Part shown: in pieces, positions 1 through 64,000 of the stretch
Layout: each line of letters opens with the position of its first letter
Position numbering within the stretch: the first letter of the stretch is position 1
Assembly: GCA_937902925.1 (NCBI GenBank)
Contig: CALFNN010000070.1
Span: 124,001-188,000, forward strand
Length of the DNA stretch: 64,000 bases
Direction: 5' to 3'
Source: an uncultured Opitutaceae bacterium
GTDB taxonomy: Bacteria; Verrucomicrobiota; Verrucomicrobiia; Opitutales; Opitutaceae
Made by a program: the position numbers and the translations under genes
Notes under the pieces: generated by a model
What the model saw: the letters and a program-made list of their open reading frames with translations, nothing else
What the model was told of the DNA's origin: nothing
The model's database searches: none

Positions 1-57
1 GCGAACGCGGACCGCCTGACCGAGCGACAAATGCAACACCGGCGACGACGGAGCTGA
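1..57 (+). other. possible 3' tail of a CDS truncated by the window edge
   Basis: Frame 1 is open from the first base to a TGA at 55-57 and reads ANADRLTERQMQHRRRRS. The NxDRLxE pattern resembles the end of small SRPBCC/AHSA1 proteins; the SRPBCC gene at 7414-7833, which also precedes a beta-helix paralogue, ends NLDRLAAEV. Eighteen codons are too few for a firm call, and this may be chance reading. Confidence 0.2.
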
Positions 58-202
58 CGAGCCCAAAGCCAAACCTTACGTGTGCCCGCATCACTCACCG
101 TCGGCATTCGCACGACCGTTGGCGCCGTGTTCCGCGCGGAAGCATGCCGGCAAAAGCGACTCGCACCCAATGGACCCGCTCGAACGTCTGCCTGTCACCC
201 CC

Positions 203-2971
203 ATGAAGAAATCATACCCCAGGATTCTTGGTGTCGTGCTGGCTGCGTGCGTGCTGGTCGCAATGATCCCGCGCGCCCGGGCCGCCGACTATTCGGGCTA
301 CACCGCCCTCGACCCGAGCCAGCCGGTTTCATTTGACGGCACGACGGTCAAATGGAACGGCAAGACTTTCGTCCTCGACGAGAACACCCTCTTTCTCGAT
401 TACCGGCTCGATCGCGCGAAGCTCGCGGGCAATCCCTACGCGTTCAACAACCTCAAGGACGCGGTCGCAAAGTTGAAGAACGGCACGGCGGAAAAGCCGA
501 TGCTGCTGCTGACCGCGCCCGGCGTTTACTGGGTCGACGATCCCGACGATCCCGTGATCCGCGGCACCAACGGCACCACGACGACGGGCATGACCATCGC
601 CTGCAGTCATCTTTATTTCTACGGATTGAACACGAAGCGCGAGAACGTCGTCTACGCCGTCAACCGCGGCCAGACCCAGGGCTCGGAAGGCAACTTCACG
701 ATGTTCAACATTCAGGGCACCGGCCTGAAATCCGAGAACGTGACGTTCGGCAACTACTGCAGCGTGGACCTGAAGTTTCCGCTGGTGCCGTCGTTAAGCC
801 GCAAGCGGCGCGTGGAATCCATCGTGCAGGCGCAGCTGTTTTCCTACAACGGCGGCGACGGCGTGGCCATCAACTCCGGCTTCGTCAGCCGGCTGAACCT
901 GCTGCCCTTCGCGACGACCTATCTCAACTGTCATCTCGAGAGCAACGCGCACGCCGGCGGTCGCAACAACGTCTACATCGGCTGCGAGCTGGAGTTCTAC
1001 GGCACCAACTTTTCGGGCGGGCGGTTCTTCCTCGACTGCGACATCTACCTCAAGCCCTACCCCTCCGTCTATCAGGGCCGGAGTCTCCACCGGTTCGGCT
1101 TTCTCGACGGCTCCGGGGTCGGCGGCGTTTGCGTCGACACCCGTTTTCACCGCAGTCAGGAGATGATCGATAACAACGTCGCCGCGGAAATTTCCTGGGA
1201 CCGCGTGCCGCAACTCGCCACGACCCGTGGCTATCAGTCCAACGTCACGCTCGACGGCAAACCCTACGTCATTCAGGAAGCGGCCACGCCGGGCGCAACC
1301 GTCGTGATGGCCGAGGGCTCGGACCTGCTGAAGGCCTACAAGGTGACCCTGGGTGGCAAGACGTATTACAACGTGCCCAACATCCTCGGCGGCGCCGATC
1401 CCTTCGGCTATGCTCCAGCGATCAGGGCCGCGGCCATGGCCGCCGGGAAAAACGAAAACTATTACTTGAACATTCCCACGACGGCCGCGCTGCGAGTTGC
1501 TTCCGCCGCGGAACCCGCGCCCCAGGGCGGCGCCGCTCCGGGCGCGGCGGCGCGAGGGCGCGCCGGTGCGGGCGCCGCCGGCCGGGGTGGCCCCGGTGGC
1601 GAAGGCGCGGGTGGCGGTGCGCCAACCACGATTCGCTCCGGCCAGTCGACCGCGACCTTGGTTTGGAGCGTGGCGCCCGAGACCAACGCTTCCAGCCCCG
1701 CGCTGGGCAGGTGGCGGTTCACGGCGAGCAATCCGAACATGGTGCAGATCACGCCCGGCGCCAACAATTCCATCACGGTGGCCGGCACGAACCAGACCGC
1801 CGCACCGGTGGACGTGCTCGTCGTCGCGAAAAACGAACTGGGGATCGAGGCGTGCGCGAAGCTGACGGTGGAGCCGGGCTTCGTCGCGCCGCCGAAATTT
1901 GCCCGGAAGCCGGCGATCACCCCGCCGGCCAGTGGCCGCGTCACGCTGGACTATCGACTGGACCTCGGTTCCCGGCAGCCGACCGATGAATCGTTGATCA
2001 CGTGGTATCGTTGCTCGGACGCGCGCGGCGCCAATCCCCTGAAGGTCGCAGTCAGCCGCCGGGACCGGCCGGAAACCACCTATGCGGTGTCGGACGGCGA
2101 CGTGGGCTCCTACCTGATGGCGACCATTCAGCCGAAGCACAGCCTGAGCGAGCCGGGGGCGATGCAGACGGTTTACTCGCGTGCCGCCGTGACGAAAGAC
2201 GACGTGAAGGTTCACGCGATCGACACCGATTTCCAGAATTTCCCCGCGGATCCCCAGCCGAAGATCCTCCCCGGCACGTGGACCATGGATGGTTACTTCG
2301 CCCCCGAGGCCGTGACGGAAAACAAATCGCCGCGCTACACGGCCAATCCCAACTCATGGACGTATGGCTCAGGCCAGCCCGCGTCGTTCAATTTCCATGG
2401 ATTGTATTATGGCCTCTACGAGACGGCCCGTGGTGCGCGCCTGTTCTACACGCCGGCGGGAAACAAATACGGTGACATGACTGTGCGGGCCAGGTTTGCG
2501 CCGAACAAGAACACCGGCCAGGGCTTTGGTTCCGCGACGAATCAGTTCCTCGAGGTTTACATCAAGTATGACCTCGCAACCAATACCGGCTACGGATTGC
2601 GCATGGAGCGCATCCCGCCGGAGGAAATTACGGCACTCGGCTACAACAGCGCCGGCGCCGTGGCCGGCTGCGCGTTCTTTTTGGTGAAATACGCGAACGG
2701 CGTCATGAGCCCGGCCAGCAAGAAAATCATGTCGAGCGCATTTGTGACGGAGTGCACCATGGATCTCGCGGTCAAAAACGGCCGGTTGGTGGCGTCGGTG
2801 ACCTCGGACGAGACCGTGCGCGGCAGCGATGCGTTCAACTATCCCCGGGAAGTCCGGTTCGATGTGCCGGTCGAAAGCAGCAGCTACGGCGGCACCGGCA
2901 TGCTCTTCACAGGCACGGTCGGGGTGAATGCCACGGTCGTGACCGGCTGGCAGACCTCCTGGTCCAAATAA
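203..2971 (+). CDS. secreted beta-helix-like protein, paralogue A (922 aa)
   Basis: Start chosen at the ATG that opens MKKSYPRILG, directly followed by a hydrophobic stretch and an AxA-type cleavage site (RARAADYS), a clear Sec signal peptide. Residues about 30-400 have the Asn/Gly/Phe-rich short repeats of a right-handed parallel beta-helix (pectin-lyase-like fold: NVTFGNYC, YLNCHLES, YIGCELEF). A low-complexity Gly/Ala/Arg linker lies near 460-510, followed by Ig-like strands and a C-terminal segment from about 715 (DTDFQNFP onward) that looks like a LamG/concanavalin-type beta-sandwich. It is closely similar along its length to the protein at 8024-10795. A carbohydrate-binding or pectin-acting surface role is inferred; I could not identify pectinesterase catalytic residues with certainty. 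Confidence 0.8.
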   Translation: MKKSYPRILGVVLAACVLVAMIPRARAADYSGYTALDPSQPVSFDGTTVKWNGKTFVLDENTLFLDYRLDRAKLAGNPYAFNNLKDAVAKLKNGTAEKPMLLLTAPGVYWVDDPDDPVIRGTNGTTTTGMTIACSHLYFYGLNTKRENVVYAVNRGQTQGSEGNFTMFNIQGTGLKSENVTFGNYCSVDLKFPLVPSLSRKRRVESIVQAQLFSYNGGDGVAINSGFVSRLNLLPFATTYLNCHLESNAHAGGRNNVYIGCELEFYGTNFSGGRFFLDCDIYLKPYPSVYQGRSLHRFGFLDGSGVGGVCVDTRFHRSQEMIDNNVAAEISWDRVPQLATTRGYQSNVTLDGKPYVIQEAATPGATVVMAEGSDLLKAYKVTLGGKTYYNVPNILGGADPFGYAPAIRAAAMAAGKNENYYLNIPTTAALRVASAAEPAPQGGAAPGAAARGRAGAGAAGRGGPGGEGAGGGAPTTIRSGQSTATLVWSVAPETNASSPALGRWRFTASNPNMVQITPGANNSITVAGTNQTAAPVDVLVVAKNELGIEACAKLTVEPGFVAPPKFARKPAITPPASGRVTLDYRLDLGSRQPTDESLITWYRCSDARGANPLKVAVSRRDRPETTYAVSDGDVGSYLMATIQPKHSLSEPGAMQTVYSRAAVTKDDVKVHAIDTDFQNFPADPQPKILPGTWTMDGYFAPEAVTENKSPRYTANPNSWTYGSGQPASFNFHGLYYGLYETARGARLFYTPAGNKYGDMTVRARFAPNKNTGQGFGSATNQFLEVYIKYDLATNTGYGLRMERIPPEEITALGYNSAGAVAGCAFFLVKYANGVMSPASKKIMSSAFVTECTMDLAVKNGRLVASVTSDETVRGSDAFNYPREVRFDVPVESSSYGGTGMLFTGTVGVNATVVTGWQTSWSK

Positions 2972-3128
2972 GCGGGGCAAGGGGAGACGCCCGGAGATAG
3001 CCAGATCCTGATTCTTGGCGGGCGTCCGTCTTGGCAACGCCCTTTCATTTCCGGGCTCGTTCATTCCGGCTTCACCCGGCTCGATTTCCTGTCCGGTTTG
3101 CGTTCGGGCGGAAGCTAGGGGTAAAGCC

Positions 3129-4673
3129 ATGTCCATGGACGACGATCAGTTGCTGCGAGCCTACGTGCTCGACCGCTCGGAGGCGGCGTTTCGCGAGGTG
3201 GTGCGGCGGCACATCGCGGTCGTGCAGGGAGTCGTGCGCCGCCAGGCCGGGATCGACGCCCATCTCGCCGATGATGTGACCCAGCGCGTCTTCATCGCCC
3301 TGGCGAGGAAGGCGCACGCGCTCCGTGACCGGGCGACGCTGGTGGGCTGGCTCTACACGGCCGCGCGCCTCGAAGCCGCGCGCGCGGTCCGTTCGGAGGC
3401 GAGGCGGCGCAATCGGGAAACGGGAGCTGGCGCCATGAATGATTCACCAACGGAAGAATCTCCCGCGGCCCTGTCGTGGGAGCAGTTGCAGCCCGTCCTC
3501 GACGACGCGATGGCCCAACTGGGCGAAACCGAACGGAACGCGGTGCTGCTGCGGTTTTTCTCGGGGCGGTCGTTCGCCGAGGTCGGCGGGGTGTTGCGGA
3601 TCAGCGAGGACGCCGCCCGGAAGCGCGTCGAACGCGCCGTCGAAAAACTGCGCCAGGCCCTCGGCCGGCACGGCATCGTCTCCACCGCATCCGCCCTCGG
3701 CGCGACGCTGGAGATGCACGCCGCGCCGGCAGTCGCCAGCGGGGCGGTCGAGACCGTTGTCGCGGCGGCCTGGCCTCAGGCCGCGGTCAGCCCGGCCGCC
3801 CAGATCGGGATCTTTATGAGTTCGACAAAAATAACCGCGGCCGTGGCCGGCGTCGTAATCCTGCTTGCGGGCGTGTCGGCGTTGAAAGACGCCGCGGTGC
3901 TGGACCGCATGGCCGGCCAACGGGCGGCGAACGGACCCGATGCCGCGGCACTGGCGCGCCGGCAAGACGACCTGCATCGCGAGTTGGCCGACATCCAACG
4001 GCAGCGGGATGATCTGCAACGGCAGCGAGCCGCTGCGGACGCCGCCGAGCGCGCGTTCATCGCCAACACCGTCAATCCGCGGCGCCCTTACCTGCAGGAC
4101 CCCGTCTACCGCGCCCTCGCGCGCACCGCCTCCCAGGCCCGGCGTCACCTCGAGTTCCAGCGCTTCTATCGGCAGCGGCAACTGTCGCCCGGGCAGATCG
4201 CGCGTTTCGAGGAGGCGATGGTGCGGCAGGACCAGGCGGCCCTCGACGGCCAGATCGCGCGGGACCTCGGGCGCGACGAGCAGGCGGTCTATCGCGAGAG
4301 CGGCCCGGAATGGAATTCCACGATGCGGGAAATCCTCGGCGACGAAGGCAAGCAAGAGCTCGAGGTTTATCTGCGTGGGAATGCGATCCGCGCCTTCGTC
4401 GACGGCATCGCCGCCAAGAGTTACGAGAGCGGCGACGCCATCACGCTGGAACAGGCCGACCGGCTCATCGCGCTGGCCCTCGCGCACGATCCGACGTATC
4501 AATCGGGCAAGGGCACCGATCCGGGCAGGGTGAGTTGGAACGAAGTCTGGGAACCCGCGGCGAAATTCCTGTCGCCCGACCAGCTCGTCACCTTCGAGAC
4601 CACGGTCGAGGTCTGGTCGCTGCAAAAGCGCATCAGTCTCGCCCGACAGGCGAACGCGCCCGACCAGCGATGA
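3129..4673 (+). CDS. ECF sigma factor with membrane-spanning C-terminal extension (514 aa)
   Basis: Start placed at the ATG opening MSMDDDQLLRAYVL, with AGGGGT upstream. Residues about 1-180 are a normal sigma-70 ECF protein: region 2 (AFREVVRRHIAVVQGVVRRQ, DDVTQRVFIALARKA) and region 4 (LGETERNAVLLRFFSGRSFAEVGGVL as HTH). Beyond that is a non-sigma part: one transmembrane helix near 225-245 (ITAAVAGVVILLAGVSAL), a Gln/Arg-rich coiled coil (DLHRELADIQRQRDDLQRQR) and about 220 residues of helical domain. A membrane-tethered sigma factor that senses through its own C-terminus is the natural inference; such extensions occur in Planctomycetes and Verrucomicrobia. Its stop overlaps the next start by 4 bp. 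Confidence 0.88.
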   Translation: MSMDDDQLLRAYVLDRSEAAFREVVRRHIAVVQGVVRRQAGIDAHLADDVTQRVFIALARKAHALRDRATLVGWLYTAARLEAARAVRSEARRRNRETGAGAMNDSPTEESPAALSWEQLQPVLDDAMAQLGETERNAVLLRFFSGRSFAEVGGVLRISEDAARKRVERAVEKLRQALGRHGIVSTASALGATLEMHAAPAVASGAVETVVAAAWPQAAVSPAAQIGIFMSSTKITAAVAGVVILLAGVSALKDAAVLDRMAGQRAANGPDAAALARRQDDLHRELADIQRQRDDLQRQRAAADAAERAFIANTVNPRRPYLQDPVYRALARTASQARRHLEFQRFYRQRQLSPGQIARFEEAMVRQDQAALDGQIARDLGRDEQAVYRESGPEWNSTMREILGDEGKQELEVYLRGNAIRAFVDGIAAKSYESGDAITLEQADRLIALALAHDPTYQSGKGTDPGRVSWNEVWEPAAKFLSPDQLVTFETTVEVWSLQKRISLARQANAPDQR

Positions 4674-5515
4674 ACCTTCGTATCCCGCTCCTCTCGCTCG
4701 CCATCGTCGCAGGCGCCGCGGCGGGGTTCCGTCATTGGAAAACCCTGCAGGCTGCATCGCGCATGAACGCGGAGGTCGTGCGCCTGCAGACGGAGGAAGC
4801 CGAAATGCGCCGGCGCAACGATGACACCGCCCGGCAGATCGCGGACGCCCGCCGCGAGTTGGAGACCTTGGTCGCCGCCAGCGCGAGCCGGACCGCGTCC
4901 CGCGCGTCCGTCGCGGCCGGCGTATCATCCCCGAGCGAAACGTCCGCACCGAAGAATGCCGCCAGCATGCCGGGCGAGGAACTGCGCCGCCTGCAGGTGC
5001 AGGCTTTCGTCAGCGAACAGCGGCTGCGCTTTGCCGCGCTGTTGAAACGCCTCGGCTTCACCTCGGAGCAATTGCAGGAATTCGACGCGATTCACGCCGC
5101 CTACCAGCAGGCGGTGTTGGAAAACCCGCAAACCGCGGGCGCGCGACAGCTGGCGCGGGAGACGCGGGACGCCGGACTGCGGGGATTGCTCGGACCGGCT
5201 TTCGACCAATGGGACGCCGCCAACCAGGAACAGCCCGCCCGCGCGATTGTGGAGCAGGTCGTGCAGCAAACCTTCCCGGGCTCCGGCGCCTTGGCCGCCA
5301 GCCAGGCGGATGAACTCACCCGCGTGGTCGCCCTGCGCCGTCTCCCGCCGGCAAAGGAAACCGGCGCGGCGTCGCCCGGCTACGACTGGGACCAGATCAT
5401 CGCCGCCGCGCGTTCCATCCTGGCGGAGCGGCAGATGGAGGACTTCATCACCGCGATCGATTTTCGCCGCACCTCCGAAAAAATGTCGGCGCTGGCGGCA
5501 AAGAAAAAATCCTGA
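4670..5515 (+). CDS. membrane-anchored coiled-coil protein, partner of the upstream sigma factor (281 aa)
   Basis: The ATG overlaps the TGA of the sigma gene (ATGA), implying translational coupling. An N-terminal hydrophobic segment (PLLSLAIVAGAAAGF) is followed by a coiled coil (MNAEVVRLQTEEAEMRRRND), a Ser/Ala-rich linker, and a helical domain from about residue 105 (LRFAALLKRLGFTSEQLQEF). That domain looks like the C-terminal domain of the sigma factor itself and more distantly like the paralogues at 41599-42513 and 46963-52373. Role not recognised. A regulatory partner (anti-sigma or co-sensor) is inferred only from position and shared architecture. Confidence 0.7.
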   Translation: MNLRIPLLSLAIVAGAAAGFRHWKTLQAASRMNAEVVRLQTEEAEMRRRNDDTARQIADARRELETLVAASASRTASRASVAAGVSSPSETSAPKNAASMPGEELRRLQVQAFVSEQRLRFAALLKRLGFTSEQLQEFDAIHAAYQQAVLENPQTAGARQLARETRDAGLRGLLGPAFDQWDAANQEQPARAIVEQVVQQTFPGSGALAASQADELTRVVALRRLPPAKETGAASPGYDWDQIIAAARSILAERQMEDFITAIDFRRTSEKMSALAAKKKS

Positions 5516-5617
5516 AGCGGTTTCCCTGGCCGTCGCGGGCCGGCGTTCTCTTCCCGCCGCGCCGCGTGCTATTACTCTTGCGGCGCTGGTTCGGCGTCCG
5601 CTCTGCTCCCTCCCCGC

Positions 5618-6865
5618 ATGGCCGAGCCAACTCTGGTTGACATTCACACGGGCGTCGACGCCGTATTCCGCGCGGAAGCCGGCCGCATCCTCGCGACGCT
5701 CATCCGGCTGCTCGGCGACTTCGACCCGGCCGAGGACGCGATGCACGACGCGTTCAGCGCCGCCCTGCAACGCTGGCCCGCCGAGGGCGTCCCGGCAAAT
5801 CCGCGCGCCTGGCTCGTCTCGACTGCGCGCTTCAAGGCGATCGACGCGATCCGCCGGCGCGCGCGGTTCGAGGCGGCGCAGGCTGACATCGCCGACACGC
5901 TCCACGGCGTTGAACCCGTCGCAGCCGCGGGCGACGACGAACTGCCGGATGACCGGCTCAAGCTTATCTTCACCTGTTGTCATCCGGCGCTCGCGCCCGA
6001 GGCCCGCGCGGCGCTCACGTTGCGCGAGGTGTGCGGGCTGACCACCGAGGAAATCGCGCGCGCCTTCCTCACGACGGTGCCGACGATCGCGCAGCGGATC
6101 GTCCGTGCGAAGGCGAAGATCCGCGACGAACGCCTCCCCTACCAGGTGCCGGCCGGCCCCGAGCTGCCGGAACGCCTCGGCGCGGTGCTCGCCGTCGTCT
6201 ACCTGCTGTTCAACGAGGGCTACTCCGCGTCGTCGGGTCCCTCGCTCACGCGGGCGGACTTGTCGGCGGAAGCCATCCGTCTCGGCCGGGTCCTGCTCGA
6301 GCTGCTGCCGGAGCCGGAGGTCGTCGGCCTGGTCGCGCTGATGCTGCTGCACGAGTCGCGCCGGGCGGCCCGCATCAGTGCCGGCGGCGAACTCGTGTTG
6401 CTCGAGCAACAGGACCGGTCGGCGTGGAACCATACGTTCATCCGCGAGGGAATCGCGCTGGTGGAGCGCGCGCTGGCGACGCGGCGCTTCGGACCGTATA
6501 CGTTGCAGGCCGCCATCGCCGCCGTCCACGCCGGGGCGGGCACGCCGGAGGCGACCGACTGGCGGCAGATTTGCGCGCTGTATGCGGCGCTGCTGGCGAT
6601 GTCGCCCTCGCCGGTCATCGAGCTCAACCGGGCCGCGGCCGTCGCGATGCACGAGGGACCCGCGGCCGGGCTGGCCCTGATCGACGCGATCGTTGCGCGC
6701 GGCGAATTGCGGGATTATCACCTCGTGCATTCGGCTCGCGCCGACCTGCTCCGCCGGCTCGGGCGCCGGGAGGAGGCCCGCGCGGCCTACACGCAGGCGA
6801 ACGCGCTGGTGAAATCCGCACCGGAGAACGCTTTCATCGAAAAACGGCTGCGCGAACTCGGCTGA
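5618..6865 (+). CDS. ECF42-type RNA polymerase sigma factor with DUF6596/TPR-like C-terminus (415 aa)
   Basis: Residues about 10-80 form sigma region 2 (FDPAEDAMHDAFSAAL, NPRAWLVSTARFKAIDAIRR) and about 115-175 form region 4 (TLREVCGLTTEEIARAFL with HTH). The remaining 230 residues are the long helical repeat domain typical of this group (LFNEGYSASSGPSLTR, LMLLHESRRAAR, YAALLAMSPSPVIELNRA). ECF42 factors are known to be encoded beside DGPF/YCII-domain proteins, and that is exactly the next gene. They lack a classical anti-sigma factor, and the C-terminal domain is thought to be needed for activity. Length (415 aa) fits the family. Confidence 0.92.
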   Translation: MAEPTLVDIHTGVDAVFRAEAGRILATLIRLLGDFDPAEDAMHDAFSAALQRWPAEGVPANPRAWLVSTARFKAIDAIRRRARFEAAQADIADTLHGVEPVAAAGDDELPDDRLKLIFTCCHPALAPEARAALTLREVCGLTTEEIARAFLTTVPTIAQRIVRAKAKIRDERLPYQVPAGPELPERLGAVLAVVYLLFNEGYSASSGPSLTRADLSAEAIRLGRVLLELLPEPEVVGLVALMLLHESRRAARISAGGELVLLEQQDRSAWNHTFIREGIALVERALATRRFGPYTLQAAIAAVHAGAGTPEATDWRQICALYAALLAMSPSPVIELNRAAAVAMHEGPAAGLALIDAIVARGELRDYHLVHSARADLLRRLGRREEARAAYTQANALVKSAPENAFIEKRLRELG

Positions 6866-6957
6866 AATATTTTCGATCGCGGGTCGAAATCCGCGCCCGC
6901 AGATCGACTAGTTGACGAACAACGCCCAATTCCGGGCCCCATCACCCACCACCCAAT

Positions 6958-7362
6958 ATGAAATACATCTGCCTCGGTTACGCCGATCCCACGCTATTCG
7001 CCTCCGCGTCGGAGGCCGAAATGAATTCCATGATGGACAGTTGCTTCGTCTACGACGACCAGCTTCGCGCCAACGGCCATTTCAAGGGCGGCGAGGCGCT
7101 GCAACCGCCGAACACGGCGATGACGCTCCGCTATACGAACGGCAAAGTCGTCGCGACCGACGGGCCGTTCGCCGAGACGAAGGAGCAGCTCGGCGGCATC
7201 ATGATCCTCGAGGCGCGCGACCTGAACCACGCCGTCGAGCTGATCTCGAAACATCCCGGCACGAAGTTCGGCCCGTGGGAAATCCGCCCCGCCGCCGACC
7301 TGGGCGAGATGATGCAGCAGAGCGAGGCGCGGCGCCACAAGGGCGGCAAGCCGCGGGGCTGA
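6958..7362 (+). CDS. YCII/DGPF-domain protein (134 aa)
   Basis: Begins MKYICLGYAD and contains the family signature DGPFAETKEQLGG near residue 62, followed by the usual LEARDLNHAVELISKHP. These ferredoxin-like-fold proteins of unknown catalytic role are encoded next to ECF42 sigma factors in many genomes. It lies 92 bp after the sigma gene and 51 bp before the SRPBCC gene, so the three probably form one unit. The intervening spacer contains a single half-site-like CTAGTTGAC near 6908 but no full palindrome of the kind found at 44-53 kb. Confidence 0.92.
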   Translation: MKYICLGYADPTLFASASEAEMNSMMDSCFVYDDQLRANGHFKGGEALQPPNTAMTLRYTNGKVVATDGPFAETKEQLGGIMILEARDLNHAVELISKHPGTKFGPWEIRPAADLGEMMQQSEARRHKGGKPRG

Positions 7363-7413
7363 ACCCGGGGCACATCACTCGTTCCCGACGCGATCGGAAA
7401 ACCTCCAGACGCC

Positions 7414-7833
7414 ATGAGCACCTTCAAAACCTCGCGGGAAATTCCCGCCAGTCCCGCCGCAGTATTCGCGGCGATCCGGGACCCCGCCCGCCTCGCCCGC
7501 TGGTGGGGGCCCAGCGGCTTCACCAATAAATTCGATTCGATCGAGTTCAAACCCGGCGGCAAATGGTCCTTCGCCATGATCGGCCCGGACGGAAAGATTT
7601 ATCGCAACGAGTCCGTCTTCCAAGCCATCGAACCCGACCAAAAGGTGGTCATCCACCACGTCTCCGCCCCGCGGTTTGTTCTCACCGTTTCGCTGCAGGG
7701 CACCTCAGGCGGCACGCTGGTCGCCTGGGAGCAGGTGTTCGAAGATCCCGCCGTCGCCGAAGCCGTCCGCCCCATCGTCGAGCCCGCCAACGAACAGAAT
7801 CTCGATCGCCTCGCTGCCGAAGTCCGGCGGTGA
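7414..7833 (+). CDS. SRPBCC (AHSA1/START-like) domain protein (139 aa)
   Basis: MSTFKTSREIPASPAAVFAAIRDP is the usual N-terminus of the AHSA1-like SRPBCC fold, followed by LARWWGPSGFTN and the terminal helix EQNLDRLAAEV. The fold gives a hydrophobic ligand cavity; the ligand is unknown. It closes the ECF42/DGPF cassette, a combination also common in other phyla. The whole protein is present. Confidence 0.9.
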   Translation: MSTFKTSREIPASPAAVFAAIRDPARLARWWGPSGFTNKFDSIEFKPGGKWSFAMIGPDGKIYRNESVFQAIEPDQKVVIHHVSAPRFVLTVSLQGTSGGTLVAWEQVFEDPAVAEAVRPIVEPANEQNLDRLAAEVRR

Positions 7834-8023
7834 AACCGGGCCGCCGGTCCGGCCGGAATTTTCGGAGGCGTCGAACCGGGCCGCTGCGCTCGCACGGCAT
7901 CACGTCGCGACTCGACCTGTCATCGCGGGACCGGCGATGCCCGGCCTGTTCGCTTTGGTCCTCGCGCCGGCGAATTGCGACACGTGCATCTATTTGCCGG
8001 CCTGGACGTCTGTCTGTCACCTC

Positions 8024-10795
8024 ATGAAGAAATCATACCCCAGGGTTTTGGCGCTCGTGCTGGCTGCCGGTTTGTTGGTTGGAATGGTCCCCCGCGCAGG
8101 CGCCGCAGATTATACGGGCTATACCGCCCTGGACCGGAGCCAGCCCGTTTCATTCGATGGCAAGACGGTCACGTGGAACGGCAGGACTTTCACGCTCGAC
8201 GAAAACACCCTCTTCCTCGATTCCCGGCTCGATCGCGCCCAGCTGGCGGGCAATCCCCACGCATTCAACAATCTCAAGGACGCGGCCGCGGCGCTGAAGA
8301 ACGGCACCGCGGAAAAGCCGATGATGTTGCTCACCGCGCCGGGCGTCTACTGGGTCGACGATCCCGACGATCCCGCGATCCGCACCGGCGGCGGTGGCGG
8401 CGGGCCGTATGGCATGACGATCGCCTGCAATTATCTCTACTTTTACGGCCTGAACACCAAGTGGCAGAATGTCGTCTTCGCCGTCAACCGCGGGCAGACC
8501 CAGGGTTCGGCGGGCAACTTCACGATGTTCAACATCCAGGGCCGCGGCCTGAAATCCGAAAACGTCACGTTCGGCAACTACTGCAACGTCGACCTGAATT
8601 TCCCGCTGAATCCCTCCCTGAGTCGCCCCAAGCGCGTCGACGCCATCACGCAGGCGCAGCTGTTTGCCTATGGCGGCAACGACGGCGTGGCCATCAACTC
8701 GGCCTTTGTCAGCCGGCTGAACCTGTCGCCCTTTGCCCGGACTTACCTCCATTGCCACATCGAGAGCAGCGGTCACGCAGGCGGCAGCGGCGTTTTCATC
8801 GGCTGCACGCTGGAGTTCTACAACTTCAACTTCTCCTCGGGCAAGTTCTTCGACTGCGATATCACCATCACCCCGATCTCGAGCGCCATGGAGGGCCGGC
8901 CGGTCTTCAAGTTCGGCTTTACGGACGGCACCGGCAACGCCGGCGTCTGCATCGACACCCGCTTCCACCGCAGCCAGGAGATGATTGCGAGGAATGTCGC
9001 CGCGGAAATTTCCTGGGACCGCGTGCCGCAGTCCCCGACGACCCGCGGCTATCAGTCCAACGTCACCCTCGACGGGAAGCCCTACGTCATTCAGGAAGCG
9101 TCCACGCCCGGTGCGACCGTCGTGATCCCCGCGGGCTCGGAGCTGCTCAAGGCGTTCAAGGTGGTCCACGAGGGCAAGACCTATTACAACGTGCCCAATG
9201 TCTCCAACGGCGTCGATCCCTTCGGCTACACTCCCGCCATCAAGGCGGCCGCAGTGGCGGCCGGTAAGAACGAAGACTATTACCTGAGCATTCCCACGGC
9301 CGCGACGCTGCGGGTCGCTGGCGCTCCGGCGGGTCCGGCGGCCCAAACCGGTCCGGGCGCTCCCGGCGCCGCGGCCGGCCCCGGCGGTCGGGGTGGTCGG
9401 GGTGGTCCGGCCGGCCGGGGCGGGCCCGGCGGGCCCGGATTCGGTGGCGCCGGTGCGCCCATCACCATTCGCTCCGGCCAGACGACGGCGACCCTCACCT
9501 GCAGCGTGACGCCTGCCGCCTCGGCTTCCAGCGCCGCGCTGGGCCAGTGGCAGTTCACGGCGAGCAAGCCGGGCATGGTGCAGATCGCCCCGGGCGCGAA
9601 CAATACCATCACGGTCGCCGGAACGAACAACACCACGGAGCCGACGGAGCTGATCATTACGGCGAAAAACGATCTGGGGCTGGAGGCATGCGCCCCGCTG
9701 ACCGTGGAGCCTGCCTTTATCGAACCGCCAACCTTTGCCCGGGCGCCCGCAATCACCCCACCGGCCAACGGCCGCGTGACGCTCAGTTACGATCTGGGCC
9801 TCGGCTCCAAAAAAGGACTCTCCGACGAATCGGTCATCATCTGGTATCGCTGCACGGATGCACAGGGCGCCAACCCCCTGAAGGTCGCGGTCAGTCGCCG
9901 GGATCGGCCGGAAACCGCCTACACGTTGTCGGAGGGCGATGTGGGATCCTACCTGATGGCCACCGTTCGACCCAAGCACAGCCTGAGTGAAGCGGGCCCG
10001 ATGCAGACGGTTTACTCCCGCGCCGTCGTGGCGCAGGACGACATAAAGGTCCACGCGATCGATACCGATTTCCAAAACTTCCCCTCGGACTCCCAACCCA
10101 AGATCATCCCCGGCACCTGGACGCTGGACGGTTACGTCCCACCCGAAACGGGGGCGAACAATTCAACGCGGTTCACGGCCAATCCCAACTCCTGGACCTA
10201 TGGCCAGGGCCAGAGCGGCTCGCTCAACTACTACGGCCTGATCGAGTCCGCCCGCGGCGCGCGCCTGTTCTACACGCCGGCTGGCAGCAAACATGGTGAT
10301 ATGACCGTGCGGGCCAGGCTCGCACCCGACAAAAACACCGGCCAGGGCTTCGGTTCGGCGACCGCACAATTCCTGGATGTCTACGTCAAGTATGACCTGG
10401 CGACCAAGACCGGTTACGGCCTGCGCATTCAGCGGCTCACGACCGAGGAAATCGCCGCGATCGGCTTTGATGGCGGTGGCGCCGTGGCCGGCTGCGCGGT
10501 CTTTCTGGTCAAATTGGCCGACGGCGTCGCGACCCCGATCAGCAAGAAGGTCATGACCAGCGCATTCGTGGCTGAATGCACGGTGGATCTGACGATCAAG
10601 AGCGGCCGATTGCAGGGCTCCGTGAGTTCCACGGATCCCGTCCGCAGCGGCGATGCCTTCAAATATCCCAGAGAGGTCCAGTTGGACGCGCCCATCGAAA
10701 ACAACACCTATGGCGGCACCGGCATGCTCTTCACGGGCACGGTCGGGGTGAATTCCGTGCTGGTGACCGGCTGGCAAACCTCCTGGCTCGAGTAA
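8024..10795 (+). CDS. secreted beta-helix-like protein, paralogue B (923 aa)
   Basis: Second copy of the 203-2971 gene. The start is fixed by the shared signal peptide (MKKSYPRVLALVLAAG, cleavage near GAADYTGY) and a shared leader just upstream (GTCTGTCTGTCACC before the ATG). Domain order is the same: beta-helix (NVTFGNYCNVDLNF, YLHCHIESS), Gly/Pro/Arg linker near 455-490, Ig-like strands, C-terminal sandwich with VRARLAPDKNTGQGFGSA. The differences are scattered substitutions and small indels, so the duplication is not recent. An upstream in-frame extension to 7676 exists but overlaps the SRPBCC gene and lacks the signal peptide context, so it was not used. Confidence 0.8.
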   Translation: MKKSYPRVLALVLAAGLLVGMVPRAGAADYTGYTALDRSQPVSFDGKTVTWNGRTFTLDENTLFLDSRLDRAQLAGNPHAFNNLKDAAAALKNGTAEKPMMLLTAPGVYWVDDPDDPAIRTGGGGGGPYGMTIACNYLYFYGLNTKWQNVVFAVNRGQTQGSAGNFTMFNIQGRGLKSENVTFGNYCNVDLNFPLNPSLSRPKRVDAITQAQLFAYGGNDGVAINSAFVSRLNLSPFARTYLHCHIESSGHAGGSGVFIGCTLEFYNFNFSSGKFFDCDITITPISSAMEGRPVFKFGFTDGTGNAGVCIDTRFHRSQEMIARNVAAEISWDRVPQSPTTRGYQSNVTLDGKPYVIQEASTPGATVVIPAGSELLKAFKVVHEGKTYYNVPNVSNGVDPFGYTPAIKAAAVAAGKNEDYYLSIPTAATLRVAGAPAGPAAQTGPGAPGAAAGPGGRGGRGGPAGRGGPGGPGFGGAGAPITIRSGQTTATLTCSVTPAASASSAALGQWQFTASKPGMVQIAPGANNTITVAGTNNTTEPTELIITAKNDLGLEACAPLTVEPAFIEPPTFARAPAITPPANGRVTLSYDLGLGSKKGLSDESVIIWYRCTDAQGANPLKVAVSRRDRPETAYTLSEGDVGSYLMATVRPKHSLSEAGPMQTVYSRAVVAQDDIKVHAIDTDFQNFPSDSQPKIIPGTWTLDGYVPPETGANNSTRFTANPNSWTYGQGQSGSLNYYGLIESARGARLFYTPAGSKHGDMTVRARLAPDKNTGQGFGSATAQFLDVYVKYDLATKTGYGLRIQRLTTEEIAAIGFDGGGAVAGCAVFLVKLADGVATPISKKVMTSAFVAECTVDLTIKSGRLQGSVSSTDPVRSGDAFKYPREVQLDAPIENNTYGGTGMLFTGTVGVNSVLVTGWQTSWLE

Positions 10796-10941
10796 GCGGT
10801 GCTGCCGGAAGGCCGGCGCGAGCCGCGTCTTGATTTTTCCCATCCCCGGGGCCTGCCCACTCCGAACTTTCCCGGGGTGCAAGGCCCCTCGATTGGTGTT
10901 GTCGCGGCTCAGGCGTTGCGCAGGTATCGCCTCCACGCTCC

Positions 10942-12444
10942 ATGTCTTCTTCGGATCCCGACGTCATCCTCATCGGCGGCGGCATCATGTCCGCGCATCT
11001 CGGTGCGATGCTCAAGCGGCTCGATCCGCGACTCGCGATCGAGGTCTACGAGGCCGCACCTGAACTCGCGCGCGAAAGCTCCGATGGCTGGAACAACGCC
11101 GGGACCGGCCACGCCGGCCTTTGCGAACTCAACTACACCCCGCCGCCCGCCGTCGCCGGCGCGCCCATCGACGTCACCAAGGCCCTCGAAATCTTCGCAC
11201 GCTTCGAGCAGTCGCGGCAGTTCTGGAGCTACGCGGTCGCCCGGGGCCTCGCGCCGCATCCCACCGAGTGGATTCGCGCCGTGCCGCACCTGAGCTTCGC
11301 GCGCGGCGAATCCCAGGTTGCCTTTCTCCGGGCCCGCCATGCCGCGCTGACGGCGCATCCGTTTTTCCGCGCGATGGAATTCACCGCGGAGCACGACGTC
11401 CTGCGCCGCTGGGCGCCGCTCCTCGTCGAGGGCCGCGCCGCCGAATCCATCGCCGCAACGAAAATCGAGGCCGGCACCGATGTGAATTTCGGCGCGCTCT
11501 CACGGCAGCTACTCGCGTGGCTCGGCGCCCAGGAGCACTGCCGCGTTTTCACCGGCCACCGCGTCACGCAGCTGCGCCGCGCCGCCGAAGGCTGGGAACT
11601 CGTCACGCACGACTCCGCATCGGGCGAAACGCGCCCCGTCCGCGCGCGCTTCGTGTTCATCGGCGCCGGCGGCGGCACAATCCCGCTCCTTCAGGCCGCC
11701 GATCTTCCCGTCGCCCGCGGCCTCGCCGCGTTTCCGATCGCGGGCCAGTGGCTCGTCTGCGAAAACCCCGCCGTCGTCGCGCGCCATTTCGGCAAAGTCT
11801 ACGGTCCGCCGCCACCCGACTCCGGCGCGCTCGGTGGCCCGCACCTCGACGTCCGCCATCTTCACGGGAAACGCGTCCTCCTCTTCGGGCCCTTCGCCAC
11901 GTGGACGACCAAGTTCCTCCACCACACCGGCCGCCCCACCGACCTGCCGCGTTCGATTCGCGCCGACAATCTCCTCACCCTCCTGCGCACCGGGGTGCAT
12001 AATTTTGTGCTCGTGCGCTTCCTCGTGCGCGAGGCGCTGCAAAGCATGGACACCCGCCTGCGCGCGTTGCGCCAGTTTTATCCCGAGGCCCGCGCCGCCG
12101 ACTGGCGGCTCGTCGACGCCGGCATCCGCGTGCAGGCGCTGAAGAAAGCCGATGCCGGCCGGCTCTCCTTCGGCACCGAAGTCGTCACCGCCCCCGACGG
12201 CACGCTCGCGGCGCTCCTCGGCGCCTCGCCCGGCGCGTCGGTCTCCGCGAATATCGCCCTCGAAATCATCCAGCGCTGCTTCCCGGAAAAACTCCGCGCG
12301 CCCGATGGCCATGCACGCATGAAGGAAATGCTGACGACGTTCGACACCGACCTCGGCCAACCTGCCGCGGTCGCGGACTACGCGCGCCGGTCCGCGGAGA
12401 TCGACGACGTCCTGCAGTTGCGATCATCGAGTCCGCCCGGGTGA
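10942..12444 (+). CDS. mqo: malate:quinone oxidoreductase (500 aa)
   Basis: FAD-dependent membrane-associated enzyme that oxidises malate to oxaloacetate and passes electrons to the quinone pool, bypassing NAD-malate dehydrogenase. The FAD-binding Rossmann motif VILIGGGIMSAHLGAMLKR is at residues about 9-27, followed by the family blocks ELARESSDGWNNAGTGHAG and ELNYTPP, and FVFIGAGGGTIPLLQAA around 235. Length matches the family (about 490-510). It is monocistronic by context; a GC-rich repeat element starts 8 bp after its stop. Confidence 0.95.
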   Translation: MSSSDPDVILIGGGIMSAHLGAMLKRLDPRLAIEVYEAAPELARESSDGWNNAGTGHAGLCELNYTPPPAVAGAPIDVTKALEIFARFEQSRQFWSYAVARGLAPHPTEWIRAVPHLSFARGESQVAFLRARHAALTAHPFFRAMEFTAEHDVLRRWAPLLVEGRAAESIAATKIEAGTDVNFGALSRQLLAWLGAQEHCRVFTGHRVTQLRRAAEGWELVTHDSASGETRPVRARFVFIGAGGGTIPLLQAADLPVARGLAAFPIAGQWLVCENPAVVARHFGKVYGPPPPDSGALGGPHLDVRHLHGKRVLLFGPFATWTTKFLHHTGRPTDLPRSIRADNLLTLLRTGVHNFVLVRFLVREALQSMDTRLRALRQFYPEARAADWRLVDAGIRVQALKKADAGRLSFGTEVVTAPDGTLAALLGASPGASVSANIALEIIQRCFPEKLRAPDGHARMKEMLTTFDTDLGQPAAVADYARRSAEIDDVLQLRSSSPPG

Positions 12445-12451
12445 ACCGAGA

Positions 12452-12510
12452 TGTGGCCGGGCTCGTTGAGCCCGAAGGCCGGGGTCAGCGACCCCGGCTA
12501 CAACGAAGCC
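12452..12510 (+). repeat. GC-rich intergenic repeat, copy 1
   Basis: The segment reads as two imperfect hairpins in series: GGGCTCGTTGAGCCC and GGGGTCAGCGACCCC, separated by GAAGGCC and ending CTACAACGAAGCC. A second copy with the same order of blocks is at 14539-14603, so the ABC exporter gene lies between two copies. No function is visible; it may be a REP-like element. Confidence 0.7.
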
Positions 12511-12633
12511 GCCCGCAGCGCGTCCGGCTCCAAATGGTGGTGGACACGGATACTGGGATGGAAACCCTTTCGCCCTCGTGCCGCGCTGCTGGAAAATCGT
12601 CTCGCTCCATTTCGCCTCCAGGCTCCCCGTAAA

Positions 12634-14514
12634 ATGAATCCCGGGGTCATGCATGGAGCGCATTCGCTGGTAAAGGACGAGTCGGTGCTGAAACACCAAC
12701 TGGCTCCGGGCCTCGTAGCGCGGACCATCCGGTTCGGCCGGCCGTATGCCGGTATCCTCGCGTTCTTCCTGTTCCTCGTCGTCCTCGATGCAGCGACCGG
12801 CGTGATCAATCCGCTGATTTACCGGCAGCTGATCAATCGCGGCATCCTCGCCGGAAACGAGGCTCTGATCGTCCAACTGGCGTTGCTCGCGGCGGGCGTC
12901 TCCATCTTGGATTCCGGCCTGACCTTCTGGCAGCGCCAGCTCGCGGCGAAGGTCGGCCTCGAGATCCTCCTCGATCTGCGCACGCGGGTCTTCGTCCATA
13001 TCCAGCAAATGTCGCTGGCGTTCTTCACCCGCGCAAAGACGGGTGCGTTGGTCAGCCGGCTCAACACGGATCTTTCGGGCGTGCGCGACGCATTCACGGA
13101 TATCCTGTCCACAGCCGTCGGCAATCTCGTGACGGTCACGCTCGTGCTCGGCGCCATGTTTGTCCTCTCGTGGAAGCTGACGCTGTGCACGCTTGTGCTG
13201 GTGCCGATGTTCCTGCTGCCGGCGCGCTATGTCGGCCGGCGGCTGCGGGTGCTCACGCGCGAGACTTACGACCGGGTCGCGGAAATGAACAACCTCATGG
13301 TCGAGCGCTTCAACGTCGCCGGCGCGATGGTCTCGAAAATTTTCGGCCGCCCCGACGACGAACGTGCCGCCTTTGTCCGGCAGGCGAGCCGCGTGCGCGA
13401 CATCGGGTTGAAGGCGTCGACGTATGGCCGGCTGCTCTTCATCGGACTCGGCTTGGTGGCCTCGCTCGCTGTTGCGCTTGTCTATGGCTGGGGTGGCGTG
13501 CAGGCGTCGCGCCACGTCCTCGACGTCGGCACGGTTGTCGCGCTGATTTCCTATCTGCTACGACTCTATGGGCCTTTGACCGCGCTCTCCAACCTGCAGA
13601 TCGACGTGATGACGACGCTCGTGTCGTTCGAGCGGGTGTTCGAGGTGTTGGACCTGAAGCCGATGGTGACGGAAAAGCCGGACGCGAAGCCGATCCCGCC
13701 GGGCGCGGTGCGTGTGGAGTTTGCCGACGTCGGCTTCCGTTATCCGACGGCCGAGGAAGTCTCGCTCGCGTCGCTCGAGTCGGTGGCGGTGCTGGCCAAA
13801 CATCCCGAGCGGCAAGTGCTCTACAACCTGAGTCTCGTGGCGGAGCCGGGCCAGATGATCGCGCTGGTCGGGCCGTCGGGCGCGGGCAAGACCACCCTCG
13901 CGCAACTCGTCGCCCGGCTCTACGACGTGCGGTCGGGGGCGATTCGTTTCAACGGCGTCGATCTGCGGGACGCCACGCTCGACTCCGTCCGCACGACGGT
14001 CGGCATGGTGATGCAGGAGACGCATCTGTTTCACGACACCCTCCGGGCCAACCTGCTTTACGCGCGGCCCACCGCCACGGAGGCCGAACTCGCGACGGCG
14101 CTGCACGACGCCCAGCTCGCCGCGGCGATCGCGGCGTTGCCACAGGGCCTCGACACCGTGGTCGGCGACCGCGGCCACCGGCTTTCCGGCGGCGAGAAGC
14201 AACGTGTGGCGATCGCGCGGCTGCTGCTCAAGGCGCCGGCGGTGGTCATCCTCGACGAGGCCACGGCGCACCTCGATTCGGAATCGGAGCGCGCGATCCA
14301 GGAGGCGTTTCAGTCCGCGCTGAAGGGCCGCACCTCGTTCGTGATCGCACACCGGCTGTCGACCGTGCAGCAAGCCGATCAGATTCTCGTGCTGGACAAG
14401 GGCCGGATCGTCGAGCGCGGCCGCCACGCCGAGCTCGAGCAGGCGGGCGGCCTCTACGCGCAACTCCACCGCACACAGTTCGCGACGCAGCCGAAGCCGG
14501 CGCGCGGGGCGTAA
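12634..14514 (+). CDS. ABC exporter, fused permease and ATPase (626 aa)
   Basis: Homodimer-type exporter half. The six-helix permease spans about residues 30-320, starting with ILAFFLFLVVLDAATGVINP. The ATPase follows with Walker A GPSGAGKTT, Q-loop VMQETHLFHDT, signature LSGGEKQR, Walker B VVILDEATAHLD and H-loop IAHRLSTV, all intact. Substrate unknown; multidrug or lipid export is the usual annotation for this subfamily. The reading frame stays open upstream to 12451, but that part lies in the intergenic repeat, so the ATG at 12634 was preferred (12649 is possible). No clear ribosome binding site marks either. Confidence 0.88.
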   Translation: MNPGVMHGAHSLVKDESVLKHQLAPGLVARTIRFGRPYAGILAFFLFLVVLDAATGVINPLIYRQLINRGILAGNEALIVQLALLAAGVSILDSGLTFWQRQLAAKVGLEILLDLRTRVFVHIQQMSLAFFTRAKTGALVSRLNTDLSGVRDAFTDILSTAVGNLVTVTLVLGAMFVLSWKLTLCTLVLVPMFLLPARYVGRRLRVLTRETYDRVAEMNNLMVERFNVAGAMVSKIFGRPDDERAAFVRQASRVRDIGLKASTYGRLLFIGLGLVASLAVALVYGWGGVQASRHVLDVGTVVALISYLLRLYGPLTALSNLQIDVMTTLVSFERVFEVLDLKPMVTEKPDAKPIPPGAVRVEFADVGFRYPTAEEVSLASLESVAVLAKHPERQVLYNLSLVAEPGQMIALVGPSGAGKTTLAQLVARLYDVRSGAIRFNGVDLRDATLDSVRTTVGMVMQETHLFHDTLRANLLYARPTATEAELATALHDAQLAAAIAALPQGLDTVVGDRGHRLSGGEKQRVAIARLLLKAPAVVILDEATAHLDSESERAIQEAFQSALKGRTSFVIAHRLSTVQQADQILVLDKGRIVERGRHAELEQAGGLYAQLHRTQFATQPKPARGA

Positions 14515-14538
14515 GTCGCGGCGCGTGCGCCACGCTGA

Positions 14539-14603
14539 TGTAGCCGGGCACGCTGAGTCCGGAGGGGCCGGGGTCGGCGACCCCGGCGACAACTGCAACG
14601 AAA
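14539..14603 (+). repeat. GC-rich intergenic repeat, copy 2
   Basis: Same block order as the copy at 12452-12510: TGTAGCCGGGCACGCTGAG, then GGCCGGGGTCGGCGACCCCG, then CAACGAAACC. The second hairpin stem GGGGTC/GACCCC is conserved exactly, while the first has substitutions. It lies between the convergent ABC exporter and cupin genes, where it could also act as a transcription barrier. Confidence 0.7.
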
Positions 14604-14611
14604 CCAATCGC

Positions 14612-15004
14612 TCACCGATAGTGCTCGTCGCTCACCTTCTCCAGCCAGTCGACGGGCTTGCCGTTGAGGGATTCCTGGATGGCGATGTGCGTCATCGCCG
14701 TGGTCGGCGCGGCGCCGTGCCAGTGTTTCTCGTGCGCGGCGAAGATGACGACATCACCCGGCCGGATTTCCTCTACCGGTCCGCCTTCACGCTGCGCGCG
14801 ACCGCAACCGGCGGTCACGATCAACGTTTGCCCGAGCGGATGCGTGTGCCACGCGGTGCGCGCGCCGGGCTCGAAGGTCACGGCGTTGGCCGCCGTGCGC
14901 GACGGCTCGGCGACGGGAAAAAGCGGGTCGATCCGGACGGTGCCGGTGAACCAGTCAGCGGGACCTTGGGCGGAGGGTGAGGAGCCGGCGCGTTTGATTT
15001 CCAT
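14612..15004 (-). CDS. cupin-domain protein (130 aa)
   Basis: Single cupin barrel with metal-binding motif 1 ([15 protein letters not shown], residues about 54-68) and motif 2 ([19 protein letters not shown]). The spacing and sequence resemble small cupins often annotated as mandelonitrile-lyase-like or carboxymuconolactone-decarboxylase-associated. The activity is not predictable. It is last in a minus-strand operon, 15 bp after the SDR stop. Confidence 0.88.
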
Positions 15005-15019
15005 GGTGGATTCCTGTTT

Positions 15020-15766
15020 TCAGTATTCCTGCCGCGTGGGGCGGAAAAGGATTTCGTTGATGTCGACATCGTCCGGCTGGTTCATCGCGAACGCAACGGC
15101 GCGCGCAAACGAGTCGGCCGGGATGGCGACTTCCTGGTAGAGCTTCCGGATCCGCGGCGCGACCGCGGGATCGGTGACGCTGTCGGGCAGTTCCGTGGCC
15201 ACGGCGCCGGGTGAGATGATCGTCGTGCGAATATTGTGGGGCTTCACTTCCATCCGCAGGCCCTCGGACAGCACCCGCACGGCGTGCTTCGTGGCCGAAT
15301 AGACGGCGCCACCGGGACCGACCTTGTGGCCGGCGACGGACGACACGTTGATGATGTGCCCGGACTTTTGCCGCTTCATGGGTGGGAGCGCGGCGGCGAT
15401 GCCGTAGAGCACGCCCTTGATGTTCACGTCGATCATGCGGTCCCAATCCTCGACGCGGAGATTCTCCAGGAGCGACTGCGGCATCAGGCCGGCGTTGTTG
15501 ATGATGACGTCGAGACGGCCGAACTGGTGCACGGCGGTGTCGACCAGTTTCTGCACCTCGGCGCGATTCGTGACATCGGTCGCGACCGCGACAGCGCGCC
15601 CGCCTTTGGCGGTGAGTTCCTGCACGAGCGCCTCGAGTCGATCGACCCGGCGCGCGCCAAGCACGACGGTCGCGCCCTCGGCGGAAAGCAGTCGCGCGGC
15701 GGCTTCGCCGAGTCCGCTGCTCGCGCCGGTGATGACGACGATTTTTCCGGTGAGATTATTTTTCAT
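15020..15766 (-). CDS. short-chain dehydrogenase/reductase (248 aa)
   Basis: Classical SDR: cofactor motif TGASSGLG at about residues 12-19, INNAG near 90, catalytic Ser in NVSSVAG and the YSATK active-site pair (Tyr and Lys). Homologues normally start at [14 protein letters not shown], so the ATG at 15766 was chosen. An in-frame GTG at 15802 overlaps the tautomerase stop as GTGA and would add 12 residues. Basic residues after the second strand suggest NADP(H). Substrate unknown. Confidence 0.92.
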
Positions 15767-15798
15767 GGGTTGATTTGGTTCCGGCTCCGCAGCCCGCT

Positions 15799-16026
15799 TC
15801 ACATCGTGTAACCGGGTTTCTTGTAGAGATTCTGCGGGCGTTGCAGGATGTCCGGCCGGTAAACCTTCTCAGCCCAATCCTGCCGGCTGATTTCCTCGAG
15901 GGCGACGGAAACCGCATCCGCATCGTAGCCGAGGACGCGCATGACGCTTCCGCTGATTTCGTTGGCGAGCTGGGCTTTCTGTTCCTCGGTTTTTCCCGGA
16001 GCAAGTTTTACAATGACGTGTGGCAT
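15799..16026 (-). CDS. 4-oxalocrotonate-tautomerase-family protein (75 aa)
   Basis: Small tautomerase with Pro2, the catalytic base of the family after removal of Met1 ([20 protein letters not shown]). Family members of 60-80 aa form hexamers. It sits 15 bp after the aldo/keto reductase stop and abuts the SDR, so it is part of the same transcript. Substrate unknown. Confidence 0.88.
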
Positions 16027-16041
16027 GGCGTTCCTCCCGGC

Positions 16042-17818
<1,777 letters not shown>

Positions 17819-17832
17819 GTTCGTGGGAAGAG

Positions 17833-17859
17833 CCGCTCCGACACGCGATGTCGGAGCGG
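17833..17859. repeat. perfect 11-bp stem inverted repeat upstream of the VOC gene
   Basis: CCGCTCCGACA, loop CGCGA, TGTCGGAGCGG. It lies 15-41 bp upstream of the VOC start codon and so would fall in its leader or promoter region. No T-tract follows on either strand, so it is not a typical terminator. An operator, mRNA leader hairpin or dispersed repeat are all possible. Confidence 0.7.
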
Positions 17860-18061
17860 TTCACGGCCAAGATTTCGCGTCGCTTCGATTTTGCGAGCCG
17901 CCAATTGAGTTTGTGCGAAATCGAATCCTGCAGCGGTGCCTACGAGTTCCGCGCCACCGTCGGCATGACCGCAAGGCTCCCCGGCAGGAAGCGTGAAGAT
18001 TCAGTCGACCACGAGCCGCTTCCGTCCTGAGATGGCGGCAAACCCTGCAAGGAGACTCCCC

Positions 18062-19927
18062 ATGAAATCAAATGCCCTGTCCTGCGCCATCCTGGCCGGT
18101 GTGCTCGCCCTGGCTCCCGCCCGCGCCCAATCCGACGCCTCCGCCGTCCCGCACCTCGAGAAACGCGACGGGATGACCAAGCTCATCGTCGACGGCCGGC
18201 CGTTCATCTGCGTCGCCGGCGAACTGACCAATACCGCCTCCTCGGATCGGGAAGGCACGAAGGCGGCCATCGCGCGACTGGCGGAGGCGAATCTCAACAC
18301 CATCCTGACGGTCGTGTCGTGGGACCTCGTCGAGCCCGAGGAAGGCCGGTTCGACTTCTCGATGATCGACTATCAGATCGAGGCCGCGCGCGCCGCCAAC
18401 GTGCGGCTCGTCCTCCTCTGGATGGCGAGCTGGAAGAACGGCCTGTCGCATTTCCCGCCGGCGTGGGTCAAGGCCAACCAGGATCGTTTCCCGCGCGTCG
18501 TAAACGGCGAGGGCCATTCGCTCGAGATCCTCTCGACGCTCAGCACCGCCAACCGCGACGCCGATGCGAAGGCCTTCGCGGCGGTCATGAAGCACATTCG
18601 CGAGGTCGATCGCGACCACACCGTCATCGCCATGCAAGTGGAGAACGAGGTCGGCGTGATGGGCAGCACGCGCGATTTCTGCGCGGCGGCCAACGCGGCG
18701 TTTGCCGGACCGGTCCCGCGGAAACTCACCGACTATCTCCAGAAAAACCGCGACCACCTGCTGCCCGAGTTGAAAAAAATCTGGGACGCCGCCGGCAACA
18801 AGACTTCCGGCACCTGGGAGGAAGTTTTTGGGCAGAACGTCCCGCGGCCCGCCAGCTTCCCGCCCGTGCCCAACAGCCCGGCCCGCTCCCCGCGGCCCGC
18901 CGACGCCGAACTGCTCACCCACACCGACGAGATTTTCATGGCGTGGAACTACTCCAGTTACATCGGCCATGTCGCCGAACAGGGCAAGAAGGCCTACCCG
19001 CTCCCGATGTATGTGAACACCTGGATCGTGCAGCCCAACGATCTCGGGCCCGGCGACTACCCGAGCGGCGGCCCCGAGCCGCTGGTGCACGACATCTGGC
19101 GCGCCGGGGCGCCGGCGATCGACATTCTCGCGCCCGACATCTATCTGCCGCAGTATACCCAGATCATCCAGACGTTCGCCCGCAACGGCAACCCCGCCTT
19201 CAATCCCGAGACCCGCCAGGACGCGAACATGTGCTGGAACGCCTTCACCCAGCTCGATCTCCTGTGCTATTCGCCGTTCGGGATCGATGGGCTGAGCCCC
19301 GACAGCCCGTTCGCGCGGTCCTACGGATTCATCAGCTCCGTCTCCGGCGCGCTCGCCGACGCGCAGGGCCGGCCGGACGCGATCAAGCTGATCCCACTCG
19401 AGCCGGGGCAAAATCCCGGCAAAGTCGAGCTGGGCCGCTACAGCTTTGATTTCACGCCCGTCGCCGGCCGCAGCGCGGGCGGTGGCGGCGGAGCGGCCCG
19501 CGGCACGCGTGGTTCGAGCACCGCGCCGGCCGCGGAGGGTGCGCGCAGTGGCGCGGGAACGCTCTCCTTTCTCGACTCGCCGTTCGTGCTCATCGTCAAC
19601 ACGGCACCGGACGAATATTATTTCGCGACCAACGGCTCCTATCCATTCCGCGTCTCGCCGAACAACATCCCCGGCGCCAACATTGCCGCCTCCGCCACGA
19701 TCGACCGCGGCGCGTTCAAGAACGGCCTCTGGGTCACGCAACGTCGCGTCAACGGCGACGACATCATGCGTGGCGGCTACGATGTCTCTGCCGCCGCCGC
19801 GAACCATCAGGCCGGCACCGTGATTCCGCTCGGCCCCCAACTCCGGCGCGGCGGCCCCGCCGCCACCGACACTCCGGCCCGGCCCGAGCCGACGGTGATG
19901 CGCATCACGTTTTATCACTACCGCTGA
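18062..19927 (+). CDS. secreted GH35-like glycosidase with DUF5597-type C-terminus (621 aa)
   Basis: Start at the ATG opening MKSNALSCAILAG; the signal peptide is cleaved near ARAQSD. The TIM-barrel part resembles beta-galactosidases of GH35/GH42 type: NLNTILTVVSWDLVEPEEG, then the acid/base region MQVENEVGVMG (Asn-Glu pair), and YPSGGPEPLVHDIW with DILAPDIYLPQY. The C-terminal part matches proteins annotated as DUF5597. A Gly/Ala/Ser/Arg-rich insertion sits near residues 470-505, similar in composition to the linkers of the two beta-helix proteins. Galactosidase activity is inferred. Confidence 0.8.
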   Translation: MKSNALSCAILAGVLALAPARAQSDASAVPHLEKRDGMTKLIVDGRPFICVAGELTNTASSDREGTKAAIARLAEANLNTILTVVSWDLVEPEEGRFDFSMIDYQIEAARAANVRLVLLWMASWKNGLSHFPPAWVKANQDRFPRVVNGEGHSLEILSTLSTANRDADAKAFAAVMKHIREVDRDHTVIAMQVENEVGVMGSTRDFCAAANAAFAGPVPRKLTDYLQKNRDHLLPELKKIWDAAGNKTSGTWEEVFGQNVPRPASFPPVPNSPARSPRPADAELLTHTDEIFMAWNYSSYIGHVAEQGKKAYPLPMYVNTWIVQPNDLGPGDYPSGGPEPLVHDIWRAGAPAIDILAPDIYLPQYTQIIQTFARNGNPAFNPETRQDANMCWNAFTQLDLLCYSPFGIDGLSPDSPFARSYGFISSVSGALADAQGRPDAIKLIPLEPGQNPGKVELGRYSFDFTPVAGRSAGGGGGAARGTRGSSTAPAAEGARSGAGTLSFLDSPFVLIVNTAPDEYYFATNGSYPFRVSPNNIPGANIAASATIDRGAFKNGLWVTQRRVNGDDIMRGGYDVSAAAANHQAGTVIPLGPQLRRGGPAATDTPARPEPTVMRITFYHYR

Positions 19928-19948
19928 AACAGATCTTGCACGAGCCAG

Positions 19949-19969
19949 AGCGGCCAAGCCGGGCTTTTT
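19949..19969 (+). terminator. possible weak Rho-independent terminator
   Basis: AGCGGCC and GCCGGGCT can form a short bulged stem followed directly by five T. It lies 22 bp after the glycosidase stop and before the ParB-like gene. The stem is weak, so termination may be partial. Confidence 0.3.
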
Positions 19970-20005
19970 GTTTGGAAGAAATCCCATTTAACTCCCACTC
20001 AACCC

Positions 20006-20980
20006 ATGCCGACCAAGAGCCTCCTGAAGCGCCTGCCTCCGAAAAAACGGCCAAAAAAGGCCAAGTCGAACACCCGCGGCTCGACCGCGGCGGAAACCGT
20101 GCTGTCGGAAATCTCGGGCGATACCCTCGCCACGAAGGCCGCGATCGAAAAGGCCGGCGGCATCGTGACTGGCCAGTATCTCGACCCGCTCGGGGCGCAG
20201 CCGCTGCTGCTCGCCGTGCTGCCGATCGACCAGGTCGAGCCCACGCCGTTTCAACGCGACGTGTCGGACTCGCATCACAAGCGGCTCGCCGGTGTTATCG
20301 ATCGCACCGGGATTTTCCTCGATCCGATCATCGCCATCACGGCGCCCAACGGCGGCTTCTGGACGCCCAACGGCGGCCACCGGCTCGCCGCGATGCGCCG
20401 CCTGGGCGCAAAGGCGATCACCGCGCTTGTCGTGCCGAAGCGCGAGGTCGCGTGGCAGATCCTCGCGCTCAACACCGAGAAGGCGCACAACCTGAAGGAC
20501 AAGTCGCTCGAGGTGATCCGCATCTTCCGCAACCTGCTCGAGGAGCGCGCGGACAAACCGGAAAAGGAGTTCGGGTATTATTTCGAGGAGGCGGCGTTCA
20601 TCACAATGGGCCTCTGCTACGAGCGGGCTCCTCGCTTCAGCGGCGGCGTGTATAATTCCTTTGTCCGGCGGCTGACGATGTTCAGCGAAGAATCGCTCGC
20701 GAAATCGCTGAAAGTCCATGAGCGACACGCCGCGATGCTGCTGGAACTCGACGCCAAGGTCTCCGAGGTGGTCGCGAAGCTGAAAGCGAAGGGGTTTGTC
20801 AGCCCGTATTTGAAGGCCTTTGTCGTCGGGCGCTCGAATCCGCTGCGGTTCATGAAGGAGCCGCCGGAACTCGAGGACTTGATGGCAACGATCCGCGGCA
20901 AGGTGGAGCGGTTCAACGTCGACAAGATCAAGCCGGAGGACATCACCGCCTCGGGCGGCGGGGCATCGGACGAGGAGTAG
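20006..20980 (+). CDS. orphan ParB/Srx-domain protein (324 aa)
   Basis: After a Lys/Arg-rich N-terminus (LPPKKRPKKAK, likely DNA- or RNA-contacting) comes a ParB N-terminal fold: LPIDQVEPTPFQR near residue 75 and the nucleotide-binding box NGGHRLAAMRRLGA near 123-136. No ParA neighbour and no obvious parS site are nearby, so chromosome partitioning is unlikely. It is better described as a ParB-like protein of unknown role. The acidic C-terminal tail ends SDEE. Confidence 0.8.
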   Translation: MPTKSLLKRLPPKKRPKKAKSNTRGSTAAETVLSEISGDTLATKAAIEKAGGIVTGQYLDPLGAQPLLLAVLPIDQVEPTPFQRDVSDSHHKRLAGVIDRTGIFLDPIIAITAPNGGFWTPNGGHRLAAMRRLGAKAITALVVPKREVAWQILALNTEKAHNLKDKSLEVIRIFRNLLEERADKPEKEFGYYFEEAAFITMGLCYERAPRFSGGVYNSFVRRLTMFSEESLAKSLKVHERHAAMLLELDAKVSEVVAKLKAKGFVSPYLKAFVVGRSNPLRFMKEPPELEDLMATIRGKVERFNVDKIKPEDITASGGGASDEE

Positions 20981-21142
20981 CCGGGCGAAGCACCCCCGCA
21001 GTTTAAAGCCGAAGGCTGGATCGACCGCGACGGGATGCCGGGCCTCCGCTGGTGCGGGCCGGCCACCGATGGATCGCAACTTTCTCCGGGTTCGATTGTA
21101 TCAACTGTCGTGACAGCCCCATCAGGCGTTGAGTCCCCTTGA

Positions 21143-21685
21143 ATGACCGACGACGAGATAATCCGGCAGGTCCTGGCGGGTGACCTCGATTGCTTCGGGC
21201 TGCTTGTCGAAAAATACCAAAAAAAAGTCGTCGGGATGATCTTCAACATGACGCGCGATCACCATTTGAGCGAAGACCTGGGACAAGAGGTGTTCGTGGC
21301 GGTTTATCGGAGCCTCGGGGCGTTCGATTCCGCGCGCAGCCGGTTCTCCACCTGGCTTTACCGGATCGCAAAAAACAAGACGCTGAATGCCCTCAAAAAA
21401 AAGCGACCCGTCTTTCTCCGCGACGTGCCGGATGCGGCCGGGCCGGGAGACGTGCGGCAGGAGGTGGCGACGGCCGAGCTGCACGCCGAATTCGACCGGA
21501 TTCTGGCCCGCATGCCGGTCCGGCAGCGGCTGGCCTTTGTGTGGGCGGAGATCGAGCAACTCTCCTATCAAGAGATCGCCGAAATCGAGGGCACGAGCGT
21601 CAGCTCCGTGAAATCCCTGATCAGCCGGGCGCGACAACACTTTCAGGAGGCAATCAGAGGGCAAAGGCCCGGCGCCTATGAATAA
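21143..21685 (+). CDS. ECF RNA polymerase sigma factor (180 aa)
   Basis: Typical two-domain ECF factor: region 2 (FGLLVEKYQKKVVGMIFNMT, LSEDLGQEVFVAVYRSL, STWLYRIAKNKTLNALKKK) and region 4 (RQRLAFVWAEIEQLSYQEIA, SSVKSLISRARQHF). Its 3' end overlaps the next gene by 8 bp. The neighbour is a small membrane protein, a common arrangement for sigma/anti-sigma pairs. Confidence 0.95.
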   Translation: MTDDEIIRQVLAGDLDCFGLLVEKYQKKVVGMIFNMTRDHHLSEDLGQEVFVAVYRSLGAFDSARSRFSTWLYRIAKNKTLNALKKKRPVFLRDVPDAAGPGDVRQEVATAELHAEFDRILARMPVRQRLAFVWAEIEQLSYQEIAEIEGTSVSSVKSLISRARQHFQEAIRGQRPGAYE

Positions 21686-21941
21686 TCGCGATGCCTACCA
21701 ATCATGGCTGGAAGCGCGCCGCCGCCTGGAGCCCTCCGCGGGATTCGAAAAGGGCGTGATGAAACAAATCTCGCCCCCGGGACCGGCGCCGCGGGCGGCG
21801 AAGCCGGGCCCTGAATTGTTCCAACGCTGGCTGGAGTGGGTGGCCCGCCACCCGCTCGTCAAAGCCGCACTGCTGGTGGTCGCCCTGCTCGCGGGCGCCG
21901 CCCGCCTGCTGGCGACATGGCAGATCATGCTGTCGTTTTGA
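21678..21941 (+). CDS. small single-pass membrane protein, candidate anti-sigma factor (87 aa)
   Basis: A soluble N-terminal part (MNNRDAYQSWLEARRRLEPS) is followed by one transmembrane helix (PLVKAALLVVALLAGAARLL). It overlaps the sigma gene by 8 bp and precedes signal peptidase I by 13 bp. Size and topology fit a minimal anti-sigma factor, but no zinc-binding or known anti-sigma motif is visible, so the role is inferred from position. Confidence 0.7.
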   Translation: MNNRDAYQSWLEARRRLEPSAGFEKGVMKQISPPGPAPRAAKPGPELFQRWLEWVARHPLVKAALLVVALLAGAARLLATWQIMLSF

Positions 21942-21954
21942 AAGGGCAAATTCC

Positions 21955-22875
21955 ATGGACACCTCGACCAAGAAAAGCACCAAACGGCACGCCTGGTTCG
22001 CCGCGCTGCTCGCGCTGTTGATGCCGGGCCTCGGCCAGCTGTATTGCGGAGCCGTCGTCAGGTGCTTCTGGCTGCTGGCGTTGACGAGTGCCGCCGGAAT
22101 ACTGGGAGTCCTCGCCCTTGTTCCCGGCGTGCATTTGAGTGGCGGGCTCGTTGTGTCGTGCTACGCGCTGTCACTGGCAGTCTACGCCATCGGGATTTTC
22201 GATGCCTTCTTCCTGGCCCGCCGGACCCGGACAGACTACGAACCGAAGGACTACAATCGCTGGTATGCCTACGTGCTGCTGGCCATGGCGGTTTCCGCCG
22301 GTCATGTCTTCGCGGCGCTTTACGTGCGCGACAATTGGTTGACGCCTTTCAAAATCCCGACCGCCTCGATGTATCCCACCATCTGGCAGGGCGACCAGTT
22401 TTTTGCGGACCGAGCGGCCTATCGGGACAAAGACCCAGCCGTGGGCGACATCGTGGTTTTTCAAAACCCCGACGACCGGAGGCAGTATTTTATCAAGCGC
22501 GTGGTCGCGCTCGGAGGAGACCGGGTGGAAATCCGCGATGGCGCGGTTTACATCAACGACCGCGAATTGCGCCGGGAGGAGATTCCGGCGCCGGCGCCCC
22601 GGCCGGAGCGGATGGGCGGCCCCGGAAAATATTTCTACGAATTCAACCGGGGCGCCAGCTATCGGATCCTCCTGACCGCACCCGCCAATTCGCGGCTGCG
22701 GAATTTTCCGCCGACGACGGTGCCGAGGCACCATTGCTTCGTGCTGGGAGACAATCGCGACGACAGCCTCGACAGTCGCAGCTATGGGGCCATTCCGACG
22801 GCGAGCATCATCGGCAGGGCGGACTTCATTTACGCGCTGCGCGAGAACTGGTCGAGGTTTGGCCGCTTGCGGTAA
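21955..22875 (+). CDS. lepB: signal peptidase I with extra N-terminal membrane domain (306 aa)
   Basis: Cleaves signal peptides from secreted proteins at the outer face of the inner membrane. Box B with the catalytic Ser reads FKIPTASMYPT (about residues 129-139), box D with the general-base Lys reads YFIKRVVALGGD, and box E reads VLGDNRDDSLDSRSYG. Before these lie about 125 residues with several transmembrane helices, beginning WFAALLALLMPGLGQLYCGA, which resembles the PGLGQLY membrane module found in other proteins and is not part of the standard enzyme. It is third in the sigma/small-membrane-protein operon. Confidence 0.93.
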   Translation: MDTSTKKSTKRHAWFAALLALLMPGLGQLYCGAVVRCFWLLALTSAAGILGVLALVPGVHLSGGLVVSCYALSLAVYAIGIFDAFFLARRTRTDYEPKDYNRWYAYVLLAMAVSAGHVFAALYVRDNWLTPFKIPTASMYPTIWQGDQFFADRAAYRDKDPAVGDIVVFQNPDDRRQYFIKRVVALGGDRVEIRDGAVYINDRELRREEIPAPAPRPERMGGPGKYFYEFNRGASYRILLTAPANSRLRNFPPTTVPRHHCFVLGDNRDDSLDSRSYGAIPTASIIGRADFIYALRENWSRFGRLR

Positions 22876-23224
22876 CCGCATCGGAGCGCTGGAAAATTGC
22901 CTTGCGTCGGTTATGATTCAGCTGACAGCTGGAGTCAGTCCGGTCAGCGATCAGATGCACGGTTGGGATCGTGATTTGAGTCCGACAGCGGGACAGTGAA
23001 GGCGCGGCGTCAGTAACGTCCGCGGTCAGCGAGAGCAGGGATCGATCGATCAGCGATTCAGGTTCGTTGCCAGGGTCCGATACTCAGTGCGACGGGCGTC
23101 GCACGGTCCGGGTTTCGAAGTCCCGGGGCGGCGCCACGCGCGGCGAATCGTGTCCAACCGTCAGCGGCAGGGAAGTCGAGTCCATCAACCTTAACCACCG
23201 ATCAAACGGCAGAAAGGAATTCCC
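22876..23224. other. 349-bp gene-free segment
   Basis: No coding frame with family similarity, no tRNA-like fold and no strong terminator was seen. It contains short repeats of CAGCGA and GGTCAG and a small inverted CAGCTGACAGCTG. The 3' end carries AAAGGA eight bases before the next start, a good ribosome binding site for the gene at 23225, so its promoter must lie here. Confidence 0.5.
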
Positions 23225-23698
23225 ATGAAACTCTCCCAAATCCTCCATCAACGTCCGGCGCTCCTGCGGCAGGCGCGGCTCACCTATCTCGCCTTCGCCT
23301 ATTGGAAGCTGGACGATTTCGCGACGCGGATCGCCCGGGCCCGCCTCCGGGGCAGGATCAACCTGAAGCAGGCGGCGCCGGATGCGGAGCGCTGCTGGGC
23401 CTCGCTCGTTGCATTGTCGGGCAACCAGTCGGTCATCGAGGAGCACTTCACCGACGAGGACATCATGGACCTCGCCGACCTGGTTGCGTTCGCGACGGGC
23501 GAGAGCAACCTCGACCTGACTTTCTCCATCGAACAACTGGCCGAACGCTTCGTCACGCCGCTCCGGCTCCAACTCGAGCAGGCCGGCGTGGTCATCGACC
23601 AACTGTCCGGGTCGATGGCCGAATCCAGCCGGGAAAACAGCCACGAAACCCCGCCCGGCGAACGCCGCCCGACGGGGCGCGACGGTCACTCGATATAA
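23225..23698 (+). CDS. hypothetical protein (157 aa)
   Basis: Not recognised. The first 130 residues are predicted mostly helical (RQARLTYLAFAYWKLDDFATR, IMDLADLVAFATGE) with an amphipathic pattern, and the last 30 are polar and probably disordered. No signal peptide, no transmembrane segment. A clear AAAGGA ribosome binding site supports expression. Its 3' end overlaps the convergent acetylesterase gene by 13 bp. Confidence 0.65.
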   Translation: MKLSQILHQRPALLRQARLTYLAFAYWKLDDFATRIARARLRGRINLKQAAPDAERCWASLVALSGNQSVIEEHFTDEDIMDLADLVAFATGESNLDLTFSIEQLAERFVTPLRLQLEQAGVVIDQLSGSMAESSRENSHETPPGERRPTGRDGHSI

Positions 23699-24471
23699 GG
23701 CGCCAGTTCCGGCACGACGCGCTTCAACTCATCGGCAACGACCCGGCCCATCGCCGCACTGCCGGCGGGATTGAAGTGCGTCTTGTCGAGGATGGTGACC
23801 TTGGGGTCGGCGGGATCGGGTTTCGGCAGGCCCCACGTCTCGCTCTCCTTGCGGCCGACCTTGAGATAGAGCTCCACCGCGCGCTCGTGCAGCTCCATCA
23901 GCGGGACCTTCTTCTCGGTCGCGACCTGCCGCATCGCCGCCACCTTGGGTGCGAGGTCGTCCTTGATTGTCCCGTCTTCCTGCCAGTAGCGGCGGCTGAC
24001 GGGGGTGACGAGGATCGGCTTGATGCCCGCGGCGCGCGCCTCGTCCACGAACTGCGCGAGGTTCTTCGCATAGGTTTCGTTGTTCATGACCGCGCCGTCG
24101 TTGTGGCCGAACTGGATCATCACGTAGTCGGGCTTGATCCGGAGGATGTCGGCCCACCGGCCGTCCTTGCGAAAGCTCGCGGTGGTGCGGCCGCCGCGGG
24201 AGCGGTTGATGACCTGGAGCTGCTTGTCGAGCCGGGCGCGGAACCCGGCCGCGTAGCCCTGACTGTAGGTCACCGTCGAATCGCCCGCGAGGCACAGCAC
24301 GATCTTGCCCGTGCGCGGCGTGTCCGGGCGGTCTTCCTGCTCGTTGAGCGAGCCCTTGGCGTATGCGAACGGCTGCGGGTCGACCGTCGCGCGGAGCGCC
24401 GGGCCGCCGGCAAGGATCAAGCCGAGCGCGGCGAGCACGGGGAAAACGCAACGTCGGAACCGGCCGCACAT
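23686..24471 (-). CDS. SGNH hydrolase, rhamnogalacturonan acetylesterase-like (261 aa)
   Basis: Signal peptide at residues about 1-27 (VFPVLAALGLILAGG). SGNH blocks: block I GDSTVTYSQGYA (nucleophile Ser), block II Gly in SRGGRTTASF, block III GHNDGAV (Asn), and block V DKTHFNPAG (Asp and His). The order and spacing fit carbohydrate esterase family 12, which removes acetyl groups from rhamnogalacturonan or related polymers. It belongs to the same functional theme as the GH106 and sulfatase genes downstream. Confidence 0.9.
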   Translation of the reverse strand: MCGRFRRCVFPVLAALGLILAGGPALRATVDPQPFAYAKGSLNEQEDRPDTPRTGKIVLCLAGDSTVTYSQGYAAGFRARLDKQLQVINRSRGGRTTASFRKDGRWADILRIKPDYVMIQFGHNDGAVMNNETYAKNLAQFVDEARAAGIKPILVTPVSRRYWQEDGTIKDDLAPKVAAMRQVATEKKVPLMELHERAVELYLKVGRKESETWGLPKPDPADPKVTILDKTHFNPAGSAAMGRVVADELKRVVPELAPYIE

Positions 24472-24480
24472 GCTATTAAA

Positions 24481-24849
24481 TTATCGCCGGTCTTCCGGCG
24501 CAGGAGCTGCCGGACGCTCGCCCTGCGATTCCACGTCGGGAATCTTCACCTTCAGCTTGTAGTCGGTGGAGGTGTCGGGCGCCTTGGCCATCTTCGCATC
24601 CGCATTTTCCCGCGGCGCAATGACTGGCATCCTCGAAACCCGCTTCGGCGGCGCGGCCACCGCCCGGAACGAAAAGCGAGTCAATGCGCCCGGTTGCCAC
24701 AGCCCGGCCGGCGGCACCTGACTGCCGCTCTGCACCAGCGACAGCGGCGGCAGTCCGATCTTCTGCCCGGGAAACGCCAGCGACGGCGGCTCGGCCGCGA
24801 CCGCGAAAGCCGGCGACAGGACCAGCAGGGCAAGGGAAAGCGGTTTCAT
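24481..24849 (-). CDS. small secreted protein, function unknown (122 aa)
   Basis: Signal peptide MKPLSLALLVLSPAFAVAA, then about 100 residues rich in Pro, Ala and Lys without a recognisable domain. It ends 9 bp before the acetylesterase start, so the two are probably co-transcribed. Not recognised; possibly an Opitutaceae-restricted protein. Confidence 0.6.
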   Translation of the reverse strand: MKPLSLALLVLSPAFAVAAEPPSLAFPGQKIGLPPLSLVQSGSQVPPAGLWQPGALTRFSFRAVAAPPKRVSRMPVIAPRENADAKMAKAPDTSTDYKLKVKIPDVESQGERPAAPAPEDRR

Positions 24850-25054
24850 GGATTTCCAGGGTTTGGGGATTACTTTCCGAGCGTTCGTCTGTCGCTTCGA
24901 CTAAGAGTTGGCCTATCAAATAAAGGTTCCGTTGCGATGGAGAACTTCGTTCCGCCCGCCCGATTCCGGGGCCCGCACCGAGGCCATGACCCGCGCGCAT
25001 TCTTGGCCAACCGATGCGGAGCCGAATCCCGGCGCGATGCTATGCTCGCCGCGT

Positions 25055-25390
25055 ATGAAGACGAAATTCGCGTTGATTCTCAGCCTCGGGGTCCTCGCCG
25101 CCGGGGTCCCGACCGTCCTCGCCGCCGACGCCAAGGCCAACTGGGACGAGCATTGTGCCAAATGCCACGGTGCCACCGGCAAGGCCGACACCAAGATGGG
25201 CGCCCGGCTGAAACTGAAGGACTACTCCGACGCCAAGGTCCAGGCGGCGCTTACCGACGAGATCATCGTCAAGGCGACCCTCGAGGGCGTGAAGGACGGC
25301 GACAAGGAGAAGATGAAGGCCTACGGCGACGTGCTCAGTGCCGACGGCGCCAAAGCCATCGTCGGACTCATCCGGAGCTTCAAGCAGTAG
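25055..25390 (+). CDS. class I c-type cytochrome (111 aa)
   Basis: Signal peptide (MKTKFALILSLGVLAAG, cleavage near VLAAD) then a single haem-attachment site CAKCH at about residues 34-38. The C-terminal helix MKAYGDVLSADGAKAIVGLI supplies the expected Met ligand region. A periplasmic electron carrier of the cytochrome c551/c552 size class. The frame is open farther upstream, but the signal peptide fixes the start. A terminator follows. Confidence 0.92.
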   Translation: MKTKFALILSLGVLAAGVPTVLAADAKANWDEHCAKCHGATGKADTKMGARLKLKDYSDAKVQAALTDEIIVKATLEGVKDGDKEKMKAYGDVLSADGAKAIVGLIRSFKQ

Positions 25391-25422
25391 TTCACCTCCT
25401 CCCACACCTTCACGGCGACGCA

Positions 25423-25455
25423 GGCCGCGCGTCTTCAACGACGCGCGGGCCTTTT
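25423..25455 (+). terminator. Rho-independent terminator of the cytochrome c gene
   Basis: GGCCGCGCGTC, loop TTCAAC, then GACGCGCG-GGCC with one bulged G, followed by TTTT on the + strand. It begins 32 bp after the cytochrome stop and ends at the stop of the convergent hydrolase gene. Confidence 0.65.
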
Positions 25456-26252
25456 CAGCTCCCGATTCCGGCGGGCGACTGCGCGTAGAGCACACTGAGG
25501 CAGGTCAGCCCCGCCTCGGCTTTCTGCAACTCGACGATCTCGATTCGCCGCACGTCGAGTCCGCGCGCCACCAGCGAATCCGCCGTGCGCCGCGCCGAGG
25601 CTGCCACGAGCACCCGGCCGTTGACCGGCAGCGTGTTCGCCGCCCACGGCTCGTCCGCCGGCACGGACAGGATCTCGTGGCCGTGAAACGCCGCGATATC
25701 GATCCATCGTGGATTCGCCACCAACAGTCCGGCGGCCGGTGCAGTGATCGCCGTCTTCAGATGCAGGCCGCCGTTCACCGCGACCGGCTGCACGGTGTAA
25801 CCGAACGGCGCGACGATCGCGACCAGCTGGCGGATGCCTTCGTCGTTGGTGCGGCGCGATCGCCCAACGAAAAGCGTGCGCTCGAGCCGGAGCACATCGC
25901 CGCCCTCCAACGTGCCCGGCGCACGAATCTCGAAGACGCGCCGGATTCGCGCGACTACGGGGGCGATCAACGCGGCCTCTGGTTCACGGCTGCGCACGCC
26001 CGGCCGGCCCAGGATGGCGCATTCGTCGAACACGACCGCGGGATCCTCGACGAACGTCGCGTCCGGCAAGTCGGGCGCTTCGGGGAGCACGCCGATGTCG
26101 ACGCCCGCCGCGCGCAACTCCCGCACATAGGCGTCATGCTGCGCGGCGGCCCGCGCCAGGTCGAACGGCTGGCGCGCGACATGCACCAGTTCGCAAGCGG
26201 CCAGCGAGCGGCTGATCGTGCGGACAAATCCGTGGGTGGCGGCGGCAAACAC
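25455..26252 (-). CDS. dimethylarginine dimethylaminohydrolase-like protein (265 aa)
   Basis: Guanidino-modifying-enzyme fold. Active-site blocks in order: LPDATFVEDPAVV (substrate-binding Glu/Asp), GTLEGGDVLRL, NGGLHLKTAIT (catalytic His) and EAGLTCLSVL (nucleophile Cys near the C-terminus). DDAH converts methylated arginines to citrulline; bacterial relatives may also act on other guanidino compounds. No ATG is available at the expected place, so the GTG before FAAATHGFVRT was chosen; a GTG at 26300 is an alternative. It lies 64 bp after the stop of the small secreted protein. Confidence 0.85.
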   Translation of the reverse strand: MFAAATHGFVRTISRSLAACELVHVARQPFDLARAAAQHDAYVRELRAAGVDIGVLPEAPDLPDATFVEDPAVVFDECAILGRPGVRSREPEAALIAPVVARIRRVFEIRAPGTLEGGDVLRLERTLFVGRSRRTNDEGIRQLVAIVAPFGYTVQPVAVNGGLHLKTAITAPAAGLLVANPRWIDIAAFHGHEILSVPADEPWAANTLPVNGRVLVAASARRTADSLVARGLDVRRIEIVELQKAEAGLTCLSVLYAQSPAGIGS

Positions 26253-26316
26253 GCGCCAACGCCAGCGCACTTCCGGTCCGACGGCAACGCCTGGCCGCAC
26301 ATCCCCGGAATAACGG

Positions 26317-26562
26317 CTACGGCTTCGGCGCGGCCGGCTCCGCCGGCGCCTGCCAGAAGGCGACGCGTCCATTCTCGAAAACGATGTAGCCGCCGCGATC
26401 GTAGATCCAGGTGACGAACTGCCCGCCGTGCCCGGAGCTGCCCACGAGTGGGGTTCCCACCAGCTTGATCACGCTCTGCGGGCCGAGCCCTTCCTTCACG
26501 TCCGACCATTCGGCGCGCGCGCAGGCGACGAAGAGCAACGCCAGCAGAATCATTCGCTTCAT
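26317..26562 (-). CDS. small secreted protein (81 aa)
   Basis: Signal peptide MKRMILLALLFVACARA, then one compact domain (VKEGLGPQSVIKLVGTPLVG, FVTWIYDRGGYIVFENG) with a Pro-rich tail. The pattern of a helix followed by a three-stranded sheet is reminiscent of BamE/SmpA-like repeats, in which a short protein tests for GTP-like turns, but this is only a resemblance. Function unknown. Confidence 0.65.
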   Translation of the reverse strand: MKRMILLALLFVACARAEWSDVKEGLGPQSVIKLVGTPLVGSSGHGGQFVTWIYDRGGYIVFENGRVAFWQAPAEPAAPKP

Positions 26563-26758
26563 GCCCGTTAAATCGCCACGGCGCGACGACCCGCCTCCGC
26601 GCGGATTGGCAATTCTTCGCGCACTTCTTGCCGGGGGAATCCACCCCAGCCGGCGGGAAGCGATGTCCGGACGGACCGCGTGCGTTTCCCAATCCGATCG
26701 GCCCGCTCGGAGATCGGGCCCTACCCTCGAACCCCGGCGTCTCGCGAGTCGGAGGTCT

Positions 26759-27709
26759 TCACGCGTCGCGCACGCAGCGGAACCCAAGGTTCGTCGTGCT
26801 GCTGTCGGGCGTGTTGCTCGAACGCGCATCGGTCCGGTAGCGATTGCAGTAGCTCGCGTGACAAAGATAACTCCCACCGCGCATCACGCGCCGCTCGCCC
26901 GCCGCCGGGCCGGTCGGATCCGCGCGTGGCGAGACGCGATAATAGCCCGCATCAAACCAGTCCCAACACCATTCCCAGACGTTGCCGGTCATGTTGTAGA
27001 GCCCGTGGCCGTTTGGCTTGAAACTTTTCGCCGGCGCCGGGCCGTAGTGGCCGTCGGCGCAGGTGTTGTGTCCGGGAAAAGTCCCCTGCCACACATTCAT
27101 CAGATGCCGGCCGCCGGGTTCGAGTTCGTCGCCCCACGGGAAACGTTTCTGCCCGAGCCCGCCGCGCGCAGCGCATTCCCACTCGGCCTCGGTCGGCAGC
27201 CGCTTGCCGGCCCACGCGGCGTAGGCGCACGCATCGGCCCACGAGACGTGCACCACCGGAAAATCCCAGCGCTTCCTGATGTTCGTGCCCGGCCCCTCGG
27301 GATGCCGCCACGCTGCACCGTCGACGCGACACCACCACTCGCTCCCGAGCACGCGAAGCCGCACCGCGGTCTCCTGCTGCTTCGGCGTGAGGTGGCCGTA
27401 GAACACGAAACTCCAACCGAATTTCTCCGCGTCCGTCTTGTAGTGCGTCGCGTTCACGAACGCATTGAACTGCTCGTTCGTCACGCAGGTCGCATCGATG
27501 AAGAAAGGCGCCAGCGTCACCGCGTGCGCCGGTCCCTCGCCATCCGCGGCGAAACCATAGTCGCCGTCGGTCCCCATCAAAAACTCGCCGCCGGCGATCC
27601 GCACCATGCCGTCGCCCGCGCCGGCGCTCGTGCGCCGAAACGCGCCGTGGGCCGCCAGCGCAGCCGCCGGCCCGCGGCCCGGCGCACAGCAACTGCCGTC
27701 GGACTTCAC
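26759..27709 (-). CDS. formylglycine-generating enzyme, SUMF1 family (316 aa)
   Basis: Oxidises the active-site Cys of type I sulfatases to formylglycine. The N-terminus has the Ser-Cys-Cys element common in these proteins (KSDGSCCAP), then MVRIAGGEFLMGTDG, LPTEAEWECAARGG, NMTGNVWEWCWDW and the catalytic Cys pair in GGSYLCHASYCNRYR, ending NLGFRCV. The start is a GTG overlapping the sulfatase TGA (GTGA). This gives an N-terminus matching the family, whereas the ATG farther upstream lies inside the sulfatase. The target is most likely the overlapping sulfatase. Confidence 0.93.
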   Translation of the reverse strand: MKSDGSCCAPGRGPAAALAAHGAFRRTSAGAGDGMVRIAGGEFLMGTDGDYGFAADGEGPAHAVTLAPFFIDATCVTNEQFNAFVNATHYKTDAEKFGWSFVFYGHLTPKQQETAVRLRVLGSEWWCRVDGAAWRHPEGPGTNIRKRWDFPVVHVSWADACAYAAWAGKRLPTEAEWECAARGGLGQKRFPWGDELEPGGRHLMNVWQGTFPGHNTCADGHYGPAPAKSFKPNGHGLYNMTGNVWEWCWDWFDAGYYRVSPRADPTGPAAGERRVMRGGSYLCHASYCNRYRTDARSSNTPDSSTTNLGFRCVRDA

Positions 27710-29220
27710 GCCGGCATCTTGCCGAGCGTCGCCGCGTATTTCCGCGTGAGCGCCGACAACTCGGTGCGCACCGACGCGTATTTCGGATCGTCGGCCAGAT
27801 TGGTCATCTCGAGCGGGTCCGCTTTCGGATCGAACAGCATCGCGCCGTTCGCGCCGTCGGGCCCGAACTCGGCAAAGCGCCACTTTTCCGTGCGCACCGC
27901 GACACCATGCAGCGTCCGCCCGTCCTCACTCCACACGCTGAACGCCGGCCGGCCCCACTCGGCCGCCGGCTGGCGCAGCAGCGGCGTCAGGCTCGTGCCC
28001 TGGAGTCCCTGCGGCGGTTGCGGCAGCCCGCAGAGTTCGACGAGCGTCGGGTAAACGTCGAGCGACTGCACGGGGCGGAAACACGCCGTGCCGTTGCCCG
28101 CCGCGCCCGGAGCCGAGATGATCAGCGGAATCCGGGTGCCCATCTCGAACAGCGAGCCCGCCTTCGACCATTTGCCCTTTTCGCCGAGCTGGTAGCCATG
28201 GTCGACCATGAGGACGATGATCGTGTTCTCGCGCAGGCCGAGCCGGTCGAGCTCGGCGACGACGCGCCCGATGTTCCAATCCGTCCACGACGTCGACGCG
28301 ATGTAGGCGCGGATGACTTCCCTCGCCTCGGCCTCGGTCGCGTGGCGACCGATGAACAGGTCGGCGTTGCGCTTGCGGATGGCCGCGCTCGGAAAACCCG
28401 GCGGCACCGTCGGCCACGGCGCGAAGTCCGGCGTGAGCTTGATCTTGTTCGCGTCGTAGAGGTCGAGGAATTTCTGCGGCGCGCACGGCGGGCTGTGCGG
28501 TTTCACCGGACCGCAGCCGACGAAGAACGGCTGGTCCTTGTCCTTGTAGCGGCGCAGATAATCGATCGCGAGGTCCGCCGTATGATAGTCCGGATGGCCT
28601 TCGCCGTTGCCGTCGAGGATGACGATCCGGTCCGAATGCGCCGCCTGGCTCGTGTCCTGTGGCAACGGCGCCTCGACGTAACCCGGCGCGGCCGGTCCCG
28701 GCACGCGCGGAATCACCATCGTGTGCCCGCCCGCGCCACCGTCGCCCTCGCGGGCGCCGCCGCCCTCGGTCCACGCCTTGGGATCGTCGAGCCCGCCGTG
28801 GAAAATCTTGCCGGACCGCAGCGAGTCGTAGCCGTTTTCCTTGAAGAGCTGCGGCAGGCTGACCCAGTCGGGATGAATCGTGCGGAAATTCGAGCGGTTG
28901 CCGAGGACGCCCGTCTGCGTCGGGAACCGGCCGGTCATCAGCGACGAACGCGACGGATTGCAGAGTGGAAACTGGCAGTAGTTGCGATCGAACCGGACGC
29001 CCGCCTTCGCGAGCGCATCCATGTTCGGCGTGAGCGCGCCGAACATGCTGTTGTAGCAGCCGAGTTCGACGCGCATGTCGTCGACGATGAAGAAGAGGAC
29101 GTTCGGCTTGCGGCCGGCCTTCGTCGCCGGCGCCTGCGCGCGCAGCGTCCGCGGCAGCGACGCCGCCACCGCGGCGCCCGCGACCTGGCCGAGAAATTTC
29201 CGGCGGGTGAATTGGCTCAT
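27706..29220 (-). CDS. type I sulfatase, iduronate-2-sulfatase-like, Tat-exported (504 aa)
   Basis: Twin-arginine leader FTRRKFLGQVAGAAVAAS. Alkaline-phosphatase-superfamily fold: metal-binding DD in VLFFIVDDMRVELGC, formylglycine motif CNPSR in FPLCNPSRSSLMTGRFP (about residues 108-124), then KWSKAGSLFEMGTRIPL in the second half. The CxPSR core is the substrate of the enzyme encoded next. Hydrolyses sulfate esters of polysaccharides outside the cytoplasm. The specific sugar cannot be read from sequence; iduronate-2-sulfatase-like is by overall resemblance. Confidence 0.92.
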   Translation of the reverse strand: MSQFTRRKFLGQVAGAAVAASLPRTLRAQAPATKAGRKPNVLFFIVDDMRVELGCYNSMFGALTPNMDALAKAGVRFDRNYCQFPLCNPSRSSLMTGRFPTQTGVLGNRSNFRTIHPDWVSLPQLFKENGYDSLRSGKIFHGGLDDPKAWTEGGGAREGDGGAGGHTMVIPRVPGPAAPGYVEAPLPQDTSQAAHSDRIVILDGNGEGHPDYHTADLAIDYLRRYKDKDQPFFVGCGPVKPHSPPCAPQKFLDLYDANKIKLTPDFAPWPTVPPGFPSAAIRKRNADLFIGRHATEAEAREVIRAYIASTSWTDWNIGRVVAELDRLGLRENTIIVLMVDHGYQLGEKGKWSKAGSLFEMGTRIPLIISAPGAAGNGTACFRPVQSLDVYPTLVELCGLPQPPQGLQGTSLTPLLRQPAAEWGRPAFSVWSEDGRTLHGVAVRTEKWRFAEFGPDGANGAMLFDPKADPLEMTNLADDPKYASVRTELSALTRKYAATLGKMPA

Positions 29221-29271
29221 GCGATTATTCTCCAGATTGCGGTCGTGACGCGGGCGGCGCCGTGGCGCGGG

Positions 29272-29868
29272 TTATTTTTTAACGGCAAACGGCAGCGAGA
29301 ATTTCGTGTTCTCCCACACGATATTCAAGACACCCGAATTCGGGGCGCTCGCATCGTTCGCCAGCTCCAGGGTAAGCTGGCCCACCGTATTTTCCACCGC
29401 CTCTTTCTTCAGGTCGAACCGCGCCAGGTCGTGCTTCTCGTCGACGGGAATGCCCCACTTTCCAATATTCGTGCTGAAGGCGAGCTTCGACGTGCCGCTC
29501 TCCGACGGGACGATGTAAAGCGTGTAGGCACCCGCGGGCACCGTGGTGCCCTGGATTTCGAGCGGCAGCGGCGTCACCAGCAATGTCGCTTCGTCGGCGC
29601 CCATCCGGTCGGCCTTGTCCCATTTGACCAGGTCGCCCCAGATTTTCCGCACCTCGGTCGTGCCGGGCTTGATCGAGTAGGGTCGGCCGTAGGAGATCGT
29701 GACCAGCGTGCCCGTGCGGCGGTTGCCACCGATGTAGGCGCTGATGGTTTCGTGCGGACTCATGCCGCCGGTCGAGGCGGCACGCGCGGGTGATTGCTGG
29801 GCGGAGGCGGGCACCGCGCACAACAGCGCGGAGGCGGCGAGGACGAGCGTGGAAGCGAATTTGTTCAT
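29272..29868 (-). CDS. DUF2911 secreted protein (198 aa)
   Basis: Signal peptide MNKFASTLVLAASALLCAVP. The DUF2911 core runs from SAYIGGNRRTGTLVTISYGR through VRKIWGDLVKWDKADRMGAD, TTVPAGAYTLYIVPSESG and VLNIVWENTKFSLPF. The family is a beta-sandwich of unknown function. The start at MNKF was chosen over an upstream in-frame codon because of the signal peptide. Second DUF2911 protein of the window; the other heads the bsh run at 40484-41353. Confidence 0.88.
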   Translation of the reverse strand: MNKFASTLVLAASALLCAVPASAQQSPARAASTGGMSPHETISAYIGGNRRTGTLVTISYGRPYSIKPGTTEVRKIWGDLVKWDKADRMGADEATLLVTPLPLEIQGTTVPAGAYTLYIVPSESGTSKLAFSTNIGKWGIPVDEKHDLARFDLKKEAVENTVGQLTLELANDASAPNSGVLNIVWENTKFSLPFAVKK

Positions 29869-29970
29869 GGCATTCCTTGATGACTTCGATTGCGGGGTTG
29901 CGCCCGGCCAAAGGGTGGGACCGGGGCGGACGAACACTAATGCACGCCAGACGCATGGCGGGCAAGAAGA

Positions 29971-29998
29971 GTCCGGACAGTCCAGCGCGCGTCCGGAA
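29971..29998 (-). terminator. hairpin downstream of the GH106 gene, possible terminator
   Basis: Inverted GTCCGGAC/GTCCGGA with a 12-nt spacer, lying 12 bp beyond the GH106 stop. On the minus strand it is followed by a pyrimidine-rich CTCTTCTT stretch rather than a pure T-tract, so it would be a weak terminator. It also lies in the upstream region of the DUF2911 gene. Confidence 0.35.
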
Positions 29999-30009
29999 CC
30001 GAACCGGCC

Positions 30010-33369
<3,360 letters not shown>

Positions 33370-33414
33370 GAGGAGGGTTCCGATTCATGAACCCTCGCGC
33401 ACGCCGGCGCAATC

Positions 33415-34557
33415 TCACGACGGCGGGCAAACGCGGCGGTAGAGCTCCACGTAACGCGGCACGATTTGTCCCGCGGAGAAGGCGTTGCGGGCGCGTTCGC
33501 GGGCGGCGCGGCCGAGGGCGGCGCGCCGCGTGGCGTCATCGAGCAGCGACTCCACGGCGCGGGCCAGCCGGTCGGCATCGTGCGCCGGGAGGAGCAGGCC
33601 GTGCTCGCCGTCGCGCACGACCTCCGGAATTCCGCCGACCGCGGTGGCGACGCTCGGCACACCGAACGCCATGAGCTCGAGCAGGCTCACGCAAAAACTC
33701 TCCAGCTCCGACGTGAACAACCCGACGTCCGCCACCTGCAGGTAGTCCTCGATCGCGAGCACGTTCGACCTGACGATGACGCGGTCGGCGAGCCCGAGCC
33801 GCTGCACTTCCGGCAGGTAGGGCGAAAAATCCCCGCCCGCGAGGATGACCAGCTTGAACGCATCGCGCGGCCGCAACCGCGATGCGGTCTCGAGGAGCAG
33901 GTCGATACGCTTGATCGGGCGCAGGTTCGACAGGTGCAGGATCACCGCGTCGCCGTCGCGCAGCCCGAGCTCGGCCCGCACCGCCTCGCGGGAGCGCGTG
34001 GCGCCGCGCGGCTCGAAGAAATTGTGGATGACCTCGATCGGGCGCTGCACGCCGAGCAGCCGCCGCGTTTCGCCGCGGAGAAATTCGGACACCGTCGTGA
34101 CGGCGTCGGAGTTTTCCAACGCGTGGCGGATCGCGGGGCCGTAGCCGGGATCGCGGCCGAACAGCGTGGTGTCGGTGCCGTGCAGCGTCGTCACAATCCC
34201 CGGCCGCCGGCCGGGCGGCAGCATCCCGCGCGCGAGCAGCGCCGCAGTCGCATGGGGCACGGCGTAGTGCACATGCAGCACATCGAGGGCCTGGTCGCGC
34301 GCGACCTCGGCCATCTTCACCGAGAGCGGCAGCGTGTAGTCGGGGTATTTGAAGAGATCGTAGCCGCTCACCACCACCGGGTGAAAATGCAGCCGCGGCG
34401 CATCCGCCGGCACGCGAAACGGCCGCTCGTAGCTGATGAAATGCACCTCGTGCCCGCGCGCCGCGAGTTCCTCGCCCAGCTCCGACGCAAGGATGCCACT
34501 GCCACCCACGGACGGATAGCACGTGATCCCGACTTTTAGCGGGCGGTCGTCAGCCAT
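33415..34557 (-). CDS. bshA: BshA, N-acetyl-alpha-D-glucosaminyl L-malate synthase (380 aa)
   Basis: GT4 glycosyltransferase. First step of bacillithiol synthesis: UDP-GlcNAc plus L-malate gives GlcNAc-malate. Family blocks: ITCYPSVGGSGILASELGEE, VHFISYERPFRVP, DLFKYPDYTLPLSVKMAEV, VTTLHGTDTTLFG, LSNLRPIKRIDLLLE and the donor-site GLFTSELESFCVSLLELMAFGV region (Glu pair). Start at MADDRPLKVG, one base after the bshB1 stop. Assignment rests on the BshA-specific N-terminal blocks, the length and the two neighbouring bsh genes. Confidence 0.92.
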   Translation of the reverse strand: MADDRPLKVGITCYPSVGGSGILASELGEELAARGHEVHFISYERPFRVPADAPRLHFHPVVVSGYDLFKYPDYTLPLSVKMAEVARDQALDVLHVHYAVPHATAALLARGMLPPGRRPGIVTTLHGTDTTLFGRDPGYGPAIRHALENSDAVTTVSEFLRGETRRLLGVQRPIEVIHNFFEPRGATRSREAVRAELGLRDGDAVILHLSNLRPIKRIDLLLETASRLRPRDAFKLVILAGGDFSPYLPEVQRLGLADRVIVRSNVLAIEDYLQVADVGLFTSELESFCVSLLELMAFGVPSVATAVGGIPEVVRDGEHGLLLPAHDADRLARAVESLLDDATRRAALGRAARERARNAFSAGQIVPRYVELYRRVCPPS

Positions 34558-34558
34558 G

Positions 34559-35347
34559 TCAGAACTGACGTGCGGCGCGGCCCAAGGTCGCGAGCGATTC
34601 GCAGACGAGCGGGTCGTTGGGAAAAAGCTGGATCGCGTGGCCGGCGCCACAACGGACGCCGTGCATCTTTGCGCGGGCGAGATGGAGCCCGACGTAACGG
34701 CGTGTCTTCGCCTGCGAGGCGTGCGCCTCCATCGCCGCCGTCCACGCGGCGACGACCGCGTGTTCGGACACGTCCATCAGCACCGCGGACCGGTCTGCCG
34801 GCTCGGCCTCGACCGTCACGGCGTAAAACAGGAGCTGCTCGATCGTGTGCGGCTTGTATTTCATCAGCTCCGCCACGCCGCCGTAACGCGCCAGCCGCGC
34901 CGCATCGCGCACCATCCGGCCCACCGTCACGTGATCCGGGTGCTGATTCTCGACGATGGTCGGCGCCAACAGCAGCCGCGGGCGGACGCGGCGGATGATC
35001 GCGGCGAATTTCATCGTGTGCGCCAGCTTCGGCTCCATGTGCGAATCGCCGCCGAGATCGACAAACTCGAGCGTCGCCCCGAGCAGCGCCGCGGATTTCT
35101 TCGCCTCCGCCGTGCGTTGCACCGGCGTGCCGTGCGTGCCGGCCTCGCCGCGGGAGCAGACGACGAAGTGCGCCGCGTGCCCGGCCTGCGTCTCGCGCGC
35201 GATGACGCCGCCGCACCCGAACTCGATGTCGTCCGGATGCGCGCCGAACGCCAGCAGTAGCGGTCCGTCAGCGGCGGCAGATTTCGGTGTGGGCTTCGTC
35301 GGCACGGTCGATGGGGTCACGGTTGAGGAAGATGATGTCAGGCGCAT
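34559..35347 (-). CDS. bshB1: BshB1-type PIG-L deacetylase (262 aa)
   Basis: Zinc-dependent removal of the acetyl group from GlcNAc-malate, second step of bacillithiol synthesis. Zinc motif AHPDDIEFGCGG near residues 36-47, downstream His in IVENQHPDHVTVGR, plus the BshB1-type RGEAGTHGTPVQRTAEAKKS. The ATG at 35347 lies 80 bp inside the preceding bshC-like gene; the first 28 residues are atypical, and a GTG at 35305 would shorten this overlap. Followed directly by bshA. Confidence 0.92.
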   Translation of the reverse strand: MRLTSSSSTVTPSTVPTKPTPKSAAADGPLLLAFGAHPDDIEFGCGGVIARETQAGHAAHFVVCSRGEAGTHGTPVQRTAEAKKSAALLGATLEFVDLGGDSHMEPKLAHTMKFAAIIRRVRPRLLLAPTIVENQHPDHVTVGRMVRDAARLARYGGVAELMKYKPHTIEQLLFYAVTVEAEPADRSAVLMDVSEHAVVAAWTAAMEAHASQAKTRRYVGLHLARAKMHGVRCGAGHAIQLFPNDPLVCESLATLGRAARQF

Positions 35348-36047
35348 CGACCTTGTTCAAGTATGCCTGTTCGCCCGCGCCCGCGATGTAATGGGTGCAA
35401 TGGAGCACCGATTGCATCCAGCGCAACCGCGAGTCGCGCGTCGGGCTGACCTGCGCCGGGGTGAAGTCGGCCGCCGGCAGCGTCACGTAACAAGCGCCGC
35501 CCTCGTGCAGCTTCAGGGCGCCGTCCAGCCAGCGCGCCCGCACCACCTCGCCCTCGTGCGGCACGTCGACAAAGAACTCGTCCACCGCGCGGGCGGCAGC
35601 GCGCACCGCCGGGTCGCTCGACCGGACCACGCGCACGCCATCGAGCAGCCCGAGCCGACGATACATCTCCAGGCAGAAATCGGCGACAGTCGGCGCCGCG
35701 TTGGCCTTGAACGCGTCGACCATCTCCGGCCCGACGTAGGCGCCGAGCTGGCGCGCGGTGTTGTCGCGCCAGCCGGCCGGGATGCGTTTCAGGTGCAGCG
35801 GCGAGAATTTGCGCTGGAGCTTGTTCGCGAAGGCGAAATTCAACGTCGCCGGTTCGCCGGTCTTCCGGTGATGCAGGATCGTCTGCGTCTCGCGCGGATC
35901 GTGGTCGCTGTCGTGGCAGAAAAACACGATCTCGCCGCCGATCTCGGATTGCAGCCGGCGCGCCGTCAGGACTTTCGCGTAAAGAAAGCGCCGCGGGAAA
36001 AACCCGCACGGCTGCTGGCCAAAGGCGATGACCGGGGTGCCGCTCAT
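35268..36047 (-). CDS. compact BshC-like protein (259 aa)
   Basis: Canonical BshC (about 540 aa) adds cysteine to glucosaminyl-malate in the last step of bacillithiol synthesis. This protein has the BshC-type opening VIAFGQQPCGFFPRRFLYAK and the block VFFCHDSDHDPRETQ, equivalent to the GQQ...LY and EDHD blocks of BshC, but ends at about half the usual length and lacks the long coiled-coil and C-terminal part. Its start overlaps the symporter stop (ATGA) and its 3' end overlaps bshB1 by up to 80 bp. Ligase activity is inferred. Confidence 0.75.
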   Translation of the reverse strand: MSGTPVIAFGQQPCGFFPRRFLYAKVLTARRLQSEIGGEIVFFCHDSDHDPRETQTILHHRKTGEPATLNFAFANKLQRKFSPLHLKRIPAGWRDNTARQLGAYVGPEMVDAFKANAAPTVADFCLEMYRRLGLLDGVRVVRSSDPAVRAAARAVDEFFVDVPHEGEVVRARWLDGALKLHEGGACYVTLPAADFTPAQVSPTRDSRLRWMQSVLHCTHYIAGAGEQAYLNKVDAPDIIFLNRDPIDRADEAHTEICRR

Positions 36048-37735
36048 GAGCCCGCCGTCGAATAGGGCCGGCCTCCCATCACCGCCTGCAATCCCAGCGC
36101 AAATACCACGCACGCCCCACAACCGATCACGTTATACCAGAGATAGGAAATGCTGAGCGTGGCGTAGAGCGTCCACACGAGCACGAGCGCCGCCAGCGCG
36201 CCCCAGAAAACCGCCGTGCCGCCGATCCGTTTCAGGAAGAATGCCACGAGGAAAAGCCCGAGCGGCACCCCGTAGAAGAGCGAGCCGAGGATGTTCGACG
36301 CCTGGATCAGGTTCTCCGCGAGATTGGCCGCGAGGGCGACCCCGATCGCAAACAACCCCCAGAACGCCGTGAACCAGCGCGACGCCGCGACGTAGTGCGC
36401 GTCCGTGGCCTCGCGCCGGATCACAAAGCGGTAGAAATCGACCGTGGTGGTCGAGCCGAGCGCGTTGAGTTCGCCTGCCTTCGACGACAGCGCGGCGGCG
36501 AAAAACACCGTCACGAGCAGCCCGATGAGCCCGTGCGGCAGGTAACGCAGGATGAATCCGATGAAGACGTAGTCCGCGTCGTTCGCCTTGGCGCCGGGCG
36601 TGGCCGCCACCAGTTGCTTCGCCTCGCCGCGAACCGCATCGGCCCGGCTGTGGGCCGCGACCACCGCGGTGTGCGCGGCCTCGGCTGCCGCGCTGTCCCC
36701 GGCGTGCCGCGCCGCGATCCACGTCTCCAGTTGCCGGCGCTCCGCCGCGTGCGCGCCGGCGAACTCGGCTTCGATCGCGGTTCGCTTGTCGCCCGCGGTC
36801 TGCCGCCACGCCGCCTCGTTGAAAAACACCGGCGGCCGCTCGAACTGGAAGAAGACAAAGACCATCACGCCCAGCAGCAGGATGAAGAACTGCATCGGAA
36901 TCTTGAAGATGGCGTTGAACATCAGCCCGAGCCGGCTTTCGCGCAGCGAGGCGCCCGTGATATAGCGCTGCACCTGCGACTGGTCGGTGCCGAAATAGGA
37001 CAGCGCGAGAAACATCCCCCCGAACACGCCCGACCAGATCGTGTAGCGCCGGTCGGGGTTCAGCGAAAAATCCACCGCCTCGAGCTTGTGAAACCCGCCC
37101 GCCAGCGTGAGCGCATCCCCGAAGCCGAGCCCGGCGGGCAGCCGCGCCAGCAGCACCCCGAACGCCGCCACCATGCCCGCGAAGATCACGCCGATCTGGT
37201 ATTTCTGCGTGAGCGTCACCGCCTCGCTGCCGCCCGTGACCGTGTAGATCGTCACGAGCAGCCCACTGCAGATGATCGTGGCGTTCAAGGGCCAGCCGAA
37301 AACCGTCGAGAGCACGATGGCCGGCGCGTAGATCGTGATCCCGGCGCCGAGTCCGCGCTGGAGCAAAAACAACGCCGCGCCGAGCAGCCGCGTCTTCTGG
37401 TCGAAGCGCCGGCCGAGGAACTCGTAGGCCGTGTAGACATTCAGCCGGCGGTAGATCGGCAGGAAAAAAATCGCGATCACCAGCAGCGCGAGCGGCGCGC
37501 CGAAATAATTCTGCACGAAGCCGAGCCCGTTCTCGTAGCCCTGGCCCGGCGTCGAGAGGAACGTGATCGCGCTGGCCTGCGTCGCCATCACCGAGAGCCC
37601 GATCGCCAGCCACCGCGTGTCGCCGGCGCCCTTGAGATACGTCGCGAGGTCGCGCCGCCCGCGCGTGCGCCACATGCCGTAGCCCGCGATGCCGACGAGC
37701 GTGCCGACGAGGACAAGGTAATCGAGGGCGTTCAC
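36044..37735 (-). CDS. sodium:solute symporter, SSS family (563 aa)
   Basis: Na+-coupled transporter with about 13 transmembrane helices. Visible: ALDYLVLVGTLVGIAGYG, LSVMATQASAITFLSTPGQG (helix-1 break typical of the family), FLPIYRRLNVYTAYEFLGRR, YFGTDQSQVQRYITGASLRE. A hydrophilic Ala/Arg/Glu-rich loop lies near residues 335-400. The start is a GTG overlapping the upstream 52-aa gene (GTGA). Substrate unknown; embedding in a bsh operon and next to a PIG-L deacetylase suggests uptake of a sugar, amino acid or thiol-derived compound. Confidence 0.9.
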   Translation of the reverse strand: MNALDYLVLVGTLVGIAGYGMWRTRGRRDLATYLKGAGDTRWLAIGLSVMATQASAITFLSTPGQGYENGLGFVQNYFGAPLALLVIAIFFLPIYRRLNVYTAYEFLGRRFDQKTRLLGAALFLLQRGLGAGITIYAPAIVLSTVFGWPLNATIICSGLLVTIYTVTGGSEAVTLTQKYQIGVIFAGMVAAFGVLLARLPAGLGFGDALTLAGGFHKLEAVDFSLNPDRRYTIWSGVFGGMFLALSYFGTDQSQVQRYITGASLRESRLGLMFNAIFKIPMQFFILLLGVMVFVFFQFERPPVFFNEAAWRQTAGDKRTAIEAEFAGAHAAERRQLETWIAARHAGDSAAAEAAHTAVVAAHSRADAVRGEAKQLVAATPGAKANDADYVFIGFILRYLPHGLIGLLVTVFFAAALSSKAGELNALGSTTTVDFYRFVIRREATDAHYVAASRWFTAFWGLFAIGVALAANLAENLIQASNILGSLFYGVPLGLFLVAFFLKRIGGTAVFWGALAALVLVWTLYATLSISYLWYNVIGCGACVVFALGLQAVMGGRPYSTAGS

Positions 37736-37890
37736 GAATATTTCTCGGTGAGCACGGTGAGCAGCACGACCCACAGCACGAAGACCCCGAGCACGAAAAC
37801 GTAAACCCCGCGCCACGAGCGCAGGCCCGGCAGCCCCGTGGATTCGTCGTCAGCCGGTGGCGGGGAGGTCGGGACGCCGGGCAAACTCAT
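37732..37890 (-). CDS. 52-aa single-pass membrane protein
   Basis: MSLPGVPTSPPPADDESTGL, then a transmembrane helix (YVFVLGVFVLWVVLLTVLTE). It overlaps both neighbours by 4 bp (ATGA with the PIG-L gene stop, GTGA with the symporter start), which strongly supports that it is translated. It is probably a small partner subunit of the symporter; this is inferred from position and topology alone. Confidence 0.75.
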   Translation of the reverse strand: MSLPGVPTSPPPADDESTGLPGLRSWRGVYVFVLGVFVLWVVLLTVLTEKYS

Positions 37891-40487
37891 TTCCCAAGCG
37901 AGACGAGGTTCGCGAACAACCGATATGCCCCCGGCACGCCGGCGGGCAGCTGGCGGAAAAAGCCGAGCCCGGTGTAGACGTAGTAGCCCTTGCCGTATTT
38001 CGCCACGAGCACGCTGCTGTCCGGCTGCGACTCGCCCGGATCGCTCATCGCCAGCAACGGCGTGTAGTGCTCGTCCCACTTGCTCGGAAAATACGCGCCA
38101 CGCTCCTGCACCCAGCCGGTAAAGTCCGCGCTCGTGATCTTGTTCGGCGTGTTCAACGCGGGATGATCCGGCGCCACGAAGTGCACCGGCGCATTCTCGT
38201 CCGTCACGCGGAGCGCGGGCGCCGGCCCGTTGATCGAAAGTTCATAGGGCCCGAGCGGCCCCTTGAGGTTGCCGCCCGGCCGGTTGTATTGCGCGATGAC
38301 CGTGCCGCCGCCCTCGACCCATGCGAACAAACCCGGGAGATTGGCCGCGAGATCGTCGCGCTCGTTGAACGCCCGCACGCCGATCACCACCGCATCGAGC
38401 CCGCGCAACTTCTCCGGCGACAGGTCCGCGCCCGTGAGCGGCCGCACCCGATAGCCCATCTCCTCCAGGTTCTCGGCCACGCTGTCGCCCGCGCCCGGGA
38501 GGTAGCCGACGTTCATCCCTTTTGTGGCGAGGTCGAACGCCGCGACGTGCAATCGCGCCGGCGACTGGAGCAAGACCACCGGAATATGCGAATAGCTGAA
38601 CTCGTATCGTCCGTTATCGAACTGCGCGCCGTCAATCGTCGCCACCGCGATGAATTCCGCCCGATTCTCCTGCGCGGGCGCCGTCACCGAAAACGCCACC
38701 CGCACCTTGTCGCCCACCTTCGCCAGTTTGAACGGCTGCTTCGCCGGCGAAATCTTCCAGCCCGTCGGCGAGTCGAGTCGCACGTCGCCCGTCGCCCCGG
38801 CGCGCGCCGCCGTCACCTCGACCTCGACCGGTTTCGTCGTGCCTGGCTCGAACAGGGCGACCTCGAACGGAAAATCGAGCGACACCGGCGGAATCACCGT
38901 CAGCGGCCGCCGCCGCTGCGCCTCGGGTGCGTCGGGAATCACCTGCACCGGCTCGTCGGCGATCGCGACATCCTGTCCGCCGAGCTCGAATTCAAACTCC
39001 TCGGGAAATGCCGGCGGATTCATCGGCTGGCCGATGAGCTTGGTTTCCTTCACCTGGAAAAGGCCGGCCGTCGCTTCCTCGCGCAGCCAATACGGCTGGC
39101 TGATCGGCGCTTTCGGCGAGACCGTTTCATCCCAGTCCCACGCAGCCGGTTTGCCGGGCTGCAAAACCTCCTCGCGGTCGGCGATGACTTCAGGCGAGTG
39201 CCAGCTCATTAATTTGACTGGCACGACGGCCGATCGCACGAGCGCCGTCAGGTGCAGCTTGATTTTTTCACCAGGCACCACTTCGGCGGCGGCGATTTCG
39301 GTGTGCACTTCCAGCCCGAGGCACGCCTGCAAAATCCGGTCGAGCTGGGCGAGTTTGTCGCCCAGCACCGGGTCGGCCGGCGCTTGCGGCGGCAGTCCGT
39401 TCCGCTGAATAAATGACGACGGCACCGCGGTCGGCTTGACCGCACCGAGCGCCGTGAGCTTCGCGCGAATCGCCAGCAGCGCCGGCACGCTCGCCGCCGG
39501 ATCGTCGACCTTGAACTGCGCGATCGCGTCGTCGGTCAACTTGCCGATCTCCGCGCCGCCGGGAAACCGCGCCCACGTCGTGTCGACGCCGTCGAACAGC
39601 CCGTTCACCGCCGGCTCGCCGTCGAGCAGGAGGAACGATTCCTGTCGCGGTCCACCGCCGCCCCGGCCGCCGCCAAATCCGCCGACGCCCTGCGTCTTGT
39701 GCATCGCACTCGTCCGGCCGGCCATCGCCGTGAACGCCTCGCCGGTCACCGGGTCGCTGCCGCCGGCCTCGATCCGCAGCACGCCGCCGGGGGCCGGTGC
39801 TTCGGTCCGATCATTCCCCACCCCGCGTCCGCCGCCTCCGCCATTTTGTAGAATACGTTTTGGCTGCCACGGCGTCAGCCCCTCGGCCATCTGCTCGGGA
39901 TACGCCGTCGGGTCGCCCGCCAGTCGAAACGCCTCGAGCGCGAGCAGCGCCGACGCGTTGTGATGACCGTGATTGCCCGGCTGCGCGACCGGCGCGAACC
40001 GCGTCACGATCACGTCCGGCCGGAACTCGCGGATGACGCGCACCACGTCGCCGAGCACCGCCTTCCGGTCCCAGATGCGCAGCGCCTCGTCCATGCTCTT
40101 CGAATAGCCGAAATCGAGCGCCCGCGTGAAATATTGCCGCGCCCCATCGATCCGCCGGCCGGCGAGCAATTCCTCGGTGCGCGCCACGCCGAGCTTTTCG
40201 CCGAACTCCGGCCCGATCTCGTTCTGCCCGCCATCACCGCGCGTGATCGAGAGATACGCCGTGCGATAACCGCGACCGCGAGAGAGAAACGCCAGCAGCG
40301 GCCGGTTCTCGTCGTCCGGATGCGCCGCGACGTGCAGCACGCTGCCCAGTTCATCGAAGCTGCGCAGCTCCTGCAGGATCGCCTTGGGCGAATCGGGCAT
40401 CGTCTCGCTCCCGCGGACCGCCGCGGCCACCAGCAACAACCCGGCGCCGGCAATCCGATAAAATTCCGAAGATAGGGGCGTGGTCAT
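37887..40487 (-). CDS. large PIG-L (LmbE-like) deacetylase with C-terminal beta domain (866 aa)
   Basis: N-terminal hydrophobic segment (FYRIAGAGLLLVAAAVRG) suggests export. The PIG-L domain spans about residues 45-300, with zinc motif AAHPDDENRPLLAF and third ligand in GNHGHHNASALL; the proximal RGDGGQNEIGPE is typical. A Gly-rich insertion (NGGGGGRG) follows, and the last 450 residues contain beta-rich repeats and a GATase-like segment (GLDAVVIGVRAFNERDDLA). Two such deacetylases in one operon are unusual. This one could release acetyl groups from sugars or hydrolyse amide-linked thiol conjugates; both are guesses. Confidence 0.85.
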   Translation of the reverse strand: MTTPLSSEFYRIAGAGLLLVAAAVRGSETMPDSPKAILQELRSFDELGSVLHVAAHPDDENRPLLAFLSRGRGYRTAYLSITRGDGGQNEIGPEFGEKLGVARTEELLAGRRIDGARQYFTRALDFGYSKSMDEALRIWDRKAVLGDVVRVIREFRPDVIVTRFAPVAQPGNHGHHNASALLALEAFRLAGDPTAYPEQMAEGLTPWQPKRILQNGGGGGRGVGNDRTEAPAPGGVLRIEAGGSDPVTGEAFTAMAGRTSAMHKTQGVGGFGGGRGGGGPRQESFLLLDGEPAVNGLFDGVDTTWARFPGGAEIGKLTDDAIAQFKVDDPAASVPALLAIRAKLTALGAVKPTAVPSSFIQRNGLPPQAPADPVLGDKLAQLDRILQACLGLEVHTEIAAAEVVPGEKIKLHLTALVRSAVVPVKLMSWHSPEVIADREEVLQPGKPAAWDWDETVSPKAPISQPYWLREEATAGLFQVKETKLIGQPMNPPAFPEEFEFELGGQDVAIADEPVQVIPDAPEAQRRRPLTVIPPVSLDFPFEVALFEPGTTKPVEVEVTAARAGATGDVRLDSPTGWKISPAKQPFKLAKVGDKVRVAFSVTAPAQENRAEFIAVATIDGAQFDNGRYEFSYSHIPVVLLQSPARLHVAAFDLATKGMNVGYLPGAGDSVAENLEEMGYRVRPLTGADLSPEKLRGLDAVVIGVRAFNERDDLAANLPGLFAWVEGGGTVIAQYNRPGGNLKGPLGPYELSINGPAPALRVTDENAPVHFVAPDHPALNTPNKITSADFTGWVQERGAYFPSKWDEHYTPLLAMSDPGESQPDSSVLVAKYGKGYYVYTGLGFFRQLPAGVPGAYRLFANLVSLGK

Positions 40488-41353
40488 TGCAGGCTCTTGA
40501 TGAGGGTCTCGTTCAGTCGCGTATATTCGTCCCGCGCGGCCGTCGTGTCCTTCGCCGCGAGTTCGATGGCGTGTTGGGCCGTGGCGATCGCCGCCGCCTT
40601 GTCGCCCAGCTTCGCCTGGATTCTCGCCTTGTGCGTGTTGAGGAAAAACGAATCCGGCTGCTGCGCGATCGCCGCATCCATCCACGCCACCGCCTGTTTC
40701 AAATCGAGGTTGTGGTCGCTGTAGAAATCCGCCGAACGATAGAGGAGCCCCACCGACTTCTGGCCCGGCGCCGCCATCGCCGCCACTATCTGCGGGACGA
40801 CGACGTCGGACACGTCGACGGCCAGCGGCACCGACACCCGCGTTTTTTCCCAGATCAGGTTGAGCGTCGCCGACTCGTCGCGAATGTCGTTGATGTCGAT
40901 CGTGAACGTCTCGACCGGCTCGGCGAGGGCCACCGGCGCGACTTTCACGCGCACCACGTCGTCCTTCGGGTCATATTTGTAGGCGCCCCACTGATCGGAA
41001 ATCTTGTTGAGGATCACGGTCCACTCGCCCTGGCCGAGGAGCGCGAACAACCCGTAGCTGCCCGCGGGCAACTCGGTGCCGCCGACCTTCACCGGCGTGC
41101 TGAACGTGATCTTCGTCGCCGAGTTCGCTCCCGCGCGCCACGTCTCGCCCCACGGTTCGAGTCCGCCGAAAATCACGCGGCCCTTCACGCCGGGCCGCGA
41201 GTAGACGATCTCGATGTCGGTGAGGCCGACGCGCTGCTTTAGCGTGGCAGTGGGGCTCGGGGCGGGGAAGTCGACCTTGGGGGCCGGCGTTTGGGCGGAC
41301 AGGCCGGTCGCAAGCAGCGACGCGACCAGGACGAGCAGGCGGGGGTGGCGCAT
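40484..41353 (-). CDS. DUF2911 protein with C-terminal TPR-like helices (289 aa)
   Basis: Signal peptide MRHPRLLVLVASLLATGLSA. DUF2911 core from about residue 30 to 165 (VGLTDIEIVYSRPGVKGR, VIFGGLEPWGETWRAGANSA, GSYGLFALLGQGEW). Helical repeats follow (LKQAVAWMDAAIAQQPDSFF, AAIATAQHAIELAAKD), resembling TPRs. It opens the seven-gene run that ends with bshA; its stop overlaps the PIG-L start (ATGA). Function unknown. Confidence 0.87.
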   Translation of the reverse strand: MRHPRLLVLVASLLATGLSAQTPAPKVDFPAPSPTATLKQRVGLTDIEIVYSRPGVKGRVIFGGLEPWGETWRAGANSATKITFSTPVKVGGTELPAGSYGLFALLGQGEWTVILNKISDQWGAYKYDPKDDVVRVKVAPVALAEPVETFTIDINDIRDESATLNLIWEKTRVSVPLAVDVSDVVVPQIVAAMAAPGQKSVGLLYRSADFYSDHNLDLKQAVAWMDAAIAQQPDSFFLNTHKARIQAKLGDKAAAIATAQHAIELAAKDTTAARDEYTRLNETLIKSLQ

Positions 41354-41476
41354 GGGAGGACAGGAACGGGCGCTAGGACGGTTGAGGAACCCGGGAGGGT
41401 GCTGGCTTTTTCATGAAATACAACTGCGCCGCGCCGGAATGCCCGCGGCACCGGACCGGCGGCGCAACCCGCGCGT

Positions 41477-41602
41477 TCATCGCGCATCGCTGGCCGGCGC
41501 CAGCAACGCCACCAGTTCCCCCGGATGCGGCCACGGCACGTTGTGATCGTCCTTCGCGATCCACGCCGGCCGGCCGTGGCCGCGAGCGCGGCGGTTCATC
41601 AT
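41477..41602 (-). CDS. possible 41-aa small protein
   Basis: The ATG overlaps the stop of the preceding 304-aa gene as ATGA, the coupling pattern seen throughout this region. The product (MMNRRARGHGRPAWIAKD... PHPGELVALLAP) has no recognised domain. Without codon statistics or homologues this may be chance. Confidence 0.25.
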   Translation of the reverse strand: MMNRRARGHGRPAWIAKDDHNVPWPHPGELVALLAPASDAR

Positions 41603-42513
41603 CGCTTCGGCGCCGGCGACGCGGCCGGCGATTGCTGCAGCCAGCTCGCGACCTCGCGCGCCACCACGTCCCCGGGCAGTGACGGGGCCACGGCCGCCAC
41701 TCCCTCCCGACCCCATTCGAGCAACGCCGCGCGCCTCGGCCCGGCCGCCGCCGGCGGCGCTGCGGCGATATCCAGCACGCTCAACGTAAAGCCATTCCTC
41801 ACGTTCAGGAGCGCGAGCGCGGCACCGGCCGGGAGATTCTGCTGCTGCGCGAAATCGGCGAAATGCGCGTAGGTCGGATCGTCGTGCTGCAGCCACGTCA
41901 CGAACAACTCGTCCCCGAGGGCCCCGCGAACCTGTTGCTCCGCCGCCTGCCGCGCCGCCTCGCGCGCCGCCAGCGCCGGGGGCGACAAATCGAACGTGAA
42001 ACCAAATTTGTCGTCGAAATCCTGCTCCGCGCGGAACACCGCCCGCCGCTGTTCGTCGGTCGCCGCCGTGCCGTCGAGGATCGCGCGCATTTTCTGCCCC
42101 GCCGCCGTCTCGCCGATCTCGTAGTCCTCGAGCTCGCGCGGCGTCATCACCGTGGCGAGATCCTTCCGCTTCTCGCGTTCGACCAATGCCAGCTGCCGTA
42201 AAAAGGCGCCCAAGCCGCCCGGAAACGCCTGCCCCGCCGCACCGTAGTCCGCCGACATTTTGGCCGAGATTTCCTCGTAGTCGCGAAGGATCGCCCTGAC
42301 CCGTGCCGCCCTCATCGCGGCGTCCGGCTTGCTGGCGTCCGGACGCGGCGATGACGCGGGCGGCAGGCTCTTCGCGACCGCCGGCGGCGGTGTCACGGCC
42401 GCCTTGCCGGCGGCCTCCCACTCGGAGGGGCGTGGCGCGGCTCGCCGCCCGAGCCAGACCGCCGTCGCGACGACGGCGAAAATCGCTGCAGCCCGGACGA
42501 CGGCTTTTTTCAC
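41599..42513 (-). CDS. membrane-anchored helical protein of the tandem-paralogue family (304 aa)
   Basis: An N-terminal anchor (VVRAAAIFAVVATAVWLG) and Pro/Ala-rich linker precede a helical domain with ALVEREKRKDLATVMTPREL and EDYEI, the same block (LEREK..DL...L.P.EL.DY) found in the four tandem genes at 46963-52373. It lacks their W..L...DDL N-terminal block, so it is a shorter branch. It lies 25 bp after the TlpA gene stop, probably in one transcript. Function unknown. Confidence 0.75.
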   Translation of the reverse strand: MKKAVVRAAAIFAVVATAVWLGRRAAPRPSEWEAAGKAAVTPPPAVAKSLPPASSPRPDASKPDAAMRAARVRAILRDYEEISAKMSADYGAAGQAFPGGLGAFLRQLALVEREKRKDLATVMTPRELEDYEIGETAAGQKMRAILDGTAATDEQRRAVFRAEQDFDDKFGFTFDLSPPALAAREAARQAAEQQVRGALGDELFVTWLQHDDPTYAHFADFAQQQNLPAGAALALLNVRNGFTLSVLDIAAAPPAAAGPRRAALLEWGREGVAAVAPSLPGDVVAREVASWLQQSPAASPAPKR

Positions 42514-42538
42514 GACCGGGATTCTTCTGGCACCCGGC

Positions 42539-43624
42539 TTATTTCGCCGCCGGCGCTGGCCGCAATTCGGGCGGCAGTTTCACCCCTTGCTTCGCGAGTT
42601 CGTCCACGAGCCGCGTGTCGCCCTCGCCGTAGCCGACGAACGCGTTCAGCACTTTGCCGTCGCGCCCGATCACGAATTGCGTCGGGATGCCGCTGACGCC
42701 GTAGAGTCGCACCGAGACCCGTTCCGCATATTTCTCCGGCGGACCGTCACGGCCGAGCGGGTCGTTCGCGAAAATCAGGTCGGGATACTTCGGCTGGTTC
42801 TCCTTCACCCACGCCTCGAAGCTCGCGCGCGTGTCGCTCGTGCAGGCCGCCAGCACCACCACATCCTGTGTCCGGGTCGCCGCGGCCACCTGCTGCGTGT
42901 GCGGCATCGAGGCGAGGCACGGACCGCACCAGGTCGCCCAAAAATCCAGCACCACGATCTTTCCGGCGAAGTCCGCCAGTTTCACCGGCTGGCCGCCCAG
43001 GTCCAAAACCGCGAAATCCGGCGCCACCGCGCCGCTCTTGAGCAGCTTTTCATCCTGCTCCCCGGGCGGCGGGGGCGCCGCGGGCAATTCGTCGGCCGCG
43101 ATCGCGATGCCCGCGTCGTGCAGATAACCGCGCAGGATCGTCGCGCTCTGGGCACCGAACCCGATCACGCCGCCGATCACTTTCCCTTCCCGGTCGATCA
43201 CCGCCGTGGCCGGATAGACGCCCAGCCCGAATTTTTTTTGCGAGACGCCGTCCGCCCGGGCCTTCCCCGCCGGGTCCCACGCCAGCGGGTAGCTCACCGC
43301 GTTCCGATGCTTCGCGAGCCACGCGTCGAACTCCTCGCGCGTCGCCGCCGAGCACACGCCGAGCACGGCCACGCCCTCCGTGGCGTATTTCGAAAAAATG
43401 TTTTCGAGCTGGTCCGCCGGCCCGCGGTTGGTCGCCCAGAAATTCAGCACGAGCGCGCGGCCCTTGAAATCGGAGAGCTTGATTTCCTTTCCGTCCACCC
43501 CGGCCACGGTGAAATCCGGCGCCACCGTCCCCGCCGCCAGCGCCCCGAACCGCGGTGCGGGTTCCGCCGCCACCAGCGCCGTTGCAAGCAGCAGCAGCAG
43601 CGACATGGGCCGGAAACGTTTCAT
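42539..43624 (-). CDS. tandem TlpA/thioredoxin-like protein with one redox-dead domain (361 aa)
   Basis: Signal peptide (PMSLLLLLATALVAA). Domain 1 (about 25-160) has the TlpA layout but reads FWATNRGPADQLE where the redox motif should be, so no Cys pair. Domain 2 (about 195-355) has an intact FWATWCGPCLASMP. Periplasmic thiol:disulfide exchange is expected for domain 2; domain 1 may bind a partner. The cis-Pro loop GIPTQFVIG is present in domain 2, and YPATAVID in domain 1. Confidence 0.9.
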   Translation of the reverse strand: MKRFRPMSLLLLLATALVAAEPAPRFGALAAGTVAPDFTVAGVDGKEIKLSDFKGRALVLNFWATNRGPADQLENIFSKYATEGVAVLGVCSAATREEFDAWLAKHRNAVSYPLAWDPAGKARADGVSQKKFGLGVYPATAVIDREGKVIGGVIGFGAQSATILRGYLHDAGIAIAADELPAAPPPPGEQDEKLLKSGAVAPDFAVLDLGGQPVKLADFAGKIVVLDFWATWCGPCLASMPHTQQVAAATRTQDVVVLAACTSDTRASFEAWVKENQPKYPDLIFANDPLGRDGPPEKYAERVSVRLYGVSGIPTQFVIGRDGKVLNAFVGYGEGDTRLVDELAKQGVKLPPELRPAPAAK

Positions 43625-43743
43625 GCCGCGACGATGCGGGTTTTTCCCGCTGTCGCGATTTTTTTCGCGCACGCCTTTTCGCGACCTTCCCGTTTGTCGT
43701 TGCGGGGAGCGCGGCGACGCCGCAATCCAGCTCGATTCGCCCT

Positions 43744-44598
43744 GTGCCTGCCGTCCACACCCGCTCCGTCCTGCAAGTCGTCGCCGCCGCGTTGTGCTGG
43801 AGTCTCGCCGGCGTGCTCATCAAGGGCATCGCGTGGCCGCCCCTCGCCATTGCCGGCGGACGCGGGCTCATCGCCGCGCTCTTCCTCCTCGCGACCAACC
43901 GCGGGCTGCGTTTCCATTTTTCGCGCGCCCAGGTCCTCGGCGCCGTCGCCTACGCCGCGTGCACGGTGACGTTCTGCGTGGCGACGAAACTCACCACCGC
44001 CGCCAACGCCATCCTGCTCCAATACACTGCACCGGTCTGGATCGCGCTCCTCGGCGCGTGGTTCCTCGGCGAACGCGCCACCCGCGCCGACTGGGCCATG
44101 ATCGTCGTCTCGCTCGGCGGCATGGCGCTGTTTTTCCGCGACGGCCTCGAGCTGGGCCATGCGGCCGGCGACACGCTCGGCGTGCTGAGCGGCGTCTGTT
44201 TCGCCGCCATGATCATGGCCCTGCGCCACCAGAAGGACACCTCCGCCTCCGAGTCGATCATCCTCGGCAACCTGCTCGCGTTCCTCATCGGCCTCCCGTG
44301 GATCGCCCGCGCGCCCGCGCTCAACGTCGCGGGCTGGACCCTCCTGGTGCTGCTCGGCGTCGTGCAACTGGGCGTGTCCTACTGGCTCTACGCCCGGGCC
44401 ATCCGCCATGTCACCGCACTCGAGGCCGTGCTGCTGCCGGTGATCGAGCCGATCCTCAACCCCGTGTGGGTGCTCATCGCCCTCGGCGAAAAACCCGCGC
44501 CGCTCGCGCTCGCCGGCGGCACCATCGTCGTCGCCGCCGTCACGCTCCGCGCCCTCGCCTCCATCCGCACCGGCCGCGGCATCCTCACTCCCGCCTGA
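43744..44598 (+). CDS. EamA-family (DMT) transporter (284 aa)
   Basis: Two EamA repeats, ten predicted transmembrane helices: VVAAALCWSLAGVLIKGIAW at the start, ANAILLQYTAPVWIALLGAW in repeat one, LEAVLLPVIEPILNPVWVLI in repeat two. A GTG at 43744 was chosen because residues before it do not belong to the fold. Divergent from the TlpA gene. Substrate unknown (metabolite export). Confidence 0.88.
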   Translation: MPAVHTRSVLQVVAAALCWSLAGVLIKGIAWPPLAIAGGRGLIAALFLLATNRGLRFHFSRAQVLGAVAYAACTVTFCVATKLTTAANAILLQYTAPVWIALLGAWFLGERATRADWAMIVVSLGGMALFFRDGLELGHAAGDTLGVLSGVCFAAMIMALRHQKDTSASESIILGNLLAFLIGLPWIARAPALNVAGWTLLVLLGVVQLGVSYWLYARAIRHVTALEAVLLPVIEPILNPVWVLIALGEKPAPLALAGGTIVVAAVTLRALASIRTGRGILTPA

Positions 44599-44673
44599 CC
44601 CCGCCCTCCCGAGGCCGGGGTTACCCATCGATGTCCGACCGCATTTCCACGCCCGCAAACCCGAGGCGCCGGC

Positions 44674-44692
44674 TGTCAACTAATAGTTGACA
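44674..44692. promoter_or_regulatory. palindrome copy A (TTGTCAACTA family)
   Basis: TGTCAACTA-A-TAGTTGACA, a perfect 19-bp palindrome, 144 bp upstream of the lipase start and 76 bp after the EamA stop. One of five copies (A-E) in 8.5 kb. Each half contains TTGACA on one strand, so it could overlap a promoter -35 element. Confidence 0.75.
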
Positions 44693-44835
44693 AACTCTCC
44701 GACCCACGGGCGCTGGCCCACGCCATTTTCGCCACCACCGTCACCCCACCCTCCAAAAAAGTCCGCGTAACCTGACAGGTCTCAGGATTCTTTCTGCACT
44801 TCGATCGGCCAACGGTGTCTGCGCCCCGGCGCCGC

Positions 44836-45582
44836 ATGAAACTTAATCCCCTCCTCGCGTGTTGTCTCGCGATGCTCACTTCGGGAATCGTTCGCGCCGC
44901 TCCCACGGACACTGTTGTCATCCTGCACGGGCTCGGCCGCACCCACTGGTCGATGACGCGGCTCGCGACCGCGCTCGAGCGCGACGGCTACCGCGTCGTC
45001 AACCTCTCCTACCCCTCGCGCACGCTGTCCATTGAGTCGCTCGCAACCCGCTGGCTTCCGGACCAGCTCCACGCCAGCGGCGCCGACACGGCGCCGCGCG
45101 TTCACTTCGTCACGCACTCGATGGGTGGCATCATCCTCCGGCTCTGGCTGCGCGACGGCGGCGTGCCGGCGAACCTCGGCCGCGTCGTGATGCTCGCCCC
45201 GCCGAACGCCGGCAGCGAGGTCTCCGACCGCCTCAATGCCTTCCCGCCCTTCCGCTGGTTCACCGGCGCGAACGGCCGCCGCCTCGGCACCGCGCCCGAC
45301 GCACTTCCCCGCGCCCTCGGCCCGTGGCCCGCACCGTCGGCCGATCTCGGCATCATCGCCGGTTCGTTCTCGTGGAACCCGCTCTTCTCCGCGTGGCTGA
45401 CCGGCCCCGACGACGGCAAGGTCAGTGTCGCCGCGACGCATCTCGCCGGCGAACGCGACCACCTCGTGCTGCCCTGCTCGCACACCTGGCTCGCCTGGCG
45501 CGCCGCGACCCTCGCCCAGACCCGCGCCTTCCTCCGCACCGGCCAATTCGCCCCGGCGGATCGTTTGTCAACTAATAGCTGA
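44836..45582 (+). CDS. secreted lipase/alpha-beta hydrolase (248 aa)
   Basis: Signal peptide MKLNPLLACCLAMLTSG. Lipase fold: TVVILHGLGRTHWSM (oxyanion-hole HG), nucleophile elbow THSMGG in HFVTHSMGGIILRLW, Asp region near GPDDGKVSV and terminal His in HTWLAWR. Start at the ATG opening the signal peptide. The last codons and the stop (…LSTNS) lie inside palindrome copy B, so the 3' end of the gene appears to have been set or altered by that element. Confidence 0.88.
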   Translation: MKLNPLLACCLAMLTSGIVRAAPTDTVVILHGLGRTHWSMTRLATALERDGYRVVNLSYPSRTLSIESLATRWLPDQLHASGADTAPRVHFVTHSMGGIILRLWLRDGGVPANLGRVVMLAPPNAGSEVSDRLNAFPPFRWFTGANGRRLGTAPDALPRALGPWPAPSADLGIIAGSFSWNPLFSAWLTGPDDGKVSVAATHLAGERDHLVLPCSHTWLAWRAATLAQTRAFLRTGQFAPADRLSTNS

Positions 45583-45585
45583 CAA
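45565..45585. promoter_or_regulatory. palindrome copy B (TTGTCAACTA family)
   Basis: TTGTCAACTA-A-TAGCTGACAA, one mismatch in the right half. It spans the lipase stop codon (TGA at 45580-45582). Copy C follows 38 bp later. Confidence 0.75.
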
Positions 45586-45623
45586 CTCCCTTCCTGGCTT
45601 TCCCCGCCACACCCAACGCGCAT

Positions 45624-45644
45624 TTGTCAACTATTAGTTTACAA
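45624..45644. promoter_or_regulatory. palindrome copy C (TTGTCAACTA family)
   Basis: TTGTCAACTA-T-TAGTTTACAA, one mismatch in the right half. It lies between the convergent lipase and EamA genes, so it is downstream of both, an unusual place for an operator. Confidence 0.75.
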
Positions 45645-45734
45645 CCAATCGTAGGCCATGCACCTTGGGACTCGGCCGCGGTCGGCGTGTCGCGGTTCAC
45701 GTGGCGCGGACCGGGGGCTGCGACCTCGAAGGCC

Positions 45735-46739
45735 TCATCCACCGGATGACACTTCACCCGTCGCCACCGGCGGGGTTTTCGGCGGCGGCTTCAGCTGGAT
45801 GAGCACGTTCGCGAGCGTGATGAGTCCGCCGCCGGCCAGCAGATGCGGGGTCGCCCGCTCGTTCGCGTAATCGATCGCCGCCCATCCCGAAAATATCCCC
45901 GGCAAAAACAACGCCATCGCCGACCCGAAGATCGGCTCGATGCAATAGATCAATCCCGCCTCGGTCGCCGTGATCTTCGGCTGCCACGCGTTCATCAGGC
46001 CGAACGCCCCGACGGTGCAGAACACCGCCAGCACCGCCGTGAGCCCCACCCATGCCGGCGAGGTCCATGGCACCCACAGCGCCCCGGCGTCCGGCGCGGT
46101 CGCCGCCGCGAGCGTCCAGAAGATGACCCCCTCGGTCGCGAACATCGCCAGCGTGATCCGCTCCGGCCGGTTCGCCGCGAACTCCTTTTTCTCGAGGCAG
46201 AAAATCGTCCCCATGAAAAACAGCGAACTCGCCAGCGTCTCCCATTCGCCGCGGCCGAAGTGCATCGCCCGCCAGTCGAACCGCCCGAGGATGGCCACGC
46301 CCGCCAGCACCAGCGCGCAGCACGTCCACACGAACCACCCCGGGTTCCGCCGCGCCCGCACCGCCAGCCAGACCGGAATCAGGATCGCGTAAAACTGCGT
46401 GAGAAACGCCGAGGTGCTCGCCGCGGTGAACTGCAGCCCGTCGTTCTGCAGCAGCATGCCGGCGCCGGTGAAACTGCCGATGATCGCGCCCTGCTTCAGC
46501 TCCGCGCGCGTCATCCACCAGAAACGGCGCGGCCGCAGCGCCACCATCACGAGCACCGCCAGCAGAAAACGCGGCGCCACCGTGTAGATCGCGGAAAACC
46601 ACGGGCCCGCCGCCGGCAACAACGCCCCCTGCAACAACCCGAGCGCCTTGATCACTGGAAAACTCAGTCCCCAGAAAAAATTCGCGAGCAACAGCATCGC
46701 CATGGCTCGCGCGCGCTGCGGATGATGGGCCGGAATCAT
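45735..46739 (-). CDS. EamA-family (DMT) transporter (334 aa)
   Basis: Ten predicted helices in two EamA repeats: AMLLLANFFWGLSFPVIKAL, FTAASTSAFLTQFYAILIPV, then AGLIYCIEPIFGSAMALFLP in repeat two. It starts at MIPAHHPQ, since the upstream in-frame residues are Pro/Arg-rich with no membrane character. It is distinct from the 43744 gene, not a recent duplicate. Substrate unknown. Confidence 0.88.
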   Translation of the reverse strand: MIPAHHPQRARAMAMLLLANFFWGLSFPVIKALGLLQGALLPAAGPWFSAIYTVAPRFLLAVLVMVALRPRRFWWMTRAELKQGAIIGSFTGAGMLLQNDGLQFTAASTSAFLTQFYAILIPVWLAVRARRNPGWFVWTCCALVLAGVAILGRFDWRAMHFGRGEWETLASSLFFMGTIFCLEKKEFAANRPERITLAMFATEGVIFWTLAAATAPDAGALWVPWTSPAWVGLTAVLAVFCTVGAFGLMNAWQPKITATEAGLIYCIEPIFGSAMALFLPGIFSGWAAIDYANERATPHLLAGGGLITLANVLIQLKPPPKTPPVATGEVSSGG

Positions 46740-46962
46740 CGGAAAAACGGCCAGCGTGGCCCGGCCGTCGCCACCCGCCAAGCGAATTGCCGCTGTGCCG
46801 GCGGCCGGCGCGCGCGTCTGCGGCGCTTGCTTCCGCCGCCGCCCTGCCGGCACTCGGGGACGCCATCGCGGCGACGGCCCGCGCCGCGCCCGTCTAGGTT
46901 CGACTTTGCGGGGTGATTCGTTCTAACAAACGACCGCGTCGCGCGTTTTCCCCACTGCCCCC

Positions 46963-48363
46963 ATGAAGTTGCCTACGCTTCTGCTCGCCGGCTCGCTGCT
47001 CGCGAATGCCGCGCTCGTGGCGTTGTTCGTGGCGCAGCCGGTGCTCGCTCCGCCGTCCGTCCGCCGGATATTTTCCGGTCAAGCCTCCCGTGATTCCGCC
47101 CCGCCGGCCGCCGCACGCGCATCAGCGGACACCGCGAAATCCAAGGCCGCCCTCGAGTCCGCCACGTGGCTGTCGCTCCAACCCGACGACCTGAAGGGGC
47201 TCGTCGGCCGCCTGCGGGCCGCGGGTTTCCCGCCGTCGGTCGTCCGCTCCGTGATTGCACGGCTGCTCAACGAGCGATTCGCCCCGCGCGTCCGGGAGTT
47301 GCTGGCGGGGGATCCGAACACGCCCTATTGGAAATCCAGTCCGAACGTCTTCGGCCCGAACGACACGAAGCGCCTCGAAGCCTACCAGCAGCTCAACCGC
47401 GATCGGGCCAAGTTGCAGCGCGAACTCCTCGGCGACGATTTCTTCAACGACAACGGCGAGGTGACCGCGGCACAGCGCCGGCAATACGGCGACCTGGCCC
47501 GCTCCAAGATCGACCTCATCCAGCGCATCAACGACGACTATGCCGAGATGACGAGCCAGATTCGCGCCGGGATGCAGGGCATCACTCTCCCCGAGGATCG
47601 CGAGAAGCTCGCCCTGCTCGAACGCGAAAAACACGCCGACCTCGCCGCGGTCCTCAGCCCCGAGGAACTCGCCGACTACGAAATTCGCTCGTCGTCGATC
47701 ACGACCATGCTGCGCGGCCGGCTCGGCTCGTTCGAGCCCACCGAGGCCGAGTTTCGCGCGATCTACCAGGTGAACCAGGCGATCTCCGATCAGTTTGCCG
47801 CCAACGGCGGGTTCCAAGGCATCGCCCCCGACACCCGGCGCACGCTGGGCCAGCAGTTCCTCGATCAGATGAAGGCCGCCCTCGGCCCCGACCGCTACGC
47901 CGAATACGACCGCGCGACCAACCGTGACTTCCAGCAACTCACGGCGCTGGCCCAGCGCGACAACCTGCCGGCGGACACCGCGATCCAAGCCTTCAACCTG
48001 CGCGATACCGTCGCCGCCCAATCCAGCCAGATCTTCGACAACCCCGCGCTCAGCCCCGATCAAAAGCGCGCGGCGCTCGCGTCTCTCGCACAGGAAACCC
48101 GGACGCAGTTGCTCGCGACCCTCGGACCCACCGTCGGTCCCGCGTATCTCAACGTCGCGAACCAGTGGCTCAACAACGTCGAGCGCGGCAGTGCCGTGTC
48201 GTTCAGCGGCCCGCCGACCGGCACCTCCAGCAATTCGACCACGGGGGTGACCCTGTTCATGGGTAGCAGCGGTCCCGTCTACCGCCGCGTTCCCACGCCC
48301 CGCCCCCCGGGCGCCGCGCCGCCCCCACCCGCGACGCCGGGCAATCTCATCTTCCGGCCATGA
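46963..48363 (+). CDS. tandem-family protein 1, membrane-anchored helical (466 aa)
   Basis: Uncleaved signal/anchor (TLLLAGSLLANAALVALFVA), then a linker and the family's first block W..L..DDL..L..RLRA.GFP (WLSLQPDDLKGLVGRLRAAG, FPPSVVRSVIARLLNERF). The second block is LALLEREKHADLAAVLSPEE, and the third is FEPTEAEFRAIYQVNQAISD. The C-terminus is Pro/Gly-rich and probably disordered. Its stop overlaps gene 2 by 4 bp. Function not recognised. Confidence 0.8.
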   Translation: MKLPTLLLAGSLLANAALVALFVAQPVLAPPSVRRIFSGQASRDSAPPAAARASADTAKSKAALESATWLSLQPDDLKGLVGRLRAAGFPPSVVRSVIARLLNERFAPRVRELLAGDPNTPYWKSSPNVFGPNDTKRLEAYQQLNRDRAKLQRELLGDDFFNDNGEVTAAQRRQYGDLARSKIDLIQRINDDYAEMTSQIRAGMQGITLPEDREKLALLEREKHADLAAVLSPEELADYEIRSSSITTMLRGRLGSFEPTEAEFRAIYQVNQAISDQFAANGGFQGIAPDTRRTLGQQFLDQMKAALGPDRYAEYDRATNRDFQQLTALAQRDNLPADTAIQAFNLRDTVAAQSSQIFDNPALSPDQKRAALASLAQETRTQLLATLGPTVGPAYLNVANQWLNNVERGSAVSFSGPPTGTSSNSTTGVTLFMGSSGPVYRRVPTPRPPGAAPPPPATPGNLIFRP

Positions 48364-49586
48364 AAATCGCCCCGGTGCTGCTCGGCTGTTCGCTCGCGGC
48401 AAACGCCGCACTGATCGTCGCCTTGATCGCAGGCGTGTCCGGCGACACCACGCCCTCCTCGACCAAGTCCGCTCGCGCCGCCGCCGCGCCCGCCCGCGTC
48501 TCGTCCACGGCGCTCGCGGGCGTCGATCCCGAACTGTGGAACAAGCTCCCGTCCGGCGATTGGTCCGCGCTCGTGGCCAGCCTCCGCGCCAAGGGCTTTC
48601 CCCTCTCGATTATCCGGGCGATCGTGAGCGCCCAGGTCGACGAGGGTTTCCGCGATCGGCGGAAAGCCCTGGAGGCGGCGATGAACAACGTTCCATTCTG
48701 GAAAAACCCGATCCCCGATCCGCAAACGCTGGCCGCCCAGCGGGCCCTCAGCCGCGAGGAGCAGAAGATGTTGAAGGATATCTTCGGCACCGACGCTTCC
48801 GCCGACGACCCCATGGCGGCCATCTCCGACGAACAGCGCCTCGGCGGCGTGCCGCCGGAGAAGCGCGACTCAGTCAAACAACTCCTGCAGGAATTCAACG
48901 ATCAGCGTAGCGACGTCTACGAGCGTTTCCGGAGCACCGGCGGCCCCATCACCCTCCTCCCCGACGACCAAGCCAAGCTCCGGCAGCTCGACAATCTCCA
49001 GCACGCCGAACTCGCAAAAATTCTCACGCCGGCCGAACTCGAGGACTACGACCTGCACAATAGCAACACCGCGAGCACCCTTCGCTATCAGCTCACCGCT
49101 TTCGATGCGACCGAGGACGAGTATCGCACGCTCTTCCGGCTGCAGTCCGCCTTCGACTCGCAGTGGGGTGCGACGTATGGCCAGTCTTCCCAGGAGGAAA
49201 TGCGCGCCCGCGGTGCGGCGCAGGCCGATCTGCAAAAACAAATCGAGGCCGCCTTCGGCCCCGATCGCTTTGCCGCCTACCAGCGCGCCAACGACTACAG
49301 TTACCGCCAGACCACCGCGCTCGCCTCGCGCCTCGAACTGCCCGCCGGGACCGCCGACCAGGTTTACGCCGTCCAGAAGGAAATCCAGGACCGCATGCGG
49401 ACCGGCCCGATGACACCCGCCGATCGCGCCGCACTGGCCGACGAAGCCACCGCGAAAGTCAGCGCCCTCCTCGGCCCGCGCGGCTTCGATGCCTACAAGC
49501 AAAACGGCGGCCAGTGGCTCCAAAATTTGACGCCCCGCCCGGTCGCGCCGCGGCCCGCGATCGGCACCGGCGGTGGCGGGGGCTGA
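48360..49586 (+). CDS. tandem-family protein 2 (408 aa)
   Basis: Anchor IAPVLLGCSLAANAALIVAL; block 1 LWNKLPSGDWSALVASLRAK then GFPLSIIRAIVSAQVDEGF and VPFWKNP; block 2 LDNLQHAELAKILTPAELED (the Arg/Glu-Lys core is diverged); block 3 FDATEDEYRTLFRLQSAFDS. The terminal tail is Pro/Arg/Gly. The ATG overlaps the preceding stop (ATGA). Same architecture as genes 1, 3 and 4. Confidence 0.8.
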   Translation: MKIAPVLLGCSLAANAALIVALIAGVSGDTTPSSTKSARAAAAPARVSSTALAGVDPELWNKLPSGDWSALVASLRAKGFPLSIIRAIVSAQVDEGFRDRRKALEAAMNNVPFWKNPIPDPQTLAAQRALSREEQKMLKDIFGTDASADDPMAAISDEQRLGGVPPEKRDSVKQLLQEFNDQRSDVYERFRSTGGPITLLPDDQAKLRQLDNLQHAELAKILTPAELEDYDLHNSNTASTLRYQLTAFDATEDEYRTLFRLQSAFDSQWGATYGQSSQEEMRARGAAQADLQKQIEAAFGPDRFAAYQRANDYSYRQTTALASRLELPAGTADQVYAVQKEIQDRMRTGPMTPADRAALADEATAKVSALLGPRGFDAYKQNGGQWLQNLTPRPVAPRPAIGTGGGGG

Positions 49587-49636
49587 CCCCGCCGTCGGTC
49601 CGTCGCCTTCCCATGCCGGTGCATCCCGGCCGCCCC

Positions 49637-51106
49637 ATGAAGACCTTCCTCCTCGCCGTCTCGCTGCTCCTCAACGCCGGCTTCGTCACCGTCTTCGCTC
49701 TCCGGCCCACGCGCGTCCCGCCCGCCTTCCGCGACTACTTCACCTTCGGCTCCGGCCCCGCCGACGCCGCCTCGACAGGCACCAAGCGTCCGGCCGGCGC
49801 GCCTGTGGGCAAAGCCGCCACCGCCCACGCCAAGCTCTGGGCCACCCTCTCCTCCGACGATCTCGCCACGCTCGCCGCCCGGCTCCGCGCCGCGGGCTTC
49901 CCGATCTACACCATCCGCGCCATCCTGCAGAACGCGGTCAACGCCCGCTACGCCGCCCGGATGCGCGAGCTCGCCCAAAACGATCCCAACGCACCGTTCT
50001 GGAAGGCGACAAATTCGCTCGGCATGGATCCCAAGCGCCTCGCCGAATACATGCAGCTCGCCAACGAACGCTCGCGCGTCATGCGCGACCTGCTGGGCAA
50101 CTATCTCTACCACGACAGCGGCACCCTCAGCACCGCCGAGGCCCGCCAGTATGGCGGCCTGCCCCAGGCGAAGATCGACCAGCTCGAGCGCATCAACCAG
50201 GACTATTCGGAACTGAACAACCAGGTGCGCGCCGCGATGAACGGCATCACGCTCCCCGAGGACCGCGAAAAACTCGCGCTGCTCGAACGCGAAAAACGCG
50301 CCGACCTCGCCGCCCTCCTCACGCCCGAGGAGCTCGCCGACTACGACATGCGCAACTCCCCGGTCACCGCCCGCCTGCGCCCGACCTTCGATTTGTTCAA
50401 GGTCACCGAGGACGAGTTCCGCTCCATCTACACCATCCAGCAGGCCTACAGCGACCGGGTCGATCTCAACGGCACCACGTTCGGCGCCCTGACCCCGGAC
50501 GAGCGCAGCACCTTCATGCAGCAGCGGACCGCCGCGCAAAAGGAACTCGACGCCCAGATGCACGCCGCGCTCGGCGACGCGCGTTACGCCGAATTCGTGC
50601 GCGACGGCGACCGCGATTTCCAACAGCTCAACCGCCTCGCCGAGCAGCAGAATCTCCCCGCCCAGGTGGCGATCGATGCCTACAACCTGCGCGACGGTCT
50701 CTCCCAGGAATCGAACCGCATCTTCAACGACGCCTCCCTCGACTACGATCAGAAGCGCGCCGCCCTCCAGTCGCTGGCCCAAAACACGCGCACGCAACTC
50801 GTCGCCACCCTCGGCCCCGCGGCCAGCGCCACCTATCTCCGGACCGCCGACCGCTGGCTGACGAGCGTCGAACGCGGCGGCGCCATCACTTTTACGAGCA
50901 CCGGCGGCACATCCATTCGCGGCCTGCCCAACCCCAACGCCCCCCGGCCCGTGGCCGGCGGCACCTCCACGATAATCGGCACCGCGGCCGGCGGCATCAT
51001 CACCTCGGGTGACGGCGTGTTTTATCTTGGCGGCGGCACGACGGGCTCCGGCCCGACGATCATCACGGCCCCGGCGCCCGTGACCGCACCGGCGCCCACC
51101 CGCTAA
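49637..51106 (+). CDS. tandem-family protein 3 (489 aa)
   Basis: Anchor MKTFLLAVSLLLNAGFVTVF; block 1 LWATLSSDDLATLAARLRAA, GFPIYTIRAILQNAVNARY and APFWKATN; block 2 LALLEREKRADLAALLTPEE, LADYDMRNS; block 3 FKVTEDEFRSIYTIQQAYSD. It is closest to gene 1, including the NDDYAEM/NQDYSEL stretch. It ends in a Gly/Thr/Pro-rich tail. Start at the ATG opening the hydrophobic segment, 50 bp after gene 2; the frame is open farther upstream inside gene 2, but that part was rejected. Confidence 0.8.
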   Translation: MKTFLLAVSLLLNAGFVTVFALRPTRVPPAFRDYFTFGSGPADAASTGTKRPAGAPVGKAATAHAKLWATLSSDDLATLAARLRAAGFPIYTIRAILQNAVNARYAARMRELAQNDPNAPFWKATNSLGMDPKRLAEYMQLANERSRVMRDLLGNYLYHDSGTLSTAEARQYGGLPQAKIDQLERINQDYSELNNQVRAAMNGITLPEDREKLALLEREKRADLAALLTPEELADYDMRNSPVTARLRPTFDLFKVTEDEFRSIYTIQQAYSDRVDLNGTTFGALTPDERSTFMQQRTAAQKELDAQMHAALGDARYAEFVRDGDRDFQQLNRLAEQQNLPAQVAIDAYNLRDGLSQESNRIFNDASLDYDQKRAALQSLAQNTRTQLVATLGPAASATYLRTADRWLTSVERGGAITFTSTGGTSIRGLPNPNAPRPVAGGTSTIIGTAAGGIITSGDGVFYLGGGTTGSGPTIITAPAPVTAPAPTR

Positions 51107-51119
51107 ATCCCGGACCTCC

Positions 51120-52373
51120 ATGAAAATCTCCTCGATTCTCCTCGGCGGTTCGCTCGCGGCGAACGCCGTCCTTCTCGCGCTGTTCATTTCGGGCGCCTTC
51201 GCCGGGTCCGATTCGACCCCTGCCGCGCCGAATGCCAACGCGACCGCCAGCCACGCCGTCGCGGCGGCCGCCGCTTCCGCCGCGGACATCGATCCCGCGA
51301 CTTGGACCAACCTCCAGCCCGACGATCTTCCCGGCATCCTCGCCCGATTGCGCGCCGAGGGCTTTCCACTCGAGATGGTCCGAGCCATCATGGGCGAGCT
51401 GGTGCGCGTCCAGTTTGCGCCCCGTCGCGCCGCGCTCGGCCTCAATGACAAACTGCACGAACGCCCCTTCTGGGAGCCGGCCACGCTCGATGCCAAGACG
51501 GAAGCCGCCCGCCGCCAGATCTTGAAGGAGCAAAACCAGGCGCTGAAGGATTTGCTCGGCCCCGATGCGACCGACGATACCGCGCTCGCGAACCTGCGTC
51601 GCCAGCTTCCCAATTTTTCCGACGACAAGATTACCGCCATCCAGCGCGCCCAGCAGACACTCAGCGAAAAGGGTCAGGCTATTATCGCCAACCTCCCGAA
51701 TGCCATCTTCAGCGCGGCCGACCTCGCAGGTATTAACCAGGAGTTTCACACCGAACTTGCGAAAATCCTCACTCCCCAGGAACTCGGGGACTACGATCTC
51801 CGCACCAGCAACACCGCCAACAATCTCCGCCGCCAGCTCGCGGCCTTCGATCCCTCGGAGCAGGAGTTCCGCACGCTCTACCAGTTGCAGAAGGCGTTCG
51901 ACGACCAGTATCAGCTCTCGTCGTCGATCGCGACCATGGCACCCGACCAGCAACGCCAGCTGATGACGGAGCGCAACCAGGCCCAGCAGCAGTTGAACGC
52001 CGGCATCCAGGCCGCCCTCGGCGACCAGCGCTACGCCGACTACCAGCGGTCCAGTAACTACGACTTCCAGCAAACTTCAAAGCTTGTCTCCCGCCTCGAT
52101 CTTCCGCCGGACACGGCCAGCCAACTCTACGCGATTCAGCAGGAATTCACCCAGCGCTCCCACGATGTCGGCCTCGGGGCCGGCCCGCGACCGTCGGTCG
52201 CCGAGCTTCAAACGCAACTCGCCGCCCTCGGCGAGGAGGCGAAGGCCCGCATCACGGCGCTGATCGGCCCGACCGGCTACCAAGCTTACCAGCAATACGG
52301 TGGTCAATGGATGCAAAATGTCCGCCTGCGCACGGCTCCGCCGCCGGCCATAGTCCGCCCCGCGGGCGGATGA
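51120..52373 (+). CDS. tandem-family protein 4 (417 aa)
   Basis: Anchor ISSILLGGSLAANAVLLALF; block 1 TWTNLQPDDLPGILARLRAE, GFPLEMVRAIMGELVRVQF and RPFWEPA; block 2 FHTELAKILTPQELGDYDLR; block 3 FDPSEQEFRTLYQLQKAFDD. Most similar to gene 2. Starts 13 bp after gene 3, completing a four-gene unit. The block order in all four suggests ancient tandem duplication with pairwise relations 1-3 and 2-4. Confidence 0.8.
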   Translation: MKISSILLGGSLAANAVLLALFISGAFAGSDSTPAAPNANATASHAVAAAAASAADIDPATWTNLQPDDLPGILARLRAEGFPLEMVRAIMGELVRVQFAPRRAALGLNDKLHERPFWEPATLDAKTEAARRQILKEQNQALKDLLGPDATDDTALANLRRQLPNFSDDKITAIQRAQQTLSEKGQAIIANLPNAIFSAADLAGINQEFHTELAKILTPQELGDYDLRTSNTANNLRRQLAAFDPSEQEFRTLYQLQKAFDDQYQLSSSIATMAPDQQRQLMTERNQAQQQLNAGIQAALGDQRYADYQRSSNYDFQQTSKLVSRLDLPPDTASQLYAIQQEFTQRSHDVGLGAGPRPSVAELQTQLAALGEEAKARITALIGPTGYQAYQQYGGQWMQNVRLRTAPPPAIVRPAGG

Positions 52374-52381
52374 ACCCTCCC

Positions 52382-52410
52382 GGTGGCAGCCCCTGAAAAA
52401 TTCTGCCACC
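52382..52410 (+). terminator. possible terminator hairpin of the tandem-family unit
   Basis: GGTGGCAG at 52382-52389 pairs with CTGCCACC at 52403-52410, loop 13 nt. It starts 8 bp after the last stop. No T-tract follows, so it is not a canonical Rho-independent terminator and may only protect the 3' end. Confidence 0.35.
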
Positions 52411-52530
52411 CGGATTAAAGCCGCGACCGCCGGGCTCAACCGGCCGCCCGACCGCGAACCGCCTGACCCACCTGACTCGCCCGTCTGCACCGATGGCTGC
52501 CGCCGCAATCCCCTGCGCTCCCCCGGGCGT

Positions 52531-52551
52531 TTGTCAACTATTAGTTGACAA
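52531..52551. promoter_or_regulatory. palindrome copy D (TTGTCAACTA family)
   Basis: TTGTCAACTA-T-TAGTTGACAA: perfect 21-bp palindrome, the cleanest copy of the set. It lies 235 bp beyond the 3' end of the HTH gene with no obvious promoter-proximal gene of its own. Confidence 0.75.
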
Positions 52552-52785
52552 TATCCCGCCGTCGCACGGCTCCCGAAACCGCCACGGGACGCGCCGCGCC
52601 CCGGTTGCCCGGCCGGCTCTGCGGTCCGATCGAAGTCTGCCGTGCACGATCCCTTTTCGACCGACGGGAGTTTCTTGCCACCACGATGTCACGCCTGGCC
52701 CGGCCGTGCGCCCACGGTCGCAACCGCACCCCAACGGGCATTCGGGTTCGCTCGCGGGTCTCCGCGGCACCCCGGCTGCCTCGCC

Positions 52786-53154
52786 TCAGGCCGACGGAGT
52801 GTCGCCGGCGCTATTGGCTACCAGCCAGGCGATGATTTGCAGCGTCCGCTCCGCGTCCGGCATCCGGGTGCGCTGCACGAAATACGCGTTCACCTGCTGG
52901 CGATCCAGCCCCAGCAGCCGCGCCAGCATCGCCTGCGAGCCGCGTTTTTTCAGATGCGGGCCCGCTTCCTTGACCAGTGCGTTCCAGAGCGGCGTCGCGG
53001 GCCCCGGTCGGGGCGTCGTGCCACGGCGAACGCGCCGCGCGAGGCGAAAGGCCTTGGCGCGGTCCGCCACCAGCGCCTCCGCCGCCGCAAAAATCGCCCC
53101 GCCCACCTCGAACGGCAGCATCGCCGGCATCGCAACTTTTCGTGACGTGCTCAT
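52786..53154 (-). CDS. small HTH-domain regulator (122 aa)
   Basis: About 60 N-terminal residues (AIFAAAEALVADRAKAFRLA) without a known fold, then an XRE/phage-type helix-turn-helix: LVKEAGPHLKKRGSQAMLAR, LLGLDRQQVNAYFVQR, MPDAERTLQIIAWL. The second helix (RQQVNAYF) is the likely recognition helix. Its own start codon is 9 bp from palindrome copy E, and copy D lies beyond its 3' end, so it is the prime candidate to bind these sites. The Arg-rich middle (RLARRVRRG) could add DNA contacts. Confidence 0.78.
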   Translation of the reverse strand: MSTSRKVAMPAMLPFEVGGAIFAAAEALVADRAKAFRLARRVRRGTTPRPGPATPLWNALVKEAGPHLKKRGSQAMLARLLGLDRQQVNAYFVQRTRMPDAERTLQIIAWLVANSAGDTPSA

Positions 53155-53162
53155 AGATGAGG

Positions 53163-53183
53163 TTGTAAACTATTAGTTGACAA
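53163..53183. promoter_or_regulatory. palindrome copy E, between HTH and pap genes
   Basis: TTGTAAACTA-T-TAGTTGACAA, one mismatch in the left half. On the minus strand it lies 9 bp before the HTH start codon; on the plus strand it precedes pap by 110 bp. The position suits autoregulation of the HTH gene and control of pap; no -10 box was confidently identified. Confidence 0.75.
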
Positions 53184-53292
53184 TAAGCGCAAGACAAAAA
53201 TGCCCGGCGGCTTCGGCCTGTCACCGAATCGTCTCCATTCATCCGGATCGAGCCGGCTCGACAAGACCGCGCCGCGCCGCCTTCCTGCTGCC

Positions 53293-54774
53293 ATGGCCAA
53301 GGCGAGCGAGGGGCGGCGGTTGCCCAAAAAAGATTACGAGGCCCGCGTGCCGGTGCTGCGCGCCGAGCTCGTGAAGATGCAGGTCGCGCTCCAGCACGCG
53401 CCGTTTCCCGTTCTGCTCGTCATCGCCGGCGACGAGGCCTCCGGCAAGGGCGACGTCGTCAACATCCTCAATGGCTGGCTCGACCCGCGCGGCGTCGAGA
53501 CGTTCGCGTTTCACGATCCGACCGACGAGGAGCGCGAACGCCCGCCGATGTGGCGTTACTGGCGCAGCCTGCCGCCGCGCGGCCGCATGGCGATCTACGC
53601 CGGCGGGTGGCACACCGACGCCCTGCTCGCCGACCCGCGCAACCCGCGCGAGCTCGCCGATTTCGACGAGACCCTCCGCCGCCTCGCGCACTTCGAGGGC
53701 CTGCTCGCCGACGATGGCGCCCTCATCGTGAAAATCTGGCTCCGCCTGTCCAAGGACGCGCAACGCGCCCGCCTGCGCGACCTCGCCGACGACCCCGACA
53801 CCGCGTGGCGCGTTTCCCCGGCCGACTGGAAGAGCCACCGCGATTACGACCGGCTCGCGCGGCTCGCCGAGCGGATGCGCCGCGCCACGCACCGCCCCGG
53901 CGCCCCGTGGCACGTGATCGATGCGGGCGATCCGCGCTGCCGCAACCTCGCCGTCGCCGACTACCTCGTCGCCCGCTTTCACGCGCACGCCCGCGCGCGG
54001 AAAAAAATCCCCGCCGCCATCAGGCCGCGCCGCACCGTGGCGCTGCGCCCCGCCGGCCTGCGGCGGCTGCACGCGCTCGCCCTCGACCAGCGGCTGTCGG
54101 AAAGCGCCTACGAGGCGAAACGCGACAAATGGCTCGGCCGCCTCAATCGCGCCGTCCGCGCCGCCGCCGAGCAGGGCCGCTCCATCGTCTGGGTGTTCGA
54201 GGGCTGGGATGCCGCCGGGAAGGGCGGCGCCATCCGCCGGCTGACGAGCGCGATCGACGCGCGCGACTGCCGCGTCATTCCGGTCGCGAAGCCGACCGAC
54301 GAGGAAAAGTCCCACCACTATCTCTGGCGGTTCTGGCGCCACGTGCCGCGCGCCGGCCGCGTCACGATCTACGACCGCTCGTGGTTCGGCCGCGTGCTGG
54401 TCGAGCGGCTCGAGGGATTCTGCCGCGACGACGAGTGGCGGCGCGCCTACGCCGAGCTGAACGACTTTGAGGCGCAGCTCACCGCGCACGGCATCATCGT
54501 GTTGAAATTCTGGCTGCACCTCTCGAACGCCGAGCAGTTGCGCCGCTTCCGCCACCGCGAGGAAACCGCCTACAAGCGGCACAAGATCAACGCGGAGGAC
54601 TGGCGCAACCGCCGCAAGTGGCCCGCCTACGAGATCGCCGTCGGCGACATGCTGGCGCTCACGCACCGGCCCCACGCGCCGTGGCACCTCGTGCCCGCGG
54701 ACAACAAGCGCCACGCGCGACTCCAGATTCTCAAGGTGTCCTGCAAGCAGATCGCCGCGACGCTGGAAACGTAG
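53293..54774 (+). CDS. pap: polyphosphate:AMP phosphotransferase, two-domain PPK2 (493 aa)
   Basis: Phosphorylates AMP to ADP with polyphosphate. Two fused PPK2 domains: domain 1 (about 15-230) with a modified Walker A AGDEASGKGDVVN, domain 2 (about 265-490) with a canonical EGWDAAGKGGAI, lid residues YDRSWFGRVLVERLEGF and KFWLHLSNAEQLRRF. This order and length (about 490-500) are typical of class II PPK2 (PAP), where the first domain is a degenerate copy. The ATG opening MAKASEG was chosen; residues upstream from 53200 are not conserved-like. Confidence 0.93.
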   Translation: MAKASEGRRLPKKDYEARVPVLRAELVKMQVALQHAPFPVLLVIAGDEASGKGDVVNILNGWLDPRGVETFAFHDPTDEERERPPMWRYWRSLPPRGRMAIYAGGWHTDALLADPRNPRELADFDETLRRLAHFEGLLADDGALIVKIWLRLSKDAQRARLRDLADDPDTAWRVSPADWKSHRDYDRLARLAERMRRATHRPGAPWHVIDAGDPRCRNLAVADYLVARFHAHARARKKIPAAIRPRRTVALRPAGLRRLHALALDQRLSESAYEAKRDKWLGRLNRAVRAAAEQGRSIVWVFEGWDAAGKGGAIRRLTSAIDARDCRVIPVAKPTDEEKSHHYLWRFWRHVPRAGRVTIYDRSWFGRVLVERLEGFCRDDEWRRAYAELNDFEAQLTAHGIIVLKFWLHLSNAEQLRRFRHREETAYKRHKINAEDWRNRRKWPAYEIAVGDMLALTHRPHAPWHLVPADNKRHARLQILKVSCKQIAATLET

Positions 54775-54899
54775 CGACCCGAAGGCCGGCGCCCCCCCAA
54801 AGCGAGCCGGTCCCGCCATCCGGCATGTTTTGATCCCTGGCGCCGCCGCACCGCTGGCGCCCGGCCCGACGAGCGCCCAGATCCCGGACGAATCCGGTC

Positions 54900-57530
54900 T
54901 CACGCCTTCGGCTGCTGGTCCGCCGCCTTCTCCCGCGCTTCCCGGAATTTCCGCAGCGCCGCCTCGAGTTCCGCAAGCCGCAGCGGTTTCGTGAGGTAGT
55001 CGTTCACGCCGGCCGTCAACGCGCGGTCGCGCTGGTTCGCCCGCGCGTCCGCCGTGAGCGCCGTGATCCAGACGGTTTGCGCCCGTGCGCCCGCGCGTCC
55101 CGCGCGAATTTCCTCGATCGCGGCAATCCCATCCATCTCGGGCATGTGCAGGTCCATCAGCACGAGATCATAGTCCGCCTCCACCCGGGCCAGCTCGTTG
55201 AGCGCCTCGCGGCCATTCTCCGCAATCGTCCACGCACAGCCAAAATTGGTCAGGTAGCGCTGCACGAGGCGCTGGTTGACCGGGTTGTCCTCCACGACGA
55301 GCACCTCGAAGCCAAAGTGCGTCGGCGGCGGCGTTGCGAGCAGGGGCTCGGTCTGGACGCCGCTGAGCAGCGCCAGGAGCGCGCCATGCCGCACCGGCCG
55401 GTTGACGAGCAGCCGGAAATGCGCGCGCAACGCCGTGCGCACCTCCGTCGGCAGCGTGACGGGCACCAGCGCGAAGGTCCGCGCCGCCTGCAACAACGGC
55501 GCCGGCGGCCGCCCGGCGAGCTCCCGCGCCGCGGGCTCATCGAGCACGACGAGCCCCGTGTCCCACATGACCTCGGCCAGGGTCGCCGGCGCCGCGACCT
55601 CGATCAACTGCGCGTGCCAGTGTGCGGCCAGCCGCGCCAGTTCGTCGTGCAACGGCCCGGGCCGCGCCATCAGCGCCACCCGCAGGCCGCCGAGATCCGG
55701 CGGCGGCGCGGCGACCGCGAGCACGGGCACGCGGACGAAAAACGTGAATATCGATCCCCGGCCGGGTTCGCTCTCGAACGAAATCTCGCCGCCCATCAGG
55801 TGGACGAGGTTGCGGCTGATCGCGAGGCCGAGCCCGGTGCCGCCATGCTTGCGCGTGGTCGAGGCGTCGATCTGCGTGAACGGCTTGAAGAGTTTGGCGT
55901 GCTGGTCCGGCGCGATGCCGATGCCGGTGTCGGCGACGGCCACCTCGAGCACCACCGTGCTGGGTGCGATCGCACCGCCACCCGCGGGCGCCCCGCCGGC
56001 CGGCTGGCCCTCGCCCGGGCGCACGCGCACCGTCACCCGGACCTCGCCGGCATCGGTGAATTTCACGGCGTTGCTCACGAGATTGACCACCATCTGCCGC
56101 AACCGGCCGCCATCGGCGAGGATCGACGCGGGCACGTCGGCGTCGATCCAGTGCAACAGCTCGAGGTTTTTTTCCGCCGCGCGCGCGGCCAGCAGGTCCA
56201 GCGCCTCCTCGACGCAATCCGCCGGGTCGCACGGCAGCAACTCGAGTTGCAACCGGCCCGACTCGATCCGGGAAAAATCGAGGATGTCCCCGGTGAGCTG
56301 GATGAGCGCCTCGCCGCCCGTGCGGATGGTCTGGACGTATTCGCGCTGCTCGGGCGTCAGGGGCGTCTCCAGCAGCAGGCTCGTGAAACCGATGATGCCG
56401 TTGAGCGGTGTGCGCACCTCGTGGCTCATCGTGGCGAGAAACTGGCCCTTGGCCCGGTCGCCCGCCTGGGCCAGGTCGCGCGCCTCCAGCAGCTCGCTCT
56501 CGTTGCGCTTGATCTCGGTCATGTCGTCGAAGACGGCCACGAAGCACGCGATCGCGCCATCGCGCCGCTTCACGGGCGTGACCACGCCGCGCACGGGATA
56601 AATCGTGCCGTCCTTGCGGCGGTTGAACCATTCGCCCTCCCACGACTTCCCGGACCGCACGGTCGAGACGAGTTCGGCGAGGCGGTCCGACGGCGTCTCG
56701 GTGACTTGAAACTCGCGCCAGTTCCGGCCGAGCAACTCGCGGCGCGGGTAGCCGATCTGCTGGCACAACCCGCGGTTCACATACTCGATGCAGCTGTCGA
56801 GGTCGACGATCATGATCGCCGAGTGGCTTTGCTCCATCGCCTCGGAGAGATTGCGGATCGCCTCGCGCTGGCCCAGCTGGCGGCGCATCACGCGGAAGGC
56901 CCCGAAGGGCAGCCCGAGCAGGACCCAGACATAAAACGCATCTTGAAATCCGGCCAGCCACAGCGCGCGGTTCCAGTCCGCCGCATCGAGATCGATGCCG
57001 ACGATTTCGCGCACCGGCACCCCGGGCCTCGTCGATGGCGCCTCGCTCACCGGCGCGTAGCCGGTGACCCAGGTTCCGAAATCATCGGCGAGCGGCCCCT
57101 CGGTGGCCGGCAGTCCCGTGCGAATGATGCGCTGCAGACCCGGCGATTGCGCCGCCTGCGGATACTCGTCGCCCGGCAGCGATTCGTCTTTCGCCCCCGG
57201 CGTCGCGGAGTCCCCGAGGTAGATCACCTTGCCGGACTCCGGCACAAAGCGGAAAAGATAAACAAACCGCACCTCGGGATTGACCGCCTTCAATCGCATC
57301 AGCCGGCGCTTCACCGTCCCGTAGGCCGGACCCGGCAAGTCGTCGCGCGTCCCCTTGAGCTGGCGGAGATTGGCCGGCTCGAACGCCGCCGCACAACGCC
57401 GTGCGTCGTCGACCAGGTCGGCCAGGATGCGCTCGCGCGCCCGCTGGAAGCCGAACCAGCCCGCGACCGCCCCGGCCAGGACGATGAACGTCCAGATGGC
57501 GGCAATCTTGGATTTGCTGAGGTGCAGCAT
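54900..57530 (-). CDS. hybrid sensor histidine kinase with PAS and receiver domains (876 aa)
   Basis: Membrane sensor: TM1 IAAIWTFIVLAGAVAGWFGF (about 9-28), periplasmic sensor to about 195, TM2 near 195-215, PAS (IMIVDLDSCIEYVNRGLCQQ, about 238-345), HisKA with phosphorylated His370 in FLATMSHEVRTPLNGIIGF, HATPase with VNLVSNAVKFTDAG and TGLGLAISRN, a partial receiver-like segment at about 630-740 that lacks the phospho-acceptor site, and a complete C-terminal receiver (VLVVEDNPVNQR, MDLHMPEMDG with the acceptor Asp). Its output partner is not encoded nearby. Confidence 0.93.
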   Translation of the reverse strand: MLHLSKSKIAAIWTFIVLAGAVAGWFGFQRARERILADLVDDARRCAAAFEPANLRQLKGTRDDLPGPAYGTVKRRLMRLKAVNPEVRFVYLFRFVPESGKVIYLGDSATPGAKDESLPGDEYPQAAQSPGLQRIIRTGLPATEGPLADDFGTWVTGYAPVSEAPSTRPGVPVREIVGIDLDAADWNRALWLAGFQDAFYVWVLLGLPFGAFRVMRRQLGQREAIRNLSEAMEQSHSAIMIVDLDSCIEYVNRGLCQQIGYPRRELLGRNWREFQVTETPSDRLAELVSTVRSGKSWEGEWFNRRKDGTIYPVRGVVTPVKRRDGAIACFVAVFDDMTEIKRNESELLEARDLAQAGDRAKGQFLATMSHEVRTPLNGIIGFTSLLLETPLTPEQREYVQTIRTGGEALIQLTGDILDFSRIESGRLQLELLPCDPADCVEEALDLLAARAAEKNLELLHWIDADVPASILADGGRLRQMVVNLVSNAVKFTDAGEVRVTVRVRPGEGQPAGGAPAGGGAIAPSTVVLEVAVADTGIGIAPDQHAKLFKPFTQIDASTTRKHGGTGLGLAISRNLVHLMGGEISFESEPGRGSIFTFFVRVPVLAVAAPPPDLGGLRVALMARPGPLHDELARLAAHWHAQLIEVAAPATLAEVMWDTGLVVLDEPAARELAGRPPAPLLQAARTFALVPVTLPTEVRTALRAHFRLLVNRPVRHGALLALLSGVQTEPLLATPPPTHFGFEVLVVEDNPVNQRLVQRYLTNFGCAWTIAENGREALNELARVEADYDLVLMDLHMPEMDGIAAIEEIRAGRAGARAQTVWITALTADARANQRDRALTAGVNDYLTKPLRLAELEAALRKFREAREKAADQQPKA

Positions 57531-57704
57531 GGGGCGGCGCGCGCGGCGGCGTCAATCAACGCGGCTCGGTGCAGCCGCGCAAGCCGAAGGAGCAGCCCTG
57601 CGCCACGTGTCGATTTTGCCGGTAAATTGCGGCCGACACCCGCGGCCCCGGCGGCGAGACTGCGGCCGTCGCCCCTCGTGTTGGGGACCACGGGCGGCGC
57701 GCAC

Positions 57705-57742
57705 AAAAAAAAGCCGCCGCGGGCGAACCCGCGGCGGCTTTT
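57705..57742 (-). terminator. strong Rho-independent terminator of the SWIB gene
   Basis: An 11-bp perfect GC stem (GCCGCCGCGGG / CCCGCGGCGGC) with a 4-nt loop. On the minus strand it is followed by eight T. It lies 18 bp after the SWIB stop and is the clearest terminator in the window. Confidence 0.85.
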
Positions 57743-57760
57743 GAAATCCGGGCAGTCGAA

Positions 57761-58030
57761 TCAGGAAACGTGACCCGAAACGAGCTTGGTCATCTCGAAC
57801 ATCGAGACCTTGGCCTTGCCACCGAAGACCGCCTTGAGGGCGTCGTCAGCGTTGATCTGGGTGCGGACCTTCTTGTCCTGCAGACCGTTCTTCTTGATGT
57901 AGGCCCAGAGCTTCTTGGTGAGCTCTGTGCGGGGGAGCGGTGACGAACCGACGACCGCGGCGAGCTTGGCATCGGGTGTGACCGGTTTCATGAACGCGGC
58001 GTTAGGTTTACGAGCTGATTTTTTAGCCAT
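57761..58030 (-). CDS. SWIB/MDM2-domain protein (89 aa)
   Basis: After a Lys/Arg-rich start (MAKKSARKPNAAFMKPVTP) the SWIB fold follows: KLAAVVGSSPLPRTELTKKL, WAYIKKNGLQDKKVRTQINA, DDALKAVFGGKAKVSMFEMT. SWIB domains are found in eukaryotic chromatin remodellers and in chlamydiae and other PVC bacteria, where they are thought to bind or compact DNA. The gene is isolated, with its own leader and a strong terminator, suggesting high expression. Confidence 0.9.
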   Translation of the reverse strand: MAKKSARKPNAAFMKPVTPDAKLAAVVGSSPLPRTELTKKLWAYIKKNGLQDKKVRTQINADDALKAVFGGKAKVSMFEMTKLVSGHVS

Positions 58031-58051
58031 AATGATTTTGGGTTTTAGAGT

Positions 58052-58067
58052 GCTTTCCCTCGAAAGC
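58052..58067 (-). promoter_or_regulatory. leader hairpin of the SWIB gene
   Basis: GCTTTC, loop 4 nt, GAAAGC, extended imperfectly by outer AGT/ACT pairs. It lies 22-37 bp upstream of the SWIB start codon and so probably within the transcript. A weak promoter pair may overlap it (TTGCTT, 16-nt gap, TAAAAC). No known riboswitch fold was recognised. Confidence 0.35.
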
Positions 58068-58261
58068 AAGGCACTTCTAGAGGGAAAAACCCGCGTTTGC
58101 ATAGGAGAATCTTCAACTTTCGGGCGGGGGCCGCCGGGGCCACCGCCCTCCGGTTCTCCTCGAAGATCGCGTTTTTCGCGGATGCGCGACGTCGATTTTT
58201 CCCGATCTAAAACGCGTCGCCGCCGCGCCACGCATCGCGCTCGCGCGCCGGCGCGGACGCA

Positions 58262-60097
58262 TCACGCGCGATCGTCCACCTGCACGAACTGCCGGTAGAG
58301 CACCGCGTAATGCCCGCCGTGCGCGAGCAATTCCGTGTGCGTGCCGCGCTCGATCACGCGGCCCTGGTCGAGCACGAGCACGAGATCGGCGTGGCGGATG
58401 GTGCTCAGCCGGTGCGCGACGACGAAGCTCGTGCGCCCGCGCAGCAGTTTCACGAGCGCCTGCTGCAGCCGCGCCTCGGTGAGCGCATCGATCGAACTCG
58501 TCGCCTCGTCGAAGATCATCAGCCGCGGATTCGCGAGCAGCGCGCGGGTGAAGCACACGAGCTGCCGCTGCCCGACGGAGAGCCCCGCGCCGCGCTCGCC
58601 CACCTCGGTCTGCAGCCCCGCCGGCAGCGCGTCGAGGATGTCGAGACAACCCAGCTCCGCCGCCGCGGCGCGCACGTCGGCCTCGGTCGCCTCCGGTTTC
58701 GCCAGCCGGATGTTTTCGAACACCGTGCCGCTGAAGAGGAAATTCTGCTGCTGCACCATGCCCATCTGGCGGTGCAGCGAATGGCTCGTGATCGTCCGCA
58801 CCTCGCGCCCGTCGATGAACAGTTCGCCCGCCGTCGGCAGGTAGAACTTCGCCGCGAGGTTGATGATCGAGCTCTTGCCGCTGCCGGTGTGGCCGACGAG
58901 CGCGATGGTCTGACCCGGCTCCGCCGTGAAATTCACGTCGTGCAACACGAGCCGCGCCGGGTCGTAGCCGAAGGAGATGCGGCGGAACTCCACCCGCGCG
59001 CCCGTGCCGTGCACCGCGGGCAGCGCAGTCGCGTGGGGCGCGTCCTCCCAGTCCGGCGGCAGGTCGATGAGCCAGAAGACCCGCTCCGCGCCGGCCATCG
59101 CGACGAGCGCCTGGTTGTATTGGTTGCCGATGATCGCGATCGGCGCGAAGAAGAAATTCGAGAGGAAGAAAAACTTGATGAGCGCGTCCATCGACATCGA
59201 GCCGTCGAACACCCGCCAGCCGCCGAACAGCAGCAGGATCGCCACGAAGAACTGGCTGTTGAGCTCGAGCAGCGGCTGCAGGATGGCCGAGGTGCGCGCG
59301 AGGTTGATGCTGTAGCGCGAGTGGTCCGCGAGCAGGCTGCGGAACAACCCCGCGTTGGTCTCCTGCCGCACGAAACCCTGCGTCACCCGGATGCCGCTGA
59401 CGGACTCGGCCAGCGTCGCCGTCACGCGGCTGAAACTTTCCTGCGTCGCGCGGGTGAGCCGGCTGAGCTTCATCCGGAAATGGTTGTTCACGAGCCACAG
59501 CACCGGCGCCATGCCCATCACCACGAGAAAGAGCATCCAGTCGCACTGGAGCATCACGATCGCCGTGAAGACCATCTGGCCGAACTGGATCGCGCTCACG
59601 AACAGCACATCCTGGATGCCGACGCGCAGCGCCTCCACGTCGCTCGTCACGCGGCTGATGATGCGGCCGAGCTTCACGCGGTGGAAAAAGCTCATCGGCT
59701 GCCGCATCGTCTTCGCGAAGATTTCCGCGCGCAGGCCGTTGACGACCGTCTCGCCGATCTCGAGCGCGTAACGCTGCCGCCAGTGAAACAGCCCGTCGGT
59801 CGTCAGCGCGAGGACGCCATACGCCACGACCGCCCACGGCAGCACGCCGATCGCGCGATGCGCGATCGGCCCGGAGATGATCGCGGCGCCCGCCCACACG
59901 AGCGCCGGCAACTGGGCCGAGCGGATTACCGTGAACACGAGCAGCAGGTTCCGCTTCCGGCGGACCGGATTGGCGTAGGTGACCAGCCGCCGGATCAGGC
60001 CCCACTCGAGCGGGCGGAACTGCTCCTGGTCCTCGTCGTCCTCGTCCCGCACGCGGCGGACGAGCCCGAGGTCGCGGATTTGCGGCGCCGGGCTCAC
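58262..60097 (-). CDS. ABC exporter half B, catalytically complete (611 aa)
   Basis: Second half of a heterodimeric exporter. After an acidic N-terminus (RVRDEDDEDQEQF) come six helices and an ATPase with Walker A GHTGSGKSS, Walker B LMIFDEATSSID (catalytic Glu intact), H-loop VVAHRLSTI and a deviating signature LSVGQRQL. Starts at a GTG overlapping the stop of half A (GTGA). The frame is open far upstream through gene A in another phase and was ignored. Confidence 0.9.
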   Translation of the reverse strand: MSPAPQIRDLGLVRRVRDEDDEDQEQFRPLEWGLIRRLVTYANPVRRKRNLLLVFTVIRSAQLPALVWAGAAIISGPIAHRAIGVLPWAVVAYGVLALTTDGLFHWRQRYALEIGETVVNGLRAEIFAKTMRQPMSFFHRVKLGRIISRVTSDVEALRVGIQDVLFVSAIQFGQMVFTAIVMLQCDWMLFLVVMGMAPVLWLVNNHFRMKLSRLTRATQESFSRVTATLAESVSGIRVTQGFVRQETNAGLFRSLLADHSRYSINLARTSAILQPLLELNSQFFVAILLLFGGWRVFDGSMSMDALIKFFFLSNFFFAPIAIIGNQYNQALVAMAGAERVFWLIDLPPDWEDAPHATALPAVHGTGARVEFRRISFGYDPARLVLHDVNFTAEPGQTIALVGHTGSGKSSIINLAAKFYLPTAGELFIDGREVRTITSHSLHRQMGMVQQQNFLFSGTVFENIRLAKPEATEADVRAAAAELGCLDILDALPAGLQTEVGERGAGLSVGQRQLVCFTRALLANPRLMIFDEATSSIDALTEARLQQALVKLLRGRTSFVVAHRLSTIRHADLVLVLDQGRVIERGTHTELLAHGGHYAVLYRQFVQVDDRA

Positions 60098-61968
60098 GCC
60101 GCGCCCTCCTTGAGTTTCAACTGCTGCAGCTCGCGGTTGTCCACCAGTTGCAGGTCGGCCACGCGCAGATACGGGCCGGGCTCCTTCATCAACTGCTCGT
60201 GCGTGCCGCGCTGCACGATGCGGCCGTCCTCCATCACGATGATGAAATCGGCCCGCCGCAGCGTGCTCAGCCGGTGCGCGACAATGAACGTCGTGCGGCC
60301 CGCGATCGCCCGGTCGAGCGCCTCGAAGATCTCGTGCTCGGTCTCGCTGTCGATCGCCGCCGTCGGGTCGTCGAGCAGCAGGATCGCCGGCTCGAGCAGC
60401 ACGGCGCGCGCGATGGCGAGCCGCTGGCGCTGGCCGCCCGACAGCGTGTTGCCGCTCTCGCCGAGGATGGTGTCGTAGCCGTGCGGCAGGCCCAGGATGA
60501 AGTCGTGCGCCGCCGCGATCCGCGCGGCGCGCTCGACCTGCGCCGGCGTCGCCTCCGGGTGGCCGAACGCGATGTTCGCCGCCACGGTGTTCGAGAACAA
60601 GAAGCTTTCCTGGAACACGAGCCCGATGTTGCGGCGCAGGTCGTCGAGATGGAGCTGGCGCGCGTCGACCCCGTCGATCAGCACGCGACCGACGGTCGGG
60701 TCGAAGAACCGCGGGATGAGGCTCATCAGCACGCTCTTGCCGGCGCCGGTCGCGCCGAGGATCGCCACGCACTGGCCGCGCTTCACCTCGAGGTCGAGGT
60801 CGCGCACCACCGCCTCCGCGCCGTCGTAGGCGAACGAGACATTTTCGAACCGCACATGCCCCTCGAGGCGGGGACGGCGCAGCGCGGCCGGCAGGTTTTT
60901 CACCTCGATCGGGGCGTCGAGAATCTCGAACACCCGGCGCGCACCGATGAGCGATTGCTGCACCGAGTTGACGATGGTCGCGACGTTGTTCACCTGCCCG
61001 GAAAACTGCTCGAGCAAGCCCGCGAAGACCACGAGGCCGGCGCCGAGCGGCAGGCGGTCGTGCATCACGAGCCAGCCGCCGTAGCCGAGCAGCACCATCA
61101 TGTTGATGCGCGTGAGAAACCCGACCGCCGGCGAGAAGAGGCTGACCCGCCAGAAAATGCCGTGCTGCTGCGTGAGCACGGCGTCGTTGGTCGTGTCGAA
61201 CCGCGTGCGGTCCTCCGCCTCGCGGCCGAAACCCTTCGTCACCGCAATGCCCTGGATGCTCTCGGCGAGCGTCTGCACCATTTTTTCGACGAGCAGCCGG
61301 TTGTGGGCGTAGGCCGGCTGGATGATCCGCGAAAACCCCGTCGCCATGATCCACAACACCGGCGTGGTCGCGAGGCACGCAATCGTGAGCCCGGGATGCA
61401 GCCCCGCCATGTAAATCACGTAAACCGTGAGCGAGATCACCATGATCACGCTCTGGATCAGGACCTGGTCGACGAACATCCGCACCGCCTGCACGTCGCT
61501 CGTCACGCGCGTGATGATCGAGCCGGTCGTGTTGGCGTCGAAGAACCGGAAACTCAGCCGTTGCAGCTTGTCGTAAACCACCCCGCGCAGGTCGACCACG
61601 AGCTTTTGTTGCACGAGCCGGTTGACGGACACGGCATAAACATAATTCAGCACCGCGCGGCAGAGCGCGAGCAGCAGGATCAAACCCGCCAGCAGACCGA
61701 GCACGTGCAGCGGCGGCCAGTCGGCGGGCAGCGTGAGGTGAAACTGGTTCGGGCCGAGCGGCGTGCCGTCCATGCGGTGCCGGATGTAATCGATGCCCAG
61801 CCCGGTGAAGCTCAGGCCCACGATGCCCATGGTCAGCAACAGGAGCTGGATGCCCAGGACGCGCAGGCAGTGGAGCCGGTAGCGCCACGCCAGCCCGAAC
61901 AGCCGCCGGATCAACGCCCAGTTGGTGGGCGCGGCGGATGCGATGGCGGGTGACGGTGCGGCGGACAT
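60094..61968 (-). CDS. ABC exporter half A, degenerate ATP site (624 aa)
   Basis: Six-helix permease from about residue 30 (GIQLLLLTMGIVGLSFTGLG) and an ATPase with Walker A GATGAGKSV, signature LSGGQRQR, but Walker B AILLLDDPTAAIDSE, where the catalytic Glu is replaced by Asp. This is the usual asymmetry of heterodimeric exporters of the BmrCD/TM287-288 type: this half carries the non-catalytic Walker B and supplies the intact signature to the partner. Transcribed first; gene B overlaps by 4 bp. Confidence 0.9.
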   Translation of the reverse strand: MSAAPSPAIASAAPTNWALIRRLFGLAWRYRLHCLRVLGIQLLLLTMGIVGLSFTGLGIDYIRHRMDGTPLGPNQFHLTLPADWPPLHVLGLLAGLILLLALCRAVLNYVYAVSVNRLVQQKLVVDLRGVVYDKLQRLSFRFFDANTTGSIITRVTSDVQAVRMFVDQVLIQSVIMVISLTVYVIYMAGLHPGLTIACLATTPVLWIMATGFSRIIQPAYAHNRLLVEKMVQTLAESIQGIAVTKGFGREAEDRTRFDTTNDAVLTQQHGIFWRVSLFSPAVGFLTRINMMVLLGYGGWLVMHDRLPLGAGLVVFAGLLEQFSGQVNNVATIVNSVQQSLIGARRVFEILDAPIEVKNLPAALRRPRLEGHVRFENVSFAYDGAEAVVRDLDLEVKRGQCVAILGATGAGKSVLMSLIPRFFDPTVGRVLIDGVDARQLHLDDLRRNIGLVFQESFLFSNTVAANIAFGHPEATPAQVERAARIAAAHDFILGLPHGYDTILGESGNTLSGGQRQRLAIARAVLLEPAILLLDDPTAAIDSETEHEIFEALDRAIAGRTTFIVAHRLSTLRRADFIIVMEDGRIVQRGTHEQLMKEPGPYLRVADLQLVDNRELQQLKLKEGAA

Positions 61969-62053
61969 TTGGCCCGTCACGCTAAGCGCCCGGGCAGGCG
62001 GCGCACGAAATATTTTCAATCCCTTCCGCGCACCCCGCGCGACGGGCCGCGGC

Positions 62054-62704
62054 TCACTGTGCCTGCGTGCTGCGGCCGCGACCGCCGCGCGGACCGTTTT
62101 GATTTTGCCCCGGCACCCCCTGCGGTCGCGGCTGAATCGCCGGCGGCACGCCCATCCCGCCCGGCGGTGCGGCCTGTTCGCGCAACGCGCGGCGCCGGGC
62201 CACGTCGGCCGCGATCGCGTCGAGCTGGCTTTGCGTCGTGGGGCTCACACTGGGCGGCGCCATCACCACCCCGGCCCCGATCACGGGCTGCGGGTTGACC
62301 GCCGGCATCATCGCCAGATTCGGCACCGCCACGCCGCCCGAGGTGACCTTCGCCTCGTGCAACGGCAGCGTCAGGGTGCGGCCCTGGTATTCGACGGTGA
62401 GCATCTCGCCGCCGGAGTCATATTGCTTCGCGAGGACTCCGAGGTCCGAATCGCGCTCATTCAGCCGGACCCACGTGCCGCTTTTTTTCGGCCCGGTCTC
62501 GACCAGCCGGAACTTTATGCCGTCGCCGGCATCGGCCACGGCCCGGAACTCCAGCGGCGCATTCGCCGTCGGAGCCTCCGGGTTGGCGCCCTGCACGGGA
62601 ACAAAAGGGGAGCTGGCCGCGAGCTGCGCCCCCGCCCGTCCGGCGCCCGCCCACGCAAGCAGGGCGCAAACCAGATACCGCGGCAGTGGACGACGGGGGG
62701 CCAT
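62054..62704 (-). CDS. secreted protein, paralogue 1 of an unknown family (216 aa)
   Basis: Signal peptide (PRYLVCALLAWAGAGRAGA) and mature start AQLAASSPFVPV, shared with the neighbour. A beta-rich domain (LEFRAVADAGDGIKFRLVE, GTWVRLNERDSDLGVLAKQ, MLTVEYQGRTLTLPLHEAKV) is followed by a helical Ala/Arg segment (ADVARRRALREQAA) and a Gly/Arg/Pro-rich tail. Function unknown; the periplasm or cell surface is likely. Confidence 0.75.
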   Translation of the reverse strand: MAPRRPLPRYLVCALLAWAGAGRAGAQLAASSPFVPVQGANPEAPTANAPLEFRAVADAGDGIKFRLVETGPKKSGTWVRLNERDSDLGVLAKQYDSGGEMLTVEYQGRTLTLPLHEAKVTSGGVAVPNLAMMPAVNPQPVIGAGVVMAPPSVSPTTQSQLDAIAADVARRRALREQAAPPGGMGVPPAIQPRPQGVPGQNQNGPRGGRGRSTQAQ

Positions 62705-62869
62705 GGGAAAACAAGGATTGGTCAATGGGACGGACGCCGCACCAACAAGTGACACAAGATTTCGGGCCGATTCAAGATTCGTCCTCCCCGGCATGCCACG
62801 CGCCGCGCCGATCCCCCGGCCTTGCGCCCGCGGCCTCGGACCGTGACGCGTCCATGCGGGTCACTCCCG

Positions 62870-63526
62870 CTACTGGCCGCGCGCCCGGCCGCCGCGCTGC
62901 CCGCGGGCCGCGTTGGGATTCTGCTGGAAGCCCTGCGGCCGCGCCGGTTGCACCGGCTGCAGGATCGGCGGCGTCATGGGAATCACCTGGCCGTTGGGTT
63001 GCACCGCCTGCTCGCGCAGCGCCCGGCGCCGCGCCACCTCCGCCGCCACCGCCTCGAGGCGTTGCTGTTCCTGCGCGGGAGTCACGTTGAGTGCCACCGG
63101 CGCGGTGACCCCGACCGGCATCGGCATCGCGCTCATCGCGATGTTCGGCGCCATGCCCGACGAGGTCACTTTGGCCTCGTGCTCGGCGAGCGTGAGGGTC
63201 TGGCCGTGGTATTCGACTATGGCGGTGTCGTGGTTCGCGTCGTATTGCTTGACCACAAACTCATACGCGGGATCGCGTTCGTTGATCTTCAGCCACGCGC
63301 CGGTTTTTTTTCCCGGATCGTAGATTCGCACCTTCAGCCCCTCGCCCGGCAGCTCGATCAGTCCGCGGAATTCCAACGGAGCCCCTGCCGTGGGCGTCGA
63401 TGAATCGGCCGGCTTGACCGGGAGAAACGGCGAGCTGGCCGCCAGTTGCGCCCGGGCCGCGGTCACCGGGGACCCGGCGAGGCCGAGGATCGCAAGGGCT
63501 CGGAAAACTTGGGACCGGTGATTCAT
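62870..63526 (-). CDS. secreted protein, paralogue 2 of the same family (218 aa)
   Basis: Same plan as 62054-62704: signal peptide (VFRALAILGLAGSPVTAARA), AQLAASSPFLPV, beta domain (LEFRGLIELPGEGLKVRIYD, AWLKINERDPAYEFVVKQYD, TLTLAEHEAKVTSSG), RRRALREQA helix and RG-rich tail. Gene order and spacing (165 bp) suggest tandem duplication. Function unknown. Confidence 0.75.
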   Translation of the reverse strand: MNHRSQVFRALAILGLAGSPVTAARAQLAASSPFLPVKPADSSTPTAGAPLEFRGLIELPGEGLKVRIYDPGKKTGAWLKINERDPAYEFVVKQYDANHDTAIVEYHGQTLTLAEHEAKVTSSGMAPNIAMSAMPMPVGVTAPVALNVTPAQEQQRLEAVAAEVARRRALREQAVQPNGQVIPMTPPILQPVQPARPQGFQQNPNAARGQRGGRARGQ

Positions 63527-63620
63527 GCCAGGGAACGCATAGTGAAAGGACGCGCGCGCCGTCCGTCAAGGGACACCGTTTTTTGCCAACGGGTCCCTGC
63601 GGTCAGCCATCGGGTCCCCG

Positions 63621-64000
63621 CTACAGCAGCGTTCCGCGCATGATGAGGAGCGCCACGGTGAAATAGATGATCAACCCGGTCACGTCCACGAGCGTCGCGA
63701 TGAACGGCGCGCTGGATGTCGCGGGGTCGAAGCCCGCCCGCTTGATGAGCAACGGCAGCATCGAACCCATCAGCGAACCCCACATCACAATGCCTACGAG
63801 CGCCGTGCCGACGGTGGCGGCGACCAGCAGCCAGTGTTCGCCATAAGTGTTTGGAAAAATAAACGACCAGACCGAGATGCGCAGCACCCCGATCACCCCC
63901 AGAATTATGCCGAGCGACAGGCCCGCCACCAGCTCGCGTCGCATGATGCGCCACCAGTCGCGCAACTTGAACTCGCCGAGCGCGAGCGCCCGAATGACGA
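63621..64000 (-). CDS. mgtE: magnesium transporter MgtE, C-terminal part (truncated by window edge)
   Basis: The frame is open to the window edge and reads ALALGEFKLRDWWRIMRREL, the typical junction into the MgtE membrane domain, followed by helices with GVIGVLRISVWSF, MLPLLIKRAGFDPATSSAPF (the Mg2+-binding PxxxxxxxxDPA region) and ending VALLIMRGTLL. The N-terminal and CBS domains lie beyond the right edge. Mg2+ channel of the inner membrane. Confidence 0.93.
   Translation of the reverse strand, partial: VIRALALGEFKLRDWWRIMRRELVAGLSLGIILGVIGVLRISVWSFIFPNTYGEHWLLVAATVGTALVGIVMWGSLMGSMLPLLIKRAGFDPATSSAPFIATLVDVTGLIIYFTVALLIMRGTLL

Follow-up and report, generated by a model that had tools for sequence, protein, structure and literature searches.

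A dispersed palindrome population and its likely cognate helix-turn-helix protein in Opitutaceae

Results

Palindromes around a lipase gene and an HTH gene

The window, by which we mean the whole 64,000-nucleotide stretch analyzed here (positions 124,001 to 188,000 of contig CALFNN010000070.1, from the uncultured Opitutaceae assembly GCA_937902925.1), carries five copies of an odd-centered, 21-bp palindrome of the form TTGTCAACTA-W-TAGTTGACAA. They lie around a lipase gene and a gene for a small helix-turn-helix (HTH) protein, as follows.

Palindrome A, 44673..44693, unstranded: CTGTCAACTAATAGTTGACAA; dispersed copy in the gap between an EamA gene and the lipase gene
Palindrome B, 45565..45585, unstranded: TTGTCAACTAATAGCTGACAA; overlaps the lipase stop codon (ORF end, 45582) and forms a doublet with C
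Palindrome C, 45624..45644, unstranded: TTGTCAACTATTAGTTTACAA; in a convergent gap, 59 bp from B
Palindrome D, 52531..52551, unstranded: perfect copy; downstream bracket of the HTH gene
HTH gene, 52786..53154, minus strand: 122 aa, lambda-repressor-like fold class plus an N-terminal helix; putative cognate protein of the palindromes
Palindrome E, 53163..53183, unstranded: TTGTAAACTATTAGTTGACAA; bracket on the upstream side of the HTH gene, 9 bp from its start; possible site of autoregulation

No copy has more than one arm mismatch: D is perfect, and A, B, C, and E have one each. Palindrome A sits between the EamA gene, which ends at 44598, and the lipase gene; C lies 41 bp beyond the lipase end; and D is flanked by a convergent gene (end, 52373) and the HTH gene. 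The original prediction had placed five palindromes here, A to C around the lipase gene and D and E around the HTH gene. All five are present as full 21-bp units, and the gene coordinates bear out their placement; four of the predicted starts were right, while the first copy begins one base earlier, at 44673. The prediction that their density exceeds chance also holds, since dinucleotide shuffles of the window gave a mean of 0.00 such sites, with none in any of 100 shuffles. As had been noted, a T-tract follows none of the five, which therefore lack the stem-loop plus T-run of an intrinsic terminator, and no Rfam family matched within positions 43500-54500 of the window.

Dispersal of the palindrome in the genome

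Searching the whole 6.0-Mb genome with up to 3 mismatches yielded 57 copies, and a reversed control pattern gave 0 matches in the same search. The contig of the window has 17 sites against 4.1 expected; given the 57 copies genome-wide, the local density is real yet part of a dispersed family. Hundreds of copies filling all intergenic regions, which the original prediction took as the mark of a generic repeat, were not what this search returned.

The copies are concentrated in noncoding DNA, with 40 of the 57 outside called ORFs, while such DNA makes up about 9% of the genome. According to our in-house gene caller, 15 are located in convergent gaps, 18 in tandem gaps, and 7 in divergent ones. 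Relative to their length, convergent gaps are approximately 2-fold over-represented and divergent gaps are not; this gap analysis of the 57 sites gave no enrichment upstream of genes. The 14 intragenic copies all use the one stop-free frame and encode peptides such as CQLIVDN. In RlmN, the palindrome-encoded peptide falls within a 17-residue insertion relative to 6fz6, and in a nonribosomal peptide synthetase (NRPS) adenylation domain, the palindrome lies in a segment of roughly 26 residues missing from linear gramicidin synthase. Given the lengths of these two differences, we rejected the idea that in-gene copies are clean 7-residue insertions. For a third copy, in an MGMT gene, the alignment begins downstream of the palindrome site.

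Among the 57 copies in this genome, no flank sequence is common to the copies, and no target-site or other direct duplication was found; the flanks show a weak G-rich bias without a GTAG (or CGTC) tag. Several copies are paired at distances of 51-59 bp, including B and C, and the full range of doublet distances is 44-59 bp. These are inverted doublets with a short spacer, and asymmetric elements in inverted orientation occur in genomes G028, G009, and G016. The two arms tend to change together: this genome contains the symmetric variants TTGTAAACTA..TAGTTTACAA and ATGTCAACTA..TAGTTGACAT, with both arms altered, and position 5 is a matched C/G or A/T pair in 54 copies and mixed in 3 (Fisher p=6e-8). 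In the viral collection IMG/VR, the relaxed 17-base core matched no more than 10 contigs, a number that by rough estimate is near chance for the size of the collection.

The HTH protein family

Clustering of the proteins encoded near palindrome sites showed that homologs of the 122-aa HTH protein adjoin palindromes or sit between them in this genome and in G009, G017, and G028. One 10-locus cluster exists among the proteins near sites, and only the HTH cluster sits between palindromes. A family-wide search found HTH genes in 73 of 150 sampled genomes, at 1-8 genes each, and in a scan of GTDB genomes nearly all relatives came from records named Opitutae or Verrucomicrobia.

The predicted structure consists of an N-terminal helix followed by a lambda-repressor-like HTH. 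Foldseek returned no match at E<=0.001 for this structure, and the best VIA-align Z score was about 7; thus, we assign the protein to a fold class only. Neither Pfam, NCBIfam, nor PHROGs supplied a family: YdaS and HTH_3 match the window protein weakly and below their cutoffs, YdaS (PF15943) scoring 22.4 bits against a cutoff of 30 and so missing the gathering score. We found no Y1_Tnp match and no recognized catalytic domain in the protein, and no published description of the family in the literature searches made.

In three other genera, the HTH gene lies beside one conserved flank while the palindromes differ. This conserved setting points to mainly vertical inheritance of the gene, as judged from sequence comparison.

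Palindromes bracket the HTH genes

We took 90 HTH loci and scored palindromes by criteria that ignore outer spelling, with pseudo-genes placed in the outer flanks as controls. Palindromes were present on both sides of 67 of the 90 HTH genes and of none of the 60 pseudo-genes, and a stricter matched-pair test still left 53 of the 90 bracketed. Palindrome density is 8.9 per kb at up to 100 bp from the HTH gene, falling to about 0.3 per kb at distances above 300 bp. The half-site spellings among these loci include TGTCACCTA, TGTCACTTA, TGTAACGTA, ATGTTCGTA, AAGTCCGTA, and TATGGCGTA, plus others; despite such wide variation, the center is nearly always TAWTA.

Two genes between palindrome copies could mean that the palindromes are the boundaries of single-gene cassettes, as originally proposed for both the lipase and the HTH gene, with recombination at them making the cassettes mobile. 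The family-wide bracketing of HTH units agrees with this. However, the HTH locus is syntenic across three genera, the HTH gene is the sole recurrent bracketed gene that was identified, and short-spacer doublets and single copies are common, so that we regard the cassette model as extremely unlikely. For the HTH gene, the bracketed unit stands (67/90), whereas free mobility does not, because a cassette that moved freely would not be expected at a conserved locus in several genera. For the lipase gene, the proposal found no support and was set aside, since no recurrent bracketed cargo appears beside the HTH gene; with about 57 copies of the palindrome family genome-wide, the lipase gene probably lies between A and B by chance.

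Palindrome abundance follows the HTH gene and changes within genera

For comparisons across genomes, we used the general palindrome pattern TGTNANNTAATANNTNACA, which occurs in 84 of 150 genomes, at up to about 90 copies, while control matches are almost absent. At least 10 palindromes were present in 44 of the 73 genomes with an HTH gene and in 4 of the 77 without one (odds ratio of 28, uncorrected for phylogeny). Exceptions run in both directions: 8 genomes carry at least 5 palindromes though no HTH gene was detected in them, and 11 have an HTH gene with no palindrome of the searched spelling. The family HMM revealed no missed HTH genes near orphan palindromes in six G016 loci.

Copy number is patchy, differing sharply within genera, and dispersed copies are gained or lost between congeners. 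For example, G079 carries a 61-bp segment, including an extended palindrome, that its congener G161 lacks. In genus g26, a miniature inverted-repeat transposable element (MITE) of ~125 bp at a CTAG target carries the palindrome in G086 and is absent from G110 and G131; presumably, this palindrome rides inside a MITE that is moved by some other transposase. Terminal inverted repeats, a common interior, and a target-site duplication are seen together only in the g26 carrier and do not characterize the copies of the genome studied here. A clean 21-bp insertion facing an intact empty site was not found; the alleles without the palindrome, those of g26 included, lack longer stretches (61 bp, about 125 bp, or more across congeners).

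Tens of near-perfect sites across a chromosome, clustered on one contig in this genome, might also be expected if the protein were a site-specific nucleoid or segregation factor like MatP, Noc, or SlmA and the palindromes were maintained near perfect by selection. Such a chromosome-organizing role is very unlikely, in our view, for a protein whose gene is present in no more than about half of the family's genomes, with up to eight paralogs of different spellings, extreme changes in copy number within genera, and in-frame copies inside genes.

Recognition helices covary with half-sites

If the neighboring protein binds each palindrome, then half-sites and recognition helices are expected to change together. 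Using 75 nonredundant protein/palindrome pairs and taking residues 84-92 as the recognition helix, we read the code through Mantel tests, a per-residue list, and contingency counts. Half-site distance correlates with recognition-helix distance (r=0.55) and less with that of the rest of the protein (0.24); with the latter removed in a partial Mantel test, r is 0.53, a value that 0 of 5000 permutations reached. At single positions, Arg85 pairs with G at -8 in 59 of 64 cases, while Pro, Ala, or Val85 is accompanied mostly by T or A. Likewise, Arg87 occurs with C (52 pairs) or T (9 pairs) at -4 and never with A, which is the base found in 11 of the 13 pairs with Gln, Thr, Ala, or Ser87. Since this covariation goes beyond general relatedness, the palindromes are very likely the binding sites of the HTH protein, and cognate binding is strongly suggested.

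The covariation would also be expected if the HTH protein were a transcription factor and the 57 sites its operators, acting on neighbors that include the lipase and PPK2 genes. Going by the fold class, the palindrome has a size that suits a lambda-like dimer, and site E is directly upstream of the gene's own start. Yet the copies favor convergent gaps over promoters, 14 of them are within coding sequence, their number is patchy within genera, and their near-uniform perfection, with covarying arms, exceeds what independent half-sites would lead one to expect. Operator-only control of neighboring genes thus fits less well, and a regulon of this kind seems unlikely. The proposal that the palindromes are operators of the HTH protein survives in the sense of probable binding sites, given the bracketing (67/90) and the match of helix to half-site, and fails in the sense of a conventional regulon, given the lack of upstream enrichment, the 14/57 intragenic copies, and the excess in convergent gaps.

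Stems extend beyond the core

Pairing continues past the 21-bp unit. The stems of dispersed copies extend into their flanks by a mean of 1.35 bp, compared with 0.67 bp for re-paired flanks (0 of 2000 shuffles reached the observed value), and those of bracket palindromes by 1.96 bp into flanks of varied sequence, compared with 0.42 bp when shuffled. Bracket palindromes reach 49 bp, and the lower stems of one gene's two brackets may differ (loci L106 and L107). Long perfect lower stems are unexplained by dimer binding alone; being variable yet complementary, they suggest an additional role for a hairpin or cruciform form.

Taken further, the palindromes might act mainly as RNA or DNA stem-loops, in mRNA stability, termination, or hairpin-specific processing, with the link to the protein being secondary. 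Lower stems that vary and remain complementary, sometimes for 7-14 bp past the core, speak for such a role. The missing T-tracts and Rfam matches speak against it, as do the sites in divergent gaps and at either gene end, and it leaves the protein covariation unexplained; we consider it improbable.

Discussion

The scenario that we consider likely is that the REP-like palindrome population and the bracketed HTH gene form one co-evolving unit, in which the HTH protein binds the palindromes. The computational support covers bracketing, dispersal, protein-DNA covariation, turnover, and the absence of a Y1 transposase from this genome. In the proposed mechanism, each subunit of an HTH dimer would read one half-site, with TTGTCAACTAWTAGTTGACAA as the predicted target, and residues 84-90 of the recognition helix would set the palindrome spelling. 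The gene itself would be inherited mainly vertically, with its own palindromes on either side; tens of copies would be dispersed as singles and inverted doublets, a REP-like repeat population multiplied and lost over evolutionary time. From the position of site E, the dimer may repress its own gene; from the association between gene and palindromes, the protein may promote their spread or upkeep, with host replication or repair enzymes, or passing MITEs, as candidate partners.

A bolder and more tentative reading, which we think possible though somewhat short of an even chance, is that this represents a new type of repeat propagation. Small lambda-repressor-like proteins with no recognized catalytic domain would each sustain a genome-wide population of their own binding palindromes, perhaps by guiding the host's replication or repair at hairpins, and would co-diversify with it according to a recognition code that can be read. 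If true, this would extend the REP/RAYT idea to a DNA-binding protein without a transposase domain and so make the requirements for the spread and persistence of REP-like elements testable. The family also offers many natural specificities whose own sites are marked in the genomes, a ready data set for the protein-DNA recognition code.

Comparison with known systems

The closest parallel is with REPs and REPINs and their RAYT (TnpA-REP) transposases (PMC3116915, PMC3733652, PMC8266576), which are likewise built of short, mostly intergenic palindromes in tens of copies, with convergent gaps favored, singles and inverted doublets, a cognate gene between its own palindromes, several pairs per genome, and occasional in-frame copies. 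In the survey of GTAG repeats, REPs are described as preferring convergent and unidirectional gaps and as having intragenic copies (PMC3733652). The present system shares with REP/RAYT a dispersed short palindrome and a bracketed cognate gene (67/90), and with REPINs the inverted doublets. It differs in that the product of the bracketed gene is a lambda-repressor-like HTH protein rather than a Y1 (HUH) transposase and that a near-perfect symmetric palindrome with a TAWTA center takes the place of one with a terminal GTAG/CGTC tag. This genome has no Y1_Tnp, nor do the palindrome-carrying genomes G017, G028, G066, G107, G143, and G166. At least 5 general-pattern palindromes occur in 6 of 15 genomes without Y1_Tnp and in 52 of 135 with it, so that the two appear unrelated. 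By this comparison, the system is REP/RAYT-like in organization, yet not a member.

In our searches for literature on palindromes of Opitutaceae or Verrucomicrobia, the GTAG survey was the sole relevant paper. It describes abundant palindromic repeats in Opitutus terrae, with intragenic copies including one in uvrA, and classes them as GTAG-tagged REPs (PMC3733652). Lineage, abundance, and intragenic copies are alike, whereas the present sites have no GTAG tag; the comparison is with the survey's description rather than with a consensus sequence. The same survey describes in-frame insertion of Rickettsia palindromic elements within protein genes (PMC3733652). The likeness lies in these in-frame copies; the Rickettsia elements are tagged or longer, whereas here 21-bp copies go with a putative cognate HTH protein. 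We know of no cognate bracketed protein for the Rickettsia elements.

Among proteins, YdaS and HTH_3 members, also lambda-repressor-like, share a weak sequence match and the fold class. The HTH protein is set apart from them by its sub-cutoff Pfam scores, a conserved TLRPGxxTPLWN block, the N-terminal helix, and its own palindromes genome-wide. Overall, by analogy, the pair of palindrome and HTH protein seems to be a hitherto unnamed relative of the REP systems that lacks their transposase.

Distribution of the HTH palindrome

The HTH palindrome, the 21-bp dispersed repeat that brackets the gene of its inferred cognate protein, is concentrated on the 405,716-bp contig that includes the window, where 17 copies were observed versus 4.1 expected, grouped in small clusters. 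Among the sampled genomes, eight (G016, G168, G115, G145, G004, G078, G018, and G021) carry 5 to 23 palindromes, yet no HTH relative was detected in them at an E value of ≤0.001. It is possible that these palindromes are orphan repeat populations or, alternatively, that the HTH proteins of these genomes are more divergent.

At six fetched loci (L106, L107, L170, L172, L192, and L199), the palindromes flanking HTH genes have perfect or near-perfect arms of 17 to 24 bp, a length that dimer binding does not explain. The lower stems of these long palindromes can vary from copy to copy.

A palindrome-carrying MITE

In two of the genomes compared as congeners, G086 and G110, the palindrome lies at the center of a MITE with CTAG targets and the ends CTAGTATTACTCTGTTA / TAACAGAGTAATACTAG.

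L220, L227, L228, L234, L237, and L241 (G086 and G110): MITE of ~125 bp with HTH palindrome

For one insertion of this element, empty sites are present in G110 and in a third congener, G131. A sequence of ~77 bases adjoining one palindrome site (positions 225 to 301 of the L227-derived query) has dozens of copies in G086, G110, and G131.

Other repeats in the window

The window also contains a repeat pair of ~2.5 kb (199-2704 and 8020-10528; second copy 7.8 kb downstream of the first, 70 to 83% identity). Elsewhere, similarity among ORFs defines a tandem group:

46963-52373, + strand: four consecutive paralogous ORFs

None of the four had a convincing Pfam match. The first resembles the third and the second resembles the fourth, an alternation that would fit duplication of a two-gene unit. 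An additional ORF (41599-42513, − strand) may be related to these paralogs.
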